Part shown: one piece after another, positions 1 through 37,932 of the stretch
Position numbering within the stretch: position 1 is the stretch's first letter
How the letters are laid out: each line of letters opens with the position of its first letter
NCBI GenBank assembly: GCA_024686195.1
Contig: JAIBDO010000004.1
Coordinates: 1-37,932, forward strand
Direction of reading: 5' to 3'
Length of the DNA stretch: 37,932 bases
Origin: Gammaproteobacteria bacterium
Lineage (GTDB): Bacteria > Pseudomonadota > Gammaproteobacteria > GCA-001735895
Position numbers and translations under genes: made by a program
Notes under the pieces: generated by a model
What the model was told of the DNA's origin: nothing
Database searches by the model: none
What the model saw: the letters and a program-made list of their open reading frames with translations, nothing else

Positions 1-529
1 CCAGGCCTCGACCGCGGAAGTCGGGATGGGTGCATATACCACTGACCTCGCGCAGCGTGCCCGCGTGCATGCGTTCACCGGCCATCGCCGCCAGGCTCCC
101 ATTTTCGAACCAGCCGAAGTATTCACCAAGCTCGATGGTTCTCGGCCCGAAAGGTCCGGGATTGGTCAGCTGTGCCAGCGCAAACGCCTCGGTCGCATGC
201 TGTGGGCCGAGCCTGATCGCGTCAGGAAACTCATCAACTTCGGGCATCGCTGCATCCCAGACCATCCTGAACATGACTTTCTCGACATGAATGCTCCAGC
301 CTGCAGGCGCTTCGCCTTTCCACTGTGGGCAATAAAGTTTTTCATCGGGCTGGCAATAGGTGGCCAGCGTGTCGAAGTCAGGACGCGCGGGATCGGCAAA
401 GCCGATGATGGGCGAAAAGCCGGTGGCGTAGCGTCGCGCATCCTTCGCACCGGAGGCGTACTGGGCATGCGGACCGGTGAGGGTGAACCAGGTGATGTTG
501 TCGAGCAATTGATTCATCGTCTGGTGCAT
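1..529 (-). CDS. GNAT-family N-acetyltransferase, 3' end off window
   Basis: The reverse strand reads as an open frame from an ATG at 529 down to the window edge, about 176 codons, with no stop. A GGAGG ribosome binding site lies at 537-541, seven bases before the ATG. The last residues visible are EVSGICTHPDFRGRGL. This is the classic GNAT acetyl-CoA binding motif A (V-x-T/C-H-P-x-x-R-G-x-G), seen in FR47-type acetyltransferases. The upstream part (GPFGPRTIELGEYFGWFENG and MAGERMH) fits the central strands of that fold. The acceptor substrate cannot be told. A second in-frame ATG five codons downstream (MNQLL) is a possible alternative start. The family call is firm; the C-terminus lies outside the window. 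Confidence 0.85.
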   Translation of the reverse strand, partial: MHQTMNQLLDNITWFTLTGPHAQYASGAKDARRYATGFSPIIGFADPARPDFDTLATYCQPDEKLYCPQWKGEAPAGWSIHVEKVMFRMVWDAAMPEVDEFPDAIRLGPQHATEAFALAQLTNPGPFGPRTIELGEYFGWFENGSLAAMAGERMHAGTLREVSGICTHPDFRGRGL

Positions 530-552
530 GCGAATACCTCCAATGTGAGCAC

Positions 553-693
553 ATTCGGGGACAGTATACCTAATCCAAATTTCTTATTAACGATTTACCA
601 GGCTGTGCTCGGGTCGCCAGTGCAGGAAGGCTGGCAACTGGAAGACTGTCATTCAACAGATAGACTGTCGCCCGAATTCCCGAATTCCCGAAC
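553..693. repeat. Dispersed palindromic repeat, copy 1
   Basis: The left end reads ATTCGGGGACAGTATACC at 553-570. The right end, TAGACTGTCGCCCGAATTC (661-679), is an imperfect inverted copy followed by a short tandem CCGAATTC stutter. The interior (about 595-660, containing CCAGTGCAGGAAG) is shared with the copy at 10150-10240. It lies between two minus-strand genes and codes for nothing visible. Confidence 0.7.
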
Positions 694-774
694 TACTCAT
701 GACTGAACAATTTAACAGCAATAGCGCGCTGACTGCTGTGTGCTCCGCAGCGATCTACCGATGGCGGTGGCCTG

Positions 775-1296
775 CTAGAAGGATTCGATCTTTGACTCGC
801 CGAAACCGTTAAACCAGGGTTCGATGTCAGCATCGGAGCTCGATACTTTCGATACATGCGCTTCAATGCACTGCATCGTGTCGACCGCGGAAATGATATG
901 GGTGTTGAGTAAAACCGCATTCTCAACTGGCAGGCCGTAAATTATCAGGAATGTTTTCTCATCCGCTCGACCAAGGAATAACTGATCGCGGGTAGCAGCG
1001 CTCTGGGTGACGACCATTTCCACGATGGCATTGGCGCAGGCCATGGGTGTTATTGCTTTATCGATTTTTGGGGTGATGACAGAAATGCTGGTGGTTCCTG
1101 CGTTGCCGCGTAATCGAAAGAAAGGTTCGTCTACATTCATGGGATGCACTTCCATATCGATCTCCGGCATGCCGGGAATCGTAATGCGAACCTTTGGGTC
1201 AGACAGTTCAATGCTCAGGGGAGGCGTAGTTTCGCTCGCATGAAGACAGGTTGTAAAAAAGACGCTCAGGGCTATGGAGGTAAGTAGTTTTTGCAA
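775..1296 (-). CDS. Putative secreted protein of unknown function
   Basis: The 173-residue product starts MQKLLTSIALSVFFTTCLHA, a typical Sec signal peptide with probable cleavage after LHA-SE. The mature part begins with a proline-rich stretch and a predicted beta-rich region. It has two cysteines (in PMACANA and TMQCIEA) that could pair. No known family is recognised. No ATG is available at the right place. The frame opens with TTG at 1296, preceded by GGGA at moderate spacing, so the start is probable rather than certain. It stands alone between a repeat (553-693) and the start of the copper region. Confidence 0.6.
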   Translation of the reverse strand: MQKLLTSIALSVFFTTCLHASETTPPLSIELSDPKVRITIPGMPEIDMEVHPMNVDEPFFRLRGNAGTTSISVITPKIDKAITPMACANAIVEMVVTQSAATRDQLFLGRADEKTFLIIYGLPVENAVLLNTHIISAVDTMQCIEAHVSKVSSSDADIEPWFNGFGESKIESF

Positions 1297-1419
1297 TTTG
1301 AGAATTCCCGCGCTGTAAATGATCGATTTCAGTCAGCCGTAAAGTATATATTAAAAGGCAATTATGGCGATATAAAACCTGCCTCTGTGGCAATGGAGCG
1401 GTGCCCGCTTGCGCTGGGC

Positions 1420-1443
1420 AATTAAGGATACTGTCCGCCGAAT
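1420..1443. repeat. Dispersed palindromic repeat, half copy 2
   Basis: AATTAAGGATACTGTCCGCC followed by GAAT is the inverted-orientation end of the same repeat family (core GGACAGTAT-CTTAATT on the other strand). The preceding GCGCTGGGCAATT also matches the right half of the copy at 8867-8960. No partner arm is seen, so this looks like a solo half. Confidence 0.6.
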
Positions 1444-1466
1444 AGATGAACCTCTGGCATTAGTTG

Positions 1467-1494
1467 TTGTCTAGATTCGGTGAACTGCTAGACT
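1467..1494 (+). promoter_or_regulatory. Possible promoter with inverted repeat upstream of the copper genes
   Basis: GTCTAG (1469-1474) and CTAGAC (1488-1493) form a 6-base inverted repeat with a 13-base spacer. They overlap a weak TTGTCT ... TAGACT pair spaced by 16 bases. The position, about 70 bases before the likely start of the 1563 gene, suits a metal-responsive promoter. It does not clearly match the known CueR or CusR boxes, so this is a tentative reading. Confidence 0.2.
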
Positions 1495-1562
1495 ATTCGC
1501 TGGCAGCACTACTTGAATTTCCACTAAAAAAACAAGGAATCAAGCTCCAGAAAACGCACCCC

Positions 1563-1940
1563 ATGGATCGACGACACACAAAACTCATCTCGACGCTAAT
1601 GGCGTTGCTGATGTTTATCTCCCCGATCAGTAGCCTGGCGATGCAGTCGGCTATGCAATCGGCGATGGCAGGGGACCACTCCAGCCATTGCCAGGAATCA
1701 GGTGCCGATTCGCATGCTCATTCCATGATCGGCGAGAATATGGAGTCCATCCAGTGTCTGATGGAACATTGTGCTGATGTTTGTGCTTCTATGCAGCATT
1801 GCTCAAGCCAGGCACCCATTATTCTCTCTCAGACCGACCATCAGGGTTATCTTAAAGGGCAAAGGCTCGCGTTAGACCCGGTAAAAGATTCTCATCTCTC
1901 CGTACACCCCCCAGGCTTATACCGCCCACCCCGGGCCTGA
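1563..1940 (+). CDS. Small His/Cys/Met-rich periplasmic protein (CopL/DUF2946-like)
   Basis: The 125-residue product starts MDRRHTKLISTLMALLMFIS, a Sec-type signal ending near LAMQS. The mature part has many potential metal ligands: repeated MQSAM, HSSHCQESGADSHAHSM, ECLMEHCADVC-like spacing and CASMQHC. The tail ends GLYRPPRA, as in the short DUF2946/CopL-type proteins found beside copper-resistance genes. An in-frame TTG 33 codons upstream would spoil the signal peptide, so the ATG at 1563 is preferred even though its Shine-Dalgarno is poor. It lies 119 bases before cusC on the same strand. A role in periplasmic copper binding or sensing is inferred from composition and position. Confidence 0.6.
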   Translation: MDRRHTKLISTLMALLMFISPISSLAMQSAMQSAMAGDHSSHCQESGADSHAHSMIGENMESIQCLMEHCADVCASMQHCSSQAPIILSQTDHQGYLKGQRLALDPVKDSHLSVHPPGLYRPPRA

Positions 1941-2059
1941 TTCTCTCTCCTTTAGCCGGTATTCAATGACCTGACTACCGGTTCGATTCTGTTACGGGCC
2001 AGTCGCGACTGCGTCCGCTATACACCCGGGCATTACGCCCATGCTTTAACCCGAGAGAT

Positions 2060-3400
2060 ATGTCGATGAAGTTACTGTCGAATAGAGATTCAATCCGTTT
2101 TTGTTTCCCCAGCCTTCTTTTAATGCTGATGTTGGCTGGGTCGAATAGTCTGGCCGCGGAGGTGCTGACCTTGAAAAAGGCAGAATATCTCGCGCTGCAG
2201 AACGAGCCCGGAATACTGGGGCTGGACGCTAAAACGCAATCCATGATGCAAAAAAGCATCGCTGCCGGCGAGCTTATGGATCCGAAGCTGCAGTTTGGTG
2301 TTCTCAATCTGCCAACTGACAGCTTTGAATTCGATCAGGAGAATATGACCCAGTTCAAGGTGGGCTACATCCAGCAATTCCCGTCAGGCGATAGTCGCGA
2401 GCTAAAGCGTGACAAAGCCGTTAGCCAATCGCGCCAATTTCAACACCAGATCGAAGAGCGCAAGCGCCAGCTGTTGACCCGGGTGCGGCTCTCTTACCTT
2501 GAAACAATTTACTGGGAGCAGGCGCGTGAGACCGTGCAGCAAAACCGGCAACTGGTCAGCCAGTTATCAGAATATGTGCAATCTCTGTTCGCGGTTGGAC
2601 GCACCAACCAGTTTGAGTTCATTAGCGTTCAACAACGGCTGAGCAAGCTGGACGATCGCTTGACTCAAATCGAACAGAACATAAGCGATGAGCGCTACAG
2701 ATTGTCGGAATGGGTCGGCGAGAGGTTCACCGAATTACCGCTAAGCGCTGGTCTGCCGGTGCTTGGACAAATTCCCTGGGAGCAACTTGATCTCGAGCAA
2801 ATCAATCAGTTGATTGCCCAACATCCAAAAATCCAGGAAATCAATAATCAGATCGACGTCAGCCGCATGGATCTGGAGTTGATTCGCGAGAGCGAGAAAC
2901 CGGGCTGGGCTTTGAATGTCAGTTACGCCTATCGCGAAGACGCGCCCGACGGCACGGATCGAGCTGATTTCTTCTCGGCCATGGTAACCCTGGACCTGCC
3001 GCTGTTCACCGAAAACAGGCAGGAAAAGCAACAACAGGCTCAACACTACGAAGTCAAAGCAAGTCAGCTGCAGCGTGACGCGATGCTGCGAAAATTGCGT
3101 TCTGATGTTCTGCGCCTGAAGACCAACCTCGAGCTGTCGGAACAACGCGTTGAGTTATACCGCGAGACCCTGGTGCTGCAGGCCGAACAGCGCTCTCAGG
3201 CTGCCTTGCAAACCTACCGGTCGGGGAGCGGAAGTTTTGCCGACATCATGCAGGCCTACATGGATGCACTGAACATACAGCTGGAGCAGAAACGCATTCA
3301 GATCGACAGCCTGAAATCCCGGGCACGATTATTGTATTTCCTGCAGGCATCGTCTGACGCGGAAAACACTCCCGCATCCTCATCAAATTATTCGAACTAG
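2060..3400 (+). CDS. cusC: CusC-like outer-membrane efflux channel (TolC family)
   Basis: The product of 446 residues has a signal peptide at about 1-32 (hydrophobic LLLMLMLAGSNSLAA, no lipobox cysteine, unlike E. coli CusC). Two OEP repeats of long amphipathic helices follow, at about 40-240 and 255-430. Typical TolC-family segments include RLSYLETIYWEQA, YVQSLFAVGRTNQFEFISVQ and a late LQTYRSGSGSFADIMQ. It would form the trimeric outer-membrane and periplasmic duct that receives Cu(I)/Ag(I) from CusBA. It is the first gene of a tight operon, ending nine bases before cusB. The channel assignment is strong. Metal specificity comes from the neighbours rather than from this protein. Confidence 0.88.
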   Translation: MSMKLLSNRDSIRFCFPSLLLMLMLAGSNSLAAEVLTLKKAEYLALQNEPGILGLDAKTQSMMQKSIAAGELMDPKLQFGVLNLPTDSFEFDQENMTQFKVGYIQQFPSGDSRELKRDKAVSQSRQFQHQIEERKRQLLTRVRLSYLETIYWEQARETVQQNRQLVSQLSEYVQSLFAVGRTNQFEFISVQQRLSKLDDRLTQIEQNISDERYRLSEWVGERFTELPLSAGLPVLGQIPWEQLDLEQINQLIAQHPKIQEINNQIDVSRMDLELIRESEKPGWALNVSYAYREDAPDGTDRADFFSAMVTLDLPLFTENRQEKQQQAQHYEVKASQLQRDAMLRKLRSDVLRLKTNLELSEQRVELYRETLVLQAEQRSQAALQTYRSGSGSFADIMQAYMDALNIQLEQKRIQIDSLKSRARLLYFLQASSDAENTPASSSNYSN

Positions 3401-3409
3401 AGGCTCAAA

Positions 3410-5371
3410 ATGAATCGATTACTCATTGGTTTTATCTTTATCGTTCTGGGCATCACGATCGGCTATTCCGCGCAATCGCATATCCGCGAGATCCTCGTTA
3501 GCAGCGGGCTTTCAGATGCAAAAAGCATGGATGGCTCAGGCGCGTCGGAAAGAGAGGTTCTTTACTGGGTTGCGCCAATGGACGCGAACTATCAGCGCGA
3601 CCAACCCGGTAAATCGCCCATGGGCATGGACCTGGTGGCCGTCTACGCCGATGAAGCCAGCTCGGAAGCGGGCGTTGTCAAGATTAACCCGACGGTCGTC
3701 AACAATCTAGGTGTGCGCACCAGCAAGGCCACACTGGGCGTACTTAACCGTGATATCGATACCGTTGGCTATATCGGTTTTGACGAAGAGAAGATCTTCC
3801 ACGTGCATACACGTGTCGAGGGCTGGATCGAGCGCCTGCTGGTGAAGACCGAAGGGGAAAAAGTCAAAAAGGGTCAGAAACTTTTCGAGATCTATAGCCC
3901 GGAACTGGTCAACGCGCAGGAGGAGTATCTGTCTGCGCTGAACAGCAAGAATGAATTTTTGGTAAAGGCATCGGAAAAACGACTGCGTCTACTGGGGATC
4001 GGAAAGCAGCAAGTCAGGCGTTTGAAAGAATCTCGCAAAGTCCGCCAACGGATCGATTATTTCGCAGAACACACGGGGTTTTTAGATGTGCTGAATATCC
4101 GCGAAGGCATGTTTGTCAAACCAGCGACTGACATACTCTCGATCGGCCAGCTGGATACTGTCTGGGTTATTGCCGAGGTATTCGAGCAGCAGGCTAGCTG
4201 GATCAGTGCCGGGCAGGACGTCGACATGTCGGTGACAGCCCTTCCCGGACGCAGCTGGAGTGGGAAGGTGGATTACATCTATCCTGTGCTCGATGCCAGC
4301 ACCCGGACTTTAAGGGTCAGAGTGCGTTTCGATAACCCGGATTTCCTGTTAAAGCCTAATATGTATGTGCGCCTGCAGATTCATGCCGCCACCGATCAAC
4401 AAACCATTTACATCCCGCGTGAAGCGCTGATACGCAGCGGCAGGATGGACCGGGTCGTGCTTGCGTTGGGCGAGGGCAAATTCAAATCGGTGGTGGTCAA
4501 CGCCGGAATCGAAAGCGATTCGGATGTCGAAATCCTCGAGGGTCTACAACAAGACGATGTGGTGGTTACTTCCGCGCAGTTCCTGATTGATTCCGAATCC
4601 AGTTTGACCGCTGAATTCGGGCGTATGGAGGACGCCGAAATGGCTATGAGCAAGGATGCAAGCCCCGATGAGGCCTGGGTAGACGGCGAGGTAACTGCGG
4701 TAATGGCTGGCCACAACATGCTGACCGTGCAACACCAGCCGGTCGACAGTTGGGGCTGGCCGGAGATGGTCATGGACTTCACTGTCAACGAGTCCATTGC
4801 GCTCGACGATTTCAAGGCTGGATCGACTATCCGTATGCTTGTGCAAAAGCTGGCATCCGGTGGCCTCGAGGTGGTTGAGATTGAAGCTGCGGATATGAGC
4901 CCAGACATGGACGACACGATGGTGTGGGTAGACGGGGAGGTTACCGCGGTCATGCCGGGTCACAACATGCTGACCATTCAGCATCAGCCGGTAGACGCCT
5001 GGGGCTGGCCGGTGATGACGATGGATTTCAATGTCGACAATGACGTTCCCATCGCGCACATCAAGAACGGTGAAGCGATTCGCTTCCAGGTTAAAAAGCT
5101 GGACAGCGGCGGTATCCGCGTCGTCGCTATCGACGATGACCGGGTTGCCTGGGTTAAAGGCCGGGTAAACCAGGTTAAAACCGATCAGCGCAAGCTCAAC
5201 CTGGATCACCAGCCGGTCGATGCCTGGGACTGGCCGGTGATGACGATGGATTTTCCGCTCGCCGACGCGGTTGATATCAAGCAGTTCAAGGAAGACCAGA
5301 AAGTCCAGGTTCTGGTGATCAAGAAAGAATCCGGTGCCATCGAAATCATCGATGTAAAAAAGGAGATGTAA
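3410..5371 (+). CDS. cusB: CusB-like periplasmic adaptor with three C-terminal CusF domains
   Basis: This 653-residue protein has, in order: an N-terminal anchor (about 5-22); a heavy-metal-binding YHS-like segment at 50-80 (YWVAPMD ... GKSPMGMDLV); the barrel-sandwich and beta-barrel core of RND adaptors (about 90-395); then three CusF-type OB-fold repeats at about 422-492, 505-575 and 580-653. Each repeat keeps the E. coli CusF Cu(I)/Ag(I) ligand spacing His-x7-Trp-x2-Met-x-Met: H442/W450/M453/M455, H525/W533/M536/M538 and H600/W608/M611/M613. The protein should link CusA to CusC and also pass metal to the pump, which explains the absence of a separate cusF here. CusB is usually about 400 residues. 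A CusF fusion is known in some homologues, but three in tandem is unusual. It ends one base before cusA. Confidence 0.92.
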   Translation: MNRLLIGFIFIVLGITIGYSAQSHIREILVSSGLSDAKSMDGSGASEREVLYWVAPMDANYQRDQPGKSPMGMDLVAVYADEASSEAGVVKINPTVVNNLGVRTSKATLGVLNRDIDTVGYIGFDEEKIFHVHTRVEGWIERLLVKTEGEKVKKGQKLFEIYSPELVNAQEEYLSALNSKNEFLVKASEKRLRLLGIGKQQVRRLKESRKVRQRIDYFAEHTGFLDVLNIREGMFVKPATDILSIGQLDTVWVIAEVFEQQASWISAGQDVDMSVTALPGRSWSGKVDYIYPVLDASTRTLRVRVRFDNPDFLLKPNMYVRLQIHAATDQQTIYIPREALIRSGRMDRVVLALGEGKFKSVVVNAGIESDSDVEILEGLQQDDVVVTSAQFLIDSESSLTAEFGRMEDAEMAMSKDASPDEAWVDGEVTAVMAGHNMLTVQHQPVDSWGWPEMVMDFTVNESIALDDFKAGSTIRMLVQKLASGGLEVVEIEAADMSPDMDDTMVWVDGEVTAVMPGHNMLTIQHQPVDAWGWPVMTMDFNVDNDVPIAHIKNGEAIRFQVKKLDSGGIRVVAIDDDRVAWVKGRVNQVKTDQRKLNLDHQPVDAWDWPVMTMDFPLADAVDIKQFKEDQKVQVLVIKKESGAIEIIDVKKEM

Positions 5372-5372
5372 C

Positions 5373-8300
5373 ATGATTGCCGCCATTATTCACTGGTCGA
5401 TACGCAATCGATTCTTCGTCATTTTATCGACCCTGATACTGTTGGGTGCGGGCGTTTACGCCGTCAAACAAACGCCCATCGATGCGATACCGGATTTGTC
5501 CGACGTGCAGGTCATCGTTAAAACCAGCTACCCCGGGCAGGCGCCGCAGGTGGTGGAGGACCAGGTCACCTACCCGTTGACCACCGCCATGCTTTCCGTG
5601 CCCAAGGCGGTCACCGTACGTGGCTTTTCGTTCTTCGGAGATTCCTATGTTTATGTCATTTTCGAGGAAGGCACCGATCTGTACTGGGCTCGCTCGCGGG
5701 TGCTGGAATACCTGAGTCAGGTCTCCGCCTCCCTGCCCGCTGCCGCCAAACCGCAACTCGGACCAGATGCGACCGGCGTCGGTTGGGTGTTCGGTTATGC
5801 GCTGGTCGATCGTAGCGGCAGACACGACATCAGCCAGTTGCGCAGCATGCAGGATTTCTTTCTCAAGTATGAACTGCAGACGGTGCCCGGTGTATCCGAG
5901 ATTGCCACCTTTGGCGGCATGGTCAAACAGTACCAGGTGGTGGTCGACCCTGATCGCCTGCGCGCCTACAACCTGCCGATCAGCGCGATCCAGATGGCCA
6001 TCAAGATGGGTAACCAGGAAGCCGGTGCGTCGGTGATCGAAATGGGAGAAGCCGAATACATGGTGACCGCCAGTGGCTATCTCGACGGCATCGAGAGCCT
6101 GAAACGTATTCCGCTAGGACTCAATCAAAACGGTGTACCGCTGCAACTCAAGGATGTCGCCGATGTCATTACCGGGCCGCAAATCCGCCGTGGTATCGCC
6201 GACCTGAACGGCGAGGGCGAGGTCGTCGGCGCTTATGTCGTCATGCGTTTTGGCGAAAATGCGCAGACCACGATCGACAGCATAAAGGAGAGGCTCCAGT
6301 CGCTGCAGAAAGGGCTTCCTGACGGTGTGGAAATCGTGACCACTTACGATCGTTCCAACCTGATTCAGCAGGCGGTTAAAAACCTGTACGAAAAGTTGCT
6401 GGAAGAGTTTATTGTCGTGGTGCTGATCTGTGCCCTTTTCCTGTTCCATTTTCGCTCTTCGCTGGTCATCATCATCAGCTTACCTATCGGCATCCTGGGT
6501 GCATTCGTGATCATGTATGCGCAGGGTTTGAATGCCAATATCATGTCTCTCGGCGGCATTGCCATCGCCATCGGCGCGATGGTCGATGGTGCTATCGTGA
6601 TGATCGAAAACGTGCACAAGCACATTGAAAGCAAGCCATTGACGCCGGAGAATCGTTGGCAGATTATCGGTGAAGCTTCGGTTGAAGTCGGGCCGCCACT
6701 TTTCTTCTCATTGCTCATCATCACCCTGAGCTTTCTGCCGGTATTCACGCTGGAGGCCCAGGAAGGAAAAATGTTTGCCCCGCTCGCCTATACCAAAACC
6801 TATGCGATGGCGGTTGCCGCCGGGTTGTCGATTACCCTGGTGCCGGTGTTAATGGGGTATTTCGTTCGCGGGAAAATAATTCCGGAGCATAAGAATCCGT
6901 TTAACCGTCTGGTTACCTGGATTTACCTGCCGGTTATTCGGGCAGTGCTGGATGGGCCTAAAACCATGATCCTCATCGCCATGATCGTGCTTGCCATCGG
7001 CCTGTGGCCCGCCACCAAAATCGGCAGTGAATTCATGCCGCCGCTGGACGAGGGCGATTTGATGTACATGCCGACGACCTATCCGGGCATTTCCATCGGC
7101 AAGGCGCGCGAGTTGCTGCAACAAACCGACAAGCTGATCAAGACGGTCCCGGAAGTGAAATCGGTGTTTGGCAAGATCGGCCGAGCCGACTCGGCCACCG
7201 ATCCGGCACCGTTGACGATGATCGAAACGCTGATACAGCTTAAGCCGAAATCGGAATGGCGCCCCGGCGTCACCACCGACTCGTTACGCGCCGAACTCGA
7301 CAGTCTGGTGAAGTTCCCGGGGTTGACCAACGCATGGGTCATGCCGATCAAAACCCGCATCGATATGCTGGCTACCGGAATCAAGACCCCGGTGGGCATC
7401 AAGGTGGCTGGGCCAAAACTGGATGTGATCGAAGCCATCGGCAAGCAGCTTGAACCACTGCTCAAGGACATTCGGGGCACCGCCTCCGTGTATTCCGAGC
7501 GCGTGGCGGGTGGTCGCTACATCAAGGTCGATATCGACCGTAACAAGGCGGCGCGTTATGGGCTCAACATAGCGGACGTACAAAGCGTTATTAAAATGGC
7601 GATAGGCGGAATGAGCGTTGCGCAAACCATCGAGGGACTGGAGCGCTATCCGATCAATATCCGCTATCCGCAGGCCTATCGAGACTCGGTCGAGAAAATA
7701 CGCTTGTTGCCATTGACCACAAAAAACGGTCAGCGCATTGCGCTCTCGGATGTGGCCGATGTGCGCATCGAGGACGGACCACCGGCGATTAAGAGCGAGA
7801 ATGCCCGCCTGAATGGCTGGACGCTGGTCGATATCGCCGATCGTGATCTTGGCTCCTATGTTGAAGAGGCCCAGCGTGTGGTGGCGGATAATCTCGAATT
7901 GCCCGCGGGTTACTCGATTGCCTGGTCGGGTCAGTACGAGTATATGGTGCGTGCCAGGGAACGCCTGTCCGTCGTAGTCCCGTTGACGCTGGCCATTATC
8001 ATGCTGCTGCTGTACATCAACTTTCGTAACGTGGTCGAAGTGCTGATCATCATGGGCACGCTGCCCTTTGCGCTCATCGGTGGCATCTGGCTGATTTATC
8101 TGTTGGGCTACGATATGTCGGTCGCCGTGGGCGTGGGCTTCATCGCCCTGGCCGGGGTGACCGTGGAAATCGGCGTGTTGATGCTGGTGTACCTGAACCT
8201 GGCATTTTCCCGGGTCAAGCTAAAGGCGATGAATGAAAATCGCGAACTGAACCGGGATGAAATACGCAGCGCAGTCGAGGAGGGTGCGGGCCGGCGCGTG

Positions 8301-8525
8301 CGCCCGATCATGATGACCGTTGCGGCTATAGTGGTTGGCCTGATTCCGATCATGTTCGGCGAAGGTACCGGATCGGAAGTCATGCAAAGGATCGCCGGGC
8401 CAATGATTGGCGGCATGATAAGTTCTCTGGTACTGACGTTGCTGGTGATTCCGGCGATTTACTTCCTGTGGAAGTCCAGTACCCGCCTGAAACCCCGTGC
8501 ACCAATATCGAAACAGGAGGCCTGA
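5373..8525 (+). CDS. cusA: CusA-like heavy-metal RND efflux pump
   Basis: The 1050-residue length is typical of HME-RND transporters, and the protein has the usual pattern of 12 membrane segments and two large periplasmic loops. The three methionines that carry Cu(I)/Ag(I) in E. coli CusA (M573, M623, M672) have matches with identical spacing: M566 in MYMP, M616 in LTMIET and M665 in RIDMLATGIK. This supports monovalent copper/silver export over Zn/Co/Cd. The membrane segment with GAMVDGAIVMIEN carries the proton-relay acidic residue. The protein is expected to be a trimeric proton-driven pump with CusB and CusC. AGGAG precedes the ATG, and the stop of cusB is one base upstream. Part of its 3' end is duplicated at 8970-9139. 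Confidence 0.95.
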   Translation: MIAAIIHWSIRNRFFVILSTLILLGAGVYAVKQTPIDAIPDLSDVQVIVKTSYPGQAPQVVEDQVTYPLTTAMLSVPKAVTVRGFSFFGDSYVYVIFEEGTDLYWARSRVLEYLSQVSASLPAAAKPQLGPDATGVGWVFGYALVDRSGRHDISQLRSMQDFFLKYELQTVPGVSEIATFGGMVKQYQVVVDPDRLRAYNLPISAIQMAIKMGNQEAGASVIEMGEAEYMVTASGYLDGIESLKRIPLGLNQNGVPLQLKDVADVITGPQIRRGIADLNGEGEVVGAYVVMRFGENAQTTIDSIKERLQSLQKGLPDGVEIVTTYDRSNLIQQAVKNLYEKLLEEFIVVVLICALFLFHFRSSLVIIISLPIGILGAFVIMYAQGLNANIMSLGGIAIAIGAMVDGAIVMIENVHKHIESKPLTPENRWQIIGEASVEVGPPLFFSLLIITLSFLPVFTLEAQEGKMFAPLAYTKTYAMAVAAGLSITLVPVLMGYFVRGKIIPEHKNPFNRLVTWIYLPVIRAVLDGPKTMILIAMIVLAIGLWPATKIGSEFMPPLDEGDLMYMPTTYPGISIGKARELLQQTDKLIKTVPEVKSVFGKIGRADSATDPAPLTMIETLIQLKPKSEWRPGVTTDSLRAELDSLVKFPGLTNAWVMPIKTRIDMLATGIKTPVGIKVAGPKLDVIEAIGKQLEPLLKDIRGTASVYSERVAGGRYIKVDIDRNKAARYGLNIADVQSVIKMAIGGMSVAQTIEGLERYPINIRYPQAYRDSVEKIRLLPLTTKNGQRIALSDVADVRIEDGPPAIKSENARLNGWTLVDIADRDLGSYVEEAQRVVADNLELPAGYSIAWSGQYEYMVRARERLSVVVPLTLAIIMLLLYINFRNVVEVLIIMGTLPFALIGGIWLIYLLGYDMSVAVGVGFIALAGVTVEIGVLMLVYLNLAFSRVKLKAMNENRELNRDEIRSAVEEGAGRRVRPIMMTVAAIVVGLIPIMFGEGTGSEVMQRIAGPMIGGMISSLVLTLLVIPAIYFLWKSSTRLKPRAPISKQEA

Positions 8526-8527
8526 TA

Positions 8528-8836
8528 ATGAAATACTGCAAAGTAGTGGCGATCATGAATGTCACGGACTACAACGTGCTGCATCTGCCCATTCAGCAGA
8601 TGGATGTCCCGGGCGTAACCGTCAGCATGGTTAAAGGGTTTGGCGACTGCGTTAATAACTTCAGCCCTTATGGATTCTCCAACAACATGAAAGTGGAAAT
8701 CTATACCTCCGCAGAACAGGCAGAAGTGATTGCCGTCGAGTTAGCTGCGCTGGGCGATCAATTGACAGAAGGTGGTGGTGTCGTTGCGATCGAACCAGTG
8801 CAGCAGTTGATGAATGTCAGAAAGCTCCAGAATTAG
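8528..8836 (+). CDS. PII-like signalling protein of the copper efflux operon
   Basis: The product has 102 residues. It begins MKYCKVVAIMNVTDYNVLHL, with the beta-strand pattern of small PII/CutA-type ferredoxin-like proteins, and has KGFGDCVNNFSPYGFS where the T-loop would lie and VEIYTSAEQAEVIAVEL after it. PII-like proteins are known next to CzcA/CusA-type pump genes (the group sometimes called PII-NG). AGGAGG lies eight bases before the ATG, and only two bases separate it from the cusA stop, so it is translated from the same message. No classical uridylylation tyrosine site is evident. A role in sensing metal or nucleotide state and modulating the pump is inferred from context; the ligand is unknown. 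Confidence 0.75.
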   Translation: MKYCKVVAIMNVTDYNVLHLPIQQMDVPGVTVSMVKGFGDCVNNFSPYGFSNNMKVEIYTSAEQAEVIAVELAALGDQLTEGGGVVAIEPVQQLMNVRKLQN

Positions 8837-8866
8837 AGCAAAAGGAGGATAGAGTTACGCTTCTAT

Positions 8867-8960
8867 TCCGGGGGATAATTTCGCGGACAGTATACTTAAC
8901 TCTTTGGCGATAGCTCGACACAGGCTGGCGCTGGGGAATTAATTAAACTGTCCCTCGATT
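8867..8960. repeat. Dispersed palindromic repeat, copy 3
   Basis: The left arm is ATTCCGGGGGATAATTTCGC followed by GGACAGTATACTTAA (8874-8900). The right arm is GGAATTAATTAAACTGTCCC (8935-8954) plus a CTCGATT stutter. It sits between the PII-like gene and the duplicated cusA tail, and its right edge coincides with the start of that duplication. Confidence 0.7.
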
Positions 8961-8969
8961 ATCTCGATT

Positions 8970-9139
8970 ATGCAAAGGATCACCGGGTCAATGATCGGCA
9001 GCATGATTAAGCCTCCTGGTATTGACGTTGCTGGTGATACTGGCGATTTACTTCCTGTGGAAATCCTGTATCCGCCTGAAGTCCTGTATAAAATTATCGA
9101 AAACGGAGACATGAAAATGAAATACTTGTCCAAAGTAGT
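8970..9139 (+). pseudogene. Decayed duplicate of the cusA 3' end and the PII-gene start
   Basis: By eye, 8970-9139 aligns with 8382-8548. It starts with the same ATGCAAAGGATC and continues through TTGACGTTGCTGGTGAT and GGCGATTTACTTCCTGTGGAA, with close to 90% identity over the first 95 bases and less after that. One extra base near 9008 shifts the frame, so the C-terminal CusA reading (QRIAGPMIGG...) is lost. The match runs through the cusA stop region into ATGAAATAC...AAAGTAGT, the start of the PII-like gene. The last part of the duplicate now overlaps the start of the cupredoxin gene. Confidence 0.75.
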
Positions 9140-9587
9140 AATCTGCAGTCTGATTTCATCGGCTGCCCTCGCCAGTGGCACCCATAGCGACAGTCACGGC
9201 CATATGAAGTATAGCGTTGGTGAGCCTGGTGGAGGCACGCCCGATCGTGTTATCTCAGTTTCAATGCAGGACAGCATGCGATACGAATTTTCACCAGACC
9301 TGGTTTCACTCAAGGATGGTGAAACCATCGAATTTCTTGTCCGCAACGACGGTAAGCTTCAACACGAGTTTTCAATCGGTAACGCCGAGGATCAGGTCAA
9401 GCATGCGATCATGATGAAAAACATGCCCGACATGAAACACGATGATCCGAATACGGTTTCTCTGGCGCCTGGCGAATCAGCCAGACTTTCCTGGAAATTC
9501 ATGGGTCAGGACTCGGTTGTCTTTGCCTGCAATATTGCTGGTCATTTTGAAGCAGGGATGAAACACAGTCTGGCGATAGGCCACTAA
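9117..9587 (+). CDS. Periplasmic cupredoxin (type 1 copper protein)
   Basis: The 156-residue product has a signal peptide (MKYLSKVVICSLISSAALAS) and a short His-rich start to the mature chain (HSDSHGH). A plastocyanin/azurin-like domain follows. The type 1 copper ligands are visible: H83 in LQHEFSIG and C138, H143 and M148 in FACNIAGHFEAGM, the expected Cys-x4-His-x4-Met spacing. A Met/His-rich insert (HAIMMKNMPDMKH, 96-108) could bind extra copper. The ATG at 9117 is chosen because GGAG (9105-9108) lies eight bases before it; the ATG at 9111 is only two bases away. It probably binds or oxidises periplasmic copper alongside the Cus pump. Its translation start region lies within the duplicated cusA/PII DNA. 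Confidence 0.82.
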   Translation: MKYLSKVVICSLISSAALASGTHSDSHGHMKYSVGEPGGGTPDRVISVSMQDSMRYEFSPDLVSLKDGETIEFLVRNDGKLQHEFSIGNAEDQVKHAIMMKNMPDMKHDDPNTVSLAPGESARLSWKFMGQDSVVFACNIAGHFEAGMKHSLAIGH

Positions 9588-9627
9588 CCAGGCTCCTGGA
9601 GTTCCAGGGGCAGCTTACACAGGGAAT

Positions 9628-9684
9628 ACGGGGTCAGGTCTTTGATTTTGAATTCGGGTTTCAAAGTCAAAGGCCTGACCCCGT
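9628..9684. repeat. Long hairpin repeat of a second type (GGGGTCAGG family)
   Basis: The arms at 9628-9652 and 9660-9684 pair over about 23 of 25 bases, around a 7-base loop TTCGGGT. The outer sequence is ACGGGGTCAGG and its complement. No T-run follows, so it is not a standard terminator, though it ends the cupredoxin transcript unit. It differs from the CAGTATAC family and resembles the mobile hairpins spread by REP-associated transposases. Confidence 0.65.
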
Positions 9685-9755
9685 TACTCGGGTGCATCAA
9701 CTGCAAGTCTTTAGCGCTGGCAGGCAGGCGATTTGATGCCCTGACAGGCGAGCGA

Positions 9756-10043
9756 TCAATCCTCGGATTTTTTGAAATCGACGATGCGGGTAGTTGCCCC
9801 TGAGTCGCTGTATACCGGCAAATCGGGATTCTTGTTGCCGCTCAGTTCGCGTTCGCGCGCCGAGATCAGGGCAAAACAGCCACGGATATCGTCGATGGTG
9901 CCGGGCGACAGTGGGCTTTGCATGCCGGGCGCTGGTGTGACGTCGCGCACCACGCTGGCCAGTACCTGGCGTACCTGTATCAGTATGCGGTGCTCGAGAG
10001 TCAGTTCACTGGAATTGTCGTCTTGCTCGGACATCTTGCTCAT
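9756..10043 (-). CDS. Small conserved protein of unknown function
   Basis: This 95-residue, acidic, soluble-looking protein (MSKMSEQDDNSSELTLEHRI) has a helical core, RILIQVRQVLASVVRDVTP, then SPGTIDDIRGCFALISARERE and a charged tail. Similar short proteins are encoded in many gammaproteobacteria, but no function is known to this reader. The start at 10043 is preferred because AGGA lies about five bases upstream; ATG at 10034 and TTG at 10055 are alternatives. No membrane segment or metal motif is seen. It is monocistronic between two repeats. Confidence 0.6.
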   Translation of the reverse strand: MSKMSEQDDNSSELTLEHRILIQVRQVLASVVRDVTPAPGMQSPLSPGTIDDIRGCFALISARERELSGNKNPDLPVYSDSGATTRIVDFKKSED

Positions 10044-10149
10044 CCATCCTGTCAAAGATTATCGGTTCTGCGCCCGGATTGCCGGTGCAGTTGCCTGCCA
10101 TCCTGCCTCATTAGCGGCCCAAAATATGTATCCTCGAAGGTATAGGGTA

Positions 10150-10240
10150 TTGATTCGCCAGGCTGCGCACAGATTTCCAGTGCAGGAAGTCAGGACTCCA
10201 ATTGACTGCCATTTAGCGGGTATACTATCCCCCGGAAATA
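10150..10240. repeat. Dispersed palindromic repeat, copy 4
   Basis: The right arm, TAGCGGGTATACTATCCCCC followed by GGAA (10214-10237), matches the family core. The interior (GCCAGGCTGCGCACAG then CCAGTGCAGGAAG) aligns with copy 1 at about 595-660. The left arm is degraded. It lies about 130 bases before the yghU-like start codon. Confidence 0.55.
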
Positions 10241-10370
10241 TCGAGTTACTATCTCGACATAACGAATGTGACAGTCGCAGCACGCTGGCCCGTGAGCGCC
10301 CGTTGCAATCTGCCAACGGCGACTGATTGTAATATTAATCAACGAAATTCTACTAACCGAGAGCCACGAA

Positions 10371-11153
10371 ATGAGCGACACCGAATACACTCCACCCAAA
10401 GTCTGGACCTGGGACAGCGCTAGCGGCGGCAAATGGGCCGGCGTCAATCGCCCGATTGCCGGGCCCACCCACGAGAAAGTGCTGCCAGTGGGTGATGCGC
10501 CCTTGCAACTCTACTCGTTGGGAACGCCCAATGGCATCAAGATTACGGTGATGCTGGAAGAACTGCTGGCCCTGGGAAAGACGGATGCCGCCTACGACCT
10601 GCACACCATCGATATTGGCGATGGCGAGCAATTCGGTTCTGATTTCGTCAAGCTCAATCCTAACTCGAAAATTCCGGTTCTGCTCGACCGCTCCAAATCA
10701 CCCGAGCAATCGGTGTTCGAATCCTGCGCGATTCTGATCTACCTGGCGGAGAAATATGGCGCCCTGGTGCCCACGGACGTGGTCAACCGCACGGAATGTC
10801 TTTCCTGGTTGTTTTGGCAGGAGAGCGGCGCGTCCTTCCTCGGTGGTGGCTTTGGCCATTTCTACCGCTACGCACCTTACCCGATGGAATATCCGATCAA
10901 CCGTTATGCTATGGAAAGTAAGCGCCAACTCGATGTACTGGACCGTCACCTGGCCGAGCGTGAGTACATGTGCGCCAGTGGCTATTCGATCGCCGATATT
11001 GCGATCTGGTCCTGGTACGGGCGCCTGGCGATGGGCGACGTTTACGATGCTGAGGAGTTTCTGGATACGGCTTCCTACACGCATGTCCTGCGTTGGGCGC
11101 GGGTGATCCTTGAAAGGGAAGCTGTGCAGCAGGGGTTGGCGGCTGCCCGCTAA
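10371..11153 (+). CDS. yghU: YghU-like glutathione-dependent disulfide oxidoreductase (GST family)
   Basis: The 260-residue product follows E. coli YghU closely from its first residues: KVWTWD, NRPIAGPTHEK, LPVGDAPLQLYSLGTPNG, LEELLALG and IGDGEQF. It also has NPNSKIPVL, VFESCAILIYLAEKYG, WLFWQESGASFLGGGFGHFY and the C-terminal-domain signature YSIADIAIW. The family reduces disulfides with glutathione bound in the thioredoxin-like domain; a catalytic Cys or Ser is not required. E. coli YghU is about 288 residues. This protein stops after EAVQQGLAAAR and lacks the final 25-30-residue tail that packs across the active site. A palindromic repeat begins one base after the stop codon. GAGAG precedes the ATG. 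The fold and name are secure, but activity could be altered by the missing tail. Confidence 0.92.
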   Translation: MSDTEYTPPKVWTWDSASGGKWAGVNRPIAGPTHEKVLPVGDAPLQLYSLGTPNGIKITVMLEELLALGKTDAAYDLHTIDIGDGEQFGSDFVKLNPNSKIPVLLDRSKSPEQSVFESCAILIYLAEKYGALVPTDVVNRTECLSWLFWQESGASFLGGGFGHFYRYAPYPMEYPINRYAMESKRQLDVLDRHLAEREYMCASGYSIADIAIWSWYGRLAMGDVYDAEEFLDTASYTHVLRWARVILEREAVQQGLAAAR

Positions 11154-11154
11154 T

Positions 11155-11237
11155 AATTCGGGGACAGTATACTGAATTTTCAGGCTTGCACGGCGCCAGC
11201 CCAGCGTCAAGGAGTCAAGTATACTGTCCCCCGAATT
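11155..11237. repeat. Dispersed palindromic repeat, copy 5 (best preserved)
   Basis: The left arm at 11155-11180 reads AATTCGGGGACAGTATACTG then AATTTT. The right arm at 11212-11237 (GAGTCAAGTATACTGTCCCC then CGAATT) is its inverted copy. About 30 GC-rich bases, GCTTGCACGGCGCCAGCCC, lie between the arms and could form a small inner hairpin. This copy defines the family best and abuts the stop of the yghU-like gene. Confidence 0.8.
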
Positions 11238-11317
11238 GAACGCTTTCCCGACTCGGCACTCACCGGCCCTTCCTGGTCACCTTTTCAAGATGGTGCCCGT
11301 GGCCTTTTCATTTGTCA

Positions 11318-11836
11318 TCAGGTGGCGTTTTCCGCTTGCAGGCCTGTGGCGGAGATCGACGAATCCTGCTGGGCATGAAACGAATCCGGGTGCTGCAGTG
11401 CGCCTTGCATGGTACGCGTGCACACCAGCACTTCGCCAAGGAATGCGCTGAAGGCGAGGCTCAGCATGAGCATGCAAACGATGAATAAAACACTCACCAG
11501 CAGCGCAACTTGCAACGCCAACAAGTGGCCCACAAACAAGGTTACCACCACGAGACATACGATGATGGCGCTGAACGTGGCCAGACTGATCGCGAAGTGA
11601 CTCAAGAACATACGGCGCAGCAAACGTGATTGTTCGCGCCTCACCATGACCAGGCTGGCCTCGTCGGGCGTTATCGTCTGGATCTTTTGCAACGCCCGGG
11701 AGCGATCGACAGTGCGGCCGTGACGCGCGATCAATACGGCCAGGAAACCGGCGATACCCACCAGCATGAAGACGGGTGTGACCGCGATCTCGATAACACT
11801 GGCGACGGTTGCAAGATTGATATCGAAGGATTCCAT
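11318..11836 (-). CDS. DUF2721-type inner-membrane protein
   Basis: The 172-residue product starts MESFDINLATVASVIEIAVT. It has three predicted membrane helices: about 10-32 (IAVTPVFMLVGIAGFLAVLI), 75-100 (FAISLATFSAIIVCLVVVTLFVG) and 102-128. A charged cytoplasmic stretch (HGRTVDRSRALQKIQ ... RREQSRLLRRM) lies between helices 1 and 2, matching the DUF2721 layout. Function is unknown. ATG codons at 11836 and 11854 are both possible. The former has a distant GGAG and gives the family-like N-terminus. The open frame extends to 11962 but the extra residues look non-coding. Confidence 0.7.
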   Translation of the reverse strand: MESFDINLATVASVIEIAVTPVFMLVGIAGFLAVLIARHGRTVDRSRALQKIQTITPDEASLVMVRREQSRLLRRMFLSHFAISLATFSAIIVCLVVVTLFVGHLLALQVALLVSVLFIVCMLMLSLAFSAFLGEVLVCTRTMQGALQHPDSFHAQQDSSISATGLQAENAT

Positions 11837-12272
11837 GATTGGCCAAAGCTCCATTTGGTTGAATGTGAGCGGGATATTCAGGCCTTCAGATCCGCACTGC
11901 AACTTACTGTCAAAAGTGCACTGATTTGGTGGAAATCGATCGTTTATGCGGCTCCGTTGCACCAGGTGTGTGCATCCGATAAACCCGGATGGATTTCAGG
12001 CTTTTCTGATCTTGACGAATGACAGTTCCTGCCGAGGCCTTGCAGAAGTAACGTTGGTGGGAGAACGAATCCGTGTGCAGGGCAAGTTTGCTGTCGCCTG
12101 TGTAACTGGATTGTATAGGGTGTAAGCGAGCCTGGCTGCTCTCTCAGGATGTCGTTTTAACAGCTGGCGTTGTACGTCTGTGTCTGTGACAAAACGGTGC
12201 AGGCTGAGCAGAACCTGGGTTATGGACTATGCTTTATGCAGACGCCACTACACAGATATACCCACCGAACCG
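11837..12272. other. Intergenic stretch between divergent genes, no gene seen
   Basis: About 430 bases separate the divergent DUF2721 and 12273 genes. No family-like reading frame and no palindromic repeat copy is visible. A weak TTGCTG ... TGTATA pair near 12087-12120 could be a plus-strand promoter, but nothing decisive supports it. Confidence 0.4.
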
Positions 12273-12938
12273 ATGAAACAACGCTGCTGCCATCAATTGT
12301 TAACGGGTTCCCTGATTCGGGGTTTGACCCTGTTGTTGCTGTGCATGTCCCTGTCTACGGGCTGGGCAAGCGGCTGGAACGACTTCAAGCTGGATATTGG
12401 AGATGGCTACAGCATATATAAATCGAGCAGCATGGATGTCTGCCTGAGCAAGCCCTATAGTCCAGCGGTATGCGGATCGAAAGAATCAGGGGTTGGGCCA
12501 GTGAACAAATACATCAATGCCCCTGGCTACATTCTCACCAGGAATCTGGGTCGCATTTCGATCATCGCCGACGATGGATACGAGCACGAGGAAATCGATA
12601 CTTCGAAGCAGTACTATTTCGTTGTCAACAAAACCACCGATGAAGTGAAAGGCCCGCTTTCCGAAAGCGAGTTTCTGGCGCGCCCGGAGGTTGTTGCGCT
12701 CGTGCCGCTTGACTGGCAACACCCGACCAACCCGAATGGTTTTCCCTGGCCAATTACATTGATGATCGTGTTGGTGGCTTTCGTGGCAGTGACAAGTGTG
12801 GCTCTGGTATTCGCGTCGCCGTTTATCGTGATTATCCTGTTGCTGGTCCGACGCTCGCGCAAGCGACGCCGAGCAAAGATCAATACCCACCCGGGCGGTG
12901 ACACTCACGCGCATCCTGCGCAGATGCTCAGCGAGTAG
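12273..12938 (+). CDS. Exported single-span membrane protein of unknown function
   Basis: The 221-residue product starts MKQRCCHQLLTGSLIRGLTL. A signal peptide is cleaved near GWASG. A soluble domain of about 140 residues follows, beginning WNDFKLDIGDGYSIYKSSS, with two cysteines (DVCLSKPYSPAVC) that could form a small disulfide loop. A membrane helix (about 160-193) and a short basic tail, RRSRKRRRAKIN, end it. The pattern implies a type I topology with the main domain in the periplasm. Similar hypothetical proteins occur in other gammaproteobacteria, but no function is known to this reader. The Shine-Dalgarno is weak, and an ATG at 12222 is an in-frame alternative without a better site. Confidence 0.55.
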   Translation: MKQRCCHQLLTGSLIRGLTLLLLCMSLSTGWASGWNDFKLDIGDGYSIYKSSSMDVCLSKPYSPAVCGSKESGVGPVNKYINAPGYILTRNLGRISIIADDGYEHEEIDTSKQYYFVVNKTTDEVKGPLSESEFLARPEVVALVPLDWQHPTNPNGFPWPITLMIVLVAFVAVTSVALVFASPFIVIILLLVRRSRKRRRAKINTHPGGDTHAHPAQMLSE

Positions 12939-13019
12939 ACCAGGGCCACCCCTGAGTCATAATCCCGGCAACAGTTCACCAGTTCGTCTCGACTCCTGAT
13001 CCGCACAAGGGGCGCTCAC

Positions 13020-13068
13020 AAAAAAAGGGTCGGAGGCAATGCGACTGACCAGCATTTGCCACCGACCC
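13020..13068 (-). terminator. Rho-independent terminator of the flavin monooxygenase gene
   Basis: On the minus strand, GGGTCGGTGGCAAATGC pairs with GCATTGCCTCCGACCC across a 9-base loop. Seven T residues (13020-13026 on the plus strand as A) follow directly. It lies about 22 bases after the stop of the 13091-14884 gene. It may also stop read-through from the plus-strand 12273 gene, although no T-run follows on that side. Confidence 0.9.
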
Positions 13069-13090
13069 GTTTAAAGCCTTACCGATCCGG

Positions 13091-14884
13091 TCAGCTCAAG
13101 TGGTGCACTTCCTGCTGGCCGTACACTTCGGTCGGAATCCCTTCCATGCGCGCTTTCAGCTGCAACGACAGATAGCTCGAGTAATGGCGCGATTGATGTA
13201 AATTGCCACCGTGAAACCAGAGGCCCGGTTGTTGGGTTGGCTTCCACATGTTGCGCAGCTCGCCCTCCCAGGGGCCGGGATCCTTTTTGGTGTCCGAACC
13301 CATCCCCCAGACCTTGCCGACTTTGTCTGCCATCTCCTGGCTGATGAGCTGCGCGACCCAGCCATTCATCGAGCTGTATCCGGTTGCGAGTACGATCAGA
13401 TCGGCCTCGATTTCACTGCCGTCGGCGAGGACTACCGAGTTTTCTGTAATGCTTTCAACCTGTCCGGTTTTGAGCTTGATGTCGCCATTGGCGATCAACT
13501 CGGAGGCACCAACGTCGATGTAATAGCCGGACCCGCGACGCAGGTACTTGCAGAACAGACCACTGCCGTCTTCACCGAAGTCGAGCATGAAACCAGCTTT
13601 CTCGAGCCGCTCATACAGGTCCTTGTCGCGTTCTTTCATCTCGGCATACACCGGCACCTGCAAGCCAGGCAGAATGCGATATGGCAGGGAGGCGAAAATC
13701 ATGTCGGCGGTGTGCGTGGTGATGCCATTCGCCACGGCCTGCTCGGAATAGAGTCCTCCCAGGGCGAGATCCATGAGAGTTTCTGATTTGGCGATGTGCG
13801 TGGAAGATCGTTGCACCATGGTGACATCGGCCCCATTTTCCCAAAGGTCGGCGCAGATATCGTGAGCCGAGTTGTTGGAGCCGATGACGACGGCTTTCTT
13901 GCCGGCATATTGATCCCCACCCGGATGCTTTGACGAATGGTGGATGTCGCCTTTGAAGCTGTCCATGCCGGGGAATTTCGGAACCATGGGGACGGCCGAC
14001 ATGCCGGTTGCCATCACCAGTTGTTTCGGCTTGAGGACGACTTCCTGACCATCGCGTTCCACGTGCACCGACCATTCTTTATTCGCTTCGTCGTACTCGG
14101 CTTTGTTGCAGACGGTCGAACTCCAGTAGTTAAGCTCCATGATCTTGGCGTACATTTCCAACCAGTCACCGATCTTGTCCTTCGGTGCGAAAACCGGCCA
14201 GTGGTCGGGGTAGGGCAGGTAGGGTAAATGGTCATACCAGACCGGGTCGTGCAAGCACAGCGACTTGTATCGATTGCGCCAGCTATCGCCCGCGCGTTCA
14301 TTTTTCTCGATGATGATGGTCGGCACGTTCAGGCGTCGCAAGCGGGCGCCGAGACCTATGCCGCCCTGACCACCGCCGATAATGACGCAGTAAGGTTGCT
14401 TCTTGTAGCCGAGCTCGGCTTCTTCCTGGAGTTTTTTCTCCAGCCAGTTTTTGTGTTTCCCACGAGCGCCATGTTCGACACCTTTTGGTCGTGTCGCTCC
14501 TTTGGCTTCTTCATGTCCTTTCAGCTCGTAAGCAGCGGTCAGAAACGTCCAGGCCTGCCCGTCGCTATTGAGACGCAGATGCCCCTCACCGCGTGCGCTG
14601 GCGGTTTCGAAGCGAACCCAGCCTTCGGTGATCCCATCGGCCTCGGAGGCATCGCCCTCCAGTGTCCAGTTCTCGGGCTGTACGGTGTCAAGGGTCGCGT
14701 CCAGCATGCTGGAGATTTCGGTGTGACCTTCGAGTGTTTTCAGATTCCAGGTGAAGGTGACGAAATCCCGCCAGTAGCTTTCTTCGGCAAACAGTTCGGC
14801 GGCCGCTTTTGAATCCCTGTTCTTTAATGCGCTATCCAGTTTGGATAGCCACTCGTTGATCTTATCGTTCGCAGATATAGCCAT
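13091..14884 (-). CDS. Flavin-dependent monooxygenase with N-terminal SnoaL-like domain
   Basis: The 597-residue protein has two parts. Residues 1 to about 130 look like a SnoaL/NTF2 cone fold (WLSKLDSALKNRDSKAAAEL, then YWRDFVTFTWNLKTLEGHTE). From about 165 there is a class B flavoprotein monooxygenase: FAD motif IIGGGQGGIGLGARL, then RAGDSWRNRYKSLCLHDP, an FMO-like FKGDIHHSSKHPGG, the NADPH motif VIGSNNSAHDICADL and the C-terminal LATGY. It should use NADPH and O2 to oxygenate a soft nucleophile or a ketone; the substrate is unknown. The ATG at 14884 is chosen because GAGGAGG sits at the ideal distance. The longer frame to 15034 is out of family. The gene is monocistronic with a strong terminator. 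Confidence 0.88.
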   Translation of the reverse strand: MAISANDKINEWLSKLDSALKNRDSKAAAELFAEESYWRDFVTFTWNLKTLEGHTEISSMLDATLDTVQPENWTLEGDASEADGITEGWVRFETASARGEGHLRLNSDGQAWTFLTAAYELKGHEEAKGATRPKGVEHGARGKHKNWLEKKLQEEAELGYKKQPYCVIIGGGQGGIGLGARLRRLNVPTIIIEKNERAGDSWRNRYKSLCLHDPVWYDHLPYLPYPDHWPVFAPKDKIGDWLEMYAKIMELNYWSSTVCNKAEYDEANKEWSVHVERDGQEVVLKPKQLVMATGMSAVPMVPKFPGMDSFKGDIHHSSKHPGGDQYAGKKAVVIGSNNSAHDICADLWENGADVTMVQRSSTHIAKSETLMDLALGGLYSEQAVANGITTHTADMIFASLPYRILPGLQVPVYAEMKERDKDLYERLEKAGFMLDFGEDGSGLFCKYLRRGSGYYIDVGASELIANGDIKLKTGQVESITENSVVLADGSEIEADLIVLATGYSSMNGWVAQLISQEMADKVGKVWGMGSDTKKDPGPWEGELRNMWKPTQQPGLWFHGGNLHQSRHYSSYLSLQLKARMEGIPTEVYGQQEVHHLS

Positions 14885-15095
14885 GAAGATCCTCCTCATC
14901 GATGGCGGTGGTGTCGCCTGGTTTTGGCGCTGGTATGATTTTTGGGGCTTATTTGATGCGTTTTGTTGTTTTACCCCGGGGTTGATTGTACCGGCAAAGG
15001 CAATTCGACTTGATAGATTGAAGTTATGAGGCAATAACCGGAAGGTATCATTAATTGAGTCGAGTTCTAGCAGACGATCGCTTTCATAAACGTAA

Positions 15096-15135
15096 CCGGG
15101 AATAATTCCGGGAACAGTATACTTGAGCGTTTAAG
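15096..15135. repeat. Dispersed palindromic repeat, half copy 6
   Basis: CCGGGAATAATTCCGGGAAC then AGTATACTTGAGCGTTTAA carries the family core AGTATACTT after a local palindrome CCGGGAATAATTCCGGG. No convincing second arm is present. The intergenic 14885-15181 region holds nothing else visible. Confidence 0.6.
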
Positions 15136-15181
15136 CTTGCCTTGCGGGCGGCGCGTTTTTAGGCCAGGACTTACCAGTTTG

Positions 15182-15949
15182 TCACTCGCTAAGTAATGCG
15201 GCCGCCAGCTCCGCAAATCCGTATCCGCCAGGTTGAGCGGTCACGTACATTGGGGGTGAATCGAGCTCCTCGATATAAGGCAACACATTAGCGACGCCGA
15301 CGGTTTGGCGAAAACTGGAAAACATGGAGTCATCGTTAGGCGAGTCACCGCTGAAGATCGCGTCTTCACTATCGATGCCCTGTGCAGTCATCCACAGCTT
15401 GGCGGTTGACGCCTTGTTGTAGTCGCCGCACCAGACATTGATGTGTATTGAACTGACCCTGGCGACCATCCCCGCATCCCGGCAATATTGCGCGATGGTA
15501 AAAGCATCTTTTCGATCTATGCTGCGATCCTGGTTAATGTCAAAGGCGATGTCGGTTGTGCGAAACCTCTGATCGGCTGTTTGATAGGCAAAGGGGAATT
15601 TGTTTAACACCTCATCCTTCAGTTGTTGCAGACGTTGCCAATTGGCGGCTCGCACTGACTCTTCCAACGCATAGGTATAAGACAATCTGCCGTCTGTATT
15701 TCGGTCGATATAAAAAGAACCGTTCTCGCCAACAATGGAATCGATGGGCCAGGTACGAATCATACAATCGCACCATCCGGCACTGGCACCGGTGACGGGA
15801 ACCACGCGAATGCCTGCACGCTTTAAATTCGCCAGGGCGCTGAAGGTTTCTTCGGGCAGTCGTCCCTGCCAGGTTAAAGTTTCATCGACATCGGTGAAGA
15901 GGATTTTTGGCTGCCCGGGGAAAACTTTAGGTAATGGAACGGGTTTCAA
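15182..15949 (-). CDS. HAD-superfamily phosphatase (subclass IIB) at the end of the ugp operon
   Basis: The 255-residue protein has the HAD nucleophile motif FTDVDETLTW (D20 and D22), motif II VPVTGAS, a motif III lysine in NKASTAKLW and the acidic motif IV SGDSPNDDSMF. The cap between motifs II and III fits the IIB cap of sucrose-phosphate and mannosylglycerate-phosphate phosphatases. It should remove phosphate from a small sugar- or polyol-phosphate. The start is a TTG at 15949 sharing TTGA with the stop of the upstream gene, a four-base overlap that implies coupled translation. Context (Ugp importer, phosphodiesterase-like hydrolase) suggests the substrate comes from an imported phospho-compound. 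That link is inference. Confidence 0.82.
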   Translation of the reverse strand: MKPVPLPKVFPGQPKILFTDVDETLTWQGRLPEETFSALANLKRAGIRVVPVTGASAGWCDCMIRTWPIDSIVGENGSFYIDRNTDGRLSYTYALEESVRAANWQRLQQLKDEVLNKFPFAYQTADQRFRTTDIAFDINQDRSIDRKDAFTIAQYCRDAGMVARVSSIHINVWCGDYNKASTAKLWMTAQGIDSEDAIFSGDSPNDDSMFSSFRQTVGVANVLPYIEELDSPPMYVTAQPGGYGFAELAAALLSE

Positions 15950-16797
15950 ATGGATATCTCGAGCATGACGGGCTGGTGGTCTGACAGGTCGCTGTGTGTG
16001 TCCACGCTGATGTCGAACTGCAGCGACTGGAGCTCGGGGCTAAACCAGAAAAAATCGCGGCAATGTTCACCCTGTGGCCATTGGGCCTTATCGAACAAAC
16101 CACAGGTGGGTGGGTGCGCTTCATCATTGTTGTTCAATTTCCAGGCATCCGCCCAGTTCATATCAAGCTGATACTGGTACTGCCGGGTATCGGGCGTGAA
16201 GTTGAAATCGCCACACAGAATTCGCGCCGCTGCCAGGGACCCTGCCTGGTAGGTTCCGCTACCGATTTGCTTTGGCTCGCGGTGATGGTCGATACGCTCC
16301 TGTTCCAGATGGCTTAGATACGCTACCTGCTGCTGATTTTCGGCATCATCATGAAAGGCGAGGTGGGTATTGAGAATGCTGACCGGCCCCATGGTTGAAT
16401 CGACCAGGGTTTCTACCGCGATCCGTTGCATCTGTTGTTTTCCGGGTGTCGCCGGTTGCGGTAACTGGTGAACTCTGAAATCGAGCAATCCGGATTTGAC
16501 CAGGCTGACATTGCCAAACTCCTGCCGGAGATCACCCATGCTGTCGCCATCACCATCCTTTGGGGGCCAGCTAAAGCCACTTCCCCAGACTGCCTGGTGT
16601 TCCCTGAAACACTGCCGGGTCATCAATAAATGATCGGCTTGATCAGGTCTGCAATACTCTGCCATGTTTCTGCCCAGCTCCTGCAGGCAGATGACGTCGA
16701 AATCACCGAGTGATTTTATGTGTTGCAGGATGCGCGCGAAATCTGCGCTGCCGTCACTCGATTTGCCGTATTGCACGTTCCACGAAAGGATGCGCAC
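15946..16797 (-). CDS. Endonuclease/exonuclease/phosphatase-fold hydrolase in the ugp operon
   Basis: The 283-residue protein shows the EEP-family motifs: start MRILSWNVQYG, metal-binding Glu in ICLQELGRN, catalytic SILNTHLAFH, CGDFNFTPDT and the final SDHQPVMLEI. These enzymes cleave phosphoester bonds with a divalent metal, in substrates from DNA to sphingomyelin and inositol phosphates. No signal peptide is present, so it acts in the cytoplasm. The start is a GTG directly after the TAA of ugpE with no spacer, and the end overlaps the HAD gene by four bases. The operon context favours an imported phosphodiester over DNA as substrate. This is inferred; the fold does not decide it. Confidence 0.8.
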   Translation of the reverse strand: MRILSWNVQYGKSSDGSADFARILQHIKSLGDFDVICLQELGRNMAEYCRPDQADHLLMTRQCFREHQAVWGSGFSWPPKDGDGDSMGDLRQEFGNVSLVKSGLLDFRVHQLPQPATPGKQQMQRIAVETLVDSTMGPVSILNTHLAFHDDAENQQQVAYLSHLEQERIDHHREPKQIGSGTYQAGSLAAARILCGDFNFTPDTRQYQYQLDMNWADAWKLNNNDEAHPPTCGLFDKAQWPQGEHCRDFFWFSPELQSLQFDISVDTHSDLSDHQPVMLEISI

Positions 16798-17610
16798 TTA
16801 CTTGATGCCGGCATGCATGAATGACTGGATGAACTTGCGCTGGAAGATGAGGAACAATATCAGCAATGGGCCGATCGCAATCAAAGTGCCGGCCGATATC
16901 ACCGACCAGTCAACGCCCGATTCGGGTGCGCCAAATATCGCCATACCAACGGTTAACGGTCGGCTTGCTTCGGTGTTGGTAACGACCAGCGGCCACAGGA
17001 AATTGTTCCAGTGGTAGCTGACCGATACCAGGCTGAAGGCGAGGTAAGTCGGAAACGCGAGTGGTACAAATACCTTCCAGATAATACCCAGACCCGATAA
17101 TCCTTCCACGCGGGCGGCATCTTCCAGCTCCTGCGGCACAGTCATAAACGTCTGCCGTAACAAAAATATGCCAAAGGCACTGGCCAGATAGGGCAGGCCG
17201 ACACCCAGGTGGGTGTCCACCAGGCCGAGCCCGGTCAGCGTCTGGTAGTTTTCGACGATTAACACTTCCGGCATCACCATGAGCTGGGTGAGCACCAGCG
17301 CGAACGCGAAGCCGCGGCCGAGAAACTTTTCGCGGGCCAGTGCGTAGCCCGCCAGCGTGCACACTATCAACTGCGAGAACAGAATGATGGTGGTGATGAT
17401 GACGGTGTTGAGCATGTACCTGAAGAAGGGTGCCTGATCCCAGGCGGATACAAAATTCTCCATGGTTAACGGCGCAAACAAGGAAAACTTCGTCGCGAAT
17501 TCGGGCGGATGGAAGGCGGCCCAGAAGGCATAGAGCAGAGGCAGCACCCAGACGATCGCCAACAGGTAGGCTGAAAACTTCGAAAATCGCTGAAACCAGA
17601 TTGAATCCAT
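16798..17610 (-). CDS. ugpE: Ugp-type ABC permease, MalG/UgpE family
   Basis: The 270-residue inner-membrane protein has six predicted helices. The permease EAA loop is visible as EDAARVEGLSGLGIIWKVFV then PLAFPT, where the ATPase docks. The ending FQRKFIQSFMHAGIK is typical of MalG/UgpE-type subunits. It pairs with the UgpA-like subunit encoded five bases upstream. Strand order and the UgpB-like binding protein support uptake of glycerol-3-phosphate or a glycerophosphodiester, though other polyol or sugar substrates are not excluded. Confidence 0.9.
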   Translation of the reverse strand: MDSIWFQRFSKFSAYLLAIVWVLPLLYAFWAAFHPPEFATKFSLFAPLTMENFVSAWDQAPFFRYMLNTVIITTIILFSQLIVCTLAGYALAREKFLGRGFAFALVLTQLMVMPEVLIVENYQTLTGLGLVDTHLGVGLPYLASAFGIFLLRQTFMTVPQELEDAARVEGLSGLGIIWKVFVPLAFPTYLAFSLVSVSYHWNNFLWPLVVTNTEASRPLTVGMAIFGAPESGVDWSVISAGTLIAIGPLLILFLIFQRKFIQSFMHAGIK

Positions 17611-17615
17611 TAGCG

Positions 17616-18488
17616 TTACCGGTAGTGAATTTTGCGATCGATGAGCAACATCTGCACCAGCGCAGTAATGGCGAGTATCAGCAGCATGATGACGGTCAGC
17701 GTGGCCGCGTAGTAACTGTCGAGAAAGCTGAAGGCGGTTTCATAGATGTAATACAGCAACAGATTACTGGCATTGTTCGGCCCACCCTTGGTGAGAATGA
17801 ACAGGTGATCAACCAGTTTGAAGGCATTCAGCAGGGCATTGATGAGGACAAACAAGGTCGTCGGCATCAACAGCGGGAAGGTGATCTTGCGAAACATGCG
17901 CCAGGCACTGGCACCTTCGACTTTGGCCGCCTCGAATAATTCGGGGCTCAGGGTTTGCAAAGCGGCCAGGTAAAAGATCATGAAGAATCCAGCTTCCTTC
18001 CACACCGTCATGATCATCAGGCTCGACAACGCTATATCCGGATCACCAAGCCAGTTGGGGCCAGTGACTCCGATCATTGCGAGTAGTTGATTGAATAAGC
18101 CGATGTTCGGGCTGTAAAAGAATAACCAGATATTGGCCACCGTAATCATCGGCAGGATGGTCGGGGTAAAGAAAGCCAGCCGTAACAGGCCGGTAAAACG
18201 AATCTTGCTGTTTACCCATAGCGCCATCATGATCGCCAGCGCAATGGAGGTTGGCACTGTGCCGAGGGCATACCAGAAATTATTTTCCAGAACTTTCCAG
18301 AAGACGGGATCTTCCAGCAGGATTTCATAATTTTCAAGCCCGACAAACTTGGCGGGGGCGGCATCAGAACGCGCCCAGGTGACACTGCGCCAGAAAGATT
18401 TTATGGTTGGCCAGTGGGTAAAGGCGATCAACAATGAGAGCGCTGGCAGCAACAGCAGCCAGGCTTTCAGATTAAAACGCTTGAGCAT
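17616..18488 (-). CDS. ugpA: Ugp-type ABC permease, MalF/UgpA family
   Basis: The 290-residue inner-membrane protein starts MLKRFNLKAWLLLLPALSLL and has six predicted helices. The EAA loop reads FEAAKVEGASAWRMFRKITF then PLLMPT. The segment LTKGGPNNASNLLLYYIYETAF is characteristic of UgpA/MalF-type subunits. It forms the membrane channel with the UgpE-like protein. It follows ugpB after a 45-base gap that holds a strong GC-rich hairpin (18503-18529), which probably lowers its expression relative to the binding protein. Confidence 0.9.
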   Translation of the reverse strand: MLKRFNLKAWLLLLPALSLLIAFTHWPTIKSFWRSVTWARSDAAPAKFVGLENYEILLEDPVFWKVLENNFWYALGTVPTSIALAIMMALWVNSKIRFTGLLRLAFFTPTILPMITVANIWLFFYSPNIGLFNQLLAMIGVTGPNWLGDPDIALSSLMIMTVWKEAGFFMIFYLAALQTLSPELFEAAKVEGASAWRMFRKITFPLLMPTTLFVLINALLNAFKLVDHLFILTKGGPNNASNLLLYYIYETAFSFLDSYYAATLTVIMLLILAITALVQMLLIDRKIHYR

Positions 18489-18502
18489 AATAAATCCTGT
18501 AA

Positions 18503-18529
18503 TTGGGGCCGGCTGAACACCGGCCCCAA
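18503..18529 (-). promoter_or_regulatory. Intercistronic hairpin between ugpB and ugpA
   Basis: TTGGGGCCGG and CCGGCCCCAA pair perfectly over 10 bases around a 7-base loop, five bases after the ugpB stop. No T-run follows, so it is not a full terminator. Such stems in binding-protein operons slow 3' decay or cause partial termination, giving more binding protein than permease. Confidence 0.65.
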
Positions 18530-18533
18530 CGAT

Positions 18534-19820
18534 TTATTGGTAGCGACGCAGCGTTGATTTGGCCTGTTTTTGAGCATCCATCATCGCTTCTTTTGCGGAC
18601 ATCTGCCCCGTCAGGGCTGCCTGGATGGCATCATCGAGGAACTTGCGTACGCGACCTGCTTCGTGAGTCGATAACTCGGCGGTAGCATGTGTCAATTGAT
18701 CACGCGCGACAGCCGCGGGTGGAAATTCTTTGACATAGGCTTTCAAGGTATCCGTTTCATAGGCAGCCGGACCAACACCCATATAGCCGGTTGCTTTAGA
18801 CCAATGCGCAGCTTGCTCCGCTGATGTCATGAACTTAACCAGTTTCAACGCAGCAGCTTTTTCATCAGCAGACGATTTTTTGAAGATGTAGAAATTACCA
18901 CCACCGGTGGGCGACCCGAGCTCGGTGTTACCCGGCAATTTGGCGACGCCGAAATCAAAGCTGGCCTTGTTTTTGACCGTGGTCAGGTTACCGGTCGAAT
19001 GCCACATGATGGCCGTTTTGCCGTCCAGAAAGTTCTGTCGCAAGGTTCCCCACTCGATCACGCCGCTGGGCATGATGGCGTGCTTGTTACCGAGGTCCTG
19101 CCAGTACTCCAGCGCTTCTATCACGCCCGGCTTGTCAAAATAGGTTTCGGTGCCCGCCTGGTTCATCAGTACTTCGCTATTTTGTTTGGTCAATGCACCA
19201 AACATCCAGTAGGGATATCCCGTCGATGGAATCATCGCTCCCCATTGTTCGACATTGCCGCTGCTATCCTTCTTCACCAGCTTCTTGCCCATTTCGGCAA
19301 ATTCTGCCCAGGTTGTCGGTGGCTTTTCAGGGTCGAGCCCGGCCGCACGAAACATGTCCTTGTTGTAGTACATGACAATGGTCGAACGTTGGAAAGGGAC
19401 GCCCCAGGTTTTGCCATCAGCCTTGCCGTTTTCCATCAACGCAGGGTAAAAGCTGTCCAGCCATTTACGTTCCGCATCGGTGCTGACGACGTCGTCGAAG
19501 GCAACAATCGCATCCAGGTTGCGCAAGGCATGAATGTCGATTGAAAACATCACCGAAAGTTGAGCCGGTTGGCCACTTTGCAGTGCGGCCAGCGCTTTGA
19601 CGCGAGCGTCATTGTAGTTACCGGCATAAATGGCGTTGACGTTAATTCCTGAGTTCTGCGATTCGAACTTTTCGATCATGCCATCGACAATTTTGGTTAA
19701 GGAACCGCCGACCGCGACCGGATAGTACATGGTTAAATCGGTATCGGCACTGGCGACAGTGCTGATCCCGAGGATTGAAGCGATACCCGCGGTTGCCAGG
19801 TATTTGGAAAATTTGTTCAT
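18534..19820 (-). CDS. ugpB: UgpB-like periplasmic solute-binding protein
   Basis: The 428-residue protein has a signal peptide ending SADTD (about residue 25). The fold is a family 1 extracellular solute-binding protein. Points shared with E. coli UgpB include VGGSLTKIVDGMIEKFE near the start, YAGNYNDARVKALAALQSG, the STIVMYYNKDMFRAAGLDPE then KPPTTWAEFA stretch, GGGNFYIFKK, KATGYMGVGPAAYE and a closing LRRYQ. E. coli UgpB binds glycerol-3-phosphate and glycerophosphocholine. Ligand residues were not checked one by one, so substrate is by family. GAGGAG lies nine bases before the ATG. Confidence 0.85.
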   Translation of the reverse strand: MNKFSKYLATAGIASILGISTVASADTDLTMYYPVAVGGSLTKIVDGMIEKFESQNSGINVNAIYAGNYNDARVKALAALQSGQPAQLSVMFSIDIHALRNLDAIVAFDDVVSTDAERKWLDSFYPALMENGKADGKTWGVPFQRSTIVMYYNKDMFRAAGLDPEKPPTTWAEFAEMGKKLVKKDSSGNVEQWGAMIPSTGYPYWMFGALTKQNSEVLMNQAGTETYFDKPGVIEALEYWQDLGNKHAIMPSGVIEWGTLRQNFLDGKTAIMWHSTGNLTTVKNKASFDFGVAKLPGNTELGSPTGGGNFYIFKKSSADEKAAALKLVKFMTSAEQAAHWSKATGYMGVGPAAYETDTLKAYVKEFPPAAVARDQLTHATAELSTHEAGRVRKFLDDAIQAALTGQMSAKEAMMDAQKQAKSTLRRYQ

Positions 19821-19865
19821 GGTTTGTGACTCCTCATTAAGGTCTGTTTGTGGCTTCGATTGCCT

Positions 19866-20837
19866 TTATTGGTTAACTGGAAAGTGGTGTTCGTGTTCCG
19901 CACGCCAGTGAACCGATATTGATTGTTGGGCTGCAAACATGGCATGCCCGGGATAACGTATTTTGATGATTTCCGACTTGCCTTCGGGTTCGCCAATGTC
20001 TGCCAGCACCACGGTGTCGGCACCGTGATAGTCACAACTGACAACCCGTGCTGGCCTGCCTTGCTCGGCAATCTCGATGTGTTCCGGGCGTACACCCAGG
20101 CGCTCGTTGGTCGAATGCATAATATTCATCGGAGGGCTACCGATAAACTGGGCGGTAAACACGGTTTGTGGCTTGTTGTACAAGCCTTCGGGAACGTCAA
20201 TCTGTTCGATTTTGCCACCGTTCATGAGCACGATCCGGTCGGCCATGCTCATGGCCTCCACCTGATCATGCGTCACATAAATGACTGACATCCCGAGCCG
20301 TTGCTGCAGGCTACGGATCTCAGAGCGCATTTCGTTGCGCAGTTTGGCATCGAGGTTGGATAGAGGTTCGTCCATCAGGCAAAGCTTGGCTTCGGCGACG
20401 ACGGCTCTTGCCAGCGCGACGCGCTGACACTGTCCACCGGAAAGCTGCCCGGGTTTCTTTTGCAGGTGATCCTGCAACCCTACCAGTTCAACGACCGAAT
20501 CGAGGCGTCGCTTTTGTTCGTCTTTCGCTACTTTTCTGGCCTGCAGGCCGAACAGGATATTGTCGATCACCTTCAAGTGTGGAAACAGGGCATAGGACTG
20601 GAACACCATGGCGAGCTTGCGTTGCCCTGGTGTCAGATGTGTAATGTCTTTGCCTTCGAGTTCGATGCGGCCGGCATCCGGGGTTTCCAGACCGGCAATC
20701 ATTTTCAAGGAGGTTGATTTACCGCAACCTGAAGGACCGAGCAGGGCCACGAATTCGCCTTCGTCGACGTGAAAGCTTAAACCGTCAACCACCGTAATGT
20801 CACCATAGCGACGCGTAAGCCCTTCTACCTTTAACAT
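19866..20837 (-). CDS. ugpC: UgpC/MalK-type ABC transporter ATPase
   Basis: The 323-residue cytoplasmic ATPase has Walker A GPSGCGKST (34-42), Q-loop VFQSYALFPH, signature LSGGQCQRVALARA (with Cys where Gln or Arg is usual after LSGGQ), Walker B LCLMDEPLSNLD and switch His in YVTHDQVEAM. A C-terminal MalK/TOBE-type regulatory domain from about 235 includes GVRPEHI. It is slightly shorter than E. coli UgpC (about 356), mainly in the regulatory domain. The start codon overlaps the regulator's end by seven bases (ATGTTAA), so the two are co-transcribed and likely coupled. Confidence 0.93.
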   Translation of the reverse strand: MLKVEGLTRRYGDITVVDGLSFHVDEGEFVALLGPSGCGKSTSLKMIAGLETPDAGRIELEGKDITHLTPGQRKLAMVFQSYALFPHLKVIDNILFGLQARKVAKDEQKRRLDSVVELVGLQDHLQKKPGQLSGGQCQRVALARAVVAEAKLCLMDEPLSNLDAKLRNEMRSEIRSLQQRLGMSVIYVTHDQVEAMSMADRIVLMNGGKIEQIDVPEGLYNKPQTVFTAQFIGSPPMNIMHSTNERLGVRPEHIEIAEQGRPARVVSCDYHGADTVVLADIGEPEGKSEIIKIRYPGHAMFAAQQSISVHWRAEHEHHFPVNQ

Positions 20838-21616
20838 GCAATTAGCTCCGGTGTGGGTCCAACTTCAAACATTTCAATGTCCCGCTGCTGGCAGAGCTGT
20901 CTGATCGGCTCAGAAATATAATCCATCACCAGGAAATCGATATCCGCTAATTCGCCGGTGATTACCGGGGCATAGCGGTCGAACTTGGTGTGATCGACCA
21001 CGAGAACGCTTGCTTCGCTGTTCTCGATAATAATACGGGAGATGTTCGACTCTTCGGGCGTGAAGTCGAGCAGCTGGCCTTTGTGATTCATTCCGCCGAC
21101 GCCAAAAACACCATACTGGATATTGAACTTGCTCATGAATTCAGTGGTATCGAATCCCATCGTGTCCTGGTCATTAACCCGCACCCGGCCACCTGCGAGA
21201 TAGGTCTGGATGTTCGGGTTGTTACACAGCGTCAACGCGACATTGATGTTATTGGTCACGACCGTTAAGCCCGGATGATCAATCAGTGCCTGCGCAACCT
21301 GCTGCGGTGTGGTGCCGATGCCGAGGAATATGGTTGTGTTTTCCGGGAACAGTTCGACCGCCTTGCGCGCAATCCGCTGTTTCGAAGAGAGGTTCAGAAC
21401 GGTTCGGTTATCGAAAGACAGGTTATGGTTGTCGCTCGGCAGACGAATGCCGCCATGCACCCGGCGCACTAATCCCATATCGCTCAATTCATTGAGATCC
21501 TTGCGGATTGTTTGCACGGTAACGTTGAATACGGTCGTGATCTCGGCGCTCGACAGCACGCCGTTCGTCTCTTGAAGGCGCTCCATAATCTGTTTCTGAC
21601 GAGACGACAGGTTCAT
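20831..21616 (-). CDS. DeoR/GlpR-family transcriptional regulator of the ugp-type operon
   Basis: The 261-residue protein begins with a DeoR winged helix-turn-helix (RQKQIMERLQETNGVLSSAE, then VTVQTIRKDLNELSDMGLVRRVHGG, residues about 6-60). The C-terminal DeoRC effector domain follows, with FLGIGTTPQQVAQAL, VTNNINVALTL, YLAGGRVR and VVDHTKFDRYAP. Family members respond to phosphorylated sugars or polyols; GlpR uses glycerol-3-phosphate. As first gene of the operon it probably controls its own promoter at 21688-21753, derepressing import when the ligand or its product accumulates. The ligand identity is inferred from the operon. Confidence 0.88.
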   Translation of the reverse strand: MNLSSRQKQIMERLQETNGVLSSAEITTVFNVTVQTIRKDLNELSDMGLVRRVHGGIRLPSDNHNLSFDNRTVLNLSSKQRIARKAVELFPENTTIFLGIGTTPQQVAQALIDHPGLTVVTNNINVALTLCNNPNIQTYLAGGRVRVNDQDTMGFDTTEFMSKFNIQYGVFGVGGMNHKGQLLDFTPEESNISRIIIENSEASVLVVDHTKFDRYAPVITGELADIDFLVMDYISEPIRQLCQQRDIEMFEVGPTPELIAC

Positions 21617-21687
21617 TTTCGGCTACTCGAATTGCTTAATGAGTGAGTGCAACCGAACCAATATTTTTATTATTATTGGAGATTGAA

Positions 21688-21753
21688 GGTTCGTTAGAAA
21701 CCAATATACCTTTCGTAAGAACTAAATGTCTAGAAATATATTCGCTATACGAA
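21688..21753 (-). promoter_or_regulatory. Putative promoter and TTCG operators of the DeoR-ugp operon
   Basis: On the minus strand, TAGACA (21732-21727) and TATATT (21708-21703) are spaced by 18 bases, a plausible sigma-70 promoter. Three TTCG-containing dyads overlap it: GGTTCGTTAGAAACC (21688-21702) at the expected start point, TTTCGTAAGAA (21711-21721) between the two boxes and TTCGCTATACGAA (21741-21753) upstream. GlpR/DeoR sites also carry TTCG/CGAA half-sites. The rest of 21617-22013 shows only a short GTGAC-TTAAC-GTCAC palindrome near 21800. Confidence 0.45.
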
Positions 21754-22013
21754 GATTTTTGGCGTGGACTGTATGGGTCAAACTTTCGTTGAATGGTGGT
21801 GACTTAACGTCACGGCGCCACTGGGTTTCACCGGGTAAATCTGTTCAATCAGGCGATTTTGTGTGTGATTGGTGCATAAGCGTTGAGCCTGACGCCTGAT
21901 ATCTGTATAAGTGCCTCCCTGACAGAGGCGCCCTGATAGAATCCAATTCGGAGAACCGCCTTTCAAACCAGTTTGTCGTCGAGACCGCCCGAGATACAGG
22001 GCTGAGGTTAGCA

Positions 22014-22730
22014 GTGAACAAAAGCTTTGTTACCAATCTGATTGCGGCGTTGATTACGCTGCTCGGCTATCTTAATTCTTCGATGCTGTTGCTGAGCATT
22101 GGCTTGTTTGCATTGTCCGGTGCCTTAACCAACTGGATTGCCATTCACATGCTGTTTGAAAAAATTCCGGGGTTTTATGGGTCCGGTGTGATTCCAGCGC
22201 GCTTTGAAGAATTCAAAGCCGCAATCCGGGTGTTGATGATGGAACAATTTTTCACCGCGGAAAATATCCAGCGTTTCCTTTCGTCAGACGGCAGTGGCGC
22301 AAAAACACTGGATCTGGAACCCGTTATCGATGCAACTGACCTGTCCCCGGCCTTTGATGGGTTGGTCGGTGTCATCGAGGGCTCCTCGTTTGGCAGTATG
22401 CTGACGATGGTCGGTGGTAGCGCCGCATTGCAGCCCTTGAAAGAGCCGTTTATGGCGCGTTTGAAAGAGTCCCTGACAGAAATTTCGTCGACGGATGAGT
22501 TTAATCAAATGCTGTCGCGAGCCACGGTCCACGCCGGCAATGATCCGGAAATCCGTGAAAAAATCGCCAGTGTTATCGAAAAACGACTGGATGAGCTTAC
22601 CCCGCAACTGGTCAAGGAAATCGTGCAGACCATGATCAAAAAACACCTGGGATGGCTGGTGGTCTGGGGCGGTGTTTTTGGCGGTCTGATTGGCCTGATC
22701 GCAGGATATTTGAATCCGCTGGGCATTTAG
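22014..22730 (+). CDS. DUF445 family membrane protein
   Basis: The 238-residue product starts with GTG at 22014; GAGG lies six bases upstream. Two N-terminal helices (about 8-40) are followed by the DUF445 hallmark GALTNWIAIHMLFEKIPGFY then GSGVIPARFEEFKAAI. A long, mostly helical soluble region (60-210) and a C-terminal membrane helix (GWLVVWGGVFGGLIGLIAGY) complete it. Function is unknown; related YheB-type proteins are membrane-anchored with the soluble part on one face. It lies convergent to senA with about 150 bases between, where no clear terminator was found. Confidence 0.85.
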   Translation: MNKSFVTNLIAALITLLGYLNSSMLLLSIGLFALSGALTNWIAIHMLFEKIPGFYGSGVIPARFEEFKAAIRVLMMEQFFTAENIQRFLSSDGSGAKTLDLEPVIDATDLSPAFDGLVGVIEGSSFGSMLTMVGGSAALQPLKEPFMARLKESLTEISSTDEFNQMLSRATVHAGNDPEIREKIASVIEKRLDELTPQLVKEIVQTMIKKHLGWLVVWGGVFGGLIGLIAGYLNPLGI

Positions 22731-22882
22731 CGACCATCGAGCTATCTGTATTCCTGGAATTGGCCCGGAGTTGCCCAGGGTGTGTGAGCTCCAATTGAAT
22801 CTAGCCTTAGCAGGTAAACAAGCCAGCGAAAATCAGAGGCGTAGCGGCGTGTGGCGAGTACGAGTGGGAATTATCTTTGCAG

Positions 22883-24199
22883 CTAGAGCCGCCTGCAGGT
22901 GCGGAATCCGCTGAAGATATTCCATCGATCGGCACCAAAAAAGTTGCGGTAACCTCCATGCATCATGCGCCCTCGAGTTGTCCAGGCGCCGCCACGCAAC
23001 ACTTTCGTGTTACCAAACAAGGTTGTCGAATACTCCGTGTAGGCGTCCGCCGAAAATTCGGGGAAGGGTTCAAAGCTGTCGCTGGTCCATTCCCAGACAT
23101 TACCTAACATTTGGCGGCAACCAAAGGCACTGTCGCCTGCGGCATAAGCGGCCACATCGACGCTACCAAGCGCATAACCGTCCAGATTCGCATGCTTGGC
23201 GGTGGGAGCGTCATTGCCCCAGGGGTAGCGTCGTTTGTTGGTGGACAGGTTGCCCTGATTATCCGCTTCACCCAGGGCGGCAACCTCCCATTCAAGCTCG
23301 GTTGGCAACCTTAGCCCAGCCCAGCGGCAATAAGCATCAGCCTCATACCAACTGACGTGAATCACCGGTTCATAATCAGCAAGCGGTAGTGTTTTATCGA
23401 AACGGCGCATCGTCCACTGCTGATTACCCTGTGGCGTCCAGTAGCCGGGATGTGTTATCTGCTTGCTCTGTATCCAGATCCATCCGTCTGGATCCCAGTA
23501 ATCCTCGTTCTGATAGCCCCCCGCCGCCACAAACTCTGCGTATTCGGCATTGGTGACCGCTGCGCGGGCAATGGCAAATGCAGAGACGTCGACTTCATGC
23601 GCATACTTTTCGTTGTCAAACATGAAAGCGGCATCTTTCTCTGCTCCGATGCGGAATTTACCGCCCGGGATATCAACATATCCGCAAAGACCACCCGCAT
23701 TTCGAAGGCGGGACGCATCGATTGCTGCGCTGAGGTTTGGTGTCGGGTAAGCCAATGTCTGGCGACCCCAGAGAAAAGCCTCGCAGTGCATATCTTCATG
23801 GAAGACACCGAACTGGTAGATAAAACTGTCCTGTTCGTTTGCTACCGTTCCTGGCAAGCGCTCGCATAGATTGTCCAGTACTGATTGCATGTAAGCTTTG
23901 GTTTGTTCAAGACCAGGCAGTGGTAAATCCCAACGGCTGTCGTGCGCCACCGCGATTGAATCATACAGACTATCCGCCCGTTGATTACCCAGAGTGCTTT
24001 CACGACCGTATAATTCGCGCAGGATAAAGTATTCGTAAAAATACGCGACATGACCAATTTCCCAACGTAGCGGATTGATCGTGCCATATTTTGGTCCCAG
24101 CAATTGATCCTCATCCAGGTCGGCAACCAGCTCATAGGTGCGGAGCCTGGCGTTTTCCAGCATGCCAATCAGATTTGTGTTACTAATATGGGCGGTCAT
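22883..24199 (-). CDS. senA: Selenoneine synthase SenA (EgtB-like)
   Basis: The 438-residue protein has an N-terminal DinB-type domain with the three iron-ligand histidines of EgtB-type enzymes: H50 in EIGHVAYFYE and H134 and H138 in FHEDMHCE. From about 172 it has an FGE/sulfatase-modifying domain (YVDIPGGKFRIGAEK, PVIHVSWYEADAYCRWAGLR, GNVWEWTSD, LRGGAWTTRGRMMHGGYRNF). Alone this could be EgtB of ergothioneine synthesis. The adjacent selenosugar-type glycosyltransferase and SelD point to SenA, which joins a selenosugar to hercynine using Fe(II) and O2 and leads to selenoneine. No EgtD is in the window, so hercynine would come from elsewhere. The start is 23 bases from the divergent senB start, and no good Shine-Dalgarno was seen. 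Confidence 0.85.
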   Translation of the reverse strand: MTAHISNTNLIGMLENARLRTYELVADLDEDQLLGPKYGTINPLRWEIGHVAYFYEYFILRELYGRESTLGNQRADSLYDSIAVAHDSRWDLPLPGLEQTKAYMQSVLDNLCERLPGTVANEQDSFIYQFGVFHEDMHCEAFLWGRQTLAYPTPNLSAAIDASRLRNAGGLCGYVDIPGGKFRIGAEKDAAFMFDNEKYAHEVDVSAFAIARAAVTNAEYAEFVAAGGYQNEDYWDPDGWIWIQSKQITHPGYWTPQGNQQWTMRRFDKTLPLADYEPVIHVSWYEADAYCRWAGLRLPTELEWEVAALGEADNQGNLSTNKRRYPWGNDAPTAKHANLDGYALGSVDVAAYAAGDSAFGCRQMLGNVWEWTSDSFEPFPEFSADAYTEYSTTLFGNTKVLRGGAWTTRGRMMHGGYRNFFGADRWNIFSGFRTCRRL

Positions 24200-24222
24200 A
24201 TCGTGCCGTGAACTCTGGATTC

Positions 24223-25176
24223 ATGAAAATTCACCTGGTTACACCCGCCAAAGAAAACTCGAGGAATGGCAACCGTACTTCGGCCACTCGCTGGGCAGGC
24301 CTGCTACGGAAAGTAGGCCACCGGGTAAATGTCGACACCGATTATAATGGAGAAACCACAGACCTGGTAATCGCTTTGCACGCCTGGCGCAGTGCAGCAG
24401 CGATTCGACGCTATCGCGAAGCAAGGCCTGATGGGCCACTGGTCGTAGCCCTGGGTGGGACCGACGTCAATACCTATCTGAAAACGGAGCCGGCAACAAC
24501 TTTAGCCTCGATGCAAATGGCAGACGCGCTGGTTTGTCTGCATGACCTGATCGCCGATGAGCTACCATTTGAATTTCGACAAAAGCTATCCGTGATTCGC
24601 CAGTCAGCGAAGCCATTGCCGCGACCGCGAAATCCATCAAAACGTTCTTTTGATATCTGTGTTATCGGCCATCTGCGAGAAGAGAAAGATCCCTTTCGAG
24701 TCGCCCTTGCTGCGCGCTTGCTACCACCGCAATCCAAGGTCCGGGTGTTGCACTATGGCAAGGCGCATAGCCCGAAATGGTCCTTGCGGGCAGAGGCGGA
24801 GATGCGCGTCAACCCACGATATCGATGGAAAGGTGAGGTATCTGCCGGGCGGATCCGCCAGGCTTTTATTCGCGCAAAGCTGATGGTGATTAGCTCATTA
24901 CAGGAAGGGGGTGCTAACGTGGTCTCCGAAGCCCTTGTCGCAGATGTGCCCATTATTGCCTCTGACATCAGTGGGAATATTGGATTGCTCGGTAGCGACT
25001 TTGGCGGTTACTTCCGGGTTGGCGATGAGGCGTCTCTGGCTGAGAGAATACGACAGGCCGAGGTCGACGAAAGGTTCATGGAATCACTGCAACAGCAGGG
25101 CAGGACCCTTGCACCGATGTTCACGCCAGAACAGGAACTGGCCGACTGGCAAAAGGTGCTGTCTGCTATTACCTGA
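24223..25176 (+). CDS. senB: Selenosugar synthase SenB (GT-B glycosyltransferase fold)
   Basis: The 317-residue protein starts MKIHLVTPAKENSRNGNRTS and continues ATRWAGLL, the N-terminus expected of SenB (SRxGNRxTAxRWA). It has LGGTDVN in the first Rossmann lobe and VIGHLREEKDPFRVALAARL at the lobe junction. The nucleotide-sugar site reads SSLQEGGANVVSEAL. SenB makes a selenosugar from selenophosphate (from SenC) and a UDP-sugar. The ATG at 24223 fits the family; the GTG at 24208 would add five residues. The 3' end overlaps the convergent senC by eight bases. Together with senA and senC the assignment is strong. Confidence 0.88.
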   Translation: MKIHLVTPAKENSRNGNRTSATRWAGLLRKVGHRVNVDTDYNGETTDLVIALHAWRSAAAIRRYREARPDGPLVVALGGTDVNTYLKTEPATTLASMQMADALVCLHDLIADELPFEFRQKLSVIRQSAKPLPRPRNPSKRSFDICVIGHLREEKDPFRVALAARLLPPQSKVRVLHYGKAHSPKWSLRAEAEMRVNPRYRWKGEVSAGRIRQAFIRAKLMVISSLQEGGANVVSEALVADVPIIASDISGNIGLLGSDFGGYFRVGDEASLAERIRQAEVDERFMESLQQQGRTLAPMFTPEQELADWQKVLSAIT

Positions 25177-27436
25177 TCAGTCGGACCGGTTCAATCTGTG
25201 TTCCCTGCGCCTTTACCCGGCCAACAACTGCGGCCTTGCTATATCCAAGTTTGATCAATTCATGCAAACAGGCATCGATATTTTCAGCTGGCAGGCTAGC
25301 CAATAGCCCGCCTGATGTTTGTGGATCAAAAACCAGTGGATACAAAGGGCTGCTGACGACTTCTTCCATATTGGCAATGGCTCGACGCAGGCGCAGGTTA
25401 GCCGGTTGTAGCGAGCTCAAAATGCCCATTTCAATGGTTTCCAGCGCTCCGTCGATGAGTGGCAACGCGGCCAGGTCTATTTCAACATCAACAGCGGACG
25501 GTTTAATCATCTCCACCAGATGTCCGAGTAGTCCGAAACCAGTGACATCGGTACAAGCCGTCGCACCGTGGGCATACAAGGCTTCAGCCGCCCGTCGATT
25601 GGACTGGATCATCGACTTCAGAGCATCCTCTATCCAACGACCCCGCGCCTTGTGCTGCATGTCTGCGGCAAACAGGGTGCCGGTACCCAGGGGTTTGGTC
25701 AGTACCAGTACATCACCTTCCTGCATGCCACCTTTACGCAGAATCTGCTCTCGGTCCGCGATGCCATTGACCGCGAAACCCAGCGCCAATTCAGCGCCCT
25801 CACTGGTGTGCCCACCAACCAGCGCTGCGTTGGCATCATTTAAGACCACCATGGCACCTGCCATGAGTTCTCTGAGTGTGTCTTCCACCTTGCTTTCAAT
25901 GGCAAACGGCACCGTCGCAATAGCGAGTGCCGATTGGGCTTCGGCACCCATCGCGAAAACGTCACTCAGGGCATGATTGGCGGCAACCTGTCCAAAGGTA
26001 AAGGGGTCATCGATAAAAGAGCGGAAATAATCAACCGTATGTACCATGACTTTTCCGGGTGGTACTTCGACTACCGCGGCGTCGTCAGGTTCGTGCAGCC
26101 CGATCAGAATATCGTCACGCGGTACCGGTTTCAGATCGGCAATGGCACGACTGAGCACATTGGCTCCGACCTTGGCGCCGCAACCACCACAGCGCATCGC
26201 TATCGCCGAGATTTCCTTGAAGGTATCCTGGTCGGCAAGTCTTCGATCAAGCCTGGATAATTCTTCATCAGGCATCGATGGCAGTTCCGTGTATTTCTGC
26301 ATCCAGCGACGATCGATCCAGTCTTTCCATGTCCACAGCAGGGCAGCTTCGAAGTGCCAGTTGGACTTGGTCGCGATTGCATACTGGTCGCCACTACTGA
26401 TCAACGCCAGCAGGGTTTTTTGCGGTTTGAAGGGTTTCAGCGACCGACTCAACAATCCCCTGCGTAGATTCTCCGCCAGGGGTTTGCCTTGGCGGACAGC
26501 ATAGACACCGGCTTTCGGCCGCGGATGATCAATGACGTTCACAATATCACCGGCCGCAAAAATGTCCTTGTGTGAGGTCGACTGCAAATAGTCATTAGCA
26601 TTGATGAAGCCACCAGCATCGACAGCAAGACCCGATTCGCGCAGCCAGGCGGGTGCACTTGCTCCGGTAACCCAGAGTATCTCGTCCAGTTCCAGCTTGT
26701 GCCCGTTGCTTAATTCAAGGTACTGCCCGGAGACGTTAATCGCTTCGGCGTGACGATGGACGTGGACCCCCCGTTGCTTGAGAATTCGCTCCAGTCGTTG
26801 TGCAACGCCAGCGGGAAAGGCGGGCATGATCTGCGCACTTTTGCTGACCAGGTGAAACTCCAGTTGTTCGTTTTGACGCTGATTTTGCGCCAGCAGGGTT
26901 TGCAGGCGGAACTGAATGGCGAGCAGTATTTCGACCCCGGCAGCACCCGAACCGACCACCGCGATGCGATGTGGCCCCGCTTGTTGCAATACGCGATCAA
27001 GCAATTGATGCCATTTATCGACGAAGCGATTGATCGGTTTGACCGGGGTCGTAAATTCAGCAGCACCGGGAACCGAATTGATCTCGGGCCGTGAACCAAT
27101 GTTGATCGATAACAAATCGTAACTGACGGGAGGTCGACCTTCACAGATGATCTGTTTACTGACGGTATCAATCCGCATAGCGGTGTCATGATAAAGCCGG
27201 GCAGATGCAAACTGACATAGAGGCCTCAGGTCGATATGGGCTTCATCGAAACTGTAATGGCCGGCCACGTATCCCGGTAACATACCGGAATAGGGTGTTT
27301 CTACATCCCGGGCGATTAAGGTCAATCGGACGCCGGGTATCGGCTTCATGCCGAAGTTTTTAAGCACGGCAACATGACTGTGGCCTCCCCCGATCAAAAC
27401 GAGGTCTTTTACGATAGTGTCCTGGCTGGATTTCAT
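25169..27436 (-). CDS. senC: Selenophosphate synthetase SenC/SelD fused to an FAD oxidoreductase
   Basis: Residues 1 to about 390 of this 755-residue protein are an FAD/NADH-type oxidoreductase: VLIGGGHSHVAVLKNFGM, PYSGMLPGYVAGHY, VVGSGAAGVEILLAI and FAAGDIV. From about 405 a full SelD follows: CGGCGAK with C419 and K422 matching E. coli SelD C17 and K20, DDAAVVEVPPG, TVDYFRSFIDDPFTFGQVAA, GGHTSEGAEL, TDVTGFGLLGHLVEM and DPQTSGGLLASL. It would make selenophosphate from selenide and ATP; the flavin domain may reduce selenium to the selenide level. The active-site residue is Cys, not selenocysteine. NDH-SelD fusions are known. No selA, selB or selU is in the window, so its product most likely feeds SenB. 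Confidence 0.92.
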   Translation of the reverse strand: MKSSQDTIVKDLVLIGGGHSHVAVLKNFGMKPIPGVRLTLIARDVETPYSGMLPGYVAGHYSFDEAHIDLRPLCQFASARLYHDTAMRIDTVSKQIICEGRPPVSYDLLSINIGSRPEINSVPGAAEFTTPVKPINRFVDKWHQLLDRVLQQAGPHRIAVVGSGAAGVEILLAIQFRLQTLLAQNQRQNEQLEFHLVSKSAQIMPAFPAGVAQRLERILKQRGVHVHRHAEAINVSGQYLELSNGHKLELDEILWVTGASAPAWLRESGLAVDAGGFINANDYLQSTSHKDIFAAGDIVNVIDHPRPKAGVYAVRQGKPLAENLRRGLLSRSLKPFKPQKTLLALISSGDQYAIATKSNWHFEAALLWTWKDWIDRRWMQKYTELPSMPDEELSRLDRRLADQDTFKEISAIAMRCGGCGAKVGANVLSRAIADLKPVPRDDILIGLHEPDDAAVVEVPPGKVMVHTVDYFRSFIDDPFTFGQVAANHALSDVFAMGAEAQSALAIATVPFAIESKVEDTLRELMAGAMVVLNDANAALVGGHTSEGAELALGFAVNGIADREQILRKGGMQEGDVLVLTKPLGTGTLFAADMQHKARGRWIEDALKSMIQSNRRAAEALYAHGATACTDVTGFGLLGHLVEMIKPSAVDVEIDLAALPLIDGALETIEMGILSSLQPANLRLRRAIANMEEVVSSPLYPLVFDPQTSGGLLASLPAENIDACLHELIKLGYSKAAVVGRVKAQGTQIEPVRLIR

Positions 27437-27461
27437 GGCTCTTGTTCAGGTTTATTCAGAT

Positions 27462-27721
27462 TTATTCGATACGACTGCTTAAGTTCAGCCGCGAACGAAT
27501 ATAGCGTGACAGGCTATCCACACCGATGTTCAGTATAGCGATGATAACAACCAACAACATCGCCCGCTCGAGTCGAATGTCTGCAGCCCGTTATCGACAT
27601 AAAAACCCGATGTCGCAATGCCAGGTATCCCCGGAATCGCGGTCTCTCGCATAATGACTTCCCGGCGATAAAAAAGATACGCCAGGTATCGAGCAAAAAT
27701 CCGCGGTGCAATAAATAATCA
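27462..27721 (-). pseudogene. Remnant of a PhnE-like ABC permease upstream of senC
   Basis: The minus strand reads APRIFARYLAYLFYRREVIM then RETAIPGIPGIATSGFYVD, a PhnE-type permease region. After a frame change near 27580 it reads DIRLERAMLLVVIIAILNIG then VDSLSRYIRSRLNLSSRIE and a stop at 27462. An in-frame stop lies upstream at about 27720, and nothing of the N-terminal half is visible. The fragment points the same way as senC and ends 25 bases before it, so it was probably in one operon with it. PhnE-like permeases beside selD are annotated in some gammaproteobacteria as putative selenium uptake systems (from memory). The remaining 27722-27871 shows nothing. Confidence 0.6.
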
Positions 27722-27871
27722 AGCCGGTTTTCGCTGATTGCGGGATGCTTGAATCGGCTGGCCATTGAGTTACTCGTGAGATATCAGTAACGCCGGGGAT
27801 ATCCATTAGCCAGCCCCGGAATCGTCGAGCCCAAAAGCCGGGTTGAGGTAAACGCGGCCCGAAATCTCAGT

Positions 27872-29560
27872 TTACTGCTGTAGCGCTTTGCCGTTCAGGG
27901 TTAGTTGACCCTGCTGAAATTTCATGCTCGTTTTTAACTGACCTTGTTCATTGTTGATAAAACCCTGTTCGATAAAGCCAGGCGCAAAAGCAGCCAGGGG
28001 GCTATTCTCGATCAACCTGGCGGGAACGCTGAGGTTGCCGTCAGCCTGCATCGCCATCATTAAGAACACCGGGTTTTGCAGCGCTGCCGGATCGTCAACC
28101 TTGATCGTGGCTTCGAGATCAGCCTTCACTTTGCCGTGCTCGGTGGTTGCTTGCAGTGTGGTTAGTTTGAGCACGGGTCCGGCCGCTAAAATGGCGGCGG
28201 CTTCGTTCTGTATCAATGCGAAATCAGGGGGCTGAGCGGGATTTCCGCTTTGTATGGCACGCTTTTGATGCTCGCTCATTATCTCGGTGATGGCCTGCAG
28301 CGCTTTGGCTTGCAGGCGTTCTATAGCCAAGGTCAGTTTGAAGTCGCTGGCAACAGACTTGTTTTCTACGACGACATCCTTGACGGTTATGGTCGCATGA
28401 CCTTTGACGAGATTGCCGCTATCCACCTCGGAGTGAGCGAAGATCCCGAGCGCCTCAATCGCGCTGCTGGAGGGTACCTGGCTTGCAGGGTCTGCTAAAG
28501 GACCACTCACATTGATGCTCACCTTACTCAACTTGATGTCATCGTCACCAAGCCAAAGGCCTTCTGCCGAGAGCTGCTTTTGCGAGCGACCGCTAAGTTT
28601 CCCGACGACTATCTTCGCCGCTGCGGTATCCAGTTGCATGCCATTCCAGCTCATGTCTGCATCGGCGCGGGTGAACTGCTCTGAGAGCGTGACAGTTGTC
28701 GACATGGTTTCGAAATTAAGCTTGCCAGCGGGATCATTGTCTATGTTTTCAAGCGTAAATCCGGCGATAGACACTTCGGTCAGGGTTTTACCATCGAAGT
28801 CGATGTGGCTTTGAACCTGGATCGGGTTTTCGTTGCCTTTCCAGATCCTGGCCATGTCGGTCCTTTGTGCAGCGCTCAGTGGCATGTTGGTTTCAACGGC
28901 TGCCAAACCAAATTTACTCGGCCCATTCAGGAGCAACGGGCCATGACTGATATTGCTGTTGAGTTCAAGTATGATCGGATCACGTTCCGGTACTTCAAGG
29001 GTAATCGTGTTGACAACGGTTGAAGAGAGCCAGCCGCGTTGATAATCGACATCATTTTTGACCGTAAAAGCGCCTGATTGCTGCCTGGCAAAATCTTCTA
29101 AGATTGCCATGCCATCCAGGTACTTTTGCTCGGCCAGAATACCTGCAACGTAAGGCATTGCGGCGACAAGTGCAGCCACAGTCGCGACGGCTATACCTGA
29201 TATCGCCGCTATTTTCCTCGACCCCTGTTTGCTTGAGCTGGTTTTATTTTCAGGAGCTGTCGATGCGGCTGACGACGCTTTGTTAGCAGCCCGGTCGGCG
29301 GCGGGCGCAGATGACGTGGTGCCTGCGGGCATGAGGTTCAATTCGCATATCGCGCCCGCCCTGGTGAAGGCCATGCTGTACTTGTCTGCCGCCTCTGCAC
29401 TCAGGCCCTTTCGAACGACCACGCGCGTGCCCGAAAAAAGCTTTGCCATCGTGGCTTCGTCAGCCTTGAACATCTTCGCAATGCTGGCCTTGACGGCATC
29501 CAGCTCGGCACCTTCCTGAATTTGCCCGCAAAAGGCCACCTCATACAGTGGTTCATTCAT
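27872..29560 (-). CDS. DUF945 (YdgA-like) protein with an extra N-terminal domain
   Basis: The 562-residue protein starts MNEPLYEVAFCGQIQEGAEL. Residues 1 to about 75 form a small domain (KMFKADEATMAKLFSGTRVV, then YSMAFTRAGAICEL) found at the front of various membrane proteins. A Ser/Ala/Thr-rich linker (80-115), a membrane helix (AAISGIAVATVAALVAAMPYVAG) and a long beta-rich region with the DUF945 layout follow: YQRGWLSSTV, SNISHGPLLL, MSWNGMQLDT and FINNEQGQLKTSMKFQQGQL. The N-terminal domain lies in the cytoplasm and the DUF945 part in the periplasm. Function is unknown. The ATG at 29560 is used; a GTG five codons upstream is also possible. The gene is monocistronic. Confidence 0.75.
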   Translation of the reverse strand: MNEPLYEVAFCGQIQEGAELDAVKASIAKMFKADEATMAKLFSGTRVVVRKGLSAEAADKYSMAFTRAGAICELNLMPAGTTSSAPAADRAANKASSAASTAPENKTSSSKQGSRKIAAISGIAVATVAALVAAMPYVAGILAEQKYLDGMAILEDFARQQSGAFTVKNDVDYQRGWLSSTVVNTITLEVPERDPIILELNSNISHGPLLLNGPSKFGLAAVETNMPLSAAQRTDMARIWKGNENPIQVQSHIDFDGKTLTEVSIAGFTLENIDNDPAGKLNFETMSTTVTLSEQFTRADADMSWNGMQLDTAAAKIVVGKLSGRSQKQLSAEGLWLGDDDIKLSKVSINVSGPLADPASQVPSSSAIEALGIFAHSEVDSGNLVKGHATITVKDVVVENKSVASDFKLTLAIERLQAKALQAITEIMSEHQKRAIQSGNPAQPPDFALIQNEAAAILAAGPVLKLTTLQATTEHGKVKADLEATIKVDDPAALQNPVFLMMAMQADGNLSVPARLIENSPLAAFAPGFIEQGFINNEQGQLKTSMKFQQGQLTLNGKALQQ

Positions 29561-29658
29561 ATAATGGTCGCCCACGTTTCGTGTGTTTTTATACTTCTAG
29601 CCGTAAAAATAGAAATAAGCCAAGAAAATTCGCGCCATTGCCAGGTCTAAGATCGCAG

Positions 29659-29788
29659 GAATTCCGGGAGGAGCAGTATATCTGGCTGAATTTTCTCATT
29701 GGTGATTAGCTAAACTGCGCCCCGGCTTTCAGGGTGGGGTAGTAGTCAGCAAGTTGGCGGCAATTAATTCAGTATACTGCCCCCCTGA
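29659..29788. repeat. Dispersed palindromic repeat, copy 7 (compound)
   Basis: The left arm (from 29659) reads GAATTCCGGGAGGAGCAGTA then TAT. An inner inverted segment, TTAGCTAAACTGCGCCCCGG, ends near 29724. The right arm AATTCAGTATACTGCCCCCC lies at 29766-29785. It looks like two overlapping palindromes. It fills most of the gap between the divergent DUF945 and epimerase-like genes, with its right end about 25 bases before the latter's ribosome site. Confidence 0.65.
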
Positions 29789-29824
29789 CTTTTCTTCTGT
29801 TAATACTTTGTTGGAGATAACGCT

Positions 29825-30601
29825 ATAAATACTATCAGTATTCTGGGCAGCGGCTGGCTCGGGTTTCCGTTGGCCAAGCGTTTCGGGTCGCAGGGTTACC
29901 GACTAAAAGTATCGACAACGTCGGTGGATCGCCTGGCAACGCTTACTGCATTGCCAGGCGAAGCCTGCATCGTTGATATCGGTAAACCACTGGACGATAT
30001 CGATGCGTTTCTGCAATCGGACACGCTGATCGTCAACATCACCTCCAAGGACATCGATGGATTCGAGCGCCTGGTGCGGAAAATTGAAGCCTCCGGGGTC
30101 GAGTCGGTGCTGTTCGTGAGTTCTACGTCGGTGTATCCGGTTAGCTGCAAAGTCGTTTCTGAAGCGGCGGGTGAGGAGTCACCGGACCATCCGCTGGTCA
30201 TCATCGAAAACCTGTTCCGGCAAAGCGCGCAGTTCCGCACGACCATCGTCCGCTTTGCCGGGCTGATCGGCGGCAGTCGTCACCCGGGCCGTTTCTTTCG
30301 GGGCGGCAAGACGGTCAAAAACCCGGATGCCAACGTCAACCTGATCCATCTCGACGACTGTATCAACATACTCGAGCGAATCGTCGCTAACGACCTCTGG
30401 GGTGAAGTCTTCAACGCCTGTGCCGATACACACCCGAGCAAGCGGGAATTCTATTCCCAGGCCGCAAAAATGGTGGGTGCGCCGTTACCGGATTTCGAGG
30501 ACAGCGATGAGCGCTCTTTCAAAATCATCGACAATCGGAAACTGAAGCGAGTGCTTGGCTATGAATTTCTGCATCCGGACTTGATGGCGGTTTTCAACTA
30601 A
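29825..30601 (+). CDS. NAD-dependent epimerase-like protein (YeeZ-like), apparent ATA start
   Basis: The product has 258 residues if begun at the ATA codon at 29825. That reading gives (M)NTISILGSGWLGFPLAKRFG, which contains the Rossmann nucleotide-binding glycines. The first standard start (TTG at 29870) would remove them and has no ribosome site. GGAG at 29813-29816 sits eight bases before the ATA, and an in-frame TAA at 29801 excludes a longer start. Later motifs are SVLFVSSTSVYP, IVRFAGLIGGSRHPGRFF, VNLIHLDDCINIL and VFNACADTHPSKREFY, as in extended-SDR proteins of the YeeZ group. The substrate is unknown. The ATA may be a real rare start, a weakening mutation or a sequence error. Confidence 0.78.
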   Translation: MNTISILGSGWLGFPLAKRFGSQGYRLKVSTTSVDRLATLTALPGEACIVDIGKPLDDIDAFLQSDTLIVNITSKDIDGFERLVRKIEASGVESVLFVSSTSVYPVSCKVVSEAAGEESPDHPLVIIENLFRQSAQFRTTIVRFAGLIGGSRHPGRFFRGGKTVKNPDANVNLIHLDDCINILERIVANDLWGEVFNACADTHPSKREFYSQAAKMVGAPLPDFEDSDERSFKIIDNRKLKRVLGYEFLHPDLMAVFN

Positions 30602-30724
30602 CCATCCCGATTTTACCGTCCATCATGGTCAGCAGTCGGTCTGGTGCTCGATCGCGATTCCAGTGCCGCTAATGCCGACCGCCAATTCCAGCTCTGCTAG
30701 AGACGGTAAGCAAAAGCCGGGGCG

Positions 30725-31042
30725 TCAGCCAAGAGCCGAGGCGACTCGGATATGCTCAGGTTTCTCGGGTGATTGCGGATTGTCCTTGCGCGCCAGGTAA
30801 ATGGTGCAGGCGGTGCGTAGGAAGGATGTGAAATTACGCACCTTACCGAAGTTCTGGTGTACCTCGGTATACAGTGTATTGATCAGTTCGGGCGTTGAGC
30901 ATTCCGCTGCAGCCGCCATTTCTTCCAGTATGCTCCAGAATTCCTTCTCCAGTTTGACACTGGTAACGCAACCCTGGATGCGCAATGAGCGCGCCTCACT
31001 ATCGTAACGAGCTGGTTCGGTGCTGGCATAGATTTGACACAT
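30725..31042 (-). CDS. Ribbon-helix-helix domain protein
   Basis: The 105-residue protein carries RSLRIQGCVTSVKLEKEFWS then ILEEMAAAAECSTPELINTLY, matching the RHH_4-type ribbon-helix-helix seen in small bacterial DNA-binding proteins (S/T-V-K-L-E-x-E-F-W). A conserved NFTSFLRTACTIYLARK helix follows. It is probably a dimeric DNA-binding regulator. There is no toxin gene beside it, so an antitoxin role is not supported. It is convergent with the epimerase-like gene. The start MCQIYAST at 31042 follows an AT-poor leader with GGGGGA nearby, a plausible ribosome site. Confidence 0.72.
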   Translation of the reverse strand: MCQIYASTEPARYDSEARSLRIQGCVTSVKLEKEFWSILEEMAAAAECSTPELINTLYTEVHQNFGKVRNFTSFLRTACTIYLARKDNPQSPEKPEHIRVASALG

Positions 31043-31279
31043 TGTTTATTCCCCCTCTGCCGCTGGGCAGGAATCAGCATAGCCCAGCCGTACAAGGGTA
31101 TTTTAATTACGCCCATTTATCAAATACACCGGTTGCTCCACCAAAGGTCACGAAGGTTCAGGGTCAATGCCTGTTGTCATTGCCTCTGGTCGGGTCGGCA
31201 GCGCGGTTGCGCCAGCCCGGATTCGACCGTTTTCAAGCGATTGCAGTCATAATCACACTCTTCGGGCTTACTCGGGGAT

Positions 31280-31297
31280 GTAGTAAGAGCTTACTAC
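31280..31297. promoter_or_regulatory. Dyad upstream of the glyoxalase-GMC operon
   Basis: GTAGTAAGAGCTTACTAC has 8-base arms around a 2-base centre. It lies about 62 bases before the ATG of the glyoxalase gene, with TATACT at 31319-31324 as a possible -10 box. It is a candidate operator for an unidentified regulator. The rest of the 31043-31359 gap shows nothing else. Confidence 0.4.
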
Positions 31298-31359
31298 CAC
31301 CCGTCGAATTGACCGGCCTATACTGATTTTTCGAAAAAAACCAAGTGGTCAAGATGTAG

Positions 31360-31755
31360 ATGGCAAAAATCATACACACCATGATAAGAGTACTGGATCT
31401 GGACCGTTCGCTCGCTTTCTACGAGCAGGCGTTTGGGCTCACCCCGTCACACCAACTCGATTTTGAAGATTTCGGCCTCGTTTATTTGCGCAATGCAGAA
31501 AACGATATGGAAATAGAGTTGACCCTCAACAAGGGCGAAACCGAGGCTTACACGCATGGCAGTGGCTACGGTCATGTCGCCGTCTGTGTCGATGATCTCG
31601 AATCGGAGTACCATAGGTTTAGTGAGCTCGGTTTCAAACCGACCGACATGGTCGAATTTGCGCCTGACAATAACCTGCTGGCGAAGTTTTTCTTCGTCAC
31701 CGATCCGGACGGTTATGAAATCGAAGTGCTGCAACGTCATGGCCACTATCAGTAA
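31360..31755 (+). CDS. Glyoxalase I-like (VOC superfamily) metalloprotein
   Basis: The 131-residue protein matches E. coli GloA in length and order: IIHTMIRVLDLDRSLAFYEQ, MEIELTLN, GSGYGHVAVCVDD and DPDGYEIEVLQ. The four metal ligands line up as H6, E53, H72 and E122, so it should bind Ni/Zn or similar and may isomerise the methylglyoxal-glutathione adduct. Because it is followed 57 bases later by the Tat subunit and GMC dehydrogenase, it may act on aldehyde products of that oxidation instead. The Shine-Dalgarno is weak (AAGATG). Confidence 0.85.
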   Translation: MAKIIHTMIRVLDLDRSLAFYEQAFGLTPSHQLDFEDFGLVYLRNAENDMEIELTLNKGETEAYTHGSGYGHVAVCVDDLESEYHRFSELGFKPTDMVEFAPDNNLLAKFFFVTDPDGYEIEVLQRHGHYQ

Positions 31756-31812
31756 GGCCTACTGCGAGTGGCCAGATTATAAAAATATTGAGAGTTAATG
31801 AGGAGAATGAGG

Positions 31813-32394
31813 ATGAAACAGACACCAGTTGAAGTGAATGCCCCGGTGGCACTCACCCGGCGCCGCTTTCTGAAAACCGGTTCCGGAGTATTAATGGGTA
31901 CGCTAATGGCCACGGGTGGCACATTGGCGGCGCTCGCACCAAGCCGTACCTGGGCGTTAACCATGAGCGCGCTAACCGATGCCGAGGGCGATAAACTGCT
32001 CAAGGTGACGCGCGCCATATTTCCCCATGACACGCTGGACGATGCGGTTTATGCATTGGTGGTCAAGGACCTCGATGCCGCTGCTGCGAGCGATGCCAAT
32101 GTCGCTAAATTGTTGCGCGCAGGGCTACAGGACCTCGATCAACGCGCTAGCGGTGATTGGGCCAGTCTCGACTATCTGGCTCGCGAAAATATCGTGATCA
32201 AGATGGCGGGTACCGATTTTTTCGAAAAGATACGTGGCACCTCGGTAGTGTCGTTATACAACAATGAAATGGCCTGGGCGCATTTCGGATACGAAGGCGC
32301 TTCCTACGATAAGGGTGGTTATTTCGATCGCGGTTTCCAGGACCTGAACTGGTTGCCCGATCCGGACGCGAACGCCAGTCCTGCAAAAGCCTGA
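31813..32394 (+). CDS. Tat-exported small subunit of a GMC dehydrogenase
   Basis: The 193-residue protein has a twin-arginine signal, ALTRRRFLKTGSGVLMGTLM, then a short helical domain (AEGDKLLKVTRAIFPHDTLD, LDQRASGDWASLDYLARENI) like the gamma or small subunits of gluconate 2-dehydrogenase and FAD-glucose dehydrogenase. These carry the folded flavoprotein, which lacks its own signal, through the Tat pathway. The ATG at 31813 is chosen because AGGAG lies seven bases before it; ATGs at 31798 and 31807 overlap that site. The GMC subunit begins 18 bases after the stop. Confidence 0.82.
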   Translation: MKQTPVEVNAPVALTRRRFLKTGSGVLMGTLMATGGTLAALAPSRTWALTMSALTDAEGDKLLKVTRAIFPHDTLDDAVYALVVKDLDAAAASDANVAKLLRAGLQDLDQRASGDWASLDYLARENIVIKMAGTDFFEKIRGTSVVSLYNNEMAWAHFGYEGASYDKGGYFDRGFQDLNWLPDPDANASPAKA

Positions 32395-32412
32395 ACCTGA
32401 GGAGACGATAAC

Positions 32413-33981
32413 ATGGCAAATATAGCATTAGACGATGATACAGCCGTTGTGGTGATTGGCTCTGGCGCAGGTGGCGGTACGCTCGCCAATGAACTCTGTC
32501 AGAAAGGCATCAAGGTGGTTGTTCTAGAGGCAGGCGCCCGCGAATCGGCGCAGACTTTTCAGAATGACGAGTGGGGTTCGTTCGGTCAGTTATCCTGGCT
32601 GGACAAGCGCACTACCTCCGGTAGCTGGCGCGTTGCGCGCGACTTCTCCGGCCTGCCGGCGTGGATTTGCAAGACGGTTGGCGGCAGCACGACGCACTGG
32701 GCGGGCGCTAGTCTGCGGATCCAGGACCACGAATTCAAGGCATTGACGAATTACGGCAAGGTCGAGGGTGCGAACCTGCTCGACTGGCCGTTGACTTTGC
32801 AGGACCTGGAGCCTTACTACGACAAGGCGGAAAAGAAGATGGGTGTTACCCGTACCAACGGTATCCCGGGCCTGCCCGGCAACAACAACTTCAAGGTCAT
32901 GTATGACGGCGCGAAAAAGCTGGGTTACAAAGACTGCCATACCGGGCGCATGGCGATTAACAGTCGCAATCGCGACGGTCGAGGGCATTGCCGACAACTG
33001 GGTTTCTGTTTCCAGGGCTGCAAAATGGACGCCAAGTGGTCAACCATGAACAGCGAGATTCCAATGGCCGAGAAGACCGGTAATCTCGATTTGCGGCCAA
33101 AAGCACAAGTGGTGAAGATTGAGCACGACAAGTCGGGCAAGGTCAATGCGGTCGTCTACGCGGATGCCGATGGCAATCTGCAAAAACAGATGGCGCGAGT
33201 TGTCTGTGTGGCGGGTAACTCGATCGAGACTCCGCGTCTGTTGCTCAACTCGGAATCGAGCAAGCATCCAGACGGTCTGGCCAATTCCTCCGGCCAGGTA
33301 GGGCGTAACTACATGCGGCATATGACGGGATCAGTGTATGCAACCTTCGATGAACCGGTTCACATGTGGCGTGGTACTACCATGGCGGGAATCATCACCG
33401 ATGAATCCCGGCACGATCCCGCGCGTGGCTTCGTCGGCGGTTACGAAATGGAGACCCTGTCCCTCGGCTTGCCGTTTATGGCGGCGTTTCTCGATCCGGG
33501 TGGCTGGGGTCGTGATTTCTGTCGCGCCATGGACAACTACGCCAACATGGCCGGTATGTGGCTGGTGGGTGAGGACATGCCTCAGGAAAGCAATCGGATC
33601 ACGGCGCACGCCAGCGAGAAAGATCAGTTCGGCATGCCAGTGCCTAACGTACACTTCGATGACCACCCCAACGATATTGCGATGCGCGAGCATGCGTTCG
33701 GCCAGGGTCGGGCGATTTACGAAGCAGCCGGTGCCAATCATATCTATCCAGTGCCGCCGTATCCGTCGACGCACAATCTCGGTACCTGCCGGATGAGTGC
33801 AAAATCGGCAGATGGCGTGGTCAATGGAAATGGGCAGGCCCATGATATCGACAACCTGTTCATATCGGACGGCAGTCAGTTCACCACTGGCGCTTCGGAA
33901 AATCCAACGTTGACCATCGTCACTCTTGCCATTCGACAGGCGGACTATATTGCCAAACAAATGTCGATGAAGGCGATCTGA
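32413..33981 (+). CDS. GMC-family FAD dehydrogenase with probable 3Fe-4S cluster
   Basis: The 522-residue flavoprotein has the FAD motif VVVIGSGAGGGTLANEL (14-30), VVLEAGARE, the VGGSTTHWAGASLR segment and the C-terminal GMC signature STHNLGTCRMS with the catalytic His, then DNLFISDGSQFTTGASENPT. C193, C199 and C203 (GHCRQLGFCFQGCK) have the Cys-x5-Cys-x3-Cys spacing of the 3Fe-4S ligands in Burkholderia FAD-glucose dehydrogenase. It should oxidise a sugar or alcohol in the periplasm after export with the Tat subunit. No cytochrome c subunit follows, so the electron acceptor is not visible. GAGGAG precedes the ATG. Confidence 0.88.
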   Translation: MANIALDDDTAVVVIGSGAGGGTLANELCQKGIKVVVLEAGARESAQTFQNDEWGSFGQLSWLDKRTTSGSWRVARDFSGLPAWICKTVGGSTTHWAGASLRIQDHEFKALTNYGKVEGANLLDWPLTLQDLEPYYDKAEKKMGVTRTNGIPGLPGNNNFKVMYDGAKKLGYKDCHTGRMAINSRNRDGRGHCRQLGFCFQGCKMDAKWSTMNSEIPMAEKTGNLDLRPKAQVVKIEHDKSGKVNAVVYADADGNLQKQMARVVCVAGNSIETPRLLLNSESSKHPDGLANSSGQVGRNYMRHMTGSVYATFDEPVHMWRGTTMAGIITDESRHDPARGFVGGYEMETLSLGLPFMAAFLDPGGWGRDFCRAMDNYANMAGMWLVGEDMPQESNRITAHASEKDQFGMPVPNVHFDDHPNDIAMREHAFGQGRAIYEAAGANHIYPVPPYPSTHNLGTCRMSAKSADGVVNGNGQAHDIDNLFISDGSQFTTGASENPTLTIVTLAIRQADYIAKQMSMKAI

Positions 33982-34017
33982 GGTCTCGAGACAGACCGTT
34001 GGCAGCGAAACGGGGAA

Positions 34018-34041
34018 GGGTCAGGCAAATTTGCCTGGCCC
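34018..34041 (+). terminator. Hairpin after the GMC operon
   Basis: GGGTCAGGCAAA and TTTGCCTGGCCC (34018-34041) form a 12-base stem with one G-T pair and almost no loop, 36 bases after the GMC stop. No T-run follows, so it may be a processing or stability element or a weak terminator. Confidence 0.4.
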
Positions 34042-34163
34042 GGTGAATTCGACCACGGATTCGGCCAGGCGCATCGGAATTAATCCCGGGCAGGCAGCTG
34101 CAACGGGTGTTAAGGTGCCAAAAGATGTATAAATAGCATGTTGCAATTTAGCAGGAGAGAGAA

Positions 34164-34490
34164 ATGACCGTTTACATTATCGCTGATGTCGAGGTAACCG
34201 ACGAAGCCTGGATTCCCGAGTATGCTGAAAAGGTGCACGACATAGTGCACAGGCATGGAGGCAAGTATCTGTCGAGAAGTGCCAATATCGAGGTGCTCGA
34301 GGGCGAGCCGCTGTCAAACACCTTGATCGCGATAATTGAATTCCCCAACGCGGAAGCGGCAAAGGCGTTTGCAAGCGATCCCGATTATGCGCCATATGGC
34401 AGTGCTCGGCAGGCGGGCTCCAACAGCCGTTTTCAATTGATAGACGATACGGATGTTGCCGGAACCATTCCGTATCTTGGCAAAGGATAG
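34164..34490 (+). CDS. DUF1330 family protein
   Basis: The 108-residue protein matches the DUF1330 dimeric alpha/beta-barrel family: TVYIIADVEVTDEAWIPEYA, GGKYLSRSANIEVLEGE and NTLIAIIEFPNAEAAKAF, then DPDYAPYGSARQAGSNSRF. Members resemble NIPSNAP-like ferredoxin-fold proteins; no reaction is established. AGGAGAGAG lies just before the ATG. It lies 182 bases beyond the GMC gene behind a hairpin, so it is probably separately transcribed. Confidence 0.85.
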   Translation: MTVYIIADVEVTDEAWIPEYAEKVHDIVHRHGGKYLSRSANIEVLEGEPLSNTLIAIIEFPNAEAAKAFASDPDYAPYGSARQAGSNSRFQLIDDTDVAGTIPYLGKG

Positions 34491-34636
34491 TCTTTGACGA
34501 AACAGGAGGGGTGTTTGTAATCCTTTCCTTTTTTGGAATGTAGGGCAGCCGAGTTGCGTTTTTATACCAGTAGCTTGCCGTCCACAGGCCCGGCAGGTCC
34601 GTATTCGAACTGTTCACCCTGATTCCCCTGGTATTT

Positions 34637-35458
34637 TCAGAGTTCAAAACGCTCGCGCAGGAAGCGGGCGATGCCTTCCTCGTCGTGATGGCCGATGACC
34701 GCCGTCGCCGCGGATTTGATGGCATCGTTGGCATTGGCCGGTGCGTAACCCTCGTCCGCAGCTTCAAACATGCTGAGGTCGTTATCGCTGTCGCCAAAAC
34801 AGATGACGCGTTCCAGACCGAGTAATTCCTTCAGCGTTTTGATAGCGCCACCCTTGCTAGCATCGCTATGGTGTATGTCCAGCCAGTGCCACTCGGCGCC
34901 CTCGCGGGCGAGACCGGAATAGGCTACCAGGTGCGCTTCATCTTCGACGCTGCGCACGACTGCCTGGACGGCATTGGGCGCACCGATCGAGTTAACATGG
35001 GTGACGGCAGCATCTGCGGGCAATTCGTCGAGCGCGCGCATCCTGACGTGACCATCGAGCCCGAGTACTCGAATGAGCTCGAAATCCGATTCCGTTTGCA
35101 ATGCCGGGTGATAAACCGTGCTTTCCTCGTCTTCATCCATGGTGAAGACGAAAGGCGTTAATCCCTGGTGGACGCAGGCATGGACAACGTTTTCGAGTTC
35201 AGCCGCGGTGAGCGTCGTGCTGCTGGAAAATTTCTGTTGCTGTGGATGCCAGATCATCACGCCGTTCTTGTAAGCCTGCGGCAGAGGGAAGCAATGGCCT
35301 TCCAGGATTGCCCGCGCTCCGTGAAGCGTGCGGCCTGTCGCCACGGTGTAGGCAATCTCGCGCTTCGACAATAGTTTCAGAGTCTCGCTGGTGTAATCCG
35401 ATATCGTCGACTGCCGGTTGAGAAGCGTTCCGTCGAGGTCAAAAACAATGAGTTCCAT
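34637..35458 (-). CDS. Cof-type HAD-IIB phosphatase
   Basis: The 273-residue protein has the HAD nucleophile motif VFDLDGTLLN (D7 and D9), motif II TVATGRTLHGAR, motif III lysine in ASKGGAIKTLKELLGL and motif IV CFGDSDNDLSMFEAA. The IIB cap lies between (about 85-185). Cof-like enzymes dephosphorylate sugar phosphates, flavin precursors and cofactor phosphates with broad specificity; the substrate here is unknown. The ATG at 35458 gives the family-typical N-terminus MELIVFDLDG. The open frame extends to 35518 but its residues are not family-like. The Shine-Dalgarno is weak. Confidence 0.88.
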   Translation of the reverse strand: MELIVFDLDGTLLNRQSTISDYTSETLKLLSKREIAYTVATGRTLHGARAILEGHCFPLPQAYKNGVMIWHPQQQKFSSSTTLTAAELENVVHACVHQGLTPFVFTMDEDEESTVYHPALQTESDFELIRVLGLDGHVRMRALDELPADAAVTHVNSIGAPNAVQAVVRSVEDEAHLVAYSGLAREGAEWHWLDIHHSDASKGGAIKTLKELLGLERVICFGDSDNDLSMFEAADEGYAPANANDAIKSAATAVIGHHDEEGIARFLRERFEL

Positions 35459-35549
35459 TAGTAACAGGCCGTGGGGAATAGTAGGCGCTATTTTCGTTGC
35501 TGAGCCCGGAGGAAGCAACTGCTGTCGGGACTAAGGTTGTTTGCATAGG

Positions 35550-35616
35550 CAATTCTGGGGGCAGCAGTGATAAGGCCCCCGAATACCTTAACTAATTAGG
35601 TATACTATCCCCCCGA
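35550..35616. repeat. Dispersed palindromic repeat, copy 8
   Basis: The left arm begins AATTCTGGGGGCAGCAGTGA. The right arm reads CTAATTAGGTATACTATCCC then CCCGAAC (35591-35617), followed by a second CCCCGAATACTC. It lies 30 bases before the mltA start codon, so its TATACT-like core could influence mltA transcription. Confidence 0.6.
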
Positions 35617-35648
35617 ACATCCCCGAATACTCAAGGTACAGATCCGTC

Positions 35649-36782
35649 ATGCGCAGTTCCCTGTCAATTTTCCTTTTGTGTGTCTTGATGCTGGGCGCTT
35701 GCACAACGACACGCCCGCCCGGCATTGGCAGCCCGGTCGAATGGTCCAGTCTCGAGAGCTGGGAGTCCGACAATCACGGTGACGCCTGGAATGGCTTTCT
35801 AAAGAGTTGCCAGAAACTCAGCAGTGAACAATGGCAGGAAGTATGCGATCTCGCAGGGATTAGTGGCGATCTGAGCGATTCCGAGGCGAGGGCATTCTTC
35901 GAGTCACATTTCGAGGTTCGCCCGGTCTACGCGAAAGACGGGGAAACGCAGGGATTGATTACGGGCTACTACGAACCGCTGTTGCAAGGCAGTTGGGAGC
36001 AGTCCGAAGAGTATCCATACCCGCTTTACGGTGTGCCCGAGGATTTACTGGTGGTTGATCTTGGTGCTGTTTACCCGCAGCTGAAGGGCATGCGCTTGCG
36101 TGGCAAGCTGGTGGGTAACAAAGTTGTTCCTTATCACGACCGCGCGCAGCTATATGATGACCAGGAACTGCTTCGGGGCGCGGAGATTTTGTGGGTGAAC
36201 AGTCCCGTGGATTTATTCTTTCTCCACGTCCAGGGCTCCGGGCTGGTAGAGCTCGCCGACGGTTCGATCGCAGCGGTGGGCTACGCCAACCAAAACGGTC
36301 ACCCCTATCAATCCATCGGCAAGCTGCTGATCGAGATGGGGGAGCTGCAAAAAGAAGACGTCACGCTGTTTACCATCAGGGACTGGTTAAAGTCGAACCC
36401 CGACCGCCTGAACGAGGTTCTGTCGAAGAATCCGAGTTATGTCTTTTTCGAATTGAGAGACGCCCGGGCTGATGGGCCAACCGGCTCTCTCAACGTGGCG
36501 TTGACGCCGCGGCGCAGTATCGCGGTGGATCGCAACGTGATTCCATTAGGCGCGCCCGTATGGTTGCAGACCACCCTGCCGAACGAAGTGCAGTCACCAC
36601 TGAACCAGCTTATGTTGGCACAGGATACCGGTGGCGCCATCAAGGGCTATGTGCGCGCCGATGTATTCTGGGGCCGGGGTAGCGAAGCGGAAAAAATGGC
36701 GGGTTTGATGAAGCAGCAGGGAGAACTTTTCGTTTTGTTACCCAGGGGCTTTTCGATCGACGGCAACGGAGCCTATCAATAG
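35649..36782 (+). CDS. mltA: Membrane-bound lytic murein transglycosylase A
   Basis: The 377-residue lipoprotein has signal MRSSLSIFLLCVLMLGAC with lipobox LGAC (acylated C18). The MltA core follows: GLITGYYEPLLQGS, VPYHDRAQLYD, ILWVNSPVDLFFLHVQGSG, ADGSIAAVGYANQNGHPYQS and the 3D-domain ending LAQDTGGAIKG, RADVFWGRG. D326 in AQDTGG corresponds to catalytic D308 of E. coli MltA. It cleaves peptidoglycan to 1,6-anhydromuropeptides at the inner face of the outer membrane. The ATG at 35649 gives the correct lipobox position; an AAGG lies rather far upstream. Confidence 0.95.
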   Translation: MRSSLSIFLLCVLMLGACTTTRPPGIGSPVEWSSLESWESDNHGDAWNGFLKSCQKLSSEQWQEVCDLAGISGDLSDSEARAFFESHFEVRPVYAKDGETQGLITGYYEPLLQGSWEQSEEYPYPLYGVPEDLLVVDLGAVYPQLKGMRLRGKLVGNKVVPYHDRAQLYDDQELLRGAEILWVNSPVDLFFLHVQGSGLVELADGSIAAVGYANQNGHPYQSIGKLLIEMGELQKEDVTLFTIRDWLKSNPDRLNEVLSKNPSYVFFELRDARADGPTGSLNVALTPRRSIAVDRNVIPLGAPVWLQTTLPNEVQSPLNQLMLAQDTGGAIKGYVRADVFWGRGSEAEKMAGLMKQQGELFVLLPRGFSIDGNGAYQ

Positions 36783-36844
36783 GTAACCCCGAAGGCGTCT
36801 TTAACTATTGGTCTGATCCTCTCAATCTTCCAGTTGCGTAGATT

Positions 36845-36884
36845 GATACAGGCAAGGTTTACTCTAATAAACCTTGCCTGTATC
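36845..36884. terminator. Perfect 17-base-pair hairpin between convergent genes
   Basis: GATACAGGCAAGGTTTA pairs perfectly with its inverted copy ending at 36884, around a loop of about six bases (CTCTAA). It lies between the ends of mltA (+) and the 36909 gene (-), where a bidirectional terminator is expected. Neither side has a T-run. Confidence 0.55.
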
Positions 36885-36908
36885 CATTGGCATTACAGCC
36901 AGCCGTAA

Positions 36909-37202
36909 TCAGAACGCAGTACAGGACCAGCTCAGGTCTTCAAGCTTTTCGGCCAGGCCATTGGCTTTCATGTCGCAATAAGAACCGTCAGCAGATGCTG
37001 TCCACAGCACACTGGACCCAAGTCCCTCGGCTTGCTTGTTGTAATTTACCGAGCAAGGTACCGCATTGGTCGTTTCGCGTTCGACGTTTATTTCACGTAT
37101 TAAAGTACCTTGCTCGCAAATCCACGATTCGGCATTGACGGCAGTGGGTAAAGTTAATACAGCCAGGATAATGATGGATCTAAAATGGTTCAGGTTTTGC
37201 AT
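36909..37202 (-). CDS. Small secreted protein with two likely disulfides
   Basis: The 97-residue protein has a signal peptide cleaved after VNAES (about residue 25). The mature part of about 72 residues has four cysteines (WICEQG, VPCSVNY, SYCDMKA, WSCTAF), consistent with two disulfides in the periplasm. Similar small proteins with C-x2-G-x3-R-x-I and VPC-x-V-x-Y patterns occur in other gammaproteobacteria without known function. GGGAG lies upstream of the ATG at moderate distance. Confidence 0.65.
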   Translation of the reverse strand: MQNLNHFRSIIILAVLTLPTAVNAESWICEQGTLIREINVERETTNAVPCSVNYNKQAEGLGSSVLWTASADGSYCDMKANGLAEKLEDLSWSCTAF

Positions 37203-37463
37203 TGCTCTTTCACTCCCAATTTTGTTTGACGCCCAATCGGGCAGGTTGATGTTTCAAAATAAAGCATAGTAGCTAAAGGCGGGAACGGTAGCGCTTTTTT
37301 AGCCGCAGTGACCCGGTTGTTTGCAGTGCCGGTAAATAGTGCTGATCGTTACCAGAGAACGACAATTTCCAAATAATGAAAAATACTGATATTGCAGACC
37401 ATTCGCGGACGGGGTTGCTGTCAGGCTATTTTCGCGAAACCGAGGGTGGTCAGTTTCTTTGAA

Positions 37464-37487
37464 GTTAATCCAGGTCTGCCCCCAATT
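37464..37487. repeat. Dispersed repeat, degenerate half copy 9
   Basis: GTTAATCCAGGTCTGCCCCC then AATT resembles the right arm of the family (AATT-x-GTATACTGCCCCC) with a changed centre. It overlaps the stop codon of the ABC permease at 37486. No second arm was found in 37203-37463, which otherwise shows nothing. Confidence 0.4.
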
Positions 37488-37932
37488 AGCTGGGGCTGCG
37501 CAACAGGATTGCCGGACGTAATCGCAAGCGCCGCATGAGATAGTTGGCGCCAAGGCCCAGCGCCAGACTGCTGACGCCGATGGCAACCAGGGCCCCGAGC
37601 CACACCAGGTCCGCCGACGGCAGTTTCAGCCGCCATTGTAGCAACGGCAAGGCGATGGCAGAGCCGAGCAGTATCGCAAACAGCGAAGCCACCAGTGCCA
37701 GTAACAGATACTCCAGTTGCAGGCTTTGCCGGATCAACGCCAGCCTGACGCCGAGGCTGTGCAAAATGGTGGCATCGTAGATTTGGCGGCTGCGTCCGGC
37801 GGCCATCACGCTGATCAGCACCAACAGGCTTGCCAGCAGGCTGACCGCCGATACTACGGCAAGGCCGGCGCCGGCCTTGCCGAGAATCTGCCGGGCCACC
37901 TGCAGCATGGATTCGGTGCGCACGGATATCAC
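37486..37932 (-). CDS. FtsX-type ABC transporter permease, C-terminal part
   Basis: The frame enters from the window edge and ends at 37486; 148 residues are visible. It shows a periplasmic-to-membrane transition followed by three helices (GLAVVSAVSLLASLLVLISV, LEYLLLALVASLFAILLGSA and ADLVWLGALVAIGVSSLALG). The FtsX-domain signature between them reads SRQIYDATILHSLGVRLALI, then RQSLQLEY. The ending NYLMRRLRLRPAILLRSP is as in YbbP-type or MacB/LolC-like permeases, and the YbbP group is favoured. The N-terminus and partner ATPase lie outside the window. Confidence 0.82.
   Translation of the reverse strand: MISVRTESMLQVARQILGKAGAGLAVVSAVSLLASLLVLISVMAAGRSRQIYDATILHSLGVRLALIRQSLQLEYLLLALVASLFAILLGSAIALPLLQWRLKLPSADLVWLGALVAIGVSSLALGLGANYLMRRLRLRPAILLRSPS

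Follow-up and report, generated by a model that had tools for sequence, protein, structure and literature searches.

Three tandem CusF domains on a CusB-type adaptor as a candidate built-in chaperone of a copper and silver pump

Our question was what a CusB-type pump adaptor could gain by carrying three CusF metallochaperone domains in a row at its C-terminus, and whether such an arrangement is peculiar to one organism. The window analysed here (the whole stretch of DNA, 37,932 nucleotides of one gammaproteobacterial contig) encodes such a protein in the middle of an efflux cluster (Table 1). An earlier note on this DNA had read the repeats as a built-in loading or buffering device, which is plausible from the sequence. 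We consider it probable that the array is a chaperone built into the adaptor of a CusCBA pump, one that captures Cu(I)/Ag(I) and loads the pump in cis in place of free CusF.

Table 1. Features of the window and adaptors with several CusF domains at other loci (L numbers)
Feature	Position	Strand	Basis or detail
Small His/Met/Cys-rich putative exported protein, cluster start	1563..1940	+	sequence alone
CusC/TolC-like outer-membrane factor	2060..3400	+	OEP PF02321, E 7e-31
CusB-type periplasmic adaptor, 653 aa	3410..5371	+	ATG 3410, stop 5371, single open frame
Adaptor parts: N-terminal TM anchor, adaptor core, three C-terminal CusF domains	3410..5371	+	
HMBD / CusB N-terminal metal site	3563..3646	+	PF19335; alignment to 3ne5
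Linker from adaptor core to CusF 1, mostly disordered by prediction	4592..4669	+	AlphaFold2
CusF domain 1	4673..4885	+	PF11604, E 6.1e-22, 78.9 bits; site H442-x7-W450-x2-M453-x-M455
CusF domain 2	4922..5134	+	PF11604, E 1.6e-23, 84.0 bits; site H525-x7-W533-x2-M536-x-M538
CusF domain 3	5147..5362	+	PF11604, E 1.1e-23, 84.6 bits; site H600-x7-W608-x2-M611-x-M613
CusA-type RND pump	5373..8525	+	TIGR00914, 1223 bits
PII-like small protein, directly 3' of cusA	8528..8836	+	PF00543, 28 bits
CopI-like cupredoxin (copper resistance), putative	9111..9587	+	NF047895, E 4e-34, under its cut-off
Two-CusF adaptors	L071, L070, L067, L091, L092		
Three-CusF adaptors, Alteromonas/Paraglaciecola/Salinimonas	L090, L093, L095, L099, L170		
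Four-CusF adaptor, Roseibium	L172 3498-5741		
Four-CusF adaptor, Thalassovita	L168 4143-6365		
Five-CusF adaptor, Dinoroseobacter shibae plasmid pDSHI06	L173 3183-5648		Pfam-confirmed

The identity of the adaptor was assessed by profile and structure matches. Pfam finds HMBD (residues 52-78), HlyD_D23 (112-320) and three CusF_Ec stretches totalling 223 bits, and the HlyD/CusB core matches PF16576 with an E-value of 8e-83. The best match in the PDB is E. coli CusB (3ne5, E 1.6e-56, residues 42-408), while the NCBIfam model for the E. coli type of CusB gives 240 bits, below its cut-off of 390. In the alignment to 3ne5, M57, M71 and M73 fall on the E. coli CusB residues M21, M36 and M38. The window CusA aligns with E. 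coli CusA along its length, and in the PDB alignment its M566, M616 and M665 fall on M573, M623 and M672. With the core, the three-Met site and both the CusA and the outer-membrane-factor partners present, the protein classes by sequence as an adaptor of the HME-RND family of the CusB type. Because the N-terminal three-Met site of CusB and the Met triad of CusA are both there, the cluster is assigned as a predicted Cu(I)/Ag(I) CusCBA operon. It resembles the E. coli CusCFBA system (CusB 3ne5, CusA 3k07) in adaptor fold, both Met sites and the CusF ligands, whereas in E. coli CusF is separate and soluble and CusB has no CusF domain.

The neighbourhood is partly shared with related loci. An outer-membrane factor homologue also lies upstream of CusB in kin loci, and the CusA of one of these (L071) has 84% identity to the window CusA. 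Homologues of the PII-like protein occupy the same position in the close kin L070, L071, L067, L091 and L079, and only there among the fetched loci. The small protein that opens the cluster had no family match, and no homologue was detected among the fetched loci. Recent transfer was also considered on base composition, which gives no signal of it, as the cluster, with a GC of 0.51-0.56, does not stand out from the remaining contig.

Each of the three copies scores about 50 bits or more above the curated PF11604 cut-off of 27 bits, and the exact His-x7-Trp-x2-Met-x-Met spacing claimed in the earlier note was matched three times, with the His, the Trp and both Met residues in all three copies. 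Only a few residues separate domains 2 and 3. Modelled by AlphaFold2 on their own (mean pLDDT 86.6, pTM 0.54), the three repeats show the five-strand pattern three times. In a fold search with this model, single barrels matched CusF with bound Cu(I) (2vb2, 1.9 A, TM 0.84 normalised by target length), SilF and, at a TM of 0.78, the SilB C-terminal domain (2l55). The top ranks of the search went to multi-domain beta-barrel proteins whose TM-scores are low, and these matches are uninformative. By profile and model, then, the copies are complete CusF domains with the small five-stranded barrel predicted, and the triple match goes far beyond chance. The full-length model, which also has an N-terminal helix (2-31), reaches a pTM of 0.43 and has a pLDDT below 50 for residues 395-417, and because of these two values the placement of the barrels relative to each other is undefined. 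The ring of sites that had been proposed thus finds no fixed inter-domain arrangement in either model. A profile search of the assembly returned no other CusF, though in a fragmentary draft that is 91% complete a free CusF could be missing.

In the mechanism that we favor, each CusF barrel would take one periplasmic Cu(I) or Ag(I) through its His and two Met residues, capped by the Trp. The flexible linker past the adaptor core would let the barrels deliver the metal in cis to M57/M71/M73 of CusB, from which it could pass to the CusA three-Met site, or the barrels might load CusA directly. The tethered CusF would in this way stand in for diffusing CusF. Such a route has a precedent in E. coli, where CusF and CusB exchange metal via a shared-ligand intermediate (PMC6235853). 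The same source gives a CusA3:CusB6 stoichiometry. A CusA trimer thus comes with six CusB, and such a pump could carry up to 18 CusF sites, so that the earlier note's count of extra sites holds. Additional copies may raise the local number of sites and speed up capture, and they may leave some sites usable while others are oxidised. The loss of Met repair is suppressed when cusF is overexpressed, and the M47Q/M49Q variant of CusF is inactive (PMC9302797); under oxidising copper stress a higher number of copies could therefore be of help. We infer all of this: that metal is bound, in what order it is transferred, and that a higher copy number is of benefit.

The array could instead be a static buffer or sink that sequesters periplasmic Cu(I)/Ag(I) beside the pump and does not pass it on. 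Three tethered sites per chain would suit such a role, as would the putative copper-binding CopI-like protein in the same cluster. However, the fusion to a pump adaptor and the conservation of the acceptor sites point to transfer, as does the metal exchange seen between the E. coli proteins, and we consider a pure sink quite improbable.

The fusion of CusB to a CusF domain has been seen before in single form, as the earlier note said. In SilB of Cupriavidus metallidurans CH34 the adaptor ends in one CusF-like domain (PDB 2l55; Bersch et al. 2011, reviewed in PMC4446572), for which a metal-chaperone role is described (PMC4446572). SilB is like the window protein in being an HME-RND adaptor with a C-terminal domain of the CusF metal-chaperone fold, but has one such domain against three. 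In PMC3548706, CusB-CusF fusions are listed for 22 gammaproteobacteria, with one gene for both proteins as in the window, and the single fusions are taken to question the role of CusF as a soluble carrier. Among the open-access papers covered, none was found to describe CusF domains fused in tandem.

A first concern with any tandem repeat is whether it exists. The assembly is a draft of 268 contigs, so that a false expansion of the repeat could be imagined. Against this, at least a third of the DNA positions differ between the repeats, and finished replicons or plasmids carry triples (for example L170 and L171); on both grounds an assembly artefact is rejected as scarcely credible. Over 71 aligned residues the first two repeats share 62.0% identity, against 38.0% for the first and third and 40.8% for the second and third, so the pair that had been singled out as most alike is so. 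The DNA of the first two repeats is 66.7% identical, with the same codon at 25 of the 44 shared residues and half of the third positions different, which argues against an artefact and also against a truly recent duplication.

Domain trees were used to place this duplication, and their support is moderate because each domain offers only about 72 columns. In the smaller tree the first two repeats are sisters (76/88) and the third joins a group (95/91) made up of the second domains of kin plus both L071 domains; in the larger tree the support for the first pair is 33. The word "recent" in the earlier note was therefore too strong. A clade of the third repeat with just four chosen second domains of kin was rejected (p-AU 0.0075), and it fails because both L071 domains fall among them. 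Placing the first repeat with the first domains of kin to the exclusion of the second repeat gave a p-AU of 0.06, and a single clade of all three window repeats was not rejected (p-AU 0.12). In a tree of 52 adaptor cores with the CusF domains removed, the sister group of the window protein is a set of five two-domain adaptors (99/92), and a further two-domain adaptor is the next branch outside. Judging from these trees, the most likely origin of the triple is a two-domain ancestor in which domain 1 was copied, and the duplication would postdate the split from the third repeat without being recent. At another locus (L183, G598:C1 303000-306500) two CusF domains share an identical 19-residue site stretch, which by sequence marks a duplication much more recent than that of the window.

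The search for similar adaptors covered 370 genomes of the class, 398 of the phylum and the best 80 named loci. Among the class genomes, a frame with two CusF domains occurs in 11 others and one with three in none. Among the Pseudomonadota genomes sampled, 7 of the 397 others have a frame with at least three CusF domains; six of these frames have four and one has three, and all seven were verified as CusB with CusF. In the named genomes and plasmids, two-CusF adaptors are widespread in Alteromonadales and Vibrionaceae; since the named loci were picked by similarity to the query they give a range and not a frequency. In the tree of adaptor cores the state of three or more CusF domains requires at least four changes. 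By this distribution and tree, adaptors with 2 to 5 CusF domains arose repeatedly in marine bacteria, by independent expansion. Closer to the window, 30 genus-mates of varying completeness were searched and none of the CusF matches examined was a CusB-CusF fusion, which rules out a genus-wide trait; two-domain forms are present in members of the same family from another genus.

These results change how singular the window protein looks. The earlier note had implied that it stands alone and had held that triple-CusF adaptors proving common would count against its reading. Adaptors with two, three, four and five CusF domains are spread across Alpha- and Gammaproteobacteria, so the singularity finds no support, and triple-CusF adaptors do prove common in part. 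The window protein is a well-preserved, ordinary instance of a recurring design and not a one-off.

The least expected result of the analysis was that the last CusF domain is often conserved but has no ligands. The multi-CusF relatives share the CusB core and the tandem CusF domains with the window protein but differ in copy number and in the state of the sites, the last copy often being ligandless. Counting close relatives, whose rows are not independent, the full set of His, Trp, Met and Met is kept in the first CusF of 81 of the 83 two-domain adaptors and in the second CusF of 15. In about 54 of the 83 second domains Arg replaces the His and also the Trp, usually with Ala for the first Met, as in ISRGPIEKWDRPAATMDF (H to R, W to R, M to A); such last domains are found in L069 3530-5281 (-), L108 4792-6519, L121 395-2161 and about 50 further loci. 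Another 12 of the 83, mainly in Vibrionaceae and allies, have lost the first Met alone. The triples are divided, four of the eight, including that of the window, having all three sites intact and four a ligandless third domain. Alphaproteobacterial adaptors differ from the window in having Met for Trp in copies 3-5; in L168, L172 and L173 this change runs from copy 3 onward and the first CusF has Ser or Thr for the last Met.

Because the last CusF is mostly conserved yet ligandless, copy number is not the same as site number, and because the second CusF is ligandless in most two-domain relatives, an extra CusF need not serve metal capacity. That such a domain is conserved without its ligands points to some function that is not metal binding and might be docking. 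One could go further and take the repeats as mainly structural, with CusF barrels that dock or space on CusB/CusA and a copy number that drifts by slippage or recombination under weak selection for metal capacity. Terminal domains that keep the fold with Arg in place of ligands, together with the ligandless third domain in half of the triples, would fit this. What it leaves unexplained is that all three sites are intact in the window, in Salinimonas and in one Alteromonas lineage, and that nearly all adaptors have an intact first domain, so we think a mainly structural role rather unlikely. A staged relay is a further reading, with tandem arrays on CusB that evolved repeatedly and became functionally differentiated, the intact copies capturing metal and the ligandless or Met-for-Trp copies docking or gating; we hold this only tentatively and would not expect it to be correct. 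For the window protein, a chaperone that loads the pump in cis stays our preferred reading. Nature offers a series that runs from one to five tethered copies, with both intact and ligandless ones, so that one can test directly what tethering and copy number are worth.

Other arrangements of metal ligands were seen along the way. Four genus-mate loci (L072 3282-4823 (-), L074 3-1196, L075 3320-4678 and L076 4243-5388) encode a different protein with three tandem CusF domains, all with Met for Trp (H-x7-M-x2-M-x-M), and a C-terminal region that Pfam does not match; in L072 and L074 a CopI-like gene lies near it. In L077 (3203-5002 (-)) an adaptor with one CusF domain continues into a long His/Met-rich tail (DHSSMDHSQ...), which may be another route to extra metal ligands on CusB.
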